Below are positions 1-64,000 of a stretch of 64,000 bases of DNA, piece after piece. A program made the position numbers and the translations under genes. How positions within the stretch are numbered: position 1 is the stretch's first letter; each line of letters starts with the position of its first letter. This stretch comes from Lysobacterales bacterium (lineage in GTDB: Bacteria > Pseudomonadota > Gammaproteobacteria > Xanthomonadales > BPKI01), in assembly GCA_026005055.1 (NCBI GenBank), contig BPKI01000001.1, forward strand, positions 992,001 through 1,056,000, given 5' to 3'. The notes under the pieces were generated by a model. The model had not been told where the DNA came from. It made no database searches and saw only the letters and a list, made by a program, of their open reading frames with translations.

Positions 1-2
1 TG

Positions 3-1292
3 CTCAATGCCAAGCACCACGAGCGCGAGGCCCAGATCGTCGCCCAGGCCGGACGACCCGGCGCGGTGACGATCGCGACCAACATGGCCGGGCGCGGGAC
101 CGACATCGTGCTCGGCGGCAATCTCGAGGCGGAGATCGCGGCGCTCGGGCCCAATCCCGATCCGGCCGCGGTGGAGGCCCTGCGCCGTGACTGGCAGGAA
201 CGCCACGACCGGGTGGTCGCGGCGGGTGGTCTTCACATCATCGGCACCGAGCGGCACGAGTCGCGGCGCATCGACAATCAGCTGCGCGGTCGCGCCGGGC
301 GCCAGGGCGACCCAGGCTCGAGCCGTTTCTACCTCTCGCTCGAAGATCCGCTGATGCGCATCTTCGCGCCGGATTGGGTGGCGCGCTGGATGCAGATCTT
401 CGGCATGAAGGAGGACGAGGCGATCGAAGACCGGCTGGTGACGCGCCAGATCGAGCGCGCCCAGCGGAAGGTCGAGGCGCACAACTTCGACATCCGCAAG
501 CATTTGCTCGAGTACGACGACGTCGCCAACGATCAGCGCAAGGTGATTTATCAGCAGCGCAACGAGTTGCTGGAGGCGGAGTCCATCGCCGAGACCGTGC
601 AGCGTATCCGCGACGACGTCCTCGCCGAGGCGCTGGCTCAGTACATTCCGCCGAACTCCATCGACGAACAGTGGGATCTCGAAGGTGCGGAGCGGATGCT
701 GGCCGCCGATTTCGGGCTCGAATGCCCCCTCCGGAAGTGGGTCGAGGAAAACGAGTCGCTCTCCGCCGAAGACCTGGTGCGGCGGGTCCAGGAGGAGGCG
801 GATCGGATGTTCCGCGCCAAGGAGGAGCAGTACGGCAGCGAGCTGATGCGGGCGATCGAGAAGCACCTCATGCTCACGGTGCTCGACAGCCACTGGAAGG
901 ACCACCTCGCCCAGATGGACTATCTCAGGCAGGGCATCCACCTGCGCGGCTACGCCCAGAAGCAGCCGAAGCAGGAATTCAAGCGCGAGGCGTTCGAGAT
1001 GTTCAGCGCCCTGCTCGAGCGGATCAAGCGCGACTTCATCATGCTCCTCTCGCGGGTGCGGGTGCGAAGCGAGGAGGAGATCGCACAGATGGAAGCGGAG
1101 CAACGCCGGGCGCAGCAGCGCGCGCCGCTCGCCTTCCAGCATCAGGCGGTCGGCTTCGGCGGCGAGCCGGAGAGGGCCGAGGCTCCTAAGCCGCGCACGG
1201 TCGTTCGCAGCCAGCCGAAGGTGGGTCGCAATGAACCCTGCCCCTGTGGTTCGGGCAAGAAGTACAAGCATTGCTGCGGGAAGCTCGGCTGA
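3..1292 (+). CDS. secA: Preprotein translocase ATPase SecA (C-terminal part)
   Basis: Cytosolic and membrane-peripheral ATPase that drives Sec-dependent export through SecYEG. The reading frame is open from the left edge, so the N-terminal half lies outside the window; about 429 residues are present against roughly 900 in the family. Visible are the second nucleotide-binding region with [14 protein letters not shown] and the [11 protein letters not shown] motif, the helical scaffold region, and the C-terminal zinc finger [13 protein letters not shown] preceded by a variable linker. The Zn tail is the SecB and ribosome contact site in known SecA. It is followed 8 bases later by the Nudix gene, the secA-mutT order seen in E. 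coli and relatives. Confidence 0.97.
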
Positions 1293-1300
1293 GGGGGCTC

Positions 1301-2305
1301 ATGCGCGATGAGGAGGCGTCGATCCGGGTCGTCGCCGGGGTGTTGCGCGACGCCCACGGTCGAGTCCTGCTGGCGCAGCGGGGCGAGGGTCGTCACCTCG
1401 CGGGTCTGTGGGAATTTCCCGGGGGCAAGGTCGATCCCGGTGAGACGCCGCAGGCGGCGCTCGCGCGCGAACTCTTCGAGGAGATCGGCGTCCGGGTCCG
1501 CGCGACCCGCCCATTGATCGCGGTCGAGCACGCCTATCCGGGGCGGCGGGTGCGTCTTCAGGTCTATGAGGTTCTCGACTACGAGGGCGATCCCTTCGGC
1601 CGAGAGGGTCAATCCTTGCGTTGGCTCAGCCCCGAGGCGATGTCCGCGATCCCCATGCCGCCCGCGGACCGGCCGGTCGTCCAGGCGCTGAGGCTTCCGC
1701 CGCTTCTGGCGATCAGTCCCGAACCGAGCGATCGCGAGCGTTTCCTCACCGAGCTCGAGGCCACCCTCGCCTCCGGCATCCGCTTCGTCGAGCTTCGGGT
1801 GAAAGCGCTCGCGGCCGCTGCGCTGCGCGCGCTCGCGCGCGAGGCCTTGCCGCTCTGCCGGCGCCACGGCGCCTTGCTGCTGCTCAACGGTCCGCCGGAG
1901 TGGGCGCTGGAGCTCGGCCTCGATGGCGCCCATCTCAACCGCGAGCGGCTCTATGCGACGAGGCAGCGTCCGCTTCCGCATGGAGTCTGGCTCGGCGTGT
2001 CCTGCCATGACCGCGCCTCCCTTGAGCGTGCAGCGGAAATCGGTGCCGATTTCGCGGTGCTCTCGCCAGTGAAGCCGACGGCTTCGCATCCTGGAGCCAA
2101 GGCGCTTGGGTGGGAGGCTTTCGCCGCGATACGCGAGGGGGTGCCCCTGTCGGTGTATGCCCTCGGAGGACTCGACCCCACCGATCTCGAGCAGGCGCGT
2201 CGCTTCGGCGCCCAGGGCGTCGCTGGGATTTCCGCTTTCTGGAAGCGCGTCCGAGACGATCTCCAAGACGCGGCTTTTCATCCCTCGGCCGAGCGATCAC
2301 AATAG
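1301..2305 (+). CDS. Nudix hydrolase fused to a thiamine-phosphate-synthase-like domain
   Basis: Residues 1-130 form a MutT-type Nudix domain with a full Nudix box (GKVDPGE, then RELFEEIGV), expected to hydrolyse oxidised dNTPs such as 8-oxo-dGTP. Residues about 140-330 resemble ThiE/TenI, a TIM barrel ending in YALGGLDPTDLEQA and GAQGVAGI. The ATG at 1301 is chosen because GAGGGGG stands just before it; the open frame extends upstream only into secA. The fusion next to secA is known in gammaproteobacteria; what the ThiE-like half does is unclear, since it could be a real thiamine enzyme or a regulatory remnant. Confidence 0.92.
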   Translation: MRDEEASIRVVAGVLRDAHGRVLLAQRGEGRHLAGLWEFPGGKVDPGETPQAALARELFEEIGVRVRATRPLIAVEHAYPGRRVRLQVYEVLDYEGDPFGREGQSLRWLSPEAMSAIPMPPADRPVVQALRLPPLLAISPEPSDRERFLTELEATLASGIRFVELRVKALAAAALRALAREALPLCRRHGALLLLNGPPEWALELGLDGAHLNRERLYATRQRPLPHGVWLGVSCHDRASLERAAEIGADFAVLSPVKPTASHPGAKALGWEAFAAIREGVPLSVYALGGLDPTDLEQARRFGAQGVAGISAFWKRVRDDLQDAAFHPSAERSQ

Positions 2306-2362
2306 CCGGCCGCGCTCGCGCTGTCCCGTGCTTTCTGATTCGCCGCCGAGGATGCCTCGCCG

Positions 2363-3532
2363 ATGAACTTCCACGAGTATCAGGCCAAGCTCCTGTTCGA
2401 CCGCTACGGTATTCCGGTTCCTCGCGGCGAGGTCGCGGCCACGCCCGAGCAAGCCCAGGAGGTCGCCACGCGCCTGGGCGGAGATCGTTTCGTGGTGAAA
2501 GCGCAGATTCACGCCGGAGGCCGTGGCAAGGCCGGCGGGGTCAAGTTGGTGGATTCGCCCGCGGCGGCGCGCGATGCGGCTGCGGCGATGCTCGGCCGCA
2601 GGATGAGCACCTATCAGTCGGGCGGTCGGGCGCTTCCAGTCGAGCGAGTGCTGGTGGCCGAGGCCACCGCGATCGCTCGCGAGCTCTACCTCTCGCTGCT
2701 GCTCGACCGTGCGGAGAAGAAGCTTTGCTTCGTCGCCAGCGCCGAAGGCGGAATGGACATCGAGCAGGTCGCGGCGACGCGACCGGAGGCCATCCATCGA
2801 ATCAATGTCGATCCCGTCGCCGGCCTGATGCCCTACCAATGCCGACGCCTCGGTTTCGCCTTTGGCTTGTCCCTCGCGCAGATCCAGGCGCTCACCCGGA
2901 TCATGACCGGCATGCTCGCGCTGTTTCGCGATAAGGACCTCTCTCTGATCGAGCTCAATCCGCTCGCGATCGATGAGCAAGGGCGGCTGATCGCAGTGGA
3001 TGGCAAGATCACCGCCGACGACAACGCCCTTTTCCGCCAGCCGGACTTGGTGGCCATGCGCGATCCCGGGCAAGAGGATCCGATCGAGCTTCAGGCCAGC
3101 GAGCATCATCTCAACTACGTGAGCATGGAGGGCGACATCGCCTGCATGGTCAATGGCGCAGGACTCGCGATGGCCACGATGGACGTGATCAAGCTCGCCG
3201 GCGGCGAGCCGGCGAACTTCCTCGACGTGGGTGGCGGTACCAATGCCGAGCGGGTCGCCGCCGCGTTCAAGCTCATTCTCGCCAATCCGCGCGTCAAGGC
3301 GATCCTGGTCAACATCTTCGGCGGGATCGTCCGGTGCGATCTGATCGCCGAGGGCATCATCCGCGCGGTGCGCGAAGTGGGCTGTCACTTGCCCGTGGTG
3401 GTGCGGCTCGAGGGTACCCATGCCGAAGAGGGTCGGCGGATGCTCGCGGAATCGGGTTTGCGCCTCACGCCCGCGACCGATCTCGACGACGCCGCCCGTA
3501 AGGTGGTCGCACTCGCCCGCGCCACGTCTTGA
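2363..3532 (+). CDS. sucC: Succinyl-CoA synthetase beta subunit
   Basis: ADP-forming TCA-cycle enzyme subunit that binds nucleotide and Mg and forms the heterotetramer with SucD. It is 389 residues long, the normal family length. It begins [20 protein letters not shown], has the ATP-grasp segment around [16 protein letters not shown] (residues about 45-60), and the [13 protein letters not shown] and [10 protein letters not shown] motifs of the C-terminal CoA-ligase domain. The Shine-Dalgarno sequence is weak. sucD starts 12 bases after its stop and is clearly co-transcribed. The usual E1/E2 2-oxoglutarate dehydrogenase genes are not adjacent; instead nadE and pilSR follow, which recalls the sucCD-pil neighbourhood of Xanthomonadaceae. 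Confidence 0.97.
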
Positions 3533-3537
3533 GGAGG
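3532..3537 (+). promoter_or_regulatory. Strong ribosome binding site that fixes the sucD start
   Basis: AGGAGG begins on the last base of the sucC stop codon. An in-frame ATG at 3539 would be one base away and too close. The GTG at 3545 sits 7 bases downstream and gives the conserved N-terminus [11 protein letters not shown], so GTG is the better start. This arrangement suggests translational coupling of the two subunits. Confidence 0.75.
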
Positions 3538-3544
3538 AATGCCG

Positions 3545-4423
3545 GTGAGCATCCTGATCGACCACAACACCCGCGTCATCTGCCAGGGCTTCACGGGCCA
3601 GCAGGGCACTTTCCATTCTCGTCAGGCGCTCGAATACGGAACCCGGCTGGTCGGCGGCGTCACGCCCGGAAAGGGCGGGAGCGTCCATCTCGGGCTGCCG
3701 GTCTTCGATACCGTCCATGATGCGGTGGCGGCGACCGGTGCCGATGCGAGCATGATCTTCGTGCCGCCGGCATTCGCAGCCGATGCCATTCTCGAGGCGG
3801 CGGATGCGGGTATCCGCGTCATCGTGTGTATCACCGAGGGCATCCCCGTGCTCGACATGCTGGCGGTGAAGCACACCCTCGTGACCCGCTATCCCGGCAT
3901 TCGCCTGATCGGCCCCAACTGTCCCGGCGTGATCACCCCCGGGGCGTGCAAGATCGGGATCATGCCGGGTCACATCCATGCGCCCGGCTGCGTGGGTATC
4001 GTCAGCCGCTCCGGAACCCTGACTTACGAAGCGGTCTATCAGACCACCCAGGCCGGCCTCGGTCAGAGCACTTGCGTGGGCATCGGTGGCGATCCGGTGC
4101 AGGGCATGAGCTTCGTGGACTGTCTCGAGCTGTTCGAGCAGGACCCGGCGACCGAAGCGGTCATCCTGGTCGGCGAGATCGGCGGGAGTGCCGAGGAGGA
4201 GGCTGCGGAGTTCATCCGTCTCCGAATGAGCAAGCCGGTGGTCGCCTACATCGCCGGCGCCACGGCGCCGCCCGGCAAGCGGATGGGACACGCAGGGGCC
4301 ATCGTCGCCGGCGGTAAGGGAACGGCCGCCGCAAAGTTCGCAGCGCTCGAAGCCGCCGGCGCGACCACCGTTCGCTCTCCCGCGGAGCTCGGGCGGGCGG
4401 TCAAAGCGCGGCTCGGCCGCTAA
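3545..4423 (+). CDS. sucD: Succinyl-CoA synthetase alpha subunit
   Basis: This subunit carries the CoA-binding Rossmann domain and the phosphorylated active-site histidine. 292 residues. Visible motifs are [18 protein letters not shown] near the N-terminus, [24 protein letters not shown], and the active-site region GRSSGTLTYE-like ([10 protein letters not shown]), ending [17 protein letters not shown], which contains the catalytic His. The start was set at GTG 3545 from the Shine-Dalgarno position and the conserved MSILID beginning. nadE begins 19 bases later. Confidence 0.96.
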
Positions 4424-4442
4424 ACGCCCGAAACCGAGGGCC

Positions 4443-6074
4443 GTGCTCAGGATCGCGCTGGCCCAGAGCGATTTTCCGGTCGGCGATCCGCTCGCCAACG
4501 CCGAACGCGCGATCGAGTTGCTGCGCTGCGCCGGAAACGAAGGCGCCGGCCTCGTCCTCTTCCCCGAATTGGCGATCAGCGGCTACCTCGCGGAGGATCT
4601 TCTGCTCCGGCCCGATTACCTTGGGCTGTGCGAGGCGGCCCGCGAGCGGCTGTGCGAGGCCACCCGGGATGCTCCGGCGGCCTTGATCGGCGCTCCGGAA
4701 CGAGACGGGAGCCATTTGCGGAACCTCGCCCTCCTCTTCGCCGAAGGGCGCCAGTGCCTGCGCCACGCCAAACAGCGGTTGCCCAACTACGGCGTTTTCG
4801 ATGAGTGCCGCTACTTCGTGCCGGGCGATGCGGCACCCACGGTGGGGGAGTGGAAAGGGGTGCGGATCGGTCTGCTCGTCTGTGAGGATCTGTGGGCGGA
4901 AGAGCCGTTCGCGCGCCTGAGCGCCGAGGGCGCCGAGCTCGTGCTCGCGATCAATGCGTCCCCGTTCGAGCGCGAAAAAGCCATCGCCCGGGAAAGCCTC
5001 CTCTCGGGTCTTGCCGCCCGTCACGAAGCGGCGATCGCCTATGTCAATCTCGTGGGCGGTCAGGACGATCTCGTCTTCGATGGCGGCAGCTTGCTGGTCG
5101 ATGCCGGCGGGGTCGTCGCCGGCCGCGCTCCGGTGTTCGCCGAGGCCCTGCTCCATGCCGAATTCCATCCCGAGGCCCGGCGTTTCCGTCCCCTCTGGCC
5201 GGAGTCCCCGGCTCAGCCTCAGGAGGCGCTGCTCTACAAAGCCGCGGTGCGCGCGCTCGCCGATTACGCCCGAAAAAATGGCTTCCGCGGCGCTCTGCTC
5301 GGACTTTCCGGAGGGATCGATTCGGCGCTCGTGCTTGTGATGGCCTGTGATGCGCTCGGGGCGGAGAACGTCTGGGCAGTGAGCCTGCCCTCCCGTCATA
5401 CCTCGGCGCTCAGCCGTCGGCTCGCCGTCGAACAATGCCGTCGCCTCGGGGTCGAACTGCTCGAGTTTTCGATCGAACCGCCATTCGCCGGTTTTCTCGA
5501 AAGCCTCGCCGGACCGCTTTCGGGACGGCCTGCCGATGTGACCGAGGAGAATCTGCAGTCCCGCTGCCGAGGGACGATGCTGATGGCGCTGTCGAACCTC
5601 AGCGGTCGCTTGCTGCTCGCCACCGGCAACAAGAGCGAGTTCGCGGTCGGCTATGCCACGCTTTACGGCGATATGAGCGGCGGGTTCGCACCGCTCAAAG
5701 ACCTCTACAAGACCGAGGTCTATGCCCTCGCCCGATGGCGAAACGCGCGCAGCGAGGTCATTCCGGAGGAAGTGCTCGAGCGCCCCCCGACGGCGGAGCT
5801 GAGGCCGGGACAGCGCGACCAGGACACCTTGCCGCCCTATCCCGAGCTCGATGCGGTGCTTCGCGCCTTCATCGACGAGGATCGCAGTCCGGCGGAGATC
5901 GTGGCTGCGGGCATCGCTCCGGCGGAGACGGTTCGGCGGGTGGTGCGAATGGTGCTCGCGAGCGAGTACAAGCGGCGGCAGGCACCGCCCGGACCGAAGC
6001 TCGGGCGCCGCGCCTTCGGCCGCGAGCGGCGCTACCCGATCGCCAATGCCTGGCGGCCTTGGCGCGATTCTTGA
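4443..6074 (+). CDS. nadE: Glutamine-dependent NAD(+) synthetase
   Basis: Converts deamido-NAD to NAD using glutamine-derived ammonia and ATP. The 543-residue protein has two domains: an N-terminal nitrilase-type glutaminase with the E42-K110-C147 triad (FPELAISGYL, HAKQRL, LLVCEDLW) and a C-terminal NAD synthase with the P-loop LSGGIDSALVL (about 288-298) and the GNKSEFAVGY and GDMSGGFAPLKD motifs. The GTG start gives the usual LRIALAQ beginning. It follows sucD closely and precedes pilS by 43 bases. Confidence is high because both active sites are intact. Confidence 0.96.
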   Translation: MLRIALAQSDFPVGDPLANAERAIELLRCAGNEGAGLVLFPELAISGYLAEDLLLRPDYLGLCEAARERLCEATRDAPAALIGAPERDGSHLRNLALLFAEGRQCLRHAKQRLPNYGVFDECRYFVPGDAAPTVGEWKGVRIGLLVCEDLWAEEPFARLSAEGAELVLAINASPFEREKAIARESLLSGLAARHEAAIAYVNLVGGQDDLVFDGGSLLVDAGGVVAGRAPVFAEALLHAEFHPEARRFRPLWPESPAQPQEALLYKAAVRALADYARKNGFRGALLGLSGGIDSALVLVMACDALGAENVWAVSLPSRHTSALSRRLAVEQCRRLGVELLEFSIEPPFAGFLESLAGPLSGRPADVTEENLQSRCRGTMLMALSNLSGRLLLATGNKSEFAVGYATLYGDMSGGFAPLKDLYKTEVYALARWRNARSEVIPEEVLERPPTAELRPGQRDQDTLPPYPELDAVLRAFIDEDRSPAEIVAAGIAPAETVRRVVRMVLASEYKRRQAPPGPKLGRRAFGRERRYPIANAWRPWRDS

Positions 6075-6117
6075 GCGCGGGAGAGCCGCTCTTGGGATCG
6101 CGCTCGGCTATGAAGCG

Positions 6118-7725
6118 ATGAACCCCGGGAATGGATCGGGTCTCGATGCGCTCGCGGGGCGACTGCGCCGAGAGCACTACTTCTATGCCCTCTGGAGGCT
6201 CCTGCTCGCGGTCTTGCTGATCGCCTTGGCCTTCAGTCCGTTGCTCGCGGATCCGGTGGTGCCGAGGCGGAGCCTGCTGTTTCAGATTTCCGCCTTGCTC
6301 TATCTCGCGCTTGCGCTGTTCGGCCTCTGGCTGTCGCGGCGTGCGGCGGAACCTCACCGCGGGGCGGTGATCATCGCGGTGCTGAGCGATGTGGCCGCGG
6401 CCGTGCTCGCCCAGCACGTCGTGCCTTCGGCCGCCAACGGCATCGCCTTCCTGCTCCTGGTCAGCGTGGGAGCCGGCGCGGTCTTGCTACCGCCTCGGAT
6501 CGCCTTGAGCCTGGCGGCCGCCGCGGCGGTGGCGCTGTTGCTGGAGCCGCTTCTGTGGAGCGATGGTCTGCAGGCGGAACGCAGTCTGTTCGAGGCCATC
6601 CTCCTCGGGGTGGCCTACGTCGGTTTGGCCGCGCTCGCCTACCTGCTCGCCGAGCGGCTGCGTCAGAGCCAAGCGCTCGCCGAACGCCGAGGCGAGGAGG
6701 CCGCCTCGCTGGCGCAGCTCAACGAACTGATCATCCGGAGGATGAGGACGGGCGTGGTGGCGGTCGATGGAGCCGAGCGGATCGTGCTCGCCAATGCCGT
6801 GGCGCGTCGTCTGCTCGGCCCGGAACGGCCGGATGGCGCGGAGCAGCGCTTGATGGACTGGTCTTCCGATCTCGCCCGCCTCTTCCGGCGCTGGCGCGCC
6901 GGGGGAGGAGAGGACGGCGCGACCGTGGTCTCGCCGAAGGGAACGAACGTCGCGGTGCATTTCAGCGCGGTCAATCCCGAGCGCGGACTCTATGCCATCT
7001 TTCTCGAGGATCAGAGCCAGCTCGCGAGGCGGGCGCAGGAACTGACGCTGAGCTCCCTCGGTCGGCTGTCGGCGGGAATCGCACACGAAATCCGCAATCC
7101 GCTCGCGGCGATCAGCCATGCTGCCCAGTTGATCGCGGAATCGCCGAGCCTGAGCGAGGGGGACCGGGCGCTGCTGGCCGTCGTGCTCAGTCAGAGCCAA
7201 CGCATGAACGGCATCGTCGAGAGCGTGCTCCAGCTCGCGCGGCGGGGTCCTGCCGAACTGAGGGATCTCGAGCTCGTCCGTTTCGGACGCGAGCTGGTGG
7301 AGGAGTACGAGAGCCTTTACGACCTCGCCGGCGATGAGCTCAAGTTTCACGCGCCGGACCGGGAGCTCGTGGTGCGCGCCGATCCCGGTCATTTGCGGCA
7401 GGTGATCTGGAATCTACTCGACAACGCGCGACGCCACGGACGGCGCCCGGGCGAGCCGGCGAGGGTCAGCGTCAGCGTTCGCGAGGACGAGACCGGCTGC
7501 CCGGTGCTCGAGGTGCGCGATCGCGGGCCAGGCATCCCCCCTCAGATCGCCGCCCGCATCTTCGAGCCCTTCTTCACCACGAGCGAGTTCGGCACGGGGC
7601 TTGGCTTGTACATCGCCTCCGAGTTGTGTGCGGCCAGCGGAGCAGAACTCTCTCACGTGCCCGTCGCGGCGGGTGGAAGCTGCTTTCGGATTCGTTTCGC
7701 CCGTCGAAAGCCGCTTTCGGACTGA
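6118..7725 (+). CDS. pilS: PilS-type sensor histidine kinase
   Basis: Membrane sensor of a two-component pair that in Pseudomonas and Xanthomonas controls type IV pilin transcription. From the ATG at 6118 the protein has 535 residues. About six hydrophobic segments lie within residues 20-180, followed by a PAS-like linker (205-305), a HisKA domain with H323 in GIAHEIRNPLAAISHAAQLI, and an HATPase domain with NLLDNARRHG, DRGPGIP and GTGLGLYIASELC. The open frame runs back into nadE, but that part overlaps a sure gene and lacks homology. pilR follows 102 bases later. No pilA, pilB or pilC lies in the window. Confidence 0.9.
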   Translation: MNPGNGSGLDALAGRLRREHYFYALWRLLLAVLLIALAFSPLLADPVVPRRSLLFQISALLYLALALFGLWLSRRAAEPHRGAVIIAVLSDVAAAVLAQHVVPSAANGIAFLLLVSVGAGAVLLPPRIALSLAAAAAVALLLEPLLWSDGLQAERSLFEAILLGVAYVGLAALAYLLAERLRQSQALAERRGEEAASLAQLNELIIRRMRTGVVAVDGAERIVLANAVARRLLGPERPDGAEQRLMDWSSDLARLFRRWRAGGGEDGATVVSPKGTNVAVHFSAVNPERGLYAIFLEDQSQLARRAQELTLSSLGRLSAGIAHEIRNPLAAISHAAQLIAESPSLSEGDRALLAVVLSQSQRMNGIVESVLQLARRGPAELRDLELVRFGRELVEEYESLYDLAGDELKFHAPDRELVVRADPGHLRQVIWNLLDNARRHGRRPGEPARVSVSVREDETGCPVLEVRDRGPGIPPQIAARIFEPFFTTSEFGTGLGLYIASELCAASGAELSHVPVAAGGSCFRIRFARRKPLSD

Positions 7726-7827
7726 AGCGAGGATGGCGAGTGGCGAAGGGCCTACAATGAGCCGGGCCGTGCGCGACGCCTGCGATCGCGAACGGGCGCT
7801 GCCACGGCCTGGGAGGGTCCACCATCG

Positions 7828-9210
7828 ATGAGCGCTCCAGTTGCCTTGATCGTCGATGACGAACGCGATATCCGCGAACTCATCGCGCTCACACTCAACC
7901 GAATGGACATCGCTGCCGATACCGCCGCCACTCTCGGCGAGGCGAAGGCCAAGCTCGCCTCGCGCCGCTATGACCTCTGCTTCACCGACATGAGGCTGCC
8001 CGATGGCAGCGGTCAGGAGCTGATCGTCCACATCGCCGAGAATCATCCCGACTTGCCGGTGGCGATGATCACCGCCTACGGCAACGTCGAGGCCGCCGTG
8101 GCCGCGCTCAAGGCCGGGGCCTTCGATTTCGTCAGCAAGCCCGTCGATCTGGCGGCGCTGCGGCGGATGGTGGAAACGGCGCTCAAGCTCTCCGCCGAGC
8201 GCCGGGCGGTCGCGAATCTCGCTGCCGAGCGTCTCCAGGGCGAGTCACTGGCCATCCGCCAGGTGCGCGAGACCATCGCGAAGCTGGCGCGTAGCCAGGC
8301 GCCCGTCCACATTACTGGCGAATCGGGCACCGGCAAGGAGCTGGCCGCCCGCCTCATCCACGAGCAGGGTCCACGGGCCGCCGGCCCCTTCGTGCCGGTC
8401 AATTGCGGTGCGATCCCGCCCGAGCTCATGGAAAGCGAGTTCTTCGGGCATCGCAAGGGCAGTTTCACGGGCGCCCACAGCGACAAGATCGGTCTGTTCC
8501 AGGCCGCTGATGGTGGCACTCTCTTCCTTGATGAGATCGCCGAGCTCCCGGTCCACATGCAGGTCAAGCTCTTGCGCGCGATCCAGGAGCGCAAGGTCCG
8601 GCCCGTCGGCGCGCAGAACGAGGTGCCCGTCGACGTTCGCATCCTTTCGGCCACCCACAAGGACCTCGCGGCGCTGGTGGCCCAAGGCGTCTTCCGTCAC
8701 GACCTTTACTACCGGATCAATGTGATCGAACTACGGATGCCGGCGCTTCGGGAGCGCCGGGAGGACATCCCGCTACTTGCTCGCCACATTCTGGCGCGAG
8801 TGGCGCACCAGCACGGGATCGCGACCCCGGAACTCACCGGACACGCCATCGTGGCGCTGCAGCACTACGCTTTTCCTGGAAACGTGCGCGAGCTTGAGAA
8901 CATCTTGGAGCGGGCGGTGGCATTGTGCGATGGCAAGCGGATCACCGCCGAGGATCTCAGGCTCACTTACACCGCCGTTCCGCTCGCTCCTCCCGCCACC
9001 GGGACGCCGGTGCGTGCGCCCGGTGAGGGCTCCTCAATAGCATTCCACCCTGGGGAGCAGCCGCTCGAGGACTACGTCGAGCGGATCGAGCGCGAGGCGA
9101 TCCTCAAGGCGCTAGAGGAATGCCGCTACAACAAGACCAAAGCGGCGGCGAAGCTGGGTATCACCTTCCGAGCGCTGCGTTACCGGCTCAAGAAGCTCGG
9201 CATCGAATGA
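7828..9210 (+). CDS. pilR: NtrC-family response regulator PilR
   Basis: Sigma-54-dependent activator, partner of PilS. The 460 residues contain a receiver domain with phospho-acceptor D54 (DLCFTDMRLPDGSG), an AAA+ domain with Walker A GESGTGKE (about 164-171), the sigma-54-contacting GSFTGA loop (211-216) and GNVRELENI, then a C-terminal Fis-type helix-turn-helix (RYNKTKAAAKLGITFRALRY). GGGAGGGTCCACC precedes the ATG. The receiver, AAA and HTH parts are all intact, so it should need RpoN. Its usual target, the pilA promoter, is not in the window. Confidence 0.93.
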   Translation: MSAPVALIVDDERDIRELIALTLNRMDIAADTAATLGEAKAKLASRRYDLCFTDMRLPDGSGQELIVHIAENHPDLPVAMITAYGNVEAAVAALKAGAFDFVSKPVDLAALRRMVETALKLSAERRAVANLAAERLQGESLAIRQVRETIAKLARSQAPVHITGESGTGKELAARLIHEQGPRAAGPFVPVNCGAIPPELMESEFFGHRKGSFTGAHSDKIGLFQAADGGTLFLDEIAELPVHMQVKLLRAIQERKVRPVGAQNEVPVDVRILSATHKDLAALVAQGVFRHDLYYRINVIELRMPALRERREDIPLLARHILARVAHQHGIATPELTGHAIVALQHYAFPGNVRELENILERAVALCDGKRITAEDLRLTYTAVPLAPPATGTPVRAPGEGSSIAFHPGEQPLEDYVERIEREAILKALEECRYNKTKAAAKLGITFRALRYRLKKLGIE

Positions 9211-9556
9211 GGCCTCCTCCGCATCGGCCCGACGCCGCGCCCTTCGCATTCGAGCACGTGATTGATGGACTTTGGAGCGAGCGGATGAGGCGTGAACGCG
9301 GAGGTCCCGGAGAGCGGGCCTGGCGGCCTGGTTTCCATGCTCGCCGTCGGGGCGGCTGCGCGTGGTTCCGGCGCACCGGGGATCGGATCTGAGGCCTGCC
9401 ACCCTCCTTCGCGCGGCGCGGCTCGCCTCGCGCTATCGCGGAGATTAATGCATTGCTGGATTCGGGCTGGAATGTGGTGCGCGGGGAGATTCCGGACGCG
9501 AGGCGCGCAAGTGCGGAGAGCGCTCCGAGCCTGGGCCGAGGCGATTCTGCGCCAGC

Positions 9557-9573
9557 TCTTTCGAAGCGAAAGA
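9557..9573. repeat. Small perfect hairpin TCTTTCG-N3-CGAAAGA
   Basis: A 7-bp perfect inverted repeat with a 3-base loop, directly abutting the larger hairpin at 9574-9603. On the minus strand it lies just beyond the terminator stem of the subtilase gene and supplies its T-rich tail (TTCTTTCG). Confidence 0.5.
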
Positions 9574-9603
9574 ATGGGGCGGGAGGAAAGGTTCCCGCCC
9601 CAT
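9574..9603 (-). terminator. Rho-independent-like terminator of the subtilase gene
   Basis: The perfect 11-bp stem ATGGGGCGGGA/TCCCGCCCCAT has an 8-base loop and lies 23 bases past the stop of the minus-strand protease. Read on the minus strand the stem is followed by TCTTTCG, a short and imperfect T tract. It may also serve the convergent pilR transcript from the other side, though there is no T run in that direction. Confidence 0.6.
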
Positions 9604-9626
9604 CCCGAGCCGATGGAAAGGGCCTC

Positions 9627-10817
9627 TCAACGCGAATAGAGCAGCAGATTGGGCGAACCAGTGCCGATGCCGCTCAGCCGATTCGGTGTCGCCCGGTTGT
9701 AGATCTGCGTGCGGACCTGCGAGGGTGACCAGGAGGGATAAACCGACAACCACAGGGCGGCGACCCCGGCCACGTGGGGCGAGGCCATCGAGGTTCCGCT
9801 GATGGTATTGGTCGCGGTATCGCTCGTGTACCAAGCCGAGGCGATCGAGCTGCCCGGGGCGAAGATGTTCACGCAGCTTCCCCAGTTGGAGAAGGAGGAG
9901 CGGGCATCGCTGCTGGTGGTGGCCCCGACGGTGATCGCCGCCGCGACCCGCGCCGGCGAGACGTTGCAGGCGTTCTGATTCTCGTTGCCGGCCGCCACCA
10001 CCACGGTCACGCCGCGATTGATGAGGTTGTTGGTGGCGTTGTCGATGGTGGAAGAAGCGCCGCCGCCGAGACTCATGTTGGCGACCGCCGGGAGCACCCG
10101 ATTCGCGGCCACCCAGTCGATGCCCGCCACGATGGTCGAGTTACTGCTGCCGCCGGTGCAACCGAAGACGCGAACAGGCACGAGGCGCGCCGCCTTGGCC
10201 ACGCCGAAGGTCGATCCGCCGACCGTGCCGGCCACATGGGTGCCGTGTCCATTGCAGTCGGAGGTTCCGCGCCCGTCGTTGATGTAGCTCACCCCGGAGA
10301 GCACTCGTCCGCCGAACTGGGTGTGGCTGGCGCGGATGCCGCTGTCGATCACGTACACCCGCACGTTGCTCGCGGTATAGTCGTACACGTAGGTGCCATT
10401 GAGCGGCAGGTCACGCTGATCAATGCGATCGAGCCCCCAGGGCGCATTGCTCTGGGTCGCGCTCAGGAAGACCATGCCGTCCTCCTCGACGTAAGCGATG
10501 CGCGGATCTTTGAGCAGAGCCTCGATCGCGCCCTTGTTCTTCCCGACGGAGAAGGAGAAGCCCTGAACCGCGTATCCGTAGACGTGCTCCACTTGCAGCC
10601 CGAGACGAGCGGCGAGATCGACCGCGGTATCTTCGGCGAAGCGGGCACGCGCGTCATCGGCTTCCGCTCCGGATAGACGAGAAGAAAGGACCGGATCCTT
10701 GAAGACGGCAATGTAGCGGCCCTCGATCGGATACTCCGCGCGGCGGAGCTCCGAGGCTTGGGCAGAAAGCCCGAGGCTGGCCAAGATGGCGAGCGCGAGC
10801 GTGTGGTGACGGCTCAT
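9627..10817 (-). CDS. Secreted S8 serine peptidase, proteinase K-like
   Basis: Exported subtilisin-fold endopeptidase. From the ATG at 10817 the protein has 396 residues: signal peptide 1-21 ([15 protein letters not shown]), inhibitor I9-type propeptide about 30-118 ([10 protein letters not shown] to [13 protein letters not shown]), then the catalytic domain with D158 (YVIDSGI), H191 ([10 protein letters not shown]) and S343 ([11 protein letters not shown]). Cysteines at C188, C220, C284 and C314 could form the disulfides typical of proteinase K-type enzymes. The upstream frame extension has no homology, and GGGGG stands about 7 bases before the chosen ATG. No C-terminal secretion domain is present. 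It is monocistronic, ending in a hairpin terminator. Confidence 0.93.
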
Positions 10818-11864
10818 GTTTCGACCCCCGAAGGACATGGATGGAATCAGATGATGTGCGGACCGCCCCCTCCAGGCGGGACCCGCGCGAGAAGCAAAAC
10901 GCGGCGTCCGAATCGCCGCGGCGCCTCCGAGAAACGCGCGTGAAAAGATCGATGTCAACGTTCAGAAAGATCAAATGACATTGTGTTATCACGCCATGAC
11001 GAAAGCGTATGGTGCGACGCCGCAAATCAGCCCTCATTTCGGAGAAACCGGTTTGGCGGGCAGGAAGCAGGAGAGTGGGGCTCGTGCGGGCTGGGGATGG
11101 TCCGGTGCAAGCGGAACGGTCCTCCGATCCGGAACGGTCACCTTCCCGGTCGAGCGTTCTCGACCGGCGTGGGAGCTCGGCCGGAGCCGTGCGCATGCGC
11201 TCTTCCCCCGCTGAATGCCGGCGCCAGCGAGGTCGGGTTTTGAGATCGAGCGGAAAGCTCTCGAGGCGCTTATCGGCCGCCGACCCGGCACGCCCACCCT
11301 CGGTGCCAGGGACCGACGGCGTCATCCCCTCGAGGAGAGATTCCACGATGACGGGGGGTTGGGGGACGAAATGGCGCCGCCTTTGGCGGGGAAGCCTCCA
11401 TTTCGCACCATTCGCGACGCTGAGGAGACGCGCAGGCGAGATACGGCCTCGGACAGGTTGGCCTGGCTCAAGCTCCTTCTGCGTCGCGCAGCTCGTCGTG
11501 ACTGGCGCGGGCGCGGCTGAGGGGCTCCGGGCCGATGAGCACATGGGAAGTCGACATCTTCAGCGCCTGCTGGCTCCCGCTCGCCTCGACGATCGAGCTC
11601 TCGCGATTCCCTGGAAAAAACGTGGCGGGGGAGATGGCGGAGCTCAGCGAAGCGGAACCCCGAAAACCCGCGCGGCGGGATCTCGCCGCCCGTGGGCCTA
11701 CCATCCGGCATCGATGCCTTGTCACCCGCACCGGCCGCTCGCGCGAAATCGGGGCTCGACACGTTGCGGCGGGGTCGGGCCTTCGCGGGGCTGATTTCGC
11801 GCATGATCGCCGGCCCCCTTAGCCGGGGGGCGTGGAAGCGGGGTGTCCCCTCTACTTCGGGTGC
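10818..11864. other. Gene-free stretch of about 1 kb
   Basis: Between the 5' end of the subtilase and the 3' end of hemN I find no convincing coding region. The open frames here translate to Arg/Pro/Ser-rich sequence with no recognisable motif. Visible details: a relatively AT-rich patch at 10945-11005 suited to a protease promoter; a 9-base direct repeat GGAACGGTC at 11113-11121 and 11131-11139; and a G/C stem near 11812-11832 (GCCCCC/GGGGGC) just past the hemN stop, without a T tract. A decayed gene or an sRNA cannot be excluded. Confidence 0.5.
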
Positions 11865-13262
11865 TCAGATGATTCGCGAATGGCGGGGGAGGGGCGCGAC
11901 CCGCTGGTCTGCGAGGTAGGCATCGAAGCATCGGGCGATCGCGCGCAGGAGCAGACGTCCTCGCGGAAGGATGCGAAAGCCGGATGCTCCGAGCTCGATC
12001 AGTCCATCGCGCTCAAGCTCGGCCAAACGCTTCAGCTCCGCGCCGAAGCGCTCGGCGAACACGATGTCGAAGCGGCGTTCATAGGCCTCGAAACGGATCT
12101 CGTCGCGGCACATGATGTCCTGGATGATGGTTCGGCGAAGATGATCCTCCTCGGACAGGACCAGGCCGCGCTCGATCGCCAGCCGACCTTGATCGATCGC
12201 TTCGTAATATCGGCTCAGGGAGCGGGTGTTCTGCGCGTAGGCATCGCCCACGAAGCCGATGCTGCTGAGGCCGAGCCCCACCAGCGCGCACTCCGGGTGA
12301 GTCGAATAGCCGTTGAAGTTTCGGTGCAGGCGGCCTCCTTCGAATGCACGCGCGAGCTCGTCCTCGGGCAGGGCGAAATGATCCATGCCGATGTAGCGGT
12401 ATCCTGCTTCGGTGAGACGCTCGACCGCGATCGCGAGCAAGGCGAGGCGGGTCTCCGGATCGGGTAAAGCCTCGGCCGGAATGTGGCGCTGGGCCGCAAA
12501 GCGCTGAGGCAGGTGGGCATAGCCATAAACCGCCAGTCGGTTGGGACGGAGCGCGACGACCTGCTCGAGGGTCCGCGCGAAGCTGTCGCGAGTCTGGTTC
12601 GGGAGACCGTAGATCAGGTCGAGATTGATGGAGACGAAGCCGACGGCCCGTGCCGTCGCGAGCAGGCTCGCGACCGTCTCCACCGGCTGGATCCGGTTGA
12701 CGGCGAGCTGCACTTCGGGGTCGAAGTCCTGGACGCCGAGGCTCAAGCGATTGAAGCCCAGGTCGGCGAGGAGGGCGATCCTTTCGGGAGTGACCGTCCG
12801 AGGATCGACTTCGATCGAGAAGTCGCGGTCTTCCTCCCTGGCGAGCCGGAAGGCGCGGCCGATGCCCTCCACCAGGCGGGCGAGATTCGCATCGTCGAGA
12901 AAGGTGGGCGTGCCCCCGCCGAGATGGAGCTGGACGACTTCCCTGCCAGGGTCGAAAAGCGAAGCCTGCAGCTCGATTTCCCGGATGAGGCGTCGGAGAT
13001 ACTCGGCGCCCTCGGCGGTGGCGCGTTTGGGGTGGACGATCAGGCGGTGGCAGCCGCAATAGAAGCAGGGGCTGAAACAGAAGGGGATGTGGACATAAAG
13101 CGAGAGCGGCCGAGGAATCGGGTCCTCATTGCTCGACGCCACTTGCTCGCGGTAGCTCGTTTCCCGGAAGTCGTCGCGGAAATGAGTGGCCGTGGGATAC
13201 GAGGTATAACGAGGCGCCGGCTGGTCGTAGCGGCGGATGAGCTCGGGATCGAACGCGATCAT
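11865..13262 (-). CDS. hemN: Oxygen-independent coproporphyrinogen III dehydrogenase
   Basis: Radical-SAM enzyme that decarboxylates coproporphyrinogen III to protoporphyrinogen IX under low oxygen; cytoplasmic. 465 residues, against about 457 in E. coli HemN. The Fe-S motif is C62-X3-C66-X2-C69 in VHIPFCFSPCFYCGC, after the typical start FDPELIRRYDQPAPRYTSYP. The C-terminal HemN domain with ELERDGLIE is present. It is read from the same strand as the kinase gene upstream but has its own likely FNR/Anr-controlled promoter 60-80 bases ahead of the ATG. The presence of both suggests haem supply during oxygen limitation. Confidence 0.96.
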   Translation of the reverse strand: MIAFDPELIRRYDQPAPRYTSYPTATHFRDDFRETSYREQVASSNEDPIPRPLSLYVHIPFCFSPCFYCGCHRLIVHPKRATAEGAEYLRRLIREIELQASLFDPGREVVQLHLGGGTPTFLDDANLARLVEGIGRAFRLAREEDRDFSIEVDPRTVTPERIALLADLGFNRLSLGVQDFDPEVQLAVNRIQPVETVASLLATARAVGFVSINLDLIYGLPNQTRDSFARTLEQVVALRPNRLAVYGYAHLPQRFAAQRHIPAEALPDPETRLALLAIAVERLTEAGYRYIGMDHFALPEDELARAFEGGRLHRNFNGYSTHPECALVGLGLSSIGFVGDAYAQNTRSLSRYYEAIDQGRLAIERGLVLSEEDHLRRTIIQDIMCRDEIRFEAYERRFDIVFAERFGAELKRLAELERDGLIELGASGFRILPRGRLLLRAIARCFDAYLADQRVAPLPRHSRII

Positions 13263-13298
13263 TCCCTATCGAGCGCTTTCTTCGCGGGAGCGGATCGC

Positions 13299-13304
13299 AT
13301 TCTC
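13299..13304 (-). promoter_or_regulatory. Candidate -10 element of the hemN promoter
   Basis: On the minus strand GAGAAT (4 of 6 to TATAAT) is centred 31 bases downstream of the centre of the FNR-like box, which is the geometry of a class II FNR promoter (box at about -41.5). It would give a short leader before hemN. Confidence 0.45.
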
Positions 13305-13325
13305 CCGCGCCCTTCCTGCTCTGCC

Positions 13326-13339
13326 TTGACCTCGATCAA
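13326..13339 (-). promoter_or_regulatory. FNR/Anr-type box upstream of hemN
   Basis: The site TTGACCTCGATCAA matches the FNR consensus TTGAT-N4-ATCAA at 9 of 10 positions and is centred about 70 bases upstream of the hemN ATG. It overlaps the stop codon of the upstream kinase gene (stop at 13336-13338). hemN is a known FNR/Anr target in Pseudomonas and relatives, which fits. Confidence 0.75.
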
Positions 13340-16041
13340 GGTGCAATCGAGGAGAGGGCTCGTTTTTCCCGAAGCCTCATCATCCGCTCGCGCCAGCGAG
13401 CCGCCTTCTCCGGCTGCATCAGGGCGGTAAAGGCTGCTGCCGCGCTTTCACACAGCTTTTGCCCGAATGCGGCCAAGCCCGAGGCCTCGGCTTCGGCGAA
13501 GAGCCGCTCGAGCGCCTCCTCGCCGAGATTCGGCTCCTTGCCGCGAATTTGCGCGAGCGCGGAGATTAGGCGGAGATCGAGCACGCGCGGCTCCTGTTCT
13601 CCCCAAAGACGCTTGGCGCGCTCGAGCACGGGCTCGAGATCTCGCGCCAGCAGGCGATCATCGCCGCGCGCATAGGCCAACCACAGAGCTTCGACTTCCA
13701 GTTTCAGCCGCTCGGGATGATCGGCGGCCATCTCGGCTTGAACGCGGGGCAGCAAGGCTTGCATGTGCCTTTCGGCTTCCTGAAGGCGCTCTCGAACCCG
13801 AAGGGCGGCGATCCACTCGCGCTCTGCGCGAAGCGCCGTGGGGCTGAGCGCGGGATAGGCCGAGCTCGCTGCGTGCCGCGCGCGCGCGATGACCGTCAAG
13901 GCCTCCTCCATCCGCCCGAGGCGTTCGAGTGTGTTCGCCCAGTTGAACATTTCCTCGAGGGTCTCCGGCGCGTCTTGGCCGAAGATGCGCTCGGCCAGCG
14001 CCACGGCGCGCTCGCGCTCGCGCGCCGCACTCTCGACCTCGCCCTCGAGGCTCAAGAGGTAAGCGCGCCGGTGGGCGAGCCAGAAATGCGCCTCCTCCTC
14101 AGGAGGAAAGCGCGCGAGCGCCCGCTCGATGCGCGCAAGCAGCACCTTCGCCTCGGTGAGCCGCGCCTGCTCGATCATCAGCGATGCGAGATTGTCGAGG
14201 GCGGACACGGTCGCGGGATGCTCAGGGCCGAGCGTGTGCTCGAGGATGGCGATGGCCTGACGATAAGCGTCCTCGGCCTTGGCGAGATTCCCCGCTTCCC
14301 AGGCATAAAAAGCGGCGTCCACGAGCGCACCGGCCGCGAGCGGGTGTCGTTCGCCGAGGCGCGCGCGCGCCGAGGCGAGCGCCGTTTCCGCCTCGCTTAA
14401 GGCCTTCGCCGCATCGCCTGTGCGGTAGGCGAGGCGCGCTCGGGAGCGAGACAGCGCGATCTCCTCGTGCGGTTCGAGCGGTCTTTCGACGGGTAAGCGA
14501 AGCCAGTTCGCGGCCTCCTCGAAGCGCGCGAGGTCGGCAGCGGCCTCCGCAGCCGAGAGGTGAGCCGGGACGATGATCGGATCGTTTGGAACGAGCTTCG
14601 CCAAGCGCGGCAGATCCGTGCGCAAGCGCGCGAGACCTTCCTCGCGGCGGCCTTCCAAGATCGAACTTCGGCCCTCGCGCACGGCGAGGCGCAGTCTCTT
14701 GCCTTCATCGCCTCCTGCGAGGGCTTCCGCTTTCTTGAGTGCTTGCCGCTGCTGCTCGTTCTCGCCGCGGGTGCCGTGAACCTCGGCGAGCAACAGCAGC
14801 AAATCGAAGCGGCTTTCTGAGTCGAGCGCTTGGTCCGCCTCGATTTCGGCGGCGAGGGTGCGGAGGAGCTCGCCGACGGTGCGCTCCCTGGCTTGGGTTT
14901 CGTAGGGGTTTCCTTCGATGATCGCCCGCTTGAGGATGTTCAGGCTCGCGCGGGCGCGGGCCGATTCCAGCTCGGCCAGCGCGCGTGCCTCGCTTTCCCG
15001 TTTGGCGAAGAGCAGGACGCCTGCGATCCCGCTCAGCACCGCAAGCACCGTCATCACGCTGAGCGCGCTCAGCAAGGGATTGCGCTGGATGAACCGCCGG
15101 CTGCGATAGAGCAGGGAGGGCGGCTTGGCGAGCACCGGTCGGGCTTCGAGAAATCTTTCGAGATCCTCGGCGAAGGCGCGGACCGAGGGATACCTGCGCT
15201 CGCGATCCTTGGCGAGCGCTTTGCTGAAGATCGCCTCGAGATCGCCCTTGAGCCGGCGGTCGAAGTGGCGCAGGGGGCGGGCGTCGGACTCGCGGATGAC
15301 GGTGATCGCCGAGGAGTGATCCGCGGGTAGCTCGTAGGGCAGTCGGCCGGTGATGAGCTCGTAGCCGATCAGGGCGAGGGAATAGAGATCGCTTCGGGTA
15401 TCGAGGTCGTCGCGGTCGGAATAGGTCTGCTCCGGGCTCATGTAGCGCAAGGTGCCGATGACGAAGCCAGCCTGCGTGAGCCTCGCGGAGCGTTCGGGAT
15501 CCTCGCTGGTCGCTTTGAGCCGAGCGATGCCGAAGTCGAGGATCTTGGGTTTTCCCTCGGCCGTGACCAGGATGTTGTCGGGCTTGAGATCGCGATGGAG
15601 CACGCCGCGTTGATGCGCATGCTCGAGCGCGGCGCAGAGCTCGATCAGAAGCTTTAGCTTCGCGCGCAGCGATTTCCCTTGTGCCCAACTGAGCAACGGG
15701 TCCCCTTCGACGTACTCGAGGACGAGGAAGGGCTCGCCTGTCTCGGGGATCTGATCAAGGCCGTAAAGCCGCGCGATGCCCTCGTGGGAAAGGCGCGCTA
15801 AAGCCCTTGCTTCGATCGCGAGCCGCTCCGCCTGCCAGCCGGCCGCGCCTGCGCGCAGGAACTTGAGGGCCAGCGAACGCGGCGGCTCGCTTTCGTGGGC
15901 AAGCCAGACCGAGCCCATGCCGCCCTCGCCGAGCGGGCGAATGAGCATGTAGCGACCGATGAAGTCCCCGGGCCTGAAGACCCGACCGAAAGACCAGGGC
16001 GCTGCCGAGAAACCTGAGGAAGGGCTGTGCTCGCGAGTCAC
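13336..16041 (-). CDS. Receptor-like Ser/Thr kinase with TPR-type C-terminal region (kinase 1)
   Basis: Hanks-type kinase of about 901 residues. Kinase domain about 30-300: Gly loop GEGGMGSVW, invariant K60 (LALKFL), catalytic HRDLKPDN (149-156), DFG at 169-171, activation segment ending MSPEQ. A transmembrane helix lies at 324-346. The rest is a long helical region with TPR-like units ([20 protein letters not shown] and similar), which topology places in the periplasm. GTG 16041 is chosen because AGGGAGG lies 8 bases upstream; GTG 16044 or ATG 16074 are alternatives. The frame further upstream is antisense to pgk. It is a close paralog of kinase 3. Substrates are unknown. Confidence 0.9.
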
Positions 16042-16165
16042 CACCGTTCCCTCCCTGGTGGTGCTTGAGATCATCGGCAGGCCGCCGTCGCGGTGCAAGA
16101 GCGCAGCCTTGCGGGGTGCGAAGCGAGGGCTTCTAATGGCGGGCGGCGAAACGAGGGATGTCTCG

Positions 16166-17362
16166 ATGAACGTTCTCCGAATGAGCGAGGTGCCGCTGGC
16201 GGGGCGGCGGGTTCTCATCCGCGAGGATTTCAACGTGCCCATCGAGGATGGGCGCATTCGCTCGGCGGAGCGCCTGCGCGCGGCCCTGCCGACGATCGAG
16301 CAGGCGCTCGCTGCGGGGGCGAGCGTCCTCCTCATGTCGCACCTCGGGCGGCCGGAGGAGGGGCGTTTCGACCCGGGCTTGTCGCTCGCACCGGTGGCGG
16401 CCTGGCTCGCAGAGGCGCTTGCCCGCCCCGTGCCACTGCTGCCCGATCTCGAGCAGGCCAAGGCGCCCGCGCCGGGCGGTGTGGCCTTGCTCGAAAACGT
16501 GCGCTTCAACCGCGGTGAGAAGAAGGACGATCCGGCGCTCGCCCGCCGCTATGCCGCGCTCTGCGATGTCTTCGTGATGGATGCCTTCGCCACGGCGCAT
16601 CGCGCCGAGGCCTCGACCCATGGGGTCATCCGCTTCGCGCCGATCGCCTGCGCCGGCCCGCTGCTCGTCGCCGAGCTTCAGGCTCTCGAGCGCGCGCTCA
16701 CCCATCCGGCGAGGCCGCTGATCGCGGTGGTGGGCGGGGCCAAGGTGTCGACCAAGCTGGCGCTGCTCGAGCACCTCTTGGAGCGCGTGGACCGGCTGAT
16801 CGTGGGCGGGGGCATCGCCAACACCTTCCTCGCGGCGGCGGGTGCACCGGTGGGCCGTTCGCTCTGCGAAGCGGCGCTCATCCCCACGGCGGCCCGCATC
16901 CTCGAGCGCGCTCGCGCGCTGGGCCGACCGATGCCGCTGCCCGTGGACGTGGTGGTGGCGCGGGACGCATCGCCGCAGGCCGAGGTGAAGACCGTGCCGG
17001 TGAAGGATGTGGGTGCGGATGAGATGATCCTCGACATCGGCCCGCAGACGGCCGCTCACTACGCGGAGACGGTCCGCTCAGCGGGCACGGTGGTCTGGAA
17101 CGGCCCGCTCGGTCTGTTCGAACATCCGGCGTTCGCCGCGGGGACGCGGCGGGTGGCCGAAGCCATCGCCACGAGCCCGGCCTTCAGTCTGGCCGGCGGC
17201 GGCGATACGGTGGCGGCGATCGAAGCCTTTGGGCTCGATGGGCGTTTCGGCTACGTCTCGACCGGCGGCGGCGCTTTCCTCGAATACCTCGAGGGGAAAA
17301 CCCTGCCGGCGGTGGCGGCTCTGGCCGAACGCGCGCGGGAGCATCCGAGCGTCCGACCGTGA
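16166..17362 (+). CDS. pgk: Phosphoglycerate kinase
   Basis: Glycolytic and gluconeogenic enzyme interconverting 1,3-bisphosphoglycerate and 3-phosphoglycerate with ADP/ATP. 398 residues, the normal length. Motifs: [17 protein letters not shown] at the substrate-binding N-domain, [38 protein letters not shown], and the nucleotide loop [16 protein letters not shown] near the C-terminus. ATG 16166 is preferred because ACGAGGG lies 8 bases upstream and it gives the family-like start [15 protein letters not shown]. It is divergent from kinase 1 across about 124 bases, and followed 13 bases later by the ECF sigma gene, so glycolysis and the signalling genes may share a transcript. Confidence 0.95.
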
Positions 17363-17375
17363 CGATAGAGTGGCC

Positions 17376-17948
17376 ATGGCGGGGGAGCACCGCGCAGGCG
17401 ATGAGATCACGGCGTGGCTCGAGCGCTGGGCGAGCGGCGATCGCCGTGCGCTCGATCGCCTGATTCCGGCCCTCTATGGGGAGCTTCGGAGGATGGCCCA
17501 TGCCCTGATGGGGCAGGCGGCGGGCGTGACCCTGCCGCCGACGGCCCTGGTCCATGAGCTGTGGATCAAGTTGAGCCAAGGGCGGCCCTCGACGCCTCGC
17601 GATCGCAGCCATTTCCTCAAGATCGCGGCGCGAGCGATGCGCCAGTTGTTGGTGGATTTGGCGCGGGAACGGCAGGCGGCCAAACGCGGCGGCGGCGTGG
17701 AGCATCTCCCGCTTGATCCCGAGTTGCCGCTCGCCTTGCCCGACGGAACCGATCTTTTGGCCCTGGATCAGGCGCTCGCCCGGCTGGCCGCCGAGGACGA
17801 GCTCGCCGCCCAGACGGTCGAGCTTCGCTGCTTCGTGGGCTTGACCATCGAGGAGACCGCCGCGGTTCAGGCTCGCCATCCCTCCGCGGTGAATCGCGAT
17901 TTCGCCTTCGCGAGCGCTTACCTCAAGGCCTTGTTGTCCGAGCGGTGA
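17376..17948 (+). CDS. ECF43-type RNA polymerase sigma factor
   Basis: Sigma-70 family factor of 190 residues with region 2 (GELRRMAHALM to HELWIKL) and region 4 (VELRCFVGLTIEETAAV, then ARHPSAVNRDFAFASAYL). The pattern TLPPTALVHE and the closing RDFAFASAYL are those of the ECF43 group, whose members in Vibrio and Xanthomonas (EcfP) lack the usual acidic residues in region 2.2 and are switched on by threonine phosphorylation from a Hanks kinase. Thr56 in PPTALVHE is the likely equivalent. No anti-sigma factor is nearby. Its stop overlaps the start of kinase 2 (GTGA), so the two are translationally coupled. Confidence 0.88.
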   Translation: MAGEHRAGDEITAWLERWASGDRRALDRLIPALYGELRRMAHALMGQAAGVTLPPTALVHELWIKLSQGRPSTPRDRSHFLKIAARAMRQLLVDLARERQAAKRGGGVEHLPLDPELPLALPDGTDLLALDQALARLAAEDELAAQTVELRCFVGLTIEETAAVQARHPSAVNRDFAFASAYLKALLSER

Positions 17949-20248
17949 AGCTCAAGGCGCTGTTTCTCGAACTGAGGCAGCGCTCCGAGGCGGAGCGCGA
18001 AGAAGCACTCGCCCTCTTAGCCGAGGAGGACCCCGAGGCGGCGAAGCGGCTTCGCGCGCTGCTCGCGGCCGACGATCCTCGGTTCCTGACGCCGCTTTGT
18101 CCCGATGCGCCCGCTTGCTTCGGCGGGCGTTATCGCGTGCTGAGCGAGCTCGGCCGCGGTGGGATGGGCGTGGTCTATCTCGCCGAGCATCGCGGCGAGG
18201 ATTTCTGCAAGCGCGTCGCGATCAAGTGCCTGCCATGGCGGAACGATCCCGCCGCGGAAGCGCGGCTTGCGCGCGAGCGGCGCATCCTCGCCCGCTTGCG
18301 CCATCCGCGCATCGCCCGCTTGCTCGATGGCGGCAGCGAGAACGGTCGGCCGTGGCTGGCGATGGAGTACGTCGAGGGGATTCCCTTCGATCGCGCGCTC
18401 GCCGGCAAGACCCTGCGCGATCGGCTGAAGCTGTGGCTCAAGGTCGCCGAAGCGGTCGCCTATGCCCACGCCGCGCTCGTCGTCCATCGCGACCTCAAGC
18501 CGAGCAACGTCTTGGTGGATGAAGCGGGGGAGCCTCATCTCCTAGACTTCGGTGTCGCCGGCTTGCTCGAAAGCGGCGGCGATCTCACCGGCTGGCATGG
18601 CCTTCCCTTCACCCCGCGCTACGCGAGCCCCGAGCAGATCCGCGGCGAGCCGGCGAGCACGGCCGCGGATGTGTTCGCCCTGGGGGTGCTCCTTTACGAG
18701 GCGGTGGCGGATGCCTGGCCCTTCGGCGAGGAACGGGATCCGGCTCTGCAGATGCGGGCGGTGCTCAGCGATTCGCTGAAGCCCTTCCCCAAGGGAGGAT
18801 CGAAAGACCTCTTCGCCATCTGCGAGCGCGCGCTGGCCAAGGACCCCAAGGCGCGCTATCCCTCGGTCGAATCCCTGATCGCCGATGTCGAGGCCTTCCT
18901 CGCCGGGCGCCCGGTTGCGGCGCGGCGCGCAGGACTTCGCTATCGCCTGGGCAAGTGGCTGATCCGTCACCGGCTTGCCGCTTCGCTCGTGCTTCTCCTC
19001 GCTGCCATCGGCGCCGGCGCGGTGCTCTTCCATCTTCGCAGCCTCGGCGTTCAGCTCGAGCGGGTGCAGGCGGAGCGCGCGAAGGCCGAAGCGCTCGCCG
19101 GCTTCTTCGTCTCGCTCTTCGAGGAAGTCGATCCCGCCGAGATCGCATCCGGCGTCACCGCACGCGAGTTGCTCGCGCGCAGCGCAAAACGGCTGCTCGA
19201 AGACGCCGAGGGCGAGTTCCTGCCGTCCGCGCGCGCCGAGCTCTTGCAGGCGGTGGGGGCGATCTATGCGCGCTTGGACCTCAATGCCGAGGCCGAGCGC
19301 GTGTTCCGCGAGGCGGTGAGGCTGCGCCGGATGGAGCAGGAGGAGCCAGAGGGCTTGGCGCTCGCGCTCAACGGGCTCGCGGTCATGCTTCAGCGCCGGG
19401 GGGCGTATCGGGAGGCGGAGGCGCTGGTTGCGGAGGCCATCGCCTTGCGCCGGGCGATCGGCGATACGGAAAGCTTGCGTTTCGCCAACCTGCTGAACTC
19501 GCAGGCGATCCTGCTCGATCTCCTCGGCGAGCGCGAGCGGGCGAAGGAGAGCTTCGCCCAGGCCGAAGAGCGCTATCGCCGACTGTGGCCCGCGGGGCGG
19601 CGCGAGTTCGCGGGGCTTCTCGCCAATCGGGCGACGGAGGCGATGCACGCTGGCGACTTCGCGGCCTGCCTGGCGCGGGTCGAGGAGGCGCTTTCGGTGC
19701 TCGCGGAGGAGCACGATCCGCTCAGGCAGATCGCCCTGCTCGAACGCCGCGGGCGGTGCCGCATGGCGCTCGGCGAGCTCAAGGGCGCTGGGGATGATCT
19801 CGCCAAGGCCGTGGCTCTCGCCGAGAAGAGCCTTCCCCCCGTGCACCGCCGCTACGCCAGCGCGGCTGTGGCCGAGGCGCATTGGGCGGTGAGCGCGGGC
19901 GAGGCGAATCGCGCGCTCGCGCGGCTGCGAAGCCTCGCCCTCAGCGCCTTGCCCTCAGACCTCGCCGATGAAGCGGCGCTGGCGCGCGCCGCTGCCTTGC
20001 TCGCGGATGGGCGCTTCGAGGCGATCGAGGCGGTACTCGCCGAACGCGCGCCCCGCTTCGCCGACGAGCATGCCGAAGCGCGGGCCTTGCTCGCGCTCGC
20101 TCGCTTCTGTGCCAGCGGGGGAAATGAGGCGCGGGAAGCGGCGGAGAGGGCGCTTTCGGACTGGGAGACGCCGGTCTTCAACGCCTGGCGGCGAGAGCGG
20201 CTGAAGGCCGCCCTCGCCGCTTGCCGAGGCTCGAATCAACCGAACTGA
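17945..20248 (+). CDS. Receptor-like Ser/Thr kinase coupled to the ECF sigma factor (kinase 2)
   Basis: 767 residues. A short helical N-terminus (1-45, DUF-like leader rich in Leu/Glu) precedes the kinase domain at about 62-320: GRGGMGVVY, K94 in VAIK, HRDLKPSN (181-188), DFG 201-203, YASPEQ. All catalytic residues are present. A transmembrane segment at about 344-363 is followed by a TPR-type helical C-terminal half. The GTG start overlaps the sigma gene stop by four bases, as in EcfP/PknT-type pairs where the kinase phosphorylates its sigma factor. Its 3' end overlaps the convergent secreted-protein gene by 13 bases. The signal sensed by the outer half is unknown. Confidence 0.9.
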   Translation: MKLKALFLELRQRSEAEREEALALLAEEDPEAAKRLRALLAADDPRFLTPLCPDAPACFGGRYRVLSELGRGGMGVVYLAEHRGEDFCKRVAIKCLPWRNDPAAEARLARERRILARLRHPRIARLLDGGSENGRPWLAMEYVEGIPFDRALAGKTLRDRLKLWLKVAEAVAYAHAALVVHRDLKPSNVLVDEAGEPHLLDFGVAGLLESGGDLTGWHGLPFTPRYASPEQIRGEPASTAADVFALGVLLYEAVADAWPFGEERDPALQMRAVLSDSLKPFPKGGSKDLFAICERALAKDPKARYPSVESLIADVEAFLAGRPVAARRAGLRYRLGKWLIRHRLAASLVLLLAAIGAGAVLFHLRSLGVQLERVQAERAKAEALAGFFVSLFEEVDPAEIASGVTARELLARSAKRLLEDAEGEFLPSARAELLQAVGAIYARLDLNAEAERVFREAVRLRRMEQEEPEGLALALNGLAVMLQRRGAYREAEALVAEAIALRRAIGDTESLRFANLLNSQAILLDLLGERERAKESFAQAEERYRRLWPAGRREFAGLLANRATEAMHAGDFAACLARVEEALSVLAEEHDPLRQIALLERRGRCRMALGELKGAGDDLAKAVALAEKSLPPVHRRYASAAVAEAHWAVSAGEANRALARLRSLALSALPSDLADEAALARAAALLADGRFEAIEAVLAERAPRFADEHAEARALLALARFCASGGNEAREAAERALSDWETPVFNAWRRERLKAALAACRGSNQPN

Positions 20249-21282
20249 CCGGCGCGGCGGACGCTGAAACGGCCGACGCCGACCGTCAGGCCATCGACCA
20301 CCACCTCGACCCGGTAACGCCCGACCGGGATCAGACGGTTGAACTGAAGCAGCGAGCGCAGGGTGTCGTAACTCGCATCCCACACCATGTCGAACTCGCG
20401 GATGAGCTGCTCGCCGCCGGCTTCCCCGCCTTCATAGATCCAACGCACCCGGACCTGGGCCCCAGGGCGGGCGGAAAGCGGCATCAAAGCCCACATGCCG
20501 GAGTCGGTGCTCTTGAACTCGCTCTGGGCGATGCCCGGGGAGCCATCGCCGCGGATCTCATGAAGGCTCACCTGGCGAAGATTCGCCGAGCTGCCCGGTG
20601 CCGGGGAACGCGCGGCGTAGCGCGCAGCGTCCTCGCGCGCCTCGGCGCCGAGGCGATCGAGTTCGGCGAGGAGCTCGTCTTGAGTGGCGTTCAGGCGGCG
20701 GATCGATTCGGAGGCGCTGCGCATGGCGGAAGCGGCCTCGGCGAGCGCGGGTGCGGAGCGGTCGCCTGCGCCGCGGATGAGAGCCGGGTCGGCTTCGGCG
20801 AGGCGACCATCGAGCAGGGTCGTCCAGCGCCGCCGAAGCTCGGGGCTCATCTGCGGCGAGTTGACGGCATAGGCCACGCGCAAGGCGCCGTTGGGCCGGC
20901 GGATGATGCGGCCGATCTCATGCTGCGAGGCATGACCGTAACTGGCGTTGCAGCCGGCGCTGCGGAACTCGTAGAGCACATCATCGGGCCGCTCGTGGTG
21001 GAACTCGAACTGGCTCTGCGGGCAGTTGGCGAGCAGGCGGTCGCGGATCTGATTCGCGATCACGCGCGGCAGATCCGAGCCCTTGAGCTCCATGAAAGTG
21101 AGCATCTCGTACCAGCTCGCCACGCTTTCCCCAGGGCGGAGCAAGATGGTCGTGCTCACCCGCTCGTTGTCGCTCTGCTCGGCGATCACCCATTCGTCGG
21201 GGTCGCCTTGCACCATGAGATTGCCCGAAGGGCTGGGCCCGATCTGGGCCCAGAGGAGGAGGGCGAGGATCATCGTGTTCAT
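20236..21282 (-). CDS. Secreted protein of unknown function
   Basis: 348 residues, no family recognised. The N-terminus MNTMILALLLWAQIGPSPSG looks like a short signal peptide. Residues about 35-130 are a mixed region with two Cys (NCPQSQFEF and SAGCNASYG). About 175-225 is an Ala/Glu/Arg-rich helix likely to form a coiled coil. The last 110 residues look like an all-beta sandwich with YDTLRSLLQFNRLIPVGRY and VEVVVDGLTVGVGRFSVR. GGGAGA lies 7 bases ahead of the ATG. It sits between kinases 2 and 3, so a periplasmic partner or ligand of one of them is possible, but this is only positional. Confidence 0.8.
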   Translation of the reverse strand: MNTMILALLLWAQIGPSPSGNLMVQGDPDEWVIAEQSDNERVSTTILLRPGESVASWYEMLTFMELKGSDLPRVIANQIRDRLLANCPQSQFEFHHERPDDVLYEFRSAGCNASYGHASQHEIGRIIRRPNGALRVAYAVNSPQMSPELRRRWTTLLDGRLAEADPALIRGAGDRSAPALAEAASAMRSASESIRRLNATQDELLAELDRLGAEAREDAARYAARSPAPGSSANLRQVSLHEIRGDGSPGIAQSEFKSTDSGMWALMPLSARPGAQVRVRWIYEGGEAGGEQLIREFDMVWDASYDTLRSLLQFNRLIPVGRYRVEVVVDGLTVGVGRFSVRRAGQFG

Positions 21283-21380
21283 CGTCGGTTCTCCCGGGGA
21301 TGGAAGGCTTCGAGGCGCCGATCGCGCCCTACCTTCCCTCTACGGAAAAAGGCGAGCTTTTCTCCGCCCGCGCCCTGGTC

Positions 21381-24203
21381 CTAGGGGGCTTCCCCCCGGA
21401 GCGCCCGCGCGCTTCGCTGCCAGCGAGCCGCCTCGGCGCTTCGTCCCTGCGCCTCGCTGAGCTCGGCGAGACTCTCCGCCACCCACGCGCGCCACTCGCG
21501 GCTCGCCTCGGCCTGCTCCAGGGTCTTCCACGCGCGGTCGAGGTGGCTTCGGGCTTCCCCCCAGCGACGAAGCCCCATCAGACTACGTGCGTGCCTCAGC
21601 GGTGCGAGCATCGCGACTGGATGACGGTCGCCGAGCACGGTCTCGGCGCGCTCGAGGAGCGCTGCGCTGATCGAAAGCGCCTCTTCGAAGCGCCCCGCCC
21701 TCTGCAAGGCGCCGGCGTATTGATAGAGGTTCATCAGAGTGCGCTCGTGGTCCTGGCCGAAGCGCTGCTCGACCCGCGGGCGGAGCTCCTCGAAGATGGC
21801 GATGGATTCCTCGAGTCGCCCGATGTCGCGCAGAAAGGCCGCATATTCGCCCGTCACCACGAGCGCCTCCGGATGATCGGGTCCATACCGTCGGCGCGTG
21901 GCCTTCATCAGTCTCGCGAACCACTCCGCCGCTTCCTCGTTGCGGTGGGCGGCGAGAAGGATGTTGGCGTGGTTGAGCATGCTTCGGATCGAGTCCTCGT
22001 GTTCATCGGGCTGTTCGGCAAGCGCCAACTCGAGCGACCTTTGGGAGTACCTCGCTGCCTCCTCGAGATTCCCCTGCACGTAGGCGATGGTGGCGGCCGT
22101 GCTCGACACCAGGCCGATCAGACGATCGCGAGGCGGCAATCGATCGAGCAGGGGGATGAGCGCGCGCACCCGCGCCTCCGCGCTGGCGAGCTCGCCTTGC
22201 TCGAGTTCCTGTGCGGCGAGGGAATTGAGGACGCGGATGGTGACCGGGTGCGCCGGACCCAGCCGTTCGCGCATCTGCTCGGCCAGGCCCTCGAGGAGCT
22301 CGGCAGCCCGGCGGCGCTCGCCGGCGCGCGCGTGGAGCGCGGCGAGGTTCTCGACGGCGAGCAGGGTCGGCATGGCCTCGGGGCCGAAGTAGGCTCGGGA
22401 GCGTTCGAGCTGCTGCGTGCGTAGCGCCAGCGCCTCGGCGAAATCGCCTTCCCGGATAGCCAAGGATGCGCGCAGGTTGTCGAGTTCCACGGCCAACTCG
22501 CGACCCGCCCGATCCCTGGGCGCTCCGAGGCGGGTGACCAGATCGGCGAGCTCCTCGCGCAGGCCCGCGGTCTGATCGAGGTCGAGCCGGAGCTTGACCA
22601 TCGCCCGGCGCGCATCGAGCAAGGCCGGATCGTCGGGAGGGAGCCTCCGCATCATCTCTCGGACCACGGCCGAGAGTTCCTCCTCCGCCGCAGGAAGATC
22701 GCCGAGGATGGCGACCGCTTGGGCGCGTTCGGAGCGTGCCGTCAGGATTCGCGGATCGGCCGCACCGAGGACGCCCGTCGCCCGCGCGAGGGCGAGATCG
22801 AACTCGCGCATGGCTTCGCTCCACTGCGCGAGGCTGAGCCACACGTTGCCGAGCAGGATACGCAGTTCGACCTCGATTTCCGGCGTGTCGGCGTAGGCTT
22901 CCTCGATCATGCGAGAGGCGGCGCTGAGCGCCTCTCGCACCGTCACGTGGGCGGAGCCGGCCAGGGACGGATTCGCTTGCGAGAGTACGCCGCGAACGAA
23001 ATCGAGGTGCGCGTTCGCCCGGCGACTGGCTTCCTCCGCGGCGAGGCGGGCGCGCTGCTCGCGCAGGGCGAAGGCGAAGACGGCCGCGACGCTGAGCAGG
23101 AGGGTCAGCAACGCGGCGGCGATGGCGGTGCTGGCCAGCGGATTGCGCTCGGTGAACTTGCGTAGGCGGTAGCCGATCGAGGCCGGCCGCGCGGCGATCG
23201 GCTCGCGCGCGAGGAAACGCTCGAGGTCGTCGGCAAAGGCGCCCGCGCTCGAATAGCGGCGTTCCTTGTCCTTGGCCAGCGCCTTGGCGAGGATCGTCGA
23301 GAGGTCGCGGGGCGCCTTCGCCAAGAAACGTTCGAGCGGTGCCGGCGGCTGCTCGCGGATGGTGCGCACGATCCCGAACTGGTCTCGAGGCAGCTCGTAG
23401 GGCAGGCGACCGGTCAGCATTTCGAAGCCGAGCAGCCCGAGCGCATACACGTCGCTGCGTGTGTCCACCTCGTCGCGGTCGGTGCGCGTCTGCTCGGGGC
23501 TCATGTAGGCGAGCGTCCCGACCATGAAGCCGGCGTGCGTGAGCTTCGAGTCGGGAGCAGGGGCACCCTCATCGGAGAGCACGCGGGCGACGCCGAAATC
23601 GAGGATCTTGGGTAGCCCCTCAGGGGTGACGAGGATGTTGGCGGGTTTCAGGTCGCGATGGATGACGCCACAGCGGTGGGCGTGCTCGACTGCGCGGGCG
23701 ATGGCGGCAAGCAGTCGGACTCGGTCCGGAAGCGGCTTCGATTGGACCGCATCGAGCAGGGGAAGCCCCGCGACGTACTCCATGATCAGATAGGGCATCG
23801 GGCCGTCTGCGGTATCGGTCACACCCGCGCTGAAGATCTGGGCGATGCCTGGATGGCGCAGTCGGGCGAGTGCCCGGATCTCGAGATCGAAGCGTGCCCG
23901 CAGGTCGGGTGAGACGAAGCCTCCGGCGATGAGCTTGATCGCGACCTCGCGTTCCGGATTCTCCTGTCGAGCGAGGAACACCTTGCCCATGCCGCCCTGA
24001 CCCAGCAGCCGGATCAGGATGCAATCGGCAATGCGCGCACCCGGTTCCGCGACCCGCCGCCCCGCCAAGTCCGTTTCTCCGCGCCGCTCGTCGAGGCGTC
24101 CTGCCGAGTCCGGGTTCGCGCATGCGGAACCATCGGCAATCGAGGTTTGTGCAGCCGTGCCATCAGGCGGGCCGGGAGGCGGGCTTGGAGGGGAAGGAAC
24201 CAT
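21381..24203 (-). CDS. Receptor-like Ser/Thr kinase with TPR-type C-terminal region (kinase 3)
   Basis: 940 residues. A Pro/Ser-rich 55-residue N-terminus precedes the kinase domain (about 60-335): GQGGMGKVF, K90 (VAIK), HRDLKPAN (182-189), DFG 202-204, YMSPEQ. A transmembrane helix follows at about 357-380. The C-terminal 560 residues are helical TPR-like repeats, for example AVENLAALHARAGERRRAAE and LYQYAGALQRAGRFEEALSI. GGGGAG lies 8 bases before the ATG. Kinase 1 shares long stretches around [18 protein letters not shown] and [17 protein letters not shown], so the two are duplicates. Read from the opposite strand to clpB; the 5' ends are 134 bases apart. Confidence 0.92.
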   Translation of the reverse strand: MVPSPPSPPPGPPDGTAAQTSIADGSACANPDSAGRLDERRGETDLAGRRVAEPGARIADCILIRLLGQGGMGKVFLARQENPEREVAIKLIAGGFVSPDLRARFDLEIRALARLRHPGIAQIFSAGVTDTADGPMPYLIMEYVAGLPLLDAVQSKPLPDRVRLLAAIARAVEHAHRCGVIHRDLKPANILVTPEGLPKILDFGVARVLSDEGAPAPDSKLTHAGFMVGTLAYMSPEQTRTDRDEVDTRSDVYALGLLGFEMLTGRLPYELPRDQFGIVRTIREQPPAPLERFLAKAPRDLSTILAKALAKDKERRYSSAGAFADDLERFLAREPIAARPASIGYRLRKFTERNPLASTAIAAALLTLLLSVAAVFAFALREQRARLAAEEASRRANAHLDFVRGVLSQANPSLAGSAHVTVREALSAASRMIEEAYADTPEIEVELRILLGNVWLSLAQWSEAMREFDLALARATGVLGAADPRILTARSERAQAVAILGDLPAAEEELSAVVREMMRRLPPDDPALLDARRAMVKLRLDLDQTAGLREELADLVTRLGAPRDRAGRELAVELDNLRASLAIREGDFAEALALRTQQLERSRAYFGPEAMPTLLAVENLAALHARAGERRRAAELLEGLAEQMRERLGPAHPVTIRVLNSLAAQELEQGELASAEARVRALIPLLDRLPPRDRLIGLVSSTAATIAYVQGNLEEAARYSQRSLELALAEQPDEHEDSIRSMLNHANILLAAHRNEEAAEWFARLMKATRRRYGPDHPEALVVTGEYAAFLRDIGRLEESIAIFEELRPRVEQRFGQDHERTLMNLYQYAGALQRAGRFEEALSISAALLERAETVLGDRHPVAMLAPLRHARSLMGLRRWGEARSHLDRAWKTLEQAEASREWRAWVAESLAELSEAQGRSAEAARWQRSARALRGEAP

Positions 24204-24282
24204 GAGAGGACTCCCCGAGACTGGCGGGATTGTATGACAGCGCTTCCCGCGCGGCTCTGCGCGCAGGGCTCCGGCACCAACT

Positions 24283-24312
24283 CTTGAAGCGCCGCGCTCG
24301 GAACGCCATCTT
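24283..24312 (+). promoter_or_regulatory. Sigma-32 (heat-shock) type promoter of clpB
   Basis: CTTGAA at 24283-24288 and CGCCATCTT at 24304-24312 are separated by 15 bases. This fits the RpoH consensus CTTGAA ... CCCCATNTA closely. The likely start point is near 24320, leaving a short leader before the clpB ATG at 24338 with TGGAGAG as ribosome binding site. Confidence 0.7.
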
Positions 24313-24337
24313 CGCCCAAGCCCTTTGGAGAGCTTCC

Positions 24338-26949
<2,612 letters not shown>

Positions 26950-26953
<4 letters not shown>

Positions 26954-27537
26954 ACCCCTTGCACCGACCGATCGCTCTCGCCCTTCTCTTCCGCCGCTGG
27001 CGCGAAATCGTGCGTCGGCTCGGAGGCTTCGCTCGCTTCTGGCGGAGGAGGCGGCTGGCCACCCTGGCGGCGCGGTAGACGTCCTTTCAGGATCAGCTGC
27101 TCGATCCGCGAGAAGACCTCCGCCCGCCCGAAGGGCTTCTTCATGAAGTCATCGGCACCGATGCGCTGGGCGTAGAACTGCTCCGTGGCTTGGGCATTGC
27201 CCGAGATCATGATCACCGGTACGTCGCGGGTCTCGGGCTCGCGCCTGAGCGCGCGCAGGGCGGCGAAGCCGTTCATGCCCGGGAGCACGATGTCGAGGAA
27301 GATCAGCGCCGGCCGCTCCCGCTTGGCGATCTCGATCCCGCTCTCCGCATCGCTCGCGCCGATCGGCTCATAGCCGTTCTGACGCATCATCTTGGAGAGC
27401 ACGGCGACGATGGTCGCCGAGTCATCGATGATCAACACCTTGATGCCCGCAGGCGCGTAGATACGCTCCGCCTTGCGGCGGTCGCTGCTCTGCGGCTCGC
27501 GAGTGAACAGGCGGCGGAGGAAACCGAGGGGTTGCAT
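26950..27537 (-). CDS. PilG/PilH-like single-domain response regulator
   Basis: 195 residues. A basic N-terminus ([20 protein letters not shown]) precedes a CheY-like receiver at about 31-150 with D39/D40, phospho-acceptor D82 ([14 protein letters not shown]) and conserved K near MKKPFG. The C-terminal 45 residues are Pro/Glu-rich and disordered. The receiver resembles regulators of the Pil-Chp twitching pathway. No output domain is present, so it probably acts through protein contacts. A perfect CRP-type site lies 29 bases before the start codon. The stop overlaps that of clpB by four bases. Confidence 0.85.
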
Positions 27538-27565
27538 GGGCGGATGACTCTGCTCGGAGCAATAG

Positions 27566-27581
27566 TGTGAGCCTGTTCACA
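27566..27581. promoter_or_regulatory. CRP/Vfr/Clp-type palindromic site
   Basis: TGTGA-N6-TCACA occurs perfectly in the 142-base gap between the divergent response-regulator gene and the Mpo1-like gene. This is the core consensus of E. coli CRP, Pseudomonas Vfr and Xanthomonas Clp. It is 29 bases from the regulator start and about 99 from the other gene, so either could be its target. Confidence 0.65.
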
Positions 27582-27679
27582 AGCTTTACGCAATGCCGCC
27601 GCGGCGGGCGCGTGCGTCGCGGGCCCTGCTCTCCTCCGGGCGAGGATGCGCTACGCTGAGCGTTCGGGAGGTGTCAGCG

Positions 27680-27994
27680 ATGCACGGTTCCTTTTCCTCC
27701 TTCCGTGAGTTCTATCCCTACTACCTTTCCGAGCATAGCGACGTGAACTGTCGCCGCCTACACGTGCTCGGCTCCGCGCTGGTGCTCCTCGTGCTCGGAC
27801 TCGTTCTCGCACGGGCGCTCAGTCCCTGGTGGCTGCTTTCGCTGCCGGTCCTCGGCTACGGCTTCGCTTGGATCGGGCACTTCGCCTTCGAAAAGAACAA
27901 ACCGGCCACCTTTCGCCATCCCTTGTGGTCCTTCATGGGCGACTGGGTGATGTTCAAGGACGTGTTGATCGGCCGGGTGAGCATCCGCCGCTAG
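27680..27994 (+). CDS. Mpo1-like (DUF962) membrane protein
   Basis: 104 residues with two hydrophobic segments (about 27-47 and 50-62). Conserved family positions are visible: YYLSEHSDVNCRRLHVLGS, GYGFAWIGHFAFEKNKPATF and SFMGDWVMFKD. The yeast homolog Mpo1 is an Fe-dependent dioxygenase in 2-hydroxy fatty acid alpha-oxidation, and the His residues match its metal ligands. Whether the short bacterial form does the same is not known. ATG 27680 follows GGGAGGT by 8 bases. The stop overlaps the convergent DUF486 gene by four bases. Confidence 0.85.
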   Translation: MHGSFSSFREFYPYYLSEHSDVNCRRLHVLGSALVLLVLGLVLARALSPWWLLSLPVLGYGFAWIGHFAFEKNKPATFRHPLWSFMGDWVMFKDVLIGRVSIRR

Positions 27995-28347
27995 TCCATG
28001 AAGATGAGGTAGGCGGCGGCGACGATCAGCAAGAAACCCGCGATGTGGTTCCACTTGATCGCCTCGCCGAGGTAGTGGATCGAGAAGACGAGGAACACCG
28101 AGAGGGTGATGATCTCCTGCATACCCTTCAGCTGGGCAGCGGAATAGACCTGATGGCCCAGGCGGTTGGCGGGGACGGCGAGGAAATACTCCGGCAGCGC
28201 GATCAGCCAGCTGATCAGGATCACCGCGAGCAGGGGCGCGCCTTTGTATTTGAGGTGCCCGTACCAGGCGAAGGTCATGAAGACGTTGGAGAGCGTGAGC
28301 AGCGCGATCGGCAGGGTGTAAGGATTCACGAATTGAGCGAGCTGCAT
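27991..28347 (-). CDS. DUF486 family small membrane protein
   Basis: 118 residues and four hydrophobic helices (about 10-28, 38-57, 77-93, 101-116), with the family motifs SNVFMTFAWYGHLKY, SWLIALPEYFLAVPANR and KWNHIAGFLLI. DUF486 proteins resemble small drug-resistance-type EmrE/DMT transporters in size and topology, but no substrate is established. The much longer open frame upstream overlaps the ABC permease gene antiparallel in phase only and has no homology, so the ATG at 28347 is used. Convergent with the Mpo1-like gene. Confidence 0.9.
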   Translation of the reverse strand: MQLAQFVNPYTLPIALLTLSNVFMTFAWYGHLKYKGAPLLAVILISWLIALPEYFLAVPANRLGHQVYSAAQLKGMQEIITLSVFLVFSIHYLGEAIKWNHIAGFLLIVAAAYLIFMD

Positions 28348-28403
28348 CGGCGGCAGGCCAAGGACGACGGGAAAGCGCGATTGTAGAGGTCTCCGGATCG
28401 AGT

Positions 28404-30890
28404 TCAGCCTCGGCGGAGCGAGAGCGCGGGCGGGGCGGAGACGACTCCGCGCAGGGCGATCGTTCCCGCGAGGATGGTGATCACCATGCTTGCCGGAATC
28501 GCCATCAGGAGGACCGACCAGGGTGTGGCGAATGCAGGCAGCGAAAACGCGAAATGGGCGAGCAGCACGCCGGTGGCGGCGGCGCCGGCTGCGGCCACGA
28601 TGGCGGCGATGAGTCCGATCGCGGCGTGTTCGACGAGGGCAGCGAGGGCGAGCTGGCGGCGCGAGGCGCCGAGGGTGCGCAGCAGCGCCGCCTCCTGGTG
28701 CCGCTCGCCTCGGGTGGCGGCGAGGGCCGCCAAGAGCACGGTGAAACCCGCGGCCAGTCCGAGGGCGAGGACGAGCTTCACCGCCTCGCCGATGCGCGAG
28801 ACCGTCGCGCGCAGGCGCTCGAGAATGGCCTCGACGTCGATCAGCGTCAGGTTGGGGTAGGCGGCGCCGAGGGCGGCGAGCGCCGTCGTCTGCTCGCGCG
28901 GGAGGTGGAAACTCGCCACCCACTGATGCGGGGCATCGGCGGCCACCGAGGGATGCAGCAGGATGAAGAAATTCACCCGGAAGGAATCCCAATCCGCTTC
29001 CCGCAGGCTCGTCACTTCGAACTCGTATTCACGGTCGGCGATCGCCACCCGGTAGCGGTCGCCGAGGCGCGTCCCGAAGATCTCCGCCCAGGTCTTTTCC
29101 ACCGAAGCCTCGGCGCGACGCTCGCCCTCCTCCCAGAAACGCCCCGAGAGCAGCCGATTGGCGGCCGGAAAGCTCTCACGCCACGAGAGATTCAGCGGAC
29201 CGTGGATCCAGGTCGAGGCGCGCGGATCCTCGTAATCCTCTGCTCGGGGGGTGCGTCCGTTGATGCTGAGCAGGCGACCGGTCGCGAAAGGCTCGAGACT
29301 GAGCGAGGAAGCGCCGGCGGTGAGCAACGCAGACTCGATGGCATCGCGCTGGTGCGGCTGCACGTTGAGCAGGAACCAGTTCGGCGTCTCCGGCGGCAGC
29401 GCTTGCTGCCATTGCCGGAGCAGGGCGGGGCCGATGGCGGCGAGCAAAAGCAGAGCGAAAAGCGAGGAGGACAATCCGGCCAGTTGCGCGGCGAGCAGGC
29501 CAGGGCGGCGGCCGAGCGCGGCGAGGCCGAGGGCGAGGGGGCCCTTGGTGAGGCCGCTTACTGCGCGCGCGATGCGGGCGAGGAGGAGGCCGGAGCCCGA
29601 GGCGAGCGACAAGAGCACCGCCAAGGCGCCGCCTACTTGGAGGGCGAGTGGCGTCTCGCGGCTCGAATGGAGAACGATGAGGAAGGCGGCGAGAGTCGCT
29701 GCGAGCGAAAGACTTCGGGAAACTCGACGCGGGCTCGAGGACTCCGCCCGCAGCACCCGCTGCGGCGGCACCGCTGCCAGATCGAGCAAGGCCGGCAGCG
29801 CGAAACCGGAGAGCAAAAGCAGCGCGACCGTGCCCGCGGAGAGCATCGGCGCGAAAGCGGCCGAGAAAGGCGAGGGCGGCAGGAGTTCGCCCAAGAGCCG
29901 GTACAGTGCCGTCTCGAGCGCGATGCCGAGCAGCGTGCCTGCCAGCAGGGCCGGAAGGGCGAGTATGAGGAGTCGCGCGATGTAGATCGCAGCCGTCCGG
30001 CGCGGTCCCGCCCCCAAGCAGCGCAGGATCGCCGCCTCGTCCTTCCGTCTCGCGGCGTACTGGGAGGCAGCAAGAGCGATGGCGACGCCGGAGAAGAGGA
30101 CGGCGAGCACCGCGGCCAAGGCGAGAAAGCGTTCGGCGCGCTCGCTTGCCGTCCGCGCGACGCGCTGGAGGTCGCCGGGGCCCAGTTCGCGGTGGCTTTG
30201 AAGCCGAGGCTTGAGCCATTCGCGAAAGACCCCTACCGCCTCCGGCGGGCCAGCTACCATCAGACGCCAGGCGGCGCGGCTGCCAGGGCCGAGCAGTCCC
30301 GAATCCTCGATGTCCTCCAAACGCAAGAGCAGACGCGGCGCGAGCTGGAACAGATCGCCACCGAAATCGGGCTCGGCGATCAGGACACCGGCGATCTCGA
30401 ACGAAGCACCGGCGAAATCGAGGCGGTCGCCGATCTCGAGCGCGAGCGCCTCGAGCAGGCGACGCTCGGCGAAGACGGCGCCCCGCGGGGGTGCATCGCT
30501 CTCGCGCGCAGGCCCCTCGGGGCGATCGGCCACGAGCAGGGTGCCGCGCAGCGGATAACCCTCCTCCACGGCCTTGATTTCCGCCATCAGGCTGGACTCG
30601 TCGTGGAACAGCACCGAGGGGAACTGCGCGATGCGCGTGGCACTGAGTCCGCGGGCGCGGGCTTCCGCCCCCCAAGCAGGGTCCACCGGGCTGCGCCCGG
30701 CGACGCCGAAATCGCCGCCGATCCAGACCGCTGCGTCGCGCTCAAAGCCGGAGGCGATGCGTTCCCCGAGGAGCCGAACCGCGAGCATCGCCGCGGTGCC
30801 GAGGGCGAGAGCGGCGATGAGGGTGAGCACTTCGAGTCCCCCCAACTCGCGCCTCAGACCCATCAGCGAAAGTCGAAGCGTCCTCATCAT
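28404..30890 (-). CDS. FtsX-type ABC transporter permease (YbbP-like)
   Basis: 828 residues in the inner membrane. It has the YbbP plan: an N-terminal TM helix (about 18-40), a periplasmic MacB-like domain, three helices around 255-370 with the first FtsX block (ARRKDEAAILRCLGAG), a central four-helix region (395-490), a second periplasmic part, and a final FtsX block (ERHQEAALLRTLGASRRQL) with helices to the end. The start codon overlaps the stop of the ATPase gene (ATGA). The E. coli tesA/ybbA/ybbP layout is preserved. Function of this ABC family member is uncertain; lipid or lipoprotein handling is often proposed. Confidence 0.88.
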   Translation of the reverse strand: MMRTLRLSLMGLRRELGGLEVLTLIAALALGTAAMLAVRLLGERIASGFERDAAVWIGGDFGVAGRSPVDPAWGAEARARGLSATRIAQFPSVLFHDESSLMAEIKAVEEGYPLRGTLLVADRPEGPARESDAPPRGAVFAERRLLEALALEIGDRLDFAGASFEIAGVLIAEPDFGGDLFQLAPRLLLRLEDIEDSGLLGPGSRAAWRLMVAGPPEAVGVFREWLKPRLQSHRELGPGDLQRVARTASERAERFLALAAVLAVLFSGVAIALAASQYAARRKDEAAILRCLGAGPRRTAAIYIARLLILALPALLAGTLLGIALETALYRLLGELLPPSPFSAAFAPMLSAGTVALLLLSGFALPALLDLAAVPPQRVLRAESSSPRRVSRSLSLAATLAAFLIVLHSSRETPLALQVGGALAVLLSLASGSGLLLARIARAVSGLTKGPLALGLAALGRRPGLLAAQLAGLSSSLFALLLLAAIGPALLRQWQQALPPETPNWFLLNVQPHQRDAIESALLTAGASSLSLEPFATGRLLSINGRTPRAEDYEDPRASTWIHGPLNLSWRESFPAANRLLSGRFWEEGERRAEASVEKTWAEIFGTRLGDRYRVAIADREYEFEVTSLREADWDSFRVNFFILLHPSVAADAPHQWVASFHLPREQTTALAALGAAYPNLTLIDVEAILERLRATVSRIGEAVKLVLALGLAAGFTVLLAALAATRGERHQEAALLRTLGASRRQLALAALVEHAAIGLIAAIVAAAGAAATGVLLAHFAFSLPAFATPWSVLLMAIPASMVITILAGTIALRGVVSAPPALSLRRG

Positions 30891-31573
30891 GCCGGTGCCT
30901 CGCTGTGGAGGCGTCCCTCGCTCAGGGCCAGCACCCGGTCACAACGGCTCGCGAGCTCGCGGTCGTGGGTGACGAGCAGGAGCGTGGCGCCGCGCTCTCG
31001 ATTGAGCCGGAACAGAAGCTCGCCCACGCGCCGGCCGGTCTTGCGATCCAAGTTTCCGGTCGGCTCGTCGGCGAACAGCAGCCGAGGGAGGGTGACGAAA
31101 GCGCGGGCGATCGCGGCGCGCTGCTGCTCGCCGCCGGAGAGCGTTCGCGGCAGATGACGGCGACGCTCTTCCAAGCCGACCGACGCGAGCGCCGCCCGCA
31201 CTCGCTCGGGATCCCGCTCGCCGCGCAGCTCGAGCGGAAGTGCGATGTTCTCCTCGACGGTGAGATGGGGCAGCAGATGGAAGGACTGGAAGACGAAGCC
31301 GATTTGGGCGAGCCGGAGCGCCGCGAGCGCTTCCTCGTCGAGCTCGGCGAGACGGCGGCCGGCGAGGATGATCTCGCCCTCGCTCGGCCGGTCGAGTCCG
31401 GCGAGGAGGCCGAGGAGAGTGGTCTTTCCGGACCCCGAGGCGCCGACGATGGCGACGCTCTCGCCGGGGAACACCTGAAGGTCGATCCGGTCCAGAATGC
31501 GGATTTCTCCCTCCGGTCCTCGAACCCTCTTGCTGAGCCCGCGGACGACGATGAGCGCATGGTTGTCGTGCAT
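30887..31573 (-). CDS. ABC transporter ATP-binding protein (YbbA-like)
   Basis: 228 residues. Walker A GASGSGKTT (about 44-52), Q-loop VFQSFHLLPHLTVEENI, ABC signature LSGGEQQRAAIARAF, Walker B LLFADEPTGNLD, H-loop VTHD. It belongs to the MacB/LolD subfamily that pairs with FtsX-type permeases, here the overlapping downstream gene. The ATG at 31573 gives a standard N-terminus; the open frame upstream overlaps tesA. Divergent from tesA with an overlap of the 5' ends. Confidence 0.93.
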   Translation of the reverse strand: MHDNHALIVVRGLSKRVRGPEGEIRILDRIDLQVFPGESVAIVGASGSGKTTLLGLLAGLDRPSEGEIILAGRRLAELDEEALAALRLAQIGFVFQSFHLLPHLTVEENIALPLELRGERDPERVRAALASVGLEERRRHLPRTLSGGEQQRAAIARAFVTLPRLLFADEPTGNLDRKTGRRVGELLFRLNRERGATLLLVTHDRELASRCDRVLALSEGRLHSEAPA

Positions 31574-32177
31574 CGTGAAATTCCTCTTCGCCGTATGGAT
31601 CGGTCTTGCGACCCCCGTCGCCGGCGCTGGCGAGCGTACCATCCTCGTCCTCGGCGACAGCCTGAGCGCCGCTTACGGCATCTCGCTCGAGCAGGGGTGG
31701 GTCGCCCTTCTCGCCGAGCGGCTGGCACCGCGCGGATGGGGGGTGGTCAATGCCAGCATCAGCGGGGAAACCAGCGCAGGTGGCGTCCACCGCTTGCCGG
31801 ACCTGCTCGACCGCTACCGGCCGGCGATCGTGATTCTTCAGCTCGGCGGCAACGACGGTCTTCGCGGGCTCTCACCAGCGGCGCTCGAAAGCAACTTGGA
31901 GCGGATGATCGCGAGTGCCCGTGAAGCCGGCGCCAAGGTCCTCCTGCTCGGCATCGAGCTTCCGCCCAATCTCGGCGAGCCCTACCGCGAGCGGATCCGC
32001 GCCGTCTATCGCGAACTCGCGCAGCGATACGGGCTGCCGTTCCACCCCTTCTTCCTCGAGGAGATCGCGCTGAAGCCGGGGATGATGCAGCCGGATGGCA
32101 TCCATCCCACCGCCGCGGCGCAACCGGCGATGCTGGAGGCGGTGTGGCCGCTGCTCGAACCCTTGCTCGGCGATTAG
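31551..32177 (+). CDS. tesA: Arylesterase / acyl-CoA thioesterase I, GDSL type
   Basis: Periplasmic SGNH hydrolase cleaving esters, thioesters and lysophospholipids. About 208 residues with signal peptide FLFAVWIGLATPVAGA; Block I GDSLSAAYG, Block III GGNDGLRG and Block V DGIHPTAAAQ hold the Ser, oxyanion Gly/Asn and Asp-His. Start choice is open: ATG 31551 is used, but GTG 31575 gives a cleaner signal peptide (MKFLFAV) and avoids overlap with the ybbA start at 31573. Neither has a good ribosome binding site. The divergent tesA/ybbAP layout is conserved in many gammaproteobacteria. Confidence 0.92.
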   Translation: MSAWLSCIVKFLFAVWIGLATPVAGAGERTILVLGDSLSAAYGISLEQGWVALLAERLAPRGWGVVNASISGETSAGGVHRLPDLLDRYRPAIVILQLGGNDGLRGLSPAALESNLERMIASAREAGAKVLLLGIELPPNLGEPYRERIRAVYRELAQRYGLPFHPFFLEEIALKPGMMQPDGIHPTAAAQPAMLEAVWPLLEPLLGD

Positions 32178-32208
32178 CGGCGTTCACCGCGCCATCACCG
32201 GGTGCCGG

Positions 32209-32224
32209 CTTCACTATCGTGAAG
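32209..32224 (+). repeat. Small dyad CTTCAC-TATC-GTGAAG before colR
   Basis: A perfect 6-bp inverted repeat with a 4-base centre, 23 bases before the response-regulator ATG. It may be an operator, for example for autoregulation, or an mRNA hairpin. No further support. Confidence 0.35.
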
Positions 32225-32246
32225 ACTTCGATCCCGGAGAGCCACC

Positions 32247-32975
32247 ATGTCGCGCGACCATGCCGGACTCATTCTGCTGATCGAGGACAACCGCAACATT
32301 TCGGAGATGGTGGGGGAGTACCTCGAGCGGCGCGGCTACTCCCTCGATTACGCCGCCGATGGCCTGACGGGACTCCATCTCGCGGTGACCAACAGCTATG
32401 ACGTCATCATCCTCGATCTGATGCTTCCCGGTCTCGACGGACTCGAGTTGTGTCGCAAGCTGAGGCAGGAAGGAAAGCGTGCCACGCCGGTGCTCATGCT
32501 CACCGCGCGCGATACCCTCGATGACAAGCTCAAGGGCCTGGATGCCGGCGCCGATGACTATCTGGTCAAACCCTTCGCCGTTCAGGAGCTCGAAGCGCGC
32601 ATCCGCGCACTCATGCGCCGCGACCGGCGCCAGGTCAGCGCTGAAGTGCTCAAAGTGGGTGATCTGGTCCTGGATACGGCCACGTTGCGCGTGTCACGGG
32701 CTGGGAAAGAGCTTTCCCTATCCCCGATTGGGCTCAAGCTTCTCACGATCCTCATGCGCGAATCCCCGCGGGTGGTCTCGCGCCGCGACATCGAGCGGGA
32801 AATCTGGGGCGATGAGCTGCCTGATTCGGATACCTTGCGCAGCCATCTTTACAACTTGCGCAAAGTCGTCGACAAGCCTTTCGACAAGCCTTTGATTCAC
32901 ACCATCCATAGCGCCGGCTATCGCATTGCCGACCTCGACGCCGAGGTCGCCGGTAGCCAAGCGGTGGCCGACTGA
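32247..32975 (+). CDS. colR: ColR-like OmpR-family response regulator
   Basis: 242 residues: receiver with acidic pocket E13/D14, D57 (VIILDLMLPGLDG) and K near YLVKPFA; linker; winged-helix DNA-binding domain. The segments DGLTGLHLAV and SDTLRSHLYNLRKVVDKPFD with HTIHSAGYRI are those of ColR, which in Pseudomonas and Xanthomonas controls envelope and metal-stress genes. CGGAGAG precedes the ATG. The sensor gene follows after 3 bases. PagL and dgkA nearby would be fitting targets, though no operator could be verified. Confidence 0.85.
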   Translation: MSRDHAGLILLIEDNRNISEMVGEYLERRGYSLDYAADGLTGLHLAVTNSYDVIILDLMLPGLDGLELCRKLRQEGKRATPVLMLTARDTLDDKLKGLDAGADDYLVKPFAVQELEARIRALMRRDRRQVSAEVLKVGDLVLDTATLRVSRAGKELSLSPIGLKLLTILMRESPRVVSRRDIEREIWGDELPDSDTLRSHLYNLRKVVDKPFDKPLIHTIHSAGYRIADLDAEVAGSQAVAD

Positions 32976-32978
32976 ACC

Positions 32979-34298
32979 ATGGCCGGAAAGCGGCCTTCGC
33001 CCCGGCCGGAGCAGGGCCTACGACGCAAGATTTGGACGGCTTTCGTGCTCCAGGTGGTGGCCATCAGCTTGGCCACCGTGCTGGGGGTGCAGGCCGCTTC
33101 GATCATCCTCAAGGACGTGCTGATCCAACGCGCGCTCAAGGACGAAGCGAGCCATTTTTGGCAGCGGCTTGCGGCCAATCCCGGAGCGGAACTCCCCGAC
33201 ACCGCCAATATGAAGGGCTTTCTTCAGCCGGTTCCGCGGGGGGCAGAGCGCGTGCCTGAACACCTTGCCGATCTGCCGCCTGGTTTTCATGCGCTGCCGC
33301 GCCATCAAGGCGGCGATTTGGTCTACGTCGAGGACGGGCCCGCTGGCCGCCTGTGGCTGGTGTTCAAGCAGGACCAGGTGGACCGCCTGGCCTTTTTCTT
33401 CGGCTTCGTGCCGTTGACGGTCGTCCTGCTCATCATTTACCTCACGGCCTGGTCGACTTATCGCATTTCGCGGCGAGCGGTCTCTCCCGTGGTCTGGCTC
33501 GCGGATGTGGTCAGGAATTGGGATCCCAACCGGCCTGATCTCGAGGCGCTCAGGCCCGATCGGCTACCGCCGGATCTCGACGGCGATGTGTTGGCCTTGG
33601 CCCGTGCGCTTCACGGCTTCGCCTGCCGGATCGAGTCATTCATCGAGCGTGAGCGCAATTTCACCCGCGATGCCAGTCACGAGCTGCGCTCGCCGCTCAC
33701 CGTGATCCGGGTCGCCGCGGAAGTCATGGAGGAAGACGAGTCCTTGACCGATTACCAACGCCGCTCGCTGACCCGCATCCGCGCGGCGGTACGCGAGATG
33801 GAAACGTTGATCGAGGCCTTTCTCATCCTCGCTCGTGAAGACTATCACGCGCTCCCGGCCGAGGATTTCGACGTCGGTGAGCTGGTGCGCGAAGAAATGG
33901 ACAAGATTCGCCCGATGCTCGCCAACAAGCCGGTGGAGCTGGTGCTTGATCAGCGCGGGCGCTTCACCCTGCACGCCTCGCCGCGCGTCTTCTCGATCGC
34001 CTTGGGCAATCTCCTGCGCAATGCGGCGGCCTACACCGAGCGCGGCCGGATCACAGTGCGCATGTTCCACCGGGTGATCGAGGTGGAGGATACCGGTTGC
34101 GGAATGAACCCCGAGCAGCTCGCCCGGGCCTTCGATCCGTTTTATCGCGGCGGTCGCGACGGCTCGCGCGGGCACGGCATCGGTTTGACCATCGTCCGCC
34201 GCCTGTGCGATCGCGTCGGCTGGCGGGTGATGCTCGAAAGCGAGGTGGGCAAGGGCACCATCGCGCGCATCGTTTTCCCCGAGCCGCGTCAGCGCTAG
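32979..34298 (+). CDS. colS: ColS-like sensor histidine kinase
   Basis: 439 residues. Transmembrane helices at about 18-44 and 138-158 enclose a periplasmic domain of some 93 residues with LPDTANMKGFLQPVP and LPPGFHALP, recalling ColS, a Zn/Fe-responsive sensor. A HAMP-like linker follows, then HisKA with H234 (TRDASHELRSPLTV), N-box NLLRNAAAYTERG, and G-boxes DTGCGMN and GHGIGLTIV. The partner regulator is directly upstream. The metal-binding residues of characterised ColS proteins were not mapped one by one here. Confidence 0.86.
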   Translation: MAGKRPSPRPEQGLRRKIWTAFVLQVVAISLATVLGVQAASIILKDVLIQRALKDEASHFWQRLAANPGAELPDTANMKGFLQPVPRGAERVPEHLADLPPGFHALPRHQGGDLVYVEDGPAGRLWLVFKQDQVDRLAFFFGFVPLTVVLLIIYLTAWSTYRISRRAVSPVVWLADVVRNWDPNRPDLEALRPDRLPPDLDGDVLALARALHGFACRIESFIERERNFTRDASHELRSPLTVIRVAAEVMEEDESLTDYQRRSLTRIRAAVREMETLIEAFLILAREDYHALPAEDFDVGELVREEMDKIRPMLANKPVELVLDQRGRFTLHASPRVFSIALGNLLRNAAAYTERGRITVRMFHRVIEVEDTGCGMNPEQLARAFDPFYRGGRDGSRGHGIGLTIVRRLCDRVGWRVMLESEVGKGTIARIVFPEPRQR

Positions 34299-34377
34299 GC
34301 TGCGGCCGATGAGGGTCGAAGCGCAAAAGCCCTCGAGGGATGGCATTCTTCGCTGCTGAGCGCGAGGGCCGTCCACG

Positions 34378-35352
34378 ATGCTGAAACTACTTGCCATCGC
34401 AGCGATGTTCCTCTCGAGCGCGGAGCCGCCGATCGCGATCGCCGTGCACGGCGGCGCGGGCAGTTTCGCGCCCGGCGTGCTCGGTCCCGAAGAGGAGGCC
34501 GAGGCGCGGGCCGACTTGCGACGAGCACTCGATGCCGGCTGGGCCGTGCTCGCCGCGGGCGGCAGCGCGCTCGATGCCGCGGTGGCGGCAGTGGTCGTGC
34601 TCGAGGACTCACCGCATTTCAATGCTGGTCGCGGCGCGGTGTACAACGCCGCGGGCGAGCACGAACTCGATGCCGCCGTCATGGAGAGCGAACAGGCCCG
34701 CGCCGGCGCGGTGGCTGCGGTCAAAGGGATTCGTAATCCGGTGCTCGCAGCGCGAGCGGTGATGGAACAGAGCCGCCATGTGCTCTTGGTGGGTTCCGGC
34801 GCCGAGGCCTTCGCTCGCCGTCAGGGCATCGCCTTCGCCGATCCGGAATGGTTCGCGACCGAGCGCCGCCGCCGCGCCTTCGAGCAGGCGCGCGAACAGG
34901 CGGCTTCGGGCGGCACGGTCGGGGCGGTGGCACTCGACCGTCACGGCCGTTTCGCCGCGGCGACCTCCACTGGCGGCATGACCTACAAGCTACCAGGTCG
35001 GGTCGGCGACGCCCCGCTCATCGGAGCCGGGACGTGGGCCGAGCCTGGATGCGCGGTCTCCGCCACCGGCGCCGGCGAGTACTTCATCCGCACCGCCGCG
35101 GCCCGCACCCTATGTCTGCGGATGAACTGGCGCGGTGAATCGGCGGAGGAGGCGGCACGAGCGCTCCTCGCCGAGGTGAGCGCGCTCGGCGGCGAGGGGG
35201 GATTCATCGTGCTCGACCGACGAGGCGACGCGGCACTGCCCTTCACGACCGCGGGCATGGCCCGCGGCTATCGCGGTCCCGGGGGCGAGTTCGTCCGGCT
35301 CTTCGCCGACCCCCTCGAGGAGAACGGCGCTCCACTTCACCAGAGCCGGTAG
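34378..35352 (+). CDS. Isoaspartyl peptidase / L-asparaginase (Ntn hydrolase)
   Basis: 324 residues, plant-type asparaginase that self-cleaves to alpha and beta chains. The nucleophile is T180 in ASGGTVGAVALD; AVHGGAG at 22-28, HFNAGRGAVYN and GDAPLIGAGTWA complete the fold. An N-terminal hydrophobic stretch (LKLLAIAAMFLSSA) suggests export to the periplasm, where it would degrade isoaspartyl dipeptides. It overlaps the convergent pagL gene by 16 bases. Confidence 0.92.
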   Translation: MLKLLAIAAMFLSSAEPPIAIAVHGGAGSFAPGVLGPEEEAEARADLRRALDAGWAVLAAGGSALDAAVAAVVVLEDSPHFNAGRGAVYNAAGEHELDAAVMESEQARAGAVAAVKGIRNPVLAARAVMEQSRHVLLVGSGAEAFARRQGIAFADPEWFATERRRRAFEQAREQAASGGTVGAVALDRHGRFAAATSTGGMTYKLPGRVGDAPLIGAGTWAEPGCAVSATGAGEYFIRTAAARTLCLRMNWRGESAEEAARALLAEVSALGGEGGFIVLDRRGDAALPFTTAGMARGYRGPGGEFVRLFADPLEENGAPLHQSR

Positions 35353-35813
35353 CCGAGCCAAAACACGTTCTCGCCGCGGTTGCGCCCGCCGGTGTTCGCG
35401 TTCGACAAGTGCCGAAGCGCCAAGGTGAGACGCTTGCCGCTCCAGCCGATGCCGGTCATGAACTGATGCCTTGAGGACAGGACCTCGCTTCGATGATCGA
35501 CGAGGGCGAGGGCGCTGGCGAGGAAAAAGCCGCGGCCGAGGGTGAAGCGCCGGCCGATGGCGAGAAAACGGGTGTTGGGAGTGGCGATGCGAAGCGAATC
35601 GCGCTTGCCGATCAGCCCGAGCGAAAGCTCCCAAGGATGGCGGTGCTCGCTCAGCAGAAAGACCGCGAACGAGCGGGTGTCGACGCCATCGACCTCATCC
35701 ACCGGCCCGACTCCGAGCTCGGCATGCCAGGCCGAGGCGGAGCGGGCGAGAAGGAATAGGGCGAGGATGAGGCCTGAAGCCGCGATCTGCCGTGCTGAGC
35801 TCGTCTTTGGCAT
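35337..35813 (-). CDS. pagL: PagL-type lipid A 3-O-deacylase
   Basis: 158-residue outer-membrane beta-barrel enzyme that removes the 3-O acyl chain from lipid A. Signal peptide about 1-28 ([15 protein letters not shown]); alternating strands; C-terminal active-site segment [19 protein letters not shown] with H135, S137 and E148, spaced much as in Pseudomonas PagL (H126, S128, E140), ending in aromatic YRLW as outer-membrane proteins do. ATG 35813 is chosen for the signal peptide; an upstream in-frame ATG lies inside the divergent gene. It is 31 bases from gcvPB and next to ColRS. Confidence 0.88.
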
Positions 35814-35844
35814 GATGTCTATTTTCGGAAAGAAAAAGCCGCGC

Positions 35845-37317
35845 ATGCTCATCTTCGATCTCTCCAGGCCCGGCCGGCGCGCGGGGGCGCAGCTCGTCGA
35901 GGACGTTCCTTTGCCTGACGATCTACCCGCCGAAGCCTTGCGCGCCGAGCCTCCCGCCTTGCCGGAATGTTCCGAGCTCGATGTGGTCCGGCACTACACC
36001 CGGCTCAGCCAGAAGAACTTCTCGATCGACACGCACTTCTACCCATTGGGTTCCTGCACGATGAAATACAACCCGCGGGCGGCGAACGCGCTCGCCATGC
36101 TCCCGGGTTTTCTCGAGCGCCACCCCTACGCGCCGGACTCCTTGAGCCAGGGCTTTCTCGCCTGCATGTGGGAGCTTCAGGAGATCCTCGCCGAGGTCAC
36201 GGGCATGAAGGGCGGAGTCTCGCTCACGCCCATGGCCGGCGCCCAGGGGGAGCTCGCCGGGGTGGCGATGATCATGGCCTATCACCGCCATCGTGGCGAC
36301 CTCGAGCGGCGCGAGATCATCGTCCCCGATGCCGCCCATGGGACCAATCCGGCGACGGCGGTCATGTGCGGTTGCGAGGTGCGCGAGATTCCGACCGGGC
36401 CTGAAGGCGACGTCGACATCGAGGCGTTGAAGCGGGTGCTGAGCCCGCGCACCGCCGGGATCATGCTCACCAATCCGAGCACGCTCGGGGTGTTCGAACG
36501 GCGCATCGAGGAGATCGCGCGCCTGGTGCACGAAGCGGGCGGGCTGCTTTACTACGACGGCGCCAACCTCAACGCGATCCTCGGCAAAGTGCGTCCCGGG
36601 GATATGGGCTTCGATGCCATCCACATGAATCTGCACAAGACCTTCTCGACCCCGCACGGCGGCGGCGGGCCGGGCGCGGGAGCGGTGGGGGTCTCGGAGC
36701 GTCTGGCCCCCTTCCTGCCGATCCCTCTGGTGGCGCGCGATGCAGACGGCAGTTTTCGCTTCCTGCGCAAGAAGGATCGGCCGCTGTCGATCGGTCGGCT
36801 CTCGGCGTTCGCGGGTAACGCCGGGGTTTTGCTTCGCGCCTATGTCTATGCGCGCATGCTTGGACGCGAGGGCATGCCCCGCGTCGCCGAGTTCGCCACC
36901 CTCAATGCCAATTACCTGGCGAAGCGGCTAGAGGAGAAAGGCTTCAAGCTGGCCTACCCCGGCCGACGCGCCAGCCATGAGTTCATCGTGACCTTGGCGC
37001 CCCAGAAGAAGGCGTACGGGGTCAGTGCGCTCGATTTCTCCAAGGCGCTGCTCGATCGCGGCATCCACGCGCCGACCAACTATTTCCCGCTGCTCGTTCC
37101 CGAGTGCCTGCTGATCGAGCCGACCGAGACCGAGAGTAAGGCCACGCTCGATCGCTTCGCCGAGGTCATGGGCGAGCTCCTTCGGCTCGCGGAGCGCGAT
37201 CCCGAGGCCCTCAAGCGGGCTCCCGAGCGCCTGCCTGTGCGCCGCCTGGATGAGGTCAAAGCGGCGCGAGAGCTCGATCTGGCCTGGCGCCCGCCGGGGG
37301 GAAGCGGTGCCCGATGA
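35845..37317 (+). CDS. gcvPB: Glycine dehydrogenase (decarboxylating) subunit 2
   Basis: C-terminal subunit of the split P-protein of the glycine cleavage system; binds PLP. About 490 residues. It begins [12 protein letters not shown] as in two-subunit P-proteins, has [14 protein letters not shown], and the PLP lysine K265 in [17 protein letters not shown]. The later ATG 35845 is preferred over 35812/35815 on this conserved start. Its partner gcvPA lies 21 kb away beside gcvT and gcvH, so the complex is encoded at two loci. The dgkA start overlaps its 3' end. Confidence 0.93.
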
Positions 37318-37681
37318 GCGATTGAGCCACTGGCCGCGCGGACCGCGCGGGGTGTGGCGGGCGCTTCGCTTCTCGCTCAAGGGGCTGCTGGCGGCATGGC
37401 GTTTCGAGTCGTCCTTCCGCCTCGAGGTCGTACTCTTGCTGCCGCTGGCCCCTCTCGCCCTATGGCTCGGGCGTACCGGCGTGGAGCGGGCTTTGCTGCT
37501 CGGAAGCCTGCTCCTGATCGTCGCGGCGGAGCTACTCAACTCCGCGGTGGAGACGGTGATCGAACGTTACGGCGCGGAGCGCCACGAACTCTCCGGACGC
37601 GCCAAGGACCTGGGATCGGCGGCGGTCTTCGTGTTGATGCTGAACGCCGCCGCCGTATGGGGCCTCGTGCTTCTCTCCTGA
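37307..37681 (+). CDS. dgkA: Diacylglycerol kinase (DgkA type)
   Basis: 124-residue integral membrane enzyme recycling diacylglycerol to phosphatidate; E. coli DgkA has 122. Three hydrophobic helices, and the catalytic signature [15 protein letters not shown] with [18 protein letters not shown] 37307, with GGGGGGA just upstream, is inside the end of gcvPB, giving an 11-base overlap. In Pseudomonas and Xanthomonas, dgkA is linked to ColRS control. Confidence 0.92.
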
Positions 37682-37712
37682 GCGCCGACGGAATCTGCTA
37701 AGGTCGCGGCGC

Positions 37713-38918
37713 ATGGGCGAGGTCGTCGAGTATCCAGTGCTCAGTCTCAGGCGGGGGGAGGACCGCCGGCTGCGCGCGGGTCATCCCTGGGTCTTCTCGA
37801 ACGAAGTCGACACCGAGCGCACCCCCCTTAGCGAGTTCGAGCCGGGGGAGGCAGTGGCGGTTTGCGACGCCGAGGGTGAAGTCATCGGTCTCGGCTACGC
37901 CAATCCGAACAGCCTGATCTGCGCCAGGCTTCTCGTGCGCGGGGCGAGGAGGCCGATCGATCGCAACCTGATCGCCGATCGGCTCGCGCGTGCCCTCGCC
38001 TTGCGCGATCGCGCTTTCGCCAAGCCCTTCTACCGGCTCGTCCACGGCGAGGGCGATGGGCTGCCGGGGTTGGTGCTGGATCGCTTCGGTCAAGTTCTGG
38101 TGGGCCAGATCGGAACGGCCGGTATGGAGCGGTTGCGCCCGGAGATCGAGGCGGCGCTCAAGGCGCTGATCGCGCCCCGGGCGCTGCTGTGGAAGAACGA
38201 CAGCGCGGTGCGCGCGCTCGAGGGATTGCCGGAGCGCGTCGAGCTTGCATTCGGCACCATGCCCGATCCGCTCATCGTCGAAGAGCACGACCTCGTCTTC
38301 GCCATCGATCCGGTACGCGGCCAGAAGACCGGCTGGTATTACGACCAGCGCGACAACCGGCGGCGGCTCTCGCCCTGGGTGGAAGGCAGGCGGGTGCTCG
38401 ATCTGTTCTGCTACGCCGGGGCCTGGGGACTGCTCGCGGCGAGACACGGTGCCCGCCAGGTGCTGTGCATCGACGACTCCTCCTACGCGGTCGAGGCGGT
38501 CATCGACAATGCGCTCAGAAATGGTCTGGCCGGGAAGGTGAGCGCGGAGCGCGGGGAGGCCTTCGAGGTGCTGCGCGCGCTTCGTGCCGATCGCCAGCGT
38601 TTCGACGTGGTGATCCTCGACCCGCCGGCCTTCATCAAACGCAGGAAGGACTTCAAGGAAGGCGCGATCGCCTACCGGCGTCTGAACGAGCTGGCACTCC
38701 AAGTGCTCAATCCGGGCGGGATCCTGGTGAGCTGCTCCTGCTCTTTCCATTTCGGCCGCGCCGATTTGCTCGCTGCGCTGCGCCAGGCCGCTCGCCAAGC
38801 CGACCGGCAGCTGCGCGTGCTCGCGCAGCTTCAGCAGGATCTGGACCATCCCGTGCATCCGGCGATCGAAGAAACCGACTACCTCAAGGGTTTCCTGTGC
38901 CACGTCGCCGTGCCCTGA
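37713..38918 (+). CDS. rlmI: 23S rRNA m5C methyltransferase RlmI-like
   Basis: Class I SAM-dependent RNA methyltransferase of 401 residues. An N-terminal PUA domain (about 1-75, [13 protein letters not shown]), an EEHD beta-hairpin domain, then the Rossmann fold with [20 protein letters not shown] and motif [11 protein letters not shown], and the catalytic cysteine region [10 protein letters not shown]. coli RlmI methylates C1962 of 23S rRNA. It starts 31 bases after dgkA and ends 16 bases before lgt. Confidence 0.9.
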
Positions 38919-38934
38919 TCGGAATCCACGCGGA

Positions 38935-39783
38935 ATGAGCCGGCCGTTCCTGCACGACATCGATCCCGTCGCGCTCGATCTCGGTCCGGTGGCCATCCAC
39001 TGGTACGGCCTGATGTACGTGCTCGGCTTCTTCGCCGCCTGGTGGCTCGGTCGCCGGCGGATCGCCACCGGACGTTGGCCCGAGTTCGCGGAGCGGCAAC
39101 TCGAGGATCTGCTGTTCTTCGGAATGGTCGGGGTGCTTCTCGGCGGACGGCTGGGCTACGTGATCTTCTACGCCTTCGGCGATTTCCTTCGCGATCCGCT
39201 GATGATCGTCCGCATCCAGGAGGGAGGGATGAGCTTCCACGGCGGGCTGCTCGGGGTGATCGTGGCGCTGGCGATCTGGGCTCGCCGGCACCGGATCGCG
39301 GTCTTCGATGCGCTCGACTTCGCCGCCCCGCTGGTGCCGATCGGTCTCGGTCTGGGGCGGATCGGCAACTTCATCGGCGGGGAGCTCTGGGGTAGGCCGA
39401 CCGAACTGCCCTGGGGCGTGGTCTTTCCGCGGGCGCTCGGCTTGAGCGCCGAGGAGGCGCGTCGGCTTTGGGAGGCGGGGTTGCTCGACCAGGCGGCGCG
39501 CCACCCCTCGCAGCTCTACCAAGCGTTCCTCGAAGGCGTGGTCCTCTTCGCCGTCTTGTGGTGGTTTTCTCGGCGGCGGCGCCCACGCTCCGCGGTCTCT
39601 GGCTTGTTCGCGCTGCTTTATGGCGTGTTTCGCTTCGCGGTGGAGTTCGTGCGCGAGCCGGACCCGCAACTGGGCTTCGTGGCCTTCGGATGGTTGACCA
39701 TGGGCCAGGTCCTGTCCTTGCCGCTGATCGCGGTCGGCGCGGTGCTGCTCGTGCTCGCCGTTCCTCGGCCGCGGAAGGGCTGA
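38935..39783 (+). CDS. lgt: Prolipoprotein diacylglyceryl transferase
   Basis: 282-residue inner-membrane enzyme that attaches diacylglycerol to the lipobox cysteine of prolipoproteins. Seven hydrophobic helices are visible. The family signature [20 protein letters not shown] and the catalytic-loop region [11 protein letters not shown] with the essential His are present, with VEFVREPD near the C-terminus. The usual partner thyA is not present; the divergent pilin-like cassette follows. Lipoprotein substrates in the window include the FbpA-like protein. Confidence 0.96.
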
Positions 39784-39876
39784 GCGATGCCTTTCGATTG
39801 CAGTCGTGCAGCCCATCCCGCCCCGCGGCTGCGACTGCTTTGCGAGCGCGTCCTGCCGCCTCGGGGCGAGGTCGGG

Positions 39877-40266
39877 GTGCGCGGTTTCTCGCTCGGATCG
39901 CTCAGCATCGCGATCGTCGCCGGGTTGATCGTCGGCGGCGCCTTAACCCTCTTCGCACTCGGCTCGCTTCGCGCCAGCAGCGAGGCGCTCAGGGCGGTCG
40001 CCCTGACGGTGGCCTTGCGCGAGGCGGCGGCGTACTCCCGCGGCCCGGAGGTCGCCCGCCTGGCCGAGGCGATTTGTGATGCGCCCGAGATGGATGCGAG
40101 CGATTGCATGGTTCCATCGCCGATCCACTCGCTCGGGGGGCAGGTGCGTCTGCGGCTCGAATCGATCGCGGTCGAAGGCGGCCTCCTGCGATTGCGCTGG
40201 GGAATCGAACTCGCCGAGCGCCGGGTGCACGCCGAGTTCGCGATCCTCAGGAACCGGGATCGATGA
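39877..40266 (+). CDS. PilW-like minor pilin homolog lacking Glu5
   Basis: 129 residues from GTG 39877. The N-terminus MRGFSLGSLSIAIVAGLIVGG is a type IV prepilin leader plus hydrophobic spine: cleavage would fall at RG|FSL. Mature position 5, almost always Glu, is Ser. The rest is a small domain with one Cys pair (EAICDAPEMDASDCM). An ATG at 39787 gives a longer leader of 33 residues, but its codons have lower third-position GC, and GGCGAGG precedes the GTG. The next gene overlaps by ATGA. Function is inferred only from the pilin-like end. Confidence 0.7.
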   Translation: MRGFSLGSLSIAIVAGLIVGGALTLFALGSLRASSEALRAVALTVALREAAAYSRGPEVARLAEAICDAPEMDASDCMVPSPIHSLGGQVRLRLESIAVEGGLLRLRWGIELAERRVHAEFAILRNRDR

Positions 40267-41288
40267 ATTCGCGCTGGCTGATCCCCGCCGTGCTGCTATT
40301 GCTCGCCGCGGCGGCGCTGCTCCTGCTCCTCCCGCTTGTTCCGGTGCTGCGGGAGACTCGGGAGAGCTCGCTCACGCTCGGTCGAATGCTCGCGCCTCGG
40401 CAGCTCGACGATGCGCTGGCCGTCTTCGCCGCGAGGCTCACCGCGGATGGGTGGCCGTGGCCCCCAGCGCAAGCCCCTGGCGAGGAGGCATGGCGACCCT
40501 GCGAGGGCGCGTGGCCCTGCCTCCGTTCGGCACAAGCGGCGTGGGTGTTGCGTCCCGGAGATGCCCAGGAATCGGGCATCGAGCGCGCGGCTTTGCTGCG
40601 TTGTCCCGCGAAGGGCTGCTTCGACCCCTATGCGGAGCTCGAACTGCGTGCGCGTTCCGAGATCGGCGAGCGCTCGATCGAGCTGCTCGGATGGAGGGCT
40701 CCCGACCTCTCGCGTCTTGGCCGCGCCTGGCTCGAGCGCGAGGATTCCGCCACGGACCCGGATGCGAGCGAGCAGGGGATGGGTTGCGATCTGAGCGCGT
40801 TGGTTCTCGGCCACCGCCCGCCGCGCCACGATTGCTTGAGTCCCCGCTCGGACGGCGATGAGGAGTGGCTCCAACGCTTCGCCGTGCGCTTGCCGAACGA
40901 GCGCCTCTGCGAGCTCCGGGAAGAGCCTTGGCCGGCCTTGCTCTGGATTCCTGCGGGTACGGAGCTTTCCTGTGGAGAGGCGCTGCGCTTCGGGAACGAG
41001 CGGATGCCCGTCCTGCTGGTGCTCGATCTGCCGGCACGGATCGGGGAGGGGAGCGCGCTCGAGATCATCGGCGCCATGCTGCTGCGATCCCCAGTCGAAC
41101 CTCGAAGTGCCTTGCGGCTCGAGGGTCGGCTCGCCGTCCGCGGCTTGCTCGCCGTCGAAGGCGAGCTCGATCTCGCGGGGGAGTTGAAGATCGAACCCGA
41201 TGCGGAGCTGCTCTCGCGTCTAGCTTTGAGAACCGTCTGGCGACCGCTTGGCGCGGTCAAAGCGGCGGAGGGGGGCGGTGGCGGTTGA
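40263..41288 (+). CDS. Membrane-anchored protein of the pilin-like cassette (PilX-position)
   Basis: 341 residues, no family recognised with certainty. One N-terminal transmembrane helix (about 7-28, Leu/Ala-rich) anchors a periplasmic domain with eight cysteines in closely spaced pairs (CEGAWPC, CPAKGC and four others). Residues about 255-320 form short, repeated hydrophobic strands (LRLEGRLAVRGLLAVEGELD) suggestive of a beta roll. Position and size recall PilX-type minor pilin components, but no prepilin leader is visible. Overlaps the previous gene by ATGA and the next by 11 bases. Confidence 0.65.
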   Translation: MNSRWLIPAVLLLLAAAALLLLLPLVPVLRETRESSLTLGRMLAPRQLDDALAVFAARLTADGWPWPPAQAPGEEAWRPCEGAWPCLRSAQAAWVLRPGDAQESGIERAALLRCPAKGCFDPYAELELRARSEIGERSIELLGWRAPDLSRLGRAWLEREDSATDPDASEQGMGCDLSALVLGHRPPRHDCLSPRSDGDEEWLQRFAVRLPNERLCELREEPWPALLWIPAGTELSCGEALRFGNERMPVLLVLDLPARIGEGSALEIIGAMLLRSPVEPRSALRLEGRLAVRGLLAVEGELDLAGELKIEPDAELLSRLALRTVWRPLGAVKAAEGGGGG

Positions 41289-41799
41289 GGCATCTGCGAG
41301 GCCGAGCGCGCGCGCCATCGACCTGCTGGTGTCCTTGGTGCTGCTCGCCCTCGGACTGATGTTGATGGCCGCGGCCCAAGCCCGCCTGCGCCAGATGGCG
41401 GAGGATGCCCTCGCCCGGACCCTGGCCTCGATCTGGCTCGCGGCACGAGTCGAGGAATGGGCGGCATCGCCTTATGGATCGCCGCTTCCTCAAGCCGCCG
41501 AGCGCCTCGAACGACTCATCGCCGAAGCCGGGTTGAAGGCCGCTCGGACGGATTTCCGTCTGAGCTATCGGGTTTGCCTCGAGCCCTCTTGCGCGGCAGT
41601 GGATGCCTTTTTGGAATTCGATCGCGGCTCGGCGTTGCGATGGCAGGATCGGCCGCAGTGGGAGGAGGCGGACTTCGTTTTGGAGCTCGAGCTTCCCTCA
41701 GGGCGCAGCGAGCGCCTGGCCGCACGCCTTCGGCGAAGCCCACTGAGCGCGGGGGTTGCGCTCCAGGTGGCATCGCCCGAAGGCCCGGACTCAGAATAA
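41278..41799 (+). CDS. PilV-like minor pilin homolog without canonical leader
   Basis: 173 residues from GTG 41278, which follows GGAGGGGGGCG. The hydrophobic helix AIDLLVSLVLLALGLMLMAA continues into QARLRQMAEDALAR, aligning with the PilV pattern (LIEVLVALLVLSLGLLGLA, then QARAL); the Asp takes the place of Glu5. No Gly-Phe cleavage site precedes it, so PilD processing is doubtful. Two Cys (VCLEPSCA) lie in the C-terminal domain. Last gene of the three-gene overlapping cassette; aceF starts 37 bases later. Confidence 0.65.
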   Translation: MAVEASARPSARAIDLLVSLVLLALGLMLMAAAQARLRQMAEDALARTLASIWLAARVEEWAASPYGSPLPQAAERLERLIAEAGLKAARTDFRLSYRVCLEPSCAAVDAFLEFDRGSALRWQDRPQWEEADFVLELELPSGRSERLAARLRRSPLSAGVALQVASPEGPDSE

Positions 41800-41836
41800 G
41801 ATTTTGGTTTTGCGGGCAGCGAGGAGAGAGGCGTTC

Positions 41837-43177
41837 ATGGCGGCGGTGCGAGAGGTGCGCGTGCCGGACATCGGCGATTTCCGCGACGTTCCGATCATCG
41901 AGATCCTGGTCGCGGAGGGGCAAAGGGTGGCGCGCGATCAAGGGCTCGTCACCCTCGAGTCGGACAAGGCGACGATGGAGGTCCCCTCGCCTGCCGCCGG
42001 GGTGATCCGGTCGCTCAAGGTGAAGGTCGGCGATACGGTCAGCGAAGGACATTTGATCGCCCTGCTCGAAAGCGAGGGGGAGGAGGGGGATCACGCGGAA
42101 GCGGCCGCTCCCGTTCCGGCCTCCGCACCCGCTACGGGCTCGGCGCCGGTCTCTCCCGGGCCAGCCCTCCCACAGGCCGCCGCATCCGCGCCCGCACCTG
42201 CGCCTTCCGCGCCTCCCACGATGACGCCGCCCCCCCCGGAGCGATCGACGACGGCAAGCCTTCCCTATGCCAGCCCCGCCGTACGGCTTTATGCGCGCAG
42301 GCTGGGGGTCGATCTCACCAAGGTCAGCGGCAGCGGGCGCAAGGGCCGCATCTTGAAGGAAGACGTCGAGGCCTACGTGCGCGGCGCCCTTCGTGCGCCG
42401 CCGGCCGCGGCACCGGCTGCGCCTGCACCCGGCGAGGCCGCGGGCCTTCGCTTGCTGCCGTGGCCGAAGGTCGATTTCGCCAAGTACGGCCCGGTCGAGA
42501 GCAAGCCGCTCTCGCGCATCAAGAAAATCTCGGGCGCGAACCTCGCGCGCAACTGGGTGATGATCCCGCACGTCACCCAGCATGATGAGGCCGACATCAC
42601 GGAGATGGAGAGTTTCCGCCGCAAGCTTGGCGAAGAGCACAAGGAACTCAAGATCACGCCGCTCGTATTCCTGATCAAGGCGGCGGTGGCGGCGCTCAAG
42701 GCCTTCCCGCACTTCAACGCCTCGCTCGATGAAAGCGGCGAGAACCTGGTGCTCAAGCGCTACTACCACATCGGGGTGGCGGTGGACACCCCCGAGGGCT
42801 TGGTGGTGCCGGTGATCCGCGACTGCGACCGCAAGGGCATCCTCGATCTCGCCCGCGAGCTCGCCGAAGTCTCGGCCAAGGCTCGGGCCGGCAAGCTTTC
42901 TCCCGGCGACATGGCCGGCGGCTGTTTCTCGATCAGCTCTCTCGGGGGGATCGGCGGCACCGCTTTCACCCCGATCATCAACGCGCCGGAAGTCGCGATC
43001 CTCGGCGTCTCGCGCAGCCAGTACAAGCCGGTGTGGAACGGCGAGCGCTTCGAACCGCGGCTGATGCTGCCGCTCTCGCTGTCCTACGATCATCGGGTCA
43101 TCGACGGCGCCGATGCCGCGCGCTTCACCGGCTTCCTGGCGCGGGTGCTCGGCGATCTTCGGCGGCTCTTGCTCTGA
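41837..43177 (+). CDS. aceF: Pyruvate dehydrogenase E2, dihydrolipoamide acetyltransferase
   Basis: 446 residues. A single lipoyl domain (1-78, K44 in ESDKATMEVP), a Pro/Ala-rich hinge, a peripheral-subunit-binding domain (about 140-180, YASPAVRLYARRLGVDLTKV), a second Ala/Pro linker, and the acetyltransferase core ending in LSLSYDHRVIDGADAARF with catalytic His and Asp. The ATG is 6 bases from GGAGAGAGG. E1 (aceE) is not beside it. The nitrilase-family gene follows after 11 bases and lpdA next, apparently one operon. Confidence 0.93.
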   Translation: MAAVREVRVPDIGDFRDVPIIEILVAEGQRVARDQGLVTLESDKATMEVPSPAAGVIRSLKVKVGDTVSEGHLIALLESEGEEGDHAEAAAPVPASAPATGSAPVSPGPALPQAAASAPAPAPSAPPTMTPPPPERSTTASLPYASPAVRLYARRLGVDLTKVSGSGRKGRILKEDVEAYVRGALRAPPAAAPAAPAPGEAAGLRLLPWPKVDFAKYGPVESKPLSRIKKISGANLARNWVMIPHVTQHDEADITEMESFRRKLGEEHKELKITPLVFLIKAAVAALKAFPHFNASLDESGENLVLKRYYHIGVAVDTPEGLVVPVIRDCDRKGILDLARELAEVSAKARAGKLSPGDMAGGCFSISSLGGIGGTAFTPIINAPEVAILGVSRSQYKPVWNGERFEPRLMLPLSLSYDHRVIDGADAARFTGFLARVLGDLRRLLL

Positions 43178-43188
43178 GCGCGGGGATC

Positions 43189-44097
43189 ATGGAACGGCCC
43201 CTGCGCATTGCCGCAGTGCAGTACCGGCAGCGGCCGATCGCGGGCTTCGATGCCTTCGCGGCCCAGGTGGCAAGCTGTGTGGAGCTGGCTGCCGAAGCCG
43301 ACGCCTTCCTGGTGCTCTTTCCGGAATATCTGAGCTTGCAGCTGCTTTCGGCCTTCCCGTGCTTGCAGCCGGATCGCGCCCTCGAGCTACTCACCGCGAG
43401 CACCGATGCGTTCACCGCCCTGCTTCGAGACCTGGCGAGGCGGCATCGGCTGTGGATCGTCGGCGGCACGCACCTCTGCTACGAGGCGCGGGATGATTCC
43501 GTGCGCAATCGCTGCTTCCTCGCCGATCCGGAGGGCATGCTCTACGCCCAGGACAAGCTTCACGTCACCCCGGATGAGCGCGCCTTCTGGGGGGTCGTGG
43601 GGGGCGATACGATCCCCTTTTATCAAGCCGGAGCGCTTCGCTTCGGGGTGCTCATCTGCTACGACAGCGAGTTTCCAGAGGCGGCCCGCGCTCTCGCCGA
43701 AGCCGAGGTCGAGCTCGTATTGGTGCCCTTTGCCACCGAGGACCGCTTCGGTTACCTCAGGGTGCGCTCCTGCGCGCAGGCGCGGGCTGTGGAAAACCAG
43801 TGCTACGTGGCCTTGGCCGGAAACGTCGGCCGCCAGCCCGGCGTGCGCAACTTCGCGCAGCACTACGCCCGAAGCGCCGTGCTTTCTCCGCTCGACCTCG
43901 GATTTCCGCCGGATGGCGTGCTCGCCGAGGCCGCGGCCGGCGAGGAGCGGGTGCTCATTGCCGAGCTCGACCTGGCGCGGCTTGCGCGCGCCCGCCGCGA
44001 GGGAACGGTGAGGAATCTCGCCGACCGTCGCCTCGATCTTTTTCCCAAGGTGCCGGCGGCCTCGCCGGCCAAAGCTGAGGAGCCTACCTCGACATGA
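43189..44097 (+). CDS. Carbon-nitrogen hydrolase (nitrilase superfamily)
   Basis: 302 residues, intact E46-K123-C157 triad (LFPEYLSL, AQDKLHVTPDE, LICYDSEFPE). Such enzymes hydrolyse amides or nitriles in the cytoplasm; omega-amidase, N-carbamoylputrescine amidase and Nit1 types share the fold. The substrate cannot be read from sequence. It sits between aceF and lpdA and overlaps lpdA by ATGA, so it is translated with pyruvate dehydrogenase subunits; a repair or detoxification role for an acyl or amide side product is possible but unproven. Confidence 0.9.
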   Translation: MERPLRIAAVQYRQRPIAGFDAFAAQVASCVELAAEADAFLVLFPEYLSLQLLSAFPCLQPDRALELLTASTDAFTALLRDLARRHRLWIVGGTHLCYEARDDSVRNRCFLADPEGMLYAQDKLHVTPDERAFWGVVGGDTIPFYQAGALRFGVLICYDSEFPEAARALAEAEVELVLVPFATEDRFGYLRVRSCAQARAVENQCYVALAGNVGRQPGVRNFAQHYARSAVLSPLDLGFPPDGVLAEAAAGEERVLIAELDLARLARARREGTVRNLADRRLDLFPKVPAASPAKAEEPTST

Positions 44098-45842
44098 GCG
44101 AACGTATCGAAGTGCGCGTGCCCGATATCGGCGATTTCCGCGACGTGCCGGTGATCGAAGTGCTGGTCAGCCCCGGCGAGCGGGTGCGCAAAGACCAGGG
44201 TTTGGTCACCCTCGAATCGGACAAGGCGACCATGGAAGTTCCCGCGACGGCCGAAGGGGTCGTGGTTTCGCTCGCGGTGAAGGTGGGGGACAAGGTGTCC
44301 GAAGGATCACTGATCGCCACCCTCGAAGTTGGCGAGGCGGAAGCGGCATCTGTTCCTGCGCCCCCTCTGGCCGGGAGCCCAGCGCCCGTCGAACGCCCCT
44401 CGGCACCGGCGGTGCTTCCCAGCGCGAAAGCGGATCATGATTGCGAGATCGCAGTGATCGGGGCAGGCCCGGGGGGGTACACCGCGGCTTTCCGCGCCGC
44501 CGATCTCGGCCGGCGCGTGCTCCTCATCGAGCGCTATCCGGAGCTCGGCGGTGTTTGCCTCAACGTCGGCTGCATTCCCTCCAAGGCGCTGCTGCATGCG
44601 GCCGGTCTGATCGAGGAGGCGGAAGCCTTCGCCGCCCATGGCATCCATTTCGGCAAGCCGCGCATCGAACTCGAGGCGCTCGCCGCCTTCAAGGCCTCGG
44701 TGGTGGCGCAGCTCAATCGCGGTCTCGCGGGCATGGCCAAACAGCGCAAGGTCGAGCGTCTGACCGGACGCGCCCGCTTCGCCGATCCCCATCACCTCGA
44801 GGTCGAAACCGCCGAGGGCAGCAAGCGGGTGCGCTTTGAGAAGGCGATCATCGCCGTCGGTTCGCGGGCGGTGAAGCTTCCGATCTTCCCCTGGGGCGAT
44901 CCGCGGATCATGGACTCCACCGATGCTCTCGCGCTTTCCGAGATCCCGCGTCGGCTGCTGGTGGTGGGCGGCGGGATCATCGGGCTCGAGATGGCTTGCG
45001 TGTATTCGGCGCTGGGCAGCGAGATCACGGTGGTCGAGCTGATGGATCAGCTGATGCCTGGCACCGACCCTGATCTCGTCAAGCCGCTTCACGACCGCAT
45101 CCGGAAGCGCTATGCGGCCATCCTGCTCAAGACCAAGGTGATCGCAGCGGAAGCGACGCGTGAGGGCATCCGGGTGCGGTTCGAAGGGGAGGGGGCGCCT
45201 GCCGAGGGGATGTTCGACCGCGTACTGGTGGCCGTCGGGCGCATTCCGAACGGCCGAGAGATCGCCGCGGAACGCGCCGGCGTGCAGGTGGACGAACGCG
45301 GTTTCATATCCGTGGATCGCCAGATGCGCACGAACGTGGCTCACATCTTTGCCATCGGCGATGTGACGGGTCCACCCATGCTCGCGCACAAGGCGACCCA
45401 CGAAGGCAAGGTCGCGGCCGAAGTCGCGGCGGGGGAGAAGAGCGAGTTCGTGGCCCGGGTGATCCCATCGGTGGCCTACACCGACCCGGAGGTGGCCTGG
45501 GTGGGGGTCACCGAAACCGAAGCCAAGCGCCAGGGCCTCGAGGTGGGCGTGGGCAAGTTCCCGCATGCGGCCTCGGGCCGGGCGATCGGCATCGCCCGCA
45601 CCGAAGGCTTCACCAAACTCGTCTTCGATAAGGCCACGCACCGCGTGATCGGCGGCGGTATCGTCGGTCCCCATGCCGGCGATCTGATCGCCGAGGTCAC
45701 GCTCGCGATCGAGATGGGCGCCGAGGCGGCCGACATCGGCCTGAGCATCCATCCCCACCCCACCTTAGCGGAGACGGTAGGGATGGCGGCGGAGGTCTTC
45801 GAGGGCACCGTCACGGATCTCTTCCTGCCGCGCCGGCGCTGA
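44094..45842 (+). CDS. lpdA: Dihydrolipoamide dehydrogenase (E3) with N-terminal lipoyl domain
   Basis: 582 residues. Residues 1-80 are a lipoyl domain (K44 in ESDKATMEVP) almost identical to that of aceF, then an Ala/Pro linker. The flavoprotein begins about residue 117 (EIAVIGAGPGGYTAAFRAAD), has redox cysteines C155/C160 (GGVCLNVGCIPSK), the NAD-binding GGGIIGLEMACVYSALG, FAIGDVTGPPMLAHKA, and ends with the dimer-interface HPHPTLAETV. Lipoyl-carrying E3 occurs in several proteobacteria. It overlaps the nitrilase gene by four bases. Confidence 0.95.
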   Translation: MSERIEVRVPDIGDFRDVPVIEVLVSPGERVRKDQGLVTLESDKATMEVPATAEGVVVSLAVKVGDKVSEGSLIATLEVGEAEAASVPAPPLAGSPAPVERPSAPAVLPSAKADHDCEIAVIGAGPGGYTAAFRAADLGRRVLLIERYPELGGVCLNVGCIPSKALLHAAGLIEEAEAFAAHGIHFGKPRIELEALAAFKASVVAQLNRGLAGMAKQRKVERLTGRARFADPHHLEVETAEGSKRVRFEKAIIAVGSRAVKLPIFPWGDPRIMDSTDALALSEIPRRLLVVGGGIIGLEMACVYSALGSEITVVELMDQLMPGTDPDLVKPLHDRIRKRYAAILLKTKVIAAEATREGIRVRFEGEGAPAEGMFDRVLVAVGRIPNGREIAAERAGVQVDERGFISVDRQMRTNVAHIFAIGDVTGPPMLAHKATHEGKVAAEVAAGEKSEFVARVIPSVAYTDPEVAWVGVTETEAKRQGLEVGVGKFPHAASGRAIGIARTEGFTKLVFDKATHRVIGGGIVGPHAGDLIAEVTLAIEMGAEAADIGLSIHPHPTLAETVGMAAEVFEGTVTDLFLPRRR

Positions 45843-45856
45843 GCGGATGGATTGCG

Positions 45857-45889
45857 CGAGTCGGCGCTTCGATTAGGATGTCCGACTCG
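45857..45889 (+). terminator. Weak hairpin after lpdA
   Basis: A perfect 8-bp stem CGAGTCGG/CCGACTCG with a 17-base loop starts 14 bases after the lpdA stop; only GTTTC follows, so it is a poor terminator and might be chance. Confidence 0.3.
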
Positions 45890-45915
45890 GTTTCGACCGC
45901 CGCCCCGCCCGCGCG

Positions 45916-46872
45916 ATGCTCCTCTCGACGCTGCTCTTCCTGCTCGGTCTGACGATCCTCGTAGTCGGTGCCGAGCTCTTTCTGCGCGGCGCGGTGGCGG
46001 CGGGCTTCCGGCTCGGGATGAGCCCCTTCATGATCGGTGTGGTGATCGTCGGCTTCGGTACCTCGGCGCCGGAGCTTGCGGTCAACGTCTCCGCCGCGCT
46101 GCGTGGCTCCACCGACATGGCGCTCGGCAACATCGTCGGCAGCAACATCGCCAACGTCGGGCTGATCCTCGGCCTTTCGGCGCTGCTCAGGCCGCTGTCG
46201 GTGCAAATGCGCCTGCTTCGCATCGAGACCCCAGTAATGATCCTCGCCTCGCTGTTCCTGTGGTGGCTGTGCTTCGACGGCGGGGTGCGGCGGATCGAGG
46301 GGGCGATGTTGCTCGCCGGCTTCCTGCTGATGAGCGTGGTGATCGGCCGCAAGGCCCGAGATGAGCCGGAGGAGGTGCAGTCGGAGCTCTCTGCCAATCC
46401 GGCGATGGCCCGCGGCCTGCCGGTCGCGCTGCTCCTGCTCTGCCTCGGGCTCGCCGCCCTGATCGGCGGGGCCGAGCTGATGGTCCGCGCGGCCGTCGAG
46501 CTCGCTCGCGCCTTCGGGGCGAGCGAGTTGCTCATCGGCCTGACCATCGTCGCGGTGGGCACTTCCCTGCCCGAGCTCGCCTCCTCGCTGGTCGCTGCGT
46601 GGCGCGGCTACAACGACGTTGTGCTGGGCAACATCATCGGTTCCAACCTGTTCAATCTGCTGCTCATTCTCGGCGCGACCGCGCTCATCCGGCCTTTGCC
46701 CGCCCCGGCGGAGCTGGTGTTCCAGCAGGTGCCGGTCATGGTCGGCTTCGCGGTGGTACTGTGGGTGATGATGGCTCGCAGAATCCGGGTGAGCCGTCGC
46801 AGCGGAGCGATGCTGCTGATCGGTTACCTCCTCTTCCTGATCTGGCAGATCTCCCTCGCCGCAGCCGCTTGA
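45916..46872 (+). CDS. Calcium/sodium antiporter, CaCA family (YrbG/CaxA type)
   Basis: 318-residue inner-membrane exchanger with about ten helices in two inverted halves. Each half has the alpha-repeat signature: GFGTSAPELAVNVSAALRG with GNIVGSNIANVGLILG (first) and AVGTSLPELASSLVAA with GNIIGSNLFNLLLILG (second), including the acidic ion-binding residues. No auxiliary domain is present. The stop codon lies within the -35 element proposed for rnpB. Confidence 0.93.
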   Translation: MLLSTLLFLLGLTILVVGAELFLRGAVAAGFRLGMSPFMIGVVIVGFGTSAPELAVNVSAALRGSTDMALGNIVGSNIANVGLILGLSALLRPLSVQMRLLRIETPVMILASLFLWWLCFDGGVRRIEGAMLLAGFLLMSVVIGRKARDEPEEVQSELSANPAMARGLPVALLLLCLGLAALIGGAELMVRAAVELARAFGASELLIGLTIVAVGTSLPELASSLVAAWRGYNDVVLGNIIGSNLFNLLLILGATALIRPLPAPAELVFQQVPVMVGFAVVLWVMMARRIRVSRRSGAMLLIGYLLFLIWQISLAAAA

Positions 46873-46897
46873 GTCCTCCGGGTTCGAGCCTCAAACT
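46869..46897 (+). promoter_or_regulatory. Probable sigma-70 promoter of rnpB
   Basis: TTGAGT (46869-46874) and CAAACT (46892-46897) are separated by 17 bases, with mature RNase P RNA starting 11 bases further on. The -35 element covers the stop codon of the antiporter gene. Confidence 0.5.
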
Positions 46898-46907
46898 GAG
46901 CGCCGTG

Positions 46908-47257
46908 GAAGCCGGCCGGACGGTCGCTCCGCGCTCTGCGCGGGGAGGAAAGTCCGGGCTCCACAGGGCAGGGTGCCAGGTAACGCCTGGGCGGCGTGAG
47001 CCGACGGAAAGTGCCACAGAAAACAAACCGCCGATGGCCCGCAGGGGCTCAGGCAAGGGTGAAAAGGTGCGGTAAGAGCGCACCGCGCGGGTGGCAACAC
47101 ACCGCGGCACGGTAAACCCCACCCGGAGCAAGACCGAATAGGGACGCGATGGCGTGGCCCGCGCCGCGTCCGGGTAGGTCGCTCGAGCCCTGCGGTGACG
47201 CAGGGCCCAGATGGATGACCGTCACGAACAGAACCCGGCTTACGAGCCGGCTTCCAC
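46908..47257 (+). ncRNA. rnpB: RNase P RNA (type A)
   Basis: Catalytic RNA that matures the 5' ends of tRNAs. Helix P1 is GAAGCCGGC (46908-46916) paired with GCCGGCTTC (47246-47254). Conserved blocks are read in order: GAGGAAAGTCCGGGCTCCAC, CAGGGTGCCAGGTAACGCCT, AACAAACCGCCGATGGCCCG, GGTAAGAGCGCACCGCG, CACGGTAAACCCCACC, and AGAACCCGGCTTA (3' side of the P4/J region). Length about 350, as in other gammaproteobacteria. Exact ends are estimated from P1. Confidence 0.96.
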
Positions 47258-47347
47258 CCTGGTCCTTCGGCGCCGTGCCGGGGTCTCGACGCGCCGACCT
47301 TTCCGCTCAGGAGAAGCGACCGTGCTTGCCGCGTCGGGCGGCACGCT

Positions 47348-50047
47348 ATGATGAGAATCCGGTTCGAAGCGGTCGTGGTGGTGGGAGACATCCCGGATTT
47401 CCCCGGTTACGAAGTCTTGCGCGAGCTCGGCGTGGGCGGGATGTCGCGCGTCTTGCTCGCTCGCCAGCGCTCCCTCGGTCGGCTGGTCGCGATCAAGCTG
47501 ATGCGGCCGGCGGCGGGCGACGATCGCGAGCAAGTGGAGAAGCGCTTCCTGCTCGAGGGCCGGACCATCGCACGGCTGCCGCATCGGAACATCGTGGCGA
47601 TCTACGACATCGTGCAGCGGCCGGATGCCACCTACATCGCCATGGAATTCCTGGAGGGTGGCACGCTCAGCGACCGCATGCGCGGCGGGCTCTCGCTCGC
47701 CGAGGCGGTGGCGATCACGGTGCAGCTCGCGCAAGCGCTCCAGTTCGCGCACGACCAAGGGGTCATCCACCGCGATCTGAAGCCGAGCAACGTGATGTTC
47801 CGCGATCCCCAGACGCCGGTGCTGACCGATTTCGGCATCGCCCGGCAGAGGGACCCGGAGGCGATGCGGCTCACTCAGACCGGGATGTTGATCGGCACGC
47901 CGACCTACATGAGCCCCGAGCAGATTCAGGGCCATGAGGTCGATGGGCGCTCCGACCTCTATAGCCTCGGCGTGATGTTCTACGAGCTGCTCACCGGCCA
48001 GCCGCCGTTCCGAGGCGAGACGCCGGTGAGCGTGCTCATGGCGCATCTCACTCAGAAGCCGCCGCCCTTGCCCGAACAGTTCGCCGCCTTTCAGCCGGTC
48101 ATCGATCGCTGCTTGGCGAAGGATCCCGACGACCGTTATTCGAGCATGCGCGAGTTCATCCGCGCGCTCAAAAACATCGTGCTCAGCTCTCAGTCGCTGA
48201 TGGCGACCTTGGCGGCCGATCCCGATCTCACGGCATCGGAACAGTTGCGCGCCCTCGGTTTTTCGATCAGCCATCCGGCGATCGGCGACATCGAGCGCGC
48301 GGCCGAAGAGGCCAAGCGCGCCGTGCGCGCGAGCGAAGCGCAAGCCGTGCCCGACAAGCCCTCGCGCCGGTCGAGCCGCCTTCTGCTCATGCTTGTGGCC
48401 GCGCTGGCGACGGTGGCGATCACGGCCGCCGGCGTCTGGTACTGGCAGTTCGAGCGGGCGAGTCGGCTGCCGCCGGAGGTCCTCGCCTTGGTCGAACGGG
48501 CCGTGGCGCGCGCGGATCGGTGGATCGCCGAGGGTCAGCTCGTCGAGCCCACCGAGCAAAACGCGATGGCGGAGGTTCTGCTGATTGCCCGTCTGGCGCC
48601 GAACTACCAGCGGCTTGCCGAGCTTCGCCAGCGCCTCATGGATGCCCTCGCCGAGCGCGTTCGGGCGCTCGCTGCTGCGGGGGAGGTCAAGCGGGCGGAG
48701 CTTTTTCTCGGCCATCTGCGGTCGCTTGGCATCGAGGCGCGCCTCGAGCAGGAGCTCTCGAGCGTCGTTGCGACGGCCCGGCAGCAGGAGGTCACTGAAA
48801 GAGCCCAGGAACAGCTTCTCGCGGAAGCAGAAACCGCCTTGGCTGCCGATGTTCTCGATAGAGCCCTCGAGGCTTTTGCCGCCGCTCGCCAGCAAATACC
48901 GGAGGACCCGCGGGCCTGGATGGGGCTCGAGCGAGTGGCGAGGCGAATGCTCAAGCCGGTCGAGGATGCGCTCGGCGCTCGGCGCATGGACGCGGCGCTC
49001 GCGGCTTTTGAAGCACTGCCGGCAGCCCTTGCCGAAACGCAAGCCTATCGCGAGCTGGCCCAACGTTTGGCCGAGGCTCGCGAGGCGCGCGCGCGCGAGC
49101 GGCGTCTTGCCGAAATCCTGCAAATGCTTCGCGAACAGATCGCTGAGCGGCGCTGGCTGGATCCGACGGAAAACAGCGCGGTCTGGACATTGCTTCGCGC
49201 GCAGCGCGAGGGACTCGATGGGGTACCGGAGCTTGCGCGATTGACCGCCGAGGTGGTCGGCGGCATTCAGCGTGAGGCGGAGGCGGCGCTTCGCCGCGGC
49301 GAGGCGGAGCGCGCCTTGGTGGCTGTGCACTATGCGCTTCGGCTCAAACCCGGCGATCGTGCGCTGAGAGCGCTCGATACCCGCATCGAGAATACAATCG
49401 GCTTGTCCAAGGCGCGGGCTTTGCGCTCGCTTGAAGACGCCCGTCTCGCTTTTGCCGAGGGTCGCCTGCTCTCCCCCGAGTTCGAAAGCGCGCGCTTTTA
49501 TCTACGGAGCGCCTTGCTTGCCGATCCGAACAATGGTGAGGCCGAGCGCCTCCTGCGGGAATTGCCCATGCGCGTGCAGCGCGAGGCCGAAGCCGCGATC
49601 GGCGCGGGCGACTTCGAGCGCGCGCGGCGACTGGCCGAGGGTGTCCGGCGCCACTATGCCGACCGGCTTGCCGAATTCCCGTTCCTCGCCGAAATCGATC
49701 ATTCGATCGAAGCGGCGCGTCGGCGGGAGCGGATCGAGCAGCGGGTCACCGGCCTGGAGAAGCTGCTGAGTCAGGAGCCGGTGCCAGTCGCCGATTTGAC
49801 GGCGCGCATCGAGGAGGACCTGCGAGTTCTGCGCGAGAGCGGAGGGGAGGAGGCGGCAAGCCGCCGTTTCCGCCGGGCGCTGCTTTTGGCGCTGCGCCGC
49901 GTGCTCAGCCACGACGGGGACGCGGCGGCGGCGGAGCGGCTTGCCGATGCCCTGCGCCGGGGAGGCGCGGGTGATCCCCTGTTCCTCGACTATGCGACAC
50001 GCCTGAACATGCACGCGCTTGCCCTGAGCGGTCAGGGCGGGAGCTGA
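47348..50047 (+). CDS. Ser/Thr protein kinase with long helical periplasmic part (kinase 4)
   Basis: 899 residues. Kinase domain about 18-280: GVGGMSRVLLARQRS, K50 (VAIK), HRDLKPSN (141-148), DFG 161-163, YMSPEQ. The glycine loop and sequence are closer to PpkA-like kinases than to kinases 1-3. A transmembrane helix at about 344-366 is followed by 530 residues of Ala/Arg/Glu-rich helices without clear TPR consensus, including recurring motifs such as ERRWLDPTENSAVWTLL and EGQLVEPTEQNAMAEVLL. It follows rnpB and ends just before the convergent barrel-like gene, overlapping it by 16 bases. Partner and target are unknown. Confidence 0.88.
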   Translation: MMRIRFEAVVVVGDIPDFPGYEVLRELGVGGMSRVLLARQRSLGRLVAIKLMRPAAGDDREQVEKRFLLEGRTIARLPHRNIVAIYDIVQRPDATYIAMEFLEGGTLSDRMRGGLSLAEAVAITVQLAQALQFAHDQGVIHRDLKPSNVMFRDPQTPVLTDFGIARQRDPEAMRLTQTGMLIGTPTYMSPEQIQGHEVDGRSDLYSLGVMFYELLTGQPPFRGETPVSVLMAHLTQKPPPLPEQFAAFQPVIDRCLAKDPDDRYSSMREFIRALKNIVLSSQSLMATLAADPDLTASEQLRALGFSISHPAIGDIERAAEEAKRAVRASEAQAVPDKPSRRSSRLLLMLVAALATVAITAAGVWYWQFERASRLPPEVLALVERAVARADRWIAEGQLVEPTEQNAMAEVLLIARLAPNYQRLAELRQRLMDALAERVRALAAAGEVKRAELFLGHLRSLGIEARLEQELSSVVATARQQEVTERAQEQLLAEAETALAADVLDRALEAFAAARQQIPEDPRAWMGLERVARRMLKPVEDALGARRMDAALAAFEALPAALAETQAYRELAQRLAEAREARARERRLAEILQMLREQIAERRWLDPTENSAVWTLLRAQREGLDGVPELARLTAEVVGGIQREAEAALRRGEAERALVAVHYALRLKPGDRALRALDTRIENTIGLSKARALRSLEDARLAFAEGRLLSPEFESARFYLRSALLADPNNGEAERLLRELPMRVQREAEAAIGAGDFERARRLAEGVRRHYADRLAEFPFLAEIDHSIEAARRRERIEQRVTGLEKLLSQEPVPVADLTARIEEDLRVLRESGGEEAASRRFRRALLLALRRVLSHDGDAAAAERLADALRRGGAGDPLFLDYATRLNMHALALSGQGGS

Positions 50048-50547
50048 AAGGCGGCTTGCGAGACGCGGCCGCGGTCGCCGAAAGGCAGCGAGAGGCCGAT
50101 CATCGCGATGAGGCCGCGTTCGTCGGGGAGGCGTCGTTCCTCACGACGGTAGCGCAGCTCGGCGGCGAGCGCGGGACCTCCCTCTCCCGACGTGAGCGAC
50201 CAGCGTCCGCCGACGCCGACTGAGGCCACCCAGGCCGATGGCCGCCTCGCGCCCGTTGCGCGGCCCAATCCCAGCTCGAAGGAAGGCCGCCACAGCGGCT
50301 CGGCATTGATCGCCGCCCAACGCAGCGCGAGATCGCGTCGCGCACCGAAGAGACCCTCGTCGTAGCGAGACCACTCGATGCCGATCGCCTGGTCCGGGGC
50401 GTAGCGCCAGGCGAGGCTCAAGTTCAGGCCATGGCGGTCGTCCTCGCGAATGGCCCGCAGGATCGCGAGTTCGTAGGCCGCCTCTGCGGCCAGTGTCCTT
50501 GAACCTCCGAACACGGCGAACAGGATCGCGCAGAAAGCGACCCTCAC
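50032..50547 (-). CDS. Small exported barrel-like protein
   Basis: 171 residues, family not recognised. Signal peptide RVAFCAILFAVFGGSRTLA, then alternating amphipathic strands (HGLNLSLAWRYA, QAIGIEWSRYD, LALRWAAINAE, SFELGLGRATG, ASVGVGGRWSLT, LAAELRYRRE, LIAMIGLSLPFG) as in eight-stranded outer-membrane proteins. The usual C-terminal Phe is absent (FQLPP). The GTG start overlaps the stop of the MFS gene (GTGA), and GGAGG is 9 bases upstream. Confidence 0.7.
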   Translation of the reverse strand: MRVAFCAILFAVFGGSRTLAAEAAYELAILRAIREDDRHGLNLSLAWRYAPDQAIGIEWSRYDEGLFGARRDLALRWAAINAEPLWRPSFELGLGRATGARRPSAWVASVGVGGRWSLTSGEGGPALAAELRYRREERRLPDERGLIAMIGLSLPFGDRGRVSQAAFQLPP

Positions 50548-51854
50548 TGCGAGGCACCTCCGATCGGGCGCGCTGGTGGTGAGCCATGGGCCAGCTTGGC
50601 CACCCAGATACCGGCGGCAGTCAGCGCCAGCGCACAGAAAAAGCCGGCGGCGGCAATCCCCGCGCCGCCCAGCCCGGCCACCGTCAATCCCTTGTGCAGC
50701 CAAGCGAAGCTCACGTCGCCGCCGCGGTAGATCACGGTGTCGATGAAGTTCTTCACCTTGTAACGCTCGATGCGATCCACGCGCGTAAAAAGACTCTCGC
50801 GGGCGGGTTGGAGCAGCGAGAAGTTGCCGCTGCGGGCGATGATCTGGGCGAAGGCGAGCAATAAAGGCAAGCCTGGCAGAAGTATCATCGGCAGGAAGGC
50901 GATAGCGACCAAGGAGGGCGGCAGGATGAGGAGCGGGCTCGGCCCATAGCGCGACAGCAGGCGACGGGTCAAGAGGAGCTGAATGCTCACCGTGAGCAGG
51001 TTGATGGCGAGGTCGATGCGCGCGTACCAAGCGGTCCGTTCGGCAGGGTCGGGCAACGCCTGCCGCGTGTAGGTGGCCATTTCGTTGTAGAGCAGCGTGC
51101 CCACGGCAACGCCGAAGAACATGAGGAGAGCCAGGGCGAAGAGAAAACGCGAGCGCAGGATCCGAGTGGCACCCTCGAGGATGCCGCCGCCGACGCCCGC
51201 CCGTTCTGCGGGGGCGCTGCCTCGTTCGCGGGCGCGTGCCCAGGGGATGAGCCGGAAGATGGCGATCAGGCAGAGGCCGACGAGACCTGCGGCCACGAGC
51301 AGCATCGCCGGCGCGCCGATCAGTTGCACCAGAGCCTGGGTGAGGAGCGGGCCGGCGAGCGCGCCCAGGGTGCCGCCCGCCGCGATCGTGCCATACAGCC
51401 GACGCGCTTGGTCTTCGCCGAAGATATCCGACATGAAGCTCCAGAACACGGAGACGGCGAAGAGGTTGAACACGGCCACCCAGACGAAGAAAGCGCCGCT
51501 TCGCCAACTCGCGCCGGTGTCGGCGGCGAGCAAGACGTAGAACCCGAGCAGGCAGAGGATGAAAAATCCATAGACGACCGGCAGGAACACCCGGCGCGGG
51601 AAGCGGCCAACCAATGCGGCGTAGAGCGGCTGAAGCAGCAGCATGACCACGAAGGTCGCGGTGAACAGCCATTCGAGGGCGTGCACCGCGCCCATCGCAT
51701 CGCGCACGGGACGGATCGTGTAGTAGCCGCAGAGCAGGGCGAAGAAGTAGACGAAGGACCAGAGCAGGGCCACGCCCTCGCCCGGCCTGACCCCGGCACC
51801 GGCGAGGAGGCGGTCGAGGAGGTCGGGGCGGGCCGTGGTCTCCAGGCTGCTCAC
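50544..51854 (-). CDS. MFS transporter related to NTP/NDP exchangers
   Basis: 436 residues with about twelve transmembrane helices (first near 28-50, last near 400-420). Segments FVYFFALLCGYYTIRPVRDAMG, FFVWVAVFNLFAVSVFWSFM and DIFGEDQARRLYGTIAAGGT are characteristic of the group of bacterial proteins annotated as ADP/ATP translocase-like MFS members. Substrate is unknown; the bacterial free-living forms are not shown to exchange nucleotides. The GTG start was taken from the longest frame. Confidence 0.85.
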   Translation of the reverse strand: MSSLETTARPDLLDRLLAGAGVRPGEGVALLWSFVYFFALLCGYYTIRPVRDAMGAVHALEWLFTATFVVMLLLQPLYAALVGRFPRRVFLPVVYGFFILCLLGFYVLLAADTGASWRSGAFFVWVAVFNLFAVSVFWSFMSDIFGEDQARRLYGTIAAGGTLGALAGPLLTQALVQLIGAPAMLLVAAGLVGLCLIAIFRLIPWARARERGSAPAERAGVGGGILEGATRILRSRFLFALALLMFFGVAVGTLLYNEMATYTRQALPDPAERTAWYARIDLAINLLTVSIQLLLTRRLLSRYGPSPLLILPPSLVAIAFLPMILLPGLPLLLAFAQIIARSGNFSLLQPARESLFTRVDRIERYKVKNFIDTVIYRGGDVSFAWLHKGLTVAGLGGAGIAAAGFFCALALTAAGIWVAKLAHGSPPARPIGGASQ

Positions 51855-51984
51855 CGGATGCGGCTCCCGGTTCGCATCGGCGATGCGACGTTCGGAGGCA
51901 TGATCGCGCCTCGTGCAGGATCGCGCGCGATGCTAGCACAGGGCCTCTGTGGTGATTCGAGTGAATGCTCTAACCGTAATCCCT

Positions 51985-52000
51985 AGCCTCCGGCGAGGCT
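51985..52000 (+). promoter_or_regulatory. Hairpin covering the ribosome binding site of the GMC oxidoreductase
   Basis: AGCCTC-CGGC-GAGGCT is a perfect 6-bp stem with a 4-base loop. Its right arm contains the Shine-Dalgarno-like GAGG (51995-51998), five bases before the GTG at 52004. Folding would hide the site, so translation may be tuned, unless the real start is the downstream GTG at 52025. Confidence 0.4.
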
Positions 52001-52003
52001 CTG

Positions 52004-53605
52004 GTGGTCCGGCAAGCGCATTCCGTGTACGACTACGTCATCGTCGGCGCCGGCTCCGCTGGCTGCGTTCTCGCCGCTCGATTGAGCGAGGATCCCGCGG
52101 TGCGGGTGCTGCTGCTCGAGGCGGGTGGGAAGGACTGGCATCCCTTCATCCACATGCCTGCCGGACTCGCCAAGCTGGTGCGCAACCGGCGCATCAACTG
52201 GGACTATTACACGGAGCCGGAGCCGGCGCTCGAGCAGCGCCGACTCTGGTGGCCGCGCGGCAAGGTGCTCGGCGGGTCGAGTTCGATCAACGCGATGTGC
52301 TACGTCCGCGGTCATCCGCGCGACTACGACGAGTGGGCGGCGCTCGGCTGCCGCGGATGGTCCTTCGCCGAGGTGCTGCCCTACTTTCGCAAGGCCGAGC
52401 GCAACGCGCGCGGCGCCGATACGTTCCACGGCTGCGAGGGTCCGCTTTCGGTCGAAGATCTGCGCTACGTCAATCCGCTCAGTCAGCTCGCCATCGAGGC
52501 GGCGGTTGCCGCTGGTTATCCCCGCAACGACGATTTCAACGGCGCGACCCAGGAGGGTTTCGGGCTCTACCAGGTGACCCAGCGCGAGGGGAGACGGGCG
52601 AGCGCCGCGCGCGCCTACCTCGGCATGGCCCGCGGTCGGCGCAATCTCGAAGTGCTCACCCGAGCCTTCGCCGAGCGAATCGAGTTCGCCAGCGGTCGGG
52701 CCGTGGCGGTTCGGTATCGTCATCGCGGCAAGACGCACCGTGCGGAGGCGGCCCGGGAGATCCTGATCGCCGCCGGCGCGATCAATTCACCGCAGCTGCT
52801 CATGCTTTCCGGAATCGGCCCGCCGGATGCGCTGCGCCGGCTCGGGATCGAGGTGGTCAGCGAGTCGCCGGAAGTCGGTGCCAATCTCCAGGATCATCTC
52901 GACGCCTGCATCCTTCGGCGTTGTACCCAACGCATCACCTACGACCGGGTCAACGATCTGGCGCTCGCCCTTGAATACCTGTTCACACGCCGGGGTATCG
53001 GCACGAGCAACATCGCCGAGGCGGGTGGCTTCGTGCGCAGCGCTCTCGCTCGCGACGAACGACCGGACCTGCAGTTCCACTTCGTGCCGGCGATGCTCGA
53101 CGACCACGGGCGGAATCGCCTGCCGGGGGATGGCTTCACCATGCACGTCTGCGTGCTGCGTCCGGAGAGCCGCGGCAGGATCGAGCTCAGGAGCGCGGAT
53201 CCGGGGGTGCCGCCGCTGATCAGGCCGCATTACCTCAGCGATCCGGAAGGGCGAGACCTCCGCGTGCTCGTCGAAGGGGTGCGGATCGCTCGCCGGATCC
53301 TCGCACAGCCCTCGCTCAAGCCCTTTGCCGGGGCGGAGATCTTCCCCGGCGCGGAGGCGAACGACGATGCCTCGCTCATCGCCTTCGTGCGTCGCAAGGC
53401 GGAGACCATCTACCATCCGGTCGGAACCTGCAGGATGGGAAGCGATGCCGGCGCGGTGACCGATCCCGAGCTTCGGGTGCGCGGCGTCGAGGGGCTGCGA
53501 GTGGTGGATGCGTCGATCATGCCGCGAATCGTCGGCGGCAACACCAATGCACCCGTGATCATGATCGCCGAGCGCGCGGCCGATCTGATCCGCAATAGGT
53601 CTTGA
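52004..53605 (+). CDS. GMC-family FAD-dependent alcohol/choline oxidoreductase
   Basis: 533 residues. FAD-binding GAGSAGCVLAARLSED near the N-terminus, GMC signature 1 KVLGGSSSINAMCYVRG (about 88-104), signature 2 GAINSPQLLMLSGIGP, the substrate-binding region YHPVGTCRMG with catalytic His and the closing NTNAPVIMIAERAADLI. It resembles BetA and alcohol dehydrogenases such as AlkJ; substrate is not assignable. No betaine operon (betB, betI) is nearby, so choline is less likely. GTG start; see hairpin over its binding site. Confidence 0.9.
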   Translation: MVRQAHSVYDYVIVGAGSAGCVLAARLSEDPAVRVLLLEAGGKDWHPFIHMPAGLAKLVRNRRINWDYYTEPEPALEQRRLWWPRGKVLGGSSSINAMCYVRGHPRDYDEWAALGCRGWSFAEVLPYFRKAERNARGADTFHGCEGPLSVEDLRYVNPLSQLAIEAAVAAGYPRNDDFNGATQEGFGLYQVTQREGRRASAARAYLGMARGRRNLEVLTRAFAERIEFASGRAVAVRYRHRGKTHRAEAAREILIAAGAINSPQLLMLSGIGPPDALRRLGIEVVSESPEVGANLQDHLDACILRRCTQRITYDRVNDLALALEYLFTRRGIGTSNIAEAGGFVRSALARDERPDLQFHFVPAMLDDHGRNRLPGDGFTMHVCVLRPESRGRIELRSADPGVPPLIRPHYLSDPEGRDLRVLVEGVRIARRILAQPSLKPFAGAEIFPGAEANDDASLIAFVRRKAETIYHPVGTCRMGSDAGAVTDPELRVRGVEGLRVVDASIMPRIVGGNTNAPVIMIAERAADLIRNRS

Positions 53606-53606
53606 C

Positions 53607-55532
53607 TCAGGCCTCGCTCGGTGTGAGCAGGGGCGGCAAGGGCATGTGCAAGAGCTGAGCGACCGTTCGCAGCAGTTCGGCCTCGGCCAGGGCGAGGCGT
53701 CCGTCGTGCGCGACCGTGGCACTCAAGGCCTCGAGCAGCGTTTCCTTGGCCTCGGGTCTCAGATCGTCCAGCGCGGGCAGCGCGCGGTCGAGGTCCGAGG
53801 CCCAGTCGCTGGGGGTTTGGAAAGGAATGGCGTGCGATCCGAGCGCGATCGAGGCACCGGCCTGGAAGGCTTGGCGCGCGAGCGCTGGCGTGTCGTGACC
53901 GTGGGCTGCGAGGACGGCGAGCAGCGTCGCGACCGCCTCCTTGCGCTCCCCGAGCCGCGCCGTTCCGAAGGGCTGAGACTGTTGCGGGGCGAGCCGCTCG
54001 GAGAGTTCGCGCACGGCGAGCCGTGCGAGGCAGTACTCGAAGAGCTCCACCCTCTCATCCGCGTGAATCAGACGCTCGAGCGTGGCGATCAGCGCCTGTG
54101 TCCGGCTCGCGGGGAGTCGGCTGAGTGAACCGAGGGCGAGCGCGACGACCGGAAGGTGCTGCAGAGGATGGAGAAGCGCGACGGCCTCCTCGATCCTCGA
54201 CATTTCCTCCTCGGCGACGCCGAGTTCCCGCGCGAGCGCTTCCTCTCGCCGAGGGCGTGCGGCGGGATCGCTCCGCCGCAGGATCATCGCCGCGAGCAAT
54301 GGACCGGCGCGCTCAGGCTGGCGGGTGGCTTCGCGAATCGGTAGGGGGATCCGCGCCAGCAAGATTCGCGCCTGGGCCAGGGCGAGCGCGTCCACGCGTC
54401 CCACCCGTTCTCCGATGCGCTCGGCGGATACCGTCCCGAGCGCAGTCTCGGCCTCCGCCGGGGTGGTCGCCTTTTGCTCCGCGAAGCCCAAGGCCGGCTG
54501 CTCGTCCCAGGGGCCCTGCACGGCCGCCAGATGACTGACGACTTCGCGGATGCGCTCCGGGCGGAACGTGGGGTCGATGGCCCGAATCCGCGCCTCGAGC
54601 GGGGGGTGGGTGGCGAACAGCCCGCGCAGCCCGAAGCCGTCGCCGAAGAGCATGTGGCTCACCTGCTCGCCCTCGATGCGCGAGATGCGCGCCTGCTGCG
54701 GGGCGCCGGCGGACTTGAGCAGCGCTCCGAGGATTCCGATCGGTTGGCGGGTGTACTGCACCGCCGAGGCATCGGCCAGATACTCCCTCTGGCGCGACAC
54801 TCCGGCCTTGATGAGGCGTCCGAACAACAGCCCGATCGAGCCAATGAGCCACAGCATGGCACCGAAAACCACGATCAGGAGCACGCCGCCGCCGCCGCGA
54901 CGGTTGGAGCGTGAACTTCGGAGCGTGCCTTCGACCAGGATCCGTCCGATGGTGGCGATCGCGAGAATGCCGGCAAGCAGTCCCATCAGGCGGATGTTGA
55001 GGCGCATGTCGCCATTGACGATGTGGCTGAATTCATGCGCGATGACCCCTTGGAGTTCATCGCGGTTCAGCCGTTCCAATGCGCCCCGGGTCACGGCCAC
55101 CGCGGCATCGCTCGGCGTATAGCCGGCGGCGAAGGCATTGATGCCTTCCTCCTCCTCGAGCACGTACACGGCCGGCACCGAGGTGCCCGAGGCGATCGCC
55201 ATTTCCTCGACCACGTTGAGCAGGCGCCGCCGCCGGCCGTCGCTCGTGCTCGGATCGACGGGGACGGCGCCGAGGCTTTCTGCCACCGCCCGCCCCCCTC
55301 GGCGGAGGCTGACGATCTTGAACAGGCTGCCCAAGCCGATCACCGCTGCCGTGATCAGCGTGCTCGCGTACAAGGTGGACCGCTGCTCCTCGGGGCCGAG
55401 ACCGGTACCGAAGGTGAAAAGGACGAGCGTATCGACGGCGGCGATGATGAGGATCACCGCCAGCGCGAACATCAGGACCAGTCGCTTCGTGTTCCTTCTC
55501 GCCCGCTCTTGGCGGAGGAAGAAATCACCCAC
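53607..55532 (-). CDS. HtpX-like M48 zinc metalloprotease with large C-terminal extension
   Basis: 641 residues, about twice HtpX. N-terminal helices about 18-42 and 56-78, HEFSH zinc site at 166-170, further helices about 180-260, and the third ligand near the region RQREYLADASAVQ. The C-terminal 300 residues are soluble and helical (Ala/Leu/Arg-rich), with unknown function. HtpX-type proteases degrade misfolded inner-membrane proteins. Encoded directly downstream of lemA, a common pair. Start is GTG, from the longest frame. Confidence 0.87.
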   Translation of the reverse strand: MGDFFLRQERARRNTKRLVLMFALAVILIIAAVDTLVLFTFGTGLGPEEQRSTLYASTLITAAVIGLGSLFKIVSLRRGGRAVAESLGAVPVDPSTSDGRRRRLLNVVEEMAIASGTSVPAVYVLEEEEGINAFAAGYTPSDAAVAVTRGALERLNRDELQGVIAHEFSHIVNGDMRLNIRLMGLLAGILAIATIGRILVEGTLRSSRSNRRGGGGVLLIVVFGAMLWLIGSIGLLFGRLIKAGVSRQREYLADASAVQYTRQPIGILGALLKSAGAPQQARISRIEGEQVSHMLFGDGFGLRGLFATHPPLEARIRAIDPTFRPERIREVVSHLAAVQGPWDEQPALGFAEQKATTPAEAETALGTVSAERIGERVGRVDALALAQARILLARIPLPIREATRQPERAGPLLAAMILRRSDPAARPRREEALARELGVAEEEMSRIEEAVALLHPLQHLPVVALALGSLSRLPASRTQALIATLERLIHADERVELFEYCLARLAVRELSERLAPQQSQPFGTARLGERKEAVATLLAVLAAHGHDTPALARQAFQAGASIALGSHAIPFQTPSDWASDLDRALPALDDLRPEAKETLLEALSATVAHDGRLALAEAELLRTVAQLLHMPLPPLLTPSEA

Positions 55533-55563
55533 GGTCCCCGCCTTCGCCTCAACGCGGGTTGAC

Positions 55564-56151
55564 TCACCTTATCAACGAAACTCGCGGTGCCCGCCGCGCT
55601 TCGGGCGACTCGGCTTCGAGCAGGGCGCCCGGTCCGAAGCCGAAGAAACCGGCCACCAGATTGCCTGGGAACATCTCGCGCCGGTTGTTGTAGTTCATCA
55701 CCGCGTCGTTGTACGCCTGTCGGGCGAAGGCGATACGGTTTTCGGTCGAGGTCAGCTCTTCCTGAAGCGCCAAGACGGTCTGGTTGGCCTTGAGGTCCGG
55801 GTAGGCTTCGGCCACCGCGAACAATCGTCCCAGGGCCTGGGTGAGCATGTTCTCGGCGCCGGAAAGTTGCTGCATGGCCGCTGGGTCGCCGGGGTTGGCG
55901 CGGGCGGCACTGAGGCCGGAGACCGCAAGCGCGCGCGCCTGGATGACGCGCTCGAGGGTTTCGCGCTCGAACTGCAGGTAGCCCTTGACGTTCTCGACGA
56001 GAGTCGGGATGAGATCGTAGCGCCGTTGCAGCTGGACCTCGATCTGCGCAAATGCATTCTTGAAGGCGTTGCGCGCGGCGATGAGGCCGTTGTAGACGCT
56101 GATCGCCCACAGGGCGATGACCGCGAACACGCCTAAAATCACCCACAGCAT
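55564..56151 (-). CDS. LemA family membrane protein
   Basis: 195 residues: one N-terminal helix (about 3-20, LWVILGVFAVIALWAISVYN), then four-helix LemA domain with AQIEVQLQRRYDLIPTLVENV and YNDAVMNYNNRREMFPGNLV. Function unknown; always found with M48 proteases or TPM-domain proteins in the envelope. ATG 56151 is preferred to GTG 56163 because GGAG stands 6 bases before it. Confidence 0.93.
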   Translation of the reverse strand: MLWVILGVFAVIALWAISVYNGLIAARNAFKNAFAQIEVQLQRRYDLIPTLVENVKGYLQFERETLERVIQARALAVSGLSAARANPGDPAAMQQLSGAENMLTQALGRLFAVAEAYPDLKANQTVLALQEELTSTENRIAFARQAYNDAVMNYNNRREMFPGNLVAGFFGFGPGALLEAESPEARRAPRVSLIR

Positions 56152-57406
56152 GTCGTTCTCCACTGAGCAAATCCCGACCCGCGGCTCAGGTTATCACGAC
56201 CATCGCCGAGCTTCAGCTTGCAGCCTCTGGGCGCGGCTTTTCAGCAGCGTGCTCGGTTTGCTGGCGATCGGCGCGAAGGGTGCGGACCCTCAGGTCGAAC
56301 AAGCGGTGCAAGCCCTCGAGCGCGATGCCGAGCGGGTCATCGCCACCGGACAAGTGGTGGGACTGGCGGTGGCGGTGGTTGCGCATGGGGAGATCGTGCT
56401 GGCGCGCGGTTTCGGCCGGGTCGAGGCGCGGCGGGGCGCGCCGAGCATCGGCGAGCGCACGGTGTTCCGGATCGCTTCGCTCTCCAAAACCATCGCCGGG
56501 ACCTACGCCGGTCTGCTCGTGGCCGAGGAGCGGCTGCGCTGGGATACGCCCGTGGTCAACGTGTTGCCGGGCTTCACTCTGGCCGATCCCGAGCAGACCG
56601 CTCTCGTCACGGTCAACGATCTGCTCGCGCACCGCTCCGGTTTGCCTCGCCACACCTTCGACCTCGATCTCGAAGGCGATCAACCCTATCCCCTGCTCGT
56701 CGAGCGTCTCGCGCAAGCGCGCCTGGAGTGCCCGGTCGGCGCCTGTTACGGCTATCAGAATGTCGCCTTCAGCCTGATCGGCGACATCGGATTCCATCTC
56801 ACCGGCGAGTTTTACTTTCGCGAGGTCGAGCGTCGGCTGTTCGCACCGCTCGGGATGGAGGATGCGAGTTTCGGTCGGGAAGCCTTGGAGCAGAGCGCCT
56901 CGTGGGCGCGTCCGCACGTACGACGGGGGCGGCAGTGGGTGGCGGTGCGTCCCAAGGACACTTACTACCGGGTGCAACCGGCAGCCGGGGTCAATGCCAG
57001 CGCCTTGGACATGGCGAAGTGGATGCTCGCACATCTCGGGCATCGTCAAGAGGTGCTGCCTTCCGAGCTGCTGGCGGCGATTCATTCGCCGCAGATCGCC
57101 ACCGAGCGCGAGCTCGTCCTCGCGCCCTGGCGACGCGCTCGGCTGCGTGCGGCCTATTACGCCCGCGGCTGGCGGGTTTTCGACTACGCCGGCGAGCGTC
57201 TCCTGTTCCATGGCGGGGCGGTGCAAGGCTACCGCGCGATGATGGGAATCCTTCCCGATCGGGATTTCGGAATCGTGCTTCTATGGAACTGCGAAAGCGC
57301 GCTTCCGTCGGGCCTGTTTCCGACCGTCCTCGATCGCGTCCTCGATTTGCCTCGGCGGGACTGGCTCGAACTTCCGCCTGCGCGGGGATCGAGAGCCGTC
57401 GGCTGA
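56150..57406 (+). CDS. Serine beta-lactamase-fold hydrolase (class C-like)
   Basis: 418 residues from ATG 56150, with a possible signal segment FSSVLGLLAIGAKGA at about 31-45. Penicillin-binding-type motifs: S110-L-S-K113, YQN (202-204, YGYQNVAFSL), and a HGG motif near FHGGAVQGYR. Members include AmpC-like lactamases, esterases and peptidases; a real beta-lactam activity is uncertain. The start codon pairs with that of lemA as CATG, so the two reading frames diverge from the same four bases; the start could instead lie further in. Confidence 0.85.
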   Translation: MSFSTEQIPTRGSGYHDHRRASACSLWARLFSSVLGLLAIGAKGADPQVEQAVQALERDAERVIATGQVVGLAVAVVAHGEIVLARGFGRVEARRGAPSIGERTVFRIASLSKTIAGTYAGLLVAEERLRWDTPVVNVLPGFTLADPEQTALVTVNDLLAHRSGLPRHTFDLDLEGDQPYPLLVERLAQARLECPVGACYGYQNVAFSLIGDIGFHLTGEFYFREVERRLFAPLGMEDASFGREALEQSASWARPHVRRGRQWVAVRPKDTYYRVQPAAGVNASALDMAKWMLAHLGHRQEVLPSELLAAIHSPQIATERELVLAPWRRARLRAAYYARGWRVFDYAGERLLFHGGAVQGYRAMMGILPDRDFGIVLLWNCESALPSGLFPTVLDRVLDLPRRDWLELPPARGSRAVG

Positions 57407-57587
57407 GCATCATCGGCCCAGGAGGCGTCGGCTTCCGTCGGCTCATCGCGGCCTGCCGATGAGAGGCGATGTTCCGAGGCGGATCGTGGGTCGTCGGGAT
57501 AGGCAGCGCTCAGGGCGTCCGCGGGCTTTGCGCCTGGAAGAGCGGTGCGTTCGGGGGATTCTCGCGCCGAGGCGCGCACCAACAAGA

Positions 57588-57622
57588 ACCCCTCCCGCCG
57601 CCTGGGCAACGACGGGAGGGGT
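57588..57622 (-). terminator. Terminator of the histone-like gene
   Basis: ACCCCTCCCG (57588-57597) and CGGGAGGGGT (57613-57622) form a perfect 10-bp stem with a 15-base loop. On the minus strand it is followed by TCTTGTTGG. It begins 23 bases after the stop of the gene at 57645. Confidence 0.7.
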
Positions 57623-57644
57623 ATTGGACCGTGGCGACTTGACT

Positions 57645-57971
57645 TTACTTCGATGAGACCCGAGTGGGCGTCTTCGCCTTCGCAGGAGCGGGGGGCGGCG
57701 TCGCCTCTGCCGCCGCGCTCTCCATCGGCGCAGCCGGCTTCACTGCGGGCTTGCGCGCCGTCTTCTTGGCTGCAGTCTTCTTGGCCGGCGCTTTCTTGGC
57801 GACCTTCTTGGCCGCAGCCTTTTTGGCGGTGGCCTTCTTGGCCGTGGTCTTCTTCGCAGCCGCTTTCTTGGCTGCCGTCTTCTTCGCAGTGGCCTTCTTG
57901 GCCGTGGTCTTTTTCGCCGCGACCTTCTTGGCCGGGGCTTTCTTCGCAGCAGCTTTCTTCGTGGTTGCCAT
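57645..57971 (-). CDS. Histone H1-like Lys/Ala-rich protein (AlgP-like)
   Basis: 108 residues. Residues 1-75 repeat AAKK, PAKK and TAKK units in the manner of Pseudomonas AlgP and chlamydial Hc1; the last 30 are Pro/Ala-rich. It should coat DNA as a small nucleoid protein. The ribosome binding site GGAG is about 11 bases before the ATG. Codon use is repetitive (AAG, GCC, GCT), so length may vary between strains. Its 5' region is long and contains the dyad at 58184-58227. Confidence 0.9.
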
Positions 57972-58312
57972 GGGTGTCTCAGCTCCTCTCTAAGTCAGTG
58001 GGTTGAGGTTGCCCAGACCCGTGCGCATCGACTCCTCGTCAGCGAAACTCCAGCGCGCTGCGCACGTGGTGCGCACCGGAGACAACGAAAAAGGGACTGT
58101 CGCGTAAACCGAGTTCTCCACTGTCTGGAGCGCGGCGGCGAGGCCGACGGCGATGTGGAGAAGGGGCATGCTTTTTCGGTCACTTGACAGTTTGCGGAAA
58201 ACTAATCACGTGCACGCAAACTGTCAATCGTTTCTCGTGCACATCACGCGCCTTGCGTAGCACGCACACGCGCGCGAATCACATCGAAGGCCATCGGCAT
58301 CCGGTGCTCCGA
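57972..58312. other. Long intergenic region upstream of the histone-like gene
   Basis: 341 bases between gcvPA and the histone-like gene, on the minus strand. No convincing gene: a 62-residue open frame here is Arg/Ser-rich and has no motif. It carries two overlapping dyads and a -35-like TTGACA (minus strand 58227-58222) with TAGTTT 17 bases on, giving a leader of about 220 bases for the histone-like gene. A TGCGCA-N5-TGCGCA dyad lies near 58067-58083. Confidence 0.5.
58184..58227. repeat. Perfect 13-bp inverted repeat
   Basis: TTGACAGTTTGCG (58184-58196) is repeated inverted as CGCAAACTGTCAA (58215-58227) with 18 bases between. The right arm also carries the minus-strand TTGACA of the putative histone-gene promoter. 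A second dyad GTGCACG/CGTGCAC (58210-58216, 58236-58242) overlaps the right arm. Low GC for this window, so it is more like an operator or promoter than a terminator. Confidence 0.65.
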
Positions 58313-59659
58313 TCAGAGACGTGCCGCGAGCAGCTCCCGCAGCTCGAGCAGATCAGCCTCGGTCTTGGTTTCGGTGGTGCAGAGAAGGAGGCTCTCGGAG
58401 AGTTCCGGATATTCGTCCGCGAGCGCGACGCCCGCGACGACGCGCTCGCGCGCGAGCTCCTCCAGAAGCTGGCCAGGCGGACGCGGGATCGTGAGGGCGA
58501 ACTCGTGGAAAAACGGAGCGGAGAAACGGCGCGAGACACCGGGAAGCTCGGTGAGCAGCGCGAGGAGACGACGAGCGTGATGACACGACAGGCGCGCGGC
58601 GCGGGCGAGACCTTCAGGCCCGAGCAGCGCCATGTGGATCGTGGAAGCCGTGACCAAGAGACCCTGGTTGGTGCAGATGTTCGAGTTGGCTTTGGCGCGC
58701 CGGATGTGTTGCTCCCGAGCCTGCAACGTGAGGGTGAACGCCGGTTTTCCGTCGAGATCGACGGTACGGCCCACGATACGCCCCGGCATCTGCCGCACCA
58801 GATCGCGGCGGCAGCTCAGGAATCCGTAATAGGGGCCACCCGAGGAGAGCGGACAGCCGAGCGGTTGGCCGTCGCCGCAAACGATGTCGGCGCCGCGCGT
58901 TCCCCATCGTCCCGGAGGCTTGAGCAGCGCCATCGCGAAGGGATTGACCAGCGCGATGACCAGCGCTTCGCGGGCATGCGCCCAATCGGTGAGCCGTTCC
59001 ACGTCCTCGAGACAGCCGAAGAAGTTCGGTTGCGGAACGACCAGCGCCGTGAACGGCTCCCCGTCGGGCAGGCTCTCAAGCGCGGTGATGCCGCAGCTCG
59101 TATCGTAGGGCAGCTCGAGGATCTGGATGTCGTGCGTGGCGAGTATGGTGCCAAGCGTCTTGCGGTAGGCGGGATGCACGCTGCGCGGAACGAGCACTCG
59201 TCCGCGCGGCTTGCGGTGAGCGCGCTCGGCCATGAGAACCGCCTCCGCGAGCGCCGTGGCGCCGTCGTAGAGCGAGGCGTTGGCGACCTCGGTTCCGAGC
59301 AGGGCGGTGATCATCGACTGGAACTCATAGATCACCTGCAGGGTGCCCTGGCTCGCCTCCGCCTGATAAGGCGTGTAGGAGGAGTAGAACTCGCCGCGGG
59401 TGGCGATCTGCCACACTGCCGCCGGAATGTGATGCTCATACGCGCCCGCACCGGCGAAGTTCAGGCGCACGCGATCCATGTCGGCGCGGGCGCGCATCAA
59501 ACGTGCGATAGCGGGTTCCGACAAGCCCGATGGGATCCGATCGAGGGCGCCGGCGCGGAGGCTTTCGGGGATTTCATCGAAGAGGTCGTCGATGCGCGCG
59601 ACACCGATCGCGGCGAGCATCGTGCGGACCTCCTCCTCGGTGTGGGGGATGAAAGGCAT
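58313..59659 (-). CDS. gcvPA: Glycine dehydrogenase (decarboxylating) subunit 1
   Basis: N-terminal subunit of the split P-protein. 448 residues beginning [19 protein letters not shown], with [36 protein letters not shown], and [16 protein letters not shown] typical of GcvPA. It has no PLP lysine, which lies in gcvPB. Last of the gcvT-gcvH-gcvPA run, 39 bases after gcvH. Its partner gcvPB is at 35845 on the opposite strand. Confidence 0.95.
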
Positions 59660-59698
59660 GACCTGCGGTCTTGGGAGGCGCTCGGGCGCTTGAGGAGC

Positions 59699-60094
59699 TC
59701 AGCGGTCCTGGTCTTCGAGCAATGCGGCGTAGCCGTCGGCGTCGAGCAAGTCTTCAAGCTCAGAGGGATCATCCATCTCCACGGCGAACAACCAGCCTTC
59801 GCCGTAGGCATCCTCGTTGATCGTCTCCGGCTTGTCGGCGAGAGCTTCGTTCACCGCGACCACCACGCCGCTCACCGGACTGTAGACGTCCGATGCCGCC
59901 TTGACCGATTCCACCACTGCACAGGCATCGCCGGCACTGACTCTCGTGCCGACTTTGGGCAGTTCGACGTAGACGAGATCGCCGAGTTGAGCCTGGGCGA
60001 AGTCGGAGATACCCACCACGGCTCGCCGGGTGTCCTCGCGCCGCACCCACTCGTGGCTTCGCAGGTACTTTAGGTCTCCGGGAATCTCGGTCAT
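59699..60094 (-). CDS. gcvH: Glycine cleavage system H protein
   Basis: 131-residue lipoyl carrier shuttling the aminomethyl group between P and T proteins. Lipoyl lysine K65 in [15 protein letters not shown]; start [18 protein letters not shown] is typical. Lies 48 bases after gcvT. Confidence 0.96.
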
Positions 60095-60142
60095 GGTGCG
60101 GTTTGCTCCGTGAAGGCGGGCAGATTGTAGCGAAGCGAATGA

Positions 60143-61231
60143 TCAGGGCGGCAGGAGGGAGCGACCCTCGCGCGCGAAGGGCGGCTTGACCCGTCGCAGC
60201 GGAAGTTCGCGGTCCCGGAGCCGAGCGATGAGTGCATCGCCGGCACCCGCCGGGACGCGGGCGAGTCCGATCGAGCAGCCCACCGTCGGACCGAAGCCCC
60301 CGCTGGTGACGAGCCCCGGTCCGAGCGGCGTTTCGATCGGCGTGCCGGAGCGTAGGATGCCGCCCGAGGGCAGAACCACTCCGGCGAGCTCGCGTCGAAG
60401 CCCTTCTTCGCGCTGTCGTTCGAGCGCACGGCGACCGATGAAATCGCGGTCCGGGGGATCGAAAACCACGGTCCAGGCCAATCCGCATTCGAGCGGGCTC
60501 ACCGTCTCGTCCATGTCTTGACCATAGAGCAGCATCCCCGCTTCGAGCCTGAGCGTATCGCGAGCGCCGAGTCCGGCCGGGGTCACGCCCTGAGCGATCA
60601 GCGATCGCCAAAGCGCCGCGCTCTCCGCTGCGGGCAGGATGAGCTCGAAGCCGTCCTCGCCCGTGTAGCCGGTGCGCGCGATCATCCAGCCGTCGGTCTC
60701 GATCGCGGCGAAGCGGGGAAGGGCGAGGAGTCGCTCGGGATCGAAGCGCTCGCATAGCACGCTCGCCACTCGCTCGCGGGCTTTGGGCCCCTGCACGGCG
60801 ATCATGGCCAGGTCCTCGCGCAGCGCGATCGTGACGTCGTGCCCCGTCGCTTGCCGGCGCATCCAATCGAGATCCTTCTCCCGCGTCGCGGCATTGACCA
60901 CGATGCGGAAACGCCCTGGGGCGAGGCGGTAGACGATGAGATCATCGAGGATACCGCCGTCCTCGGCGAGCATGGTCGTGTAAAGGGCGCGACCGGGTTC
61001 GCGGAGACGGGCGACGTCGTTGGCAAGCAGCCGGCGGAGGAAGGACTCGGCGTCTTCCCCGCGAAGGTCCACGACACCCATGTGGGAGACGTCGAACACC
61101 CCGGCCTCGCGGCGTACGGCGTGGTGCTCGGCGATCTGCGAACCGTAGTGCAGCGGCATGGACCAGCCGGCGAAAGGCACCATCCGGGCGCCGCTTTCGA
61201 GATGGATCGCATGGAGGGGAGTTTGACGCAT
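60143..61231 (-). CDS. gcvT: Aminomethyltransferase (T protein)
   Basis: 362 residues. Folate-dependent enzyme that releases ammonia and forms methylene-THF. Motifs: MVPFAGWSMPLHYGSQIAEH near the N-terminus, VFDVSHMGVVDLRG, GARDTLRLEAGM and the C-terminal GYTGEDGFEL region upstream of it. ATG 61231 gives the family start RQTPLHAIH; the long frame upstream covers the ABC permease antiphase. The leader before the next gene is only 68 bases, with no glycine riboswitch seen. Confidence 0.95.
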   Translation of the reverse strand: MRQTPLHAIHLESGARMVPFAGWSMPLHYGSQIAEHHAVRREAGVFDVSHMGVVDLRGEDAESFLRRLLANDVARLREPGRALYTTMLAEDGGILDDLIVYRLAPGRFRIVVNAATREKDLDWMRRQATGHDVTIALREDLAMIAVQGPKARERVASVLCERFDPERLLALPRFAAIETDGWMIARTGYTGEDGFELILPAAESAALWRSLIAQGVTPAGLGARDTLRLEAGMLLYGQDMDETVSPLECGLAWTVVFDPPDRDFIGRRALERQREEGLRRELAGVVLPSGGILRSGTPIETPLGPGLVTSGGFGPTVGCSIGLARVPAGAGDALIARLRDRELPLRRVKPPFAREGRSLLPP

Positions 61232-61299
61232 GGAGCTCGCGCCTTCGGGGAACCGCCGCGCATTATCGCGGGCTGAGACCGCTGCGGCGAGTGTCATGC

Positions 61300-62871
61300 C
61301 TAGCGGCGCCGCACCAGCCACCAGGCCGGCGGCAGCGCGATCAGGATCAGCAACAGCGCCGGGACTGCGGCTTCGGCCCACATCCCCTCGGCGGTGTGGG
61401 CATAGACGCGGATCGCGAGCGTATCCATCCCGAAGGGCCTGAGCAGAAGGGTCGCGGGCAGCTCCTTCATCACTTCCACCGTGGAAAGCAGGAAAGCCGC
61501 CGCCAGACTCGGTGCGAGCAGGGGCAGATGCAATCGCCGGGCACGGAGGAAAGGGCCGGCTCCGAGCGCCTTGGCGGCCTCGCTCAGACTCGGGCGGAAG
61601 CGCGCGAAACCCGCCGCGACCGCGGCATGTCCCACCCGAATGAAACGTACCGCGAGGACCAGCAGGAGCAGGCCCAAGGAGCCATAGACCGCCGGCTCCA
61701 GGCCGAGGCGGCGGTAGGCGCCGCCGATGGCGGCGAGCAAGGCGACGGCGAGCACCGCACCGGGCACCGCATAGCCGAGTCCGGCGACGAAACTGGCCAA
61801 GCGTAGACCGGGCATCTGGCTTCCTTTGCGCTCGGCGACGGCCAGGGCGAGGGCGAGGAAGGTGATGAGGCCGGCGGCAGTGAGGCCGATCGCGAGAGTA
61901 TCGAGGACCACGGGCAGCAGCTTGGAAAGCGGCCAGGGGTGGTCGATGGCCCAGACGGCGAGCTGCGCCACTGGAACGAGCAACGCGAATGCGAGTACGG
62001 CGAGGGGAATCAGCGCGACGACCAGTCCGGCGAGCGGAGAGAGCCGGATGCGACGGGTGCGGAGGGAGGAGCCCACCCCTCCGGAGGCGCGAAGCGAAGC
62101 TTCGAGGATCGCGAGCAGCAGGGCAGCGAGCAACAGGATCGAGGCGAGCTGTGTGGCCGCCGCGAGATTGAACATCCCCTGCCACAGGCGGAAGATGCCC
62201 ACGGTCAGGGTCTCCACCCCAAGCACGCTCACCGCGCCGTAGTCGGCGAAGGTCTCCATCAGAACCAAGGCCACGCCGCCGATCCAGGCGGGAGCGAGAG
62301 CAGGCAGGACGCCCACGAAGAAAGCGCGCCATGGGCCAGCGCCGAGGGTGCGCGCGCCTTCGTAGCACCGCATGCCCTCGCCTAACAAGGCAGCGCGGCA
62401 GAGGAGATAAACGTAGGGGTAGAGGACCAGGCCGAGGATCAGGCTCGCACCGATGAGATTGCGGGGCGAGGGCAGGGCGAGGCCGAGGGTGCGAAGCCCG
62501 GTCGCGAGAGCGCCGGCGTAGTCGAGGAGTCCGACGTAGACGAAGGCGACGATGTAGGCCGGGAGGGCGAGCGGCAGCGCAAGAGCTACCTCGAGCCAGC
62601 GTCGCCCGGGAAACTCGAAACGGCAGACCAGCCAGGCGAGGCCGATGCCCAGTACCCCGGCCGTGAACCCTGCGCCGAGACCCAGCTGTGCGGTCTGCGC
62701 GAGATAATCCCAGAGTCGGTAACGGACGAGGTGATCCCAGGCCGCCGACTCAGGCGAGAGCCAAGCGGCGAGCAGTGCCAGGATCGCCGAGAGCGGCGGA
62801 AGGGCGATCGTCCAGGCGAGGATGAGCGGCCAGCGCCGCCTCGTTGCGGAGGCGCTGGCGCCTCGGCTCAT
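61300..62871 (-). CDS. Iron(III) ABC transporter permease (FbpB-type)
   Basis: 523-residue fused permease with about twelve helices. Each half has an EAA loop: EGARTLGAGPWRAFFVGVLP and EAAKALGAGPFLRARRLHLP, the ATPase-contact sites. It should form the inner-membrane channel for ferric iron delivered by the FbpA-like protein. The start ATG overlaps the stop of that gene. No ATPase (fbpC) is in the window; it must be elsewhere or upstream of the edge. Confidence 0.92.
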   Translation of the reverse strand: MSRGASASATRRRWPLILAWTIALPPLSAILALLAAWLSPESAAWDHLVRYRLWDYLAQTAQLGLGAGFTAGVLGIGLAWLVCRFEFPGRRWLEVALALPLALPAYIVAFVYVGLLDYAGALATGLRTLGLALPSPRNLIGASLILGLVLYPYVYLLCRAALLGEGMRCYEGARTLGAGPWRAFFVGVLPALAPAWIGGVALVLMETFADYGAVSVLGVETLTVGIFRLWQGMFNLAAATQLASILLLAALLLAILEASLRASGGVGSSLRTRRIRLSPLAGLVVALIPLAVLAFALLVPVAQLAVWAIDHPWPLSKLLPVVLDTLAIGLTAAGLITFLALALAVAERKGSQMPGLRLASFVAGLGYAVPGAVLAVALLAAIGGAYRRLGLEPAVYGSLGLLLLVLAVRFIRVGHAAVAAGFARFRPSLSEAAKALGAGPFLRARRLHLPLLAPSLAAAFLLSTVEVMKELPATLLLRPFGMDTLAIRVYAHTAEGMWAEAAVPALLLILIALPPAWWLVRRR

Positions 62872-63899
62872 CGCCAGCCGGCCCGATCCATCAGAGCGAC
62901 CGCCTGCGCCTGACGCTTCCCGGCGACCACCACATGGACCGGATCGGGGCGAAACACGCCGTAGCGTTCGATGATCGGCGAGAGCGCGACGCCTTCGCGA
63001 ACCGGATACTCGAAGTTCAGACCCGCGAAGTCGGCCTGCACCTCCGGGCTCACCAGCCACTCCAGGAAGGCGAGCGCCGCATCGGGACGCGGCGCGTGAG
63101 CCGTGATCCCAGCGCCCGAGACGTTGACGTGCGTGCCCTCCGGCGGAAAGTAGGGCCATACCTGGGTCGCGCGGCCCTCGGCGTGCAGACGGCCGAGGTA
63201 ATAGGTATTCACCAGACCGAGGTCGCATTGACCTGCGGCCAGCGACAGGATGAGTTGCGTGTCGTCGGCGAAGGGCGGCGCTGCGAGATTCGCGACCCAA
63301 GCGCGCACCATGGCCTCGGTCGCCTCCTCGCCCAGGCGTTCGATCGCCATCGCCACCAGCGACTGGTTGTAAACCTTCTTGCTGGTCCGCAGGCACACCC
63401 GCCCGCGAAAGGCGGGGTCGCCGAGACTCTCGAGTCCGCTCAATCGGGCCGGATCCACGCGATCGCGGGCGTACACGATGGTCCGCGCGCGCTGCGAGAG
63501 ACCGAACCAGCGCCCCTCGGGGTCGCGGAGGTGAGCGGGTACCGCCGCCTCCAGCTTCGCCGAGCGGACGGGTGCGAGGAGACCGCGCTCGGCCGCGAGC
63601 CACAGGGTCCCGGCATCGACCGAAAGGAAGAGGTCAGCCGGCGTCCGCGCGCCTTCAGCGGCGAGGCGCTCGATCAATGCAGTCCCGGTGTCGGTGACGA
63701 AACGCACCCGGATGCCCGTCTCTCGGCGATAACGCTCGAAGATGGGCTCGATGAGCGGCTCGCGGCGCTCGGAATAGACGACGATCTCTGGCGTCGAGGA
63801 AGACGGCTGCGGCGAATCCGAGGGCTCCGATCCGCAGCCGACCAATAGGAGGACGCTTGCGATGAGCAGTCGGGATGGCGAGAGACTCGCGATGGACAT
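62868..63899 (-). CDS. Iron(III) ABC transporter substrate-binding lipoprotein (FbpA-type)
   Basis: 343 residues. Lipobox LLVGC with C22 after a hydrophobic signal (ASVLLLVGC), so it is anchored in the membrane rather than free. EIVVYSERREPLIEPIFERY and LVNTYYLGRLHAEG hold the Tyr ligands of Fe-binding proteins. ATG 63899 is chosen for the lipoprotein signal. The gene overlaps the permease by ATGA. A Fur-like, AT-rich site lies 26-44 bases upstream of the start. Confidence 0.91.
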   Translation of the reverse strand: MSIASLSPSRLLIASVLLLVGCGSEPSDSPQPSSSTPEIVVYSERREPLIEPIFERYRRETGIRVRFVTDTGTALIERLAAEGARTPADLFLSVDAGTLWLAAERGLLAPVRSAKLEAAVPAHLRDPEGRWFGLSQRARTIVYARDRVDPARLSGLESLGDPAFRGRVCLRTSKKVYNQSLVAMAIERLGEEATEAMVRAWVANLAAPPFADDTQLILSLAAGQCDLGLVNTYYLGRLHAEGRATQVWPYFPPEGTHVNVSGAGITAHAPRPDAALAFLEWLVSPEVQADFAGLNFEYPVREGVALSPIIERYGVFRPDPVHVVVAGKRQAQAVALMDRAGWR

Positions 63900-63924
63900 G
63901 AGGGCAGGCCGAGGGAGAATAAAT

Positions 63925-63943
63925 GCTAATGATAAAGCATCGC
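63925..63943 (-). promoter_or_regulatory. Possible Fur box of the iron transporter operon
   Basis: GCTAATGATAAAGCATCGC matches the 19-base Fur consensus at 12 positions, nearly all in one half. It stands in an AT-rich patch (63918-63953) directly ahead of the fbpA-like gene. The nested dyad ATGCT/AGCAT adds symmetry. Moderate support only. Confidence 0.45.
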
Positions 63944-64000
63944 ATTTATTTTCACCAGACCGGTGGGCGATCGCCCTGCCGTCTCGTCGCCCGCTCACCA

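Follow-up and report, generated by a model that had tools for sequence, protein, structure and literature searches.

An ECF43-like sigma factor and the receptor-type Ser/Thr kinase encoded directly behind it very probably work, by analogy, through the Thr-phosphorylation switch known from Vibrio and Xanthomonas. The genes were found in a 64,000 nucleotide stretch of DNA (the window). With good confidence, the pair is considered to be a self-contained transmembrane switch, in which the kinase would activate the sigma factor by phosphorylation of Thr56. The model is supported by the family and motif of the sigma factor, the EcfP and EcfK precedents, the PknS-like layout of the kinase, the pairing of the two genes and the co-variation of their trees. 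As read from the sequence, the genes are coupled, a Thr replaces the acidic motif, the kinase is intact and sigma factor and kinase co-vary; phosphorylation of Thr56 by the kinase and the topology are predicted, and the signal and the regulon are presumed parts of the model. The sigma factor would be made together with the kinase and would be idle without the acidic DxxD patch of region 2.2 for the beta-prime clamp of RNA polymerase. A signal at the periplasmic TPR half would cause the kinase to autophosphorylate and to phosphorylate Thr56, and this phosphate would supply the missing negative charge, allowing the sigma factor to bind RNA polymerase and transcribe a regulon. The switch could be reset by a phosphatase; one PP2C gene is located elsewhere in the genome (G000:C1:1545533), adjoining another kinase. 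The new element here is the N-terminal module of the kinase.

The sigma factor gene (17376-17948, + strand) extends from an ATG at 17376 to a TGA at 17946-17948 and encodes 190 amino acids, comprising sigma2, linker and sigma4 without any extension. The protein matched TIGR02999 with 170.8 bits (cut-off 126; E 2.8e-50) and PF07638 with 128.2 bits (E 4.3e-37). Both the family and the restriction to sigma2 and sigma4 are as in ECF43, and the designation "ECF43-like" refers to TIGR02999 and PF07638, which are broader than ECF43 as against ECF59, ECF61, ECF62, ECF217 and ECF283. The description in the earlier note of an ECF43-like sigma factor coupled to a receptor-like Ser/Thr kinase agrees with the TIGR02999 score and the overlapping kinase reading frame. 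A phmmer search of the PDB with the sigma factor gave no close homologue. The AlphaFold2 model, based on an alignment of just five sequences, had a mean pLDDT of 81.6, and its best Foldseek matches were ECF sigma factors at E values of only 0.01-0.1, weakly backing an ECF fold for the model. Used as a single query against the genome contigs, the sigma protein found one planctomycete locus only.

To place region 2.2, the sigma factor was aligned with 45 members of its family, drawn from four genomes, and with the genome's own two canonical ECF factors. The motif PPTA (residues 54-57; 17535-17546, +) was placed on EAED of the RpoE-like sigma factor of the genome (L003) and on EALD of the other one (L004), and the HE following PPTA was placed on QE of L003. 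An additional row with the E. coli RpoE sequence gave the same placement of PPTA; the conclusion is independent of that row. None of the four residues of PPTA is acidic, in keeping with ECF43, whose region 2.2 lacks the acidic DAED motif. Two earlier claims are borne out by this alignment, namely that Thr56 lies in region 2.2 and that a Thr stands in place of acidic residues in a sigma factor free of a DAED-type motif.

PPTA stands where EcfP has STTA, EcfK has QATE and the ECF43 consensus is QTTA. In EcfP, the second Thr of STTA is phosphorylated (PMC8999054). The consensus QTTA and the EcfK motif QATE with T51 were reported together with the presence of Thr at the third motif position in 88% of ECF43 (PMC13147305). 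Because PPTA aligns with EAED and with the published motifs STTA, QTTA and QATE, Thr56 (codon 17541-17543), the predicted phospho-switch residue, is by alignment at the phospho-Thr position known from EcfP and EcfK. Thr56 was invariant in 31 of 31 homologues (alignment A1), and a Thr was observed at this third motif position in 41 of the 45 family sigma factors of the four genomes, again as in ECF43. The remaining four carry R or V and are still kinase-linked, so a Thr is not obligatory for the sigma-kinase arrangement. Thr52 was as invariant as Thr56 in alignment A1 and could also be relevant to the switch. In the AlphaFold2 model, Thr56 is located in the first turn of a helix spanning residues 55-67.

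The kinase gene (17945-20248, +) encodes a receptor-type Hanks Ser/Thr kinase of 767 amino acids (PF00069), with the catalytic motifs GRGGMG, VAIK, HRDLKPSN, DFG and TPRYASPE intact. Its start codon is the GTG at 17945, within the GTGA (17945-17948, +) common to the sigma factor stop, an arrangement indicative of translational coupling. An N-terminal three-helix module (residues 1-44; 18076 being its last nucleotide from 17945, +), detected with an HMM at E 1.3e-4 in a leave-one-genome-out search, is a candidate sigma-docking part. It is followed by the kinase domain (residues 63-306; 18131-18862, +; Pkinase PF00069, E 1.9e-43), whose nearest solved structures were StkP, PknB, PknA and PknS 9eed. 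Only one strong hydrophobic segment was observed in the kinase, the predicted transmembrane helix at residues 344-362 (18974-19030, +), which had the highest hydropathy window (2.51). The predicted topology places residues 363-767 (19031-20245, +) in the periplasm as a TPR-like sensor half. TPR_12 matched residues 472-545 at E 8.9e-7 with 29.5 bits, just below the Pfam cut-off of 30.1, and the TPR-type periplasmic half claimed earlier is thus retained on a marginal match behind the predicted transmembrane helix.

This layout of N-terminal helical segment, kinase domain, one transmembrane helix and periplasmic TPR half, with the TPR match being marginal here, is shared with PknS of the Xanthomonas citri EcfK-PknS system (ECF43; PMC13147305, 9eed), and the sigma factor and kinase genes are linked in both. 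The N-terminal extension is 83 amino acids long in PknS and about 60 in the window kinase. EcfP-PknT of Vibrio parahaemolyticus (ECF43; PMC8999054, PMC8103513) likewise consists of an ECF factor without DAED and a linked Ser/Thr kinase, with no anti-sigma factor. EcfP has STTA and the window sigma factor PPTA, with Thr at the same place of region 2.2, a likeness drawn from the published motifs. Both systems had been cited in the earlier note, which named the Vibrio pair correctly; the Xanthomonas sigma factor, given there as EcfP, is EcfK (PMC13147305). The Vibrio regulon is polymyxin resistance, whereas PknS and EcfK control a T6SS. A search of the window's genome for the T6SS sheath protein VipA/TssB gave no match, and the X. 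citri output is therefore unlikely as the regulon here. The switch is known from few organisms, and the pair adds a compact case to it, from a genome of 2.44 Mb in which two such sigma factors and no T6SS sheath gene were found.

Recurrence of the pair was studied in the window's genome (a single contig of 2.44 Mb) and in three relatives from the same order, each likewise on a single contig. A same-strand kinase gene was present immediately downstream of 35 of the 48 family sigma factors in these four genomes. The overlap of the sigma factor stop with the kinase start by GTGA, stated in the earlier note and confirmed in the sequence, is of a common type, as an exact NTGA overlap was found in 18 of the 35 coupled pairs. 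The window's genome has exactly two sigma factors of the TIGR02999 family above cut-off, each directly followed by a kinase. The second pair (G000:C1:2035492, L036 7493-10686) shares family, gene overlap, N-terminal module and TPR with the window pair and has the motif QTTA; it differs in a sigma factor 38% identical to that of the window and in a position close behind a penicillin-acylase-like gene instead of pgk. Tree distances of sigma factors and kinase domains were correlated with r = 0.44 over 39 pairs, compared to 0.22 in the best of 5000 within-genome partner shuffles. When the six pairs without the N-terminal module were left out, the correlation was 0.39 versus 0.29 in shuffles. The sigma-kinase arrangement was also found in Planctomycetes (L035, L128 and L129, the latter two assigned by similarity only), in Pseudoalteromonas (L132) and in Eleftheria (L133). 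The Pseudoalteromonas xiamenensis replicon carries two near-identical tandem sigma-kinase pairs (L132 5962-12477), upstream of which lie response regulator and sensor genes. In Eleftheria terrae (L133 4932-9717), two kinases follow one sigma factor, and the N-terminal module is present in the second kinase only.

All 91 genes with a Pkinase domain in the four genomes were searched for the module, using a profile of the region preceding the kinase domain; for each genome, the profile was trained on the remaining ones. Of the coupled kinases 29 of 35 carried the module, of the near ones 10 of 13 and of the unlinked ones 5 of 43. It was also found in sigma-coupled kinases of other phyla outside the training set, including Planctomycetes. 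No Pfam family was found for the module. Against the PDB, the only significant match of the profile was residues 6-95 of the X. citri construct 9eed (E 7.5e-14), which points to homology with the N-terminal part of PknS; the construct's name and its length of 364 aa suggest that 9eed is PknS. According to the authors of the PknS study, the N-terminal extension of PknS is conserved in Xanthomonadaceae, was disordered in the crystal and may have a function (PMC13147305). In the window kinase the module was modelled as three helices (residues 3-11, 15-28 and 30-42). The module is absent from six coupled kinases, which group in a single clade, as do their partner sigma factors (SH-aLRT 92). These six (G030 L107, L108, L115, L119 and L121, and G057 L118) have a short motif in common, [FL][EK]PG.AL...L...LL.

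The module could dock the sigma factor. Coupled kinases, however, fall almost into a single clade, so that common descent by itself produces an association of module and coupling and explains it equally well. An independent-pairs test of module against coupling was far from significant, with too few contrasts, and co-divergence of sigma factor and module beyond that of the kinase domain was weak and not significant (p 0.06-0.08). It is tentatively proposed, as a possibility below even chance, that the module of about 45 residues is a domain dedicated to docking, and possibly to holding, the sigma factor. Such a domain would be a mark of sigma-directed kinases in Proteobacteria as well as Planctomycetes, and one sub-clade would use [FL][EK]PG.AL...L...LL instead. 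If true, a docking module would account for the separation of the pairs in genomes that have some 20 to 35 such sigma factors. The module is a concrete and deletable candidate for the choice by a kinase of its own sigma factor in genomes with dozens of pairs. A rather unlikely extension is that the kinase holds the sigma factor as well as activating it, the module binding the unphosphorylated protein at the membrane like an anti-sigma factor until phosphorylation releases it. The enrichment of the module in coupled over unlinked kinases, its occurrence across phyla and in PknS, and the pairing of the six kinases without it to a single sigma clade would fit such a role, but the near-monophyly of the coupled kinases suffices as an explanation, and neither the independent-pairs test nor the co-divergence argues for more.

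Other alternatives to the single Thr56 switch were compared with the sequence of the sigma factor and its surroundings. In X. citri, EcfK carries phosphate on T51 and on T106 in the linker, and either site is sufficient (PMC13147305). The T51A variant alone is still functional (PMC13147305), and a Thr of the Thr56 type is therefore not the sole switch in every member. A corresponding two-site switch, with phosphorylation of Thr56 and of the sigma2-sigma4 linker and either one being enough, appears quite improbable for the window pair. EcfK combines QATE with T106 as a second functional phosphosite, whereas the window sigma factor combines PPTA with Pro112 and Asp114 in the linker sequence LPLDP (residues 111-115; 17706-17720, +). 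Pro112 and Asp114 correspond to T106 and S108 of EcfK in a register taken from a family alignment that did not contain EcfK; in this register the T106 position holds no phosphorylatable residue and the S108 position is already acidic. The site is mostly T, S, D or E across the family alignment, in the context V-[TSDE]-L-[SDE], where the window sigma factor has L-P-L-D. Residues 79-124 contain no Ser or Thr; Thr125, further along the linker, could be counted in favor of a second site. With Pro112 and Asp114 in the linker, the window sigma factor therefore resembles the single-site EcfP of Vibrio more than the Xanthomonas case. Thr56 is the lead candidate, as judged from these residues, for a single-site, EcfP-like switch, and a single candidate phosphosite without a linker site makes the pair a clean test case for the one-site model.

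Control of the sigma factor by expression level, with a kinase that is merely co-transcribed and does not act on it, is given a very small probability. The upstream neighbor is pgk (PF00162; region 16166-17375), separated from the sigma factor start by a gap of 13 bp, and a scan of 15900-20700 for sigma-70-type promoters found none, so expression of the pair may be constitutive and joined to that of a housekeeping gene. The signalling sigma factor thus appears to share a transcript with a glycolytic gene. Against control by expression stand the pairing conserved across genomes and phyla, the co-varying trees, the loss of the acidic patch and the direct precedents (PMC13147305), and constitutive co-expression fits post-translational control better. 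Among the loci fetched, pgk adjoined a sigma-kinase pair only in the window's genome, and this linkage is therefore treated as incidental. No anti-sigma gene was seen beside the sigma factor, the neighbors being pgk and a convergent protein that matched no Pfam family. Neither of the two resembles an anti-sigma factor, in line with the earlier claim, and an adjoining Hanks-type kinase gene with no anti-sigma gene in the context is as in ECF43.

Two more TPR-type Hanks kinases are encoded on either side of the pair, at 13336-16509 (-) and 21381-24203 (-). The former reading frame is over-long, with its true start probably near 16100. The kinase domain of each is the nearest relative of that of the other (SH-aLRT 96), and the two branch close to the base of the clade of sigma-coupled kinases. 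This relationship, and their position within 11 kb of the pair, would be compatible with the sigma factor being a shared node for three TPR kinases, also fed by those at 13336-~16100 (-) and 21381-24203 (-). That reading is highly improbable, since the N-terminal module is absent from both flanking kinases and both lie on the other strand. The Thr56 switch operated by the coupled kinase is preferred. Directly behind the kinase, the convergent reading frame at 20236-21282 (-) encodes a protein of 348 amino acids with an N-terminal hydrophobic stretch. Further downstream, a class A RNase P RNA was found at 46908-47258 (+) (RF00010, 322 bits).
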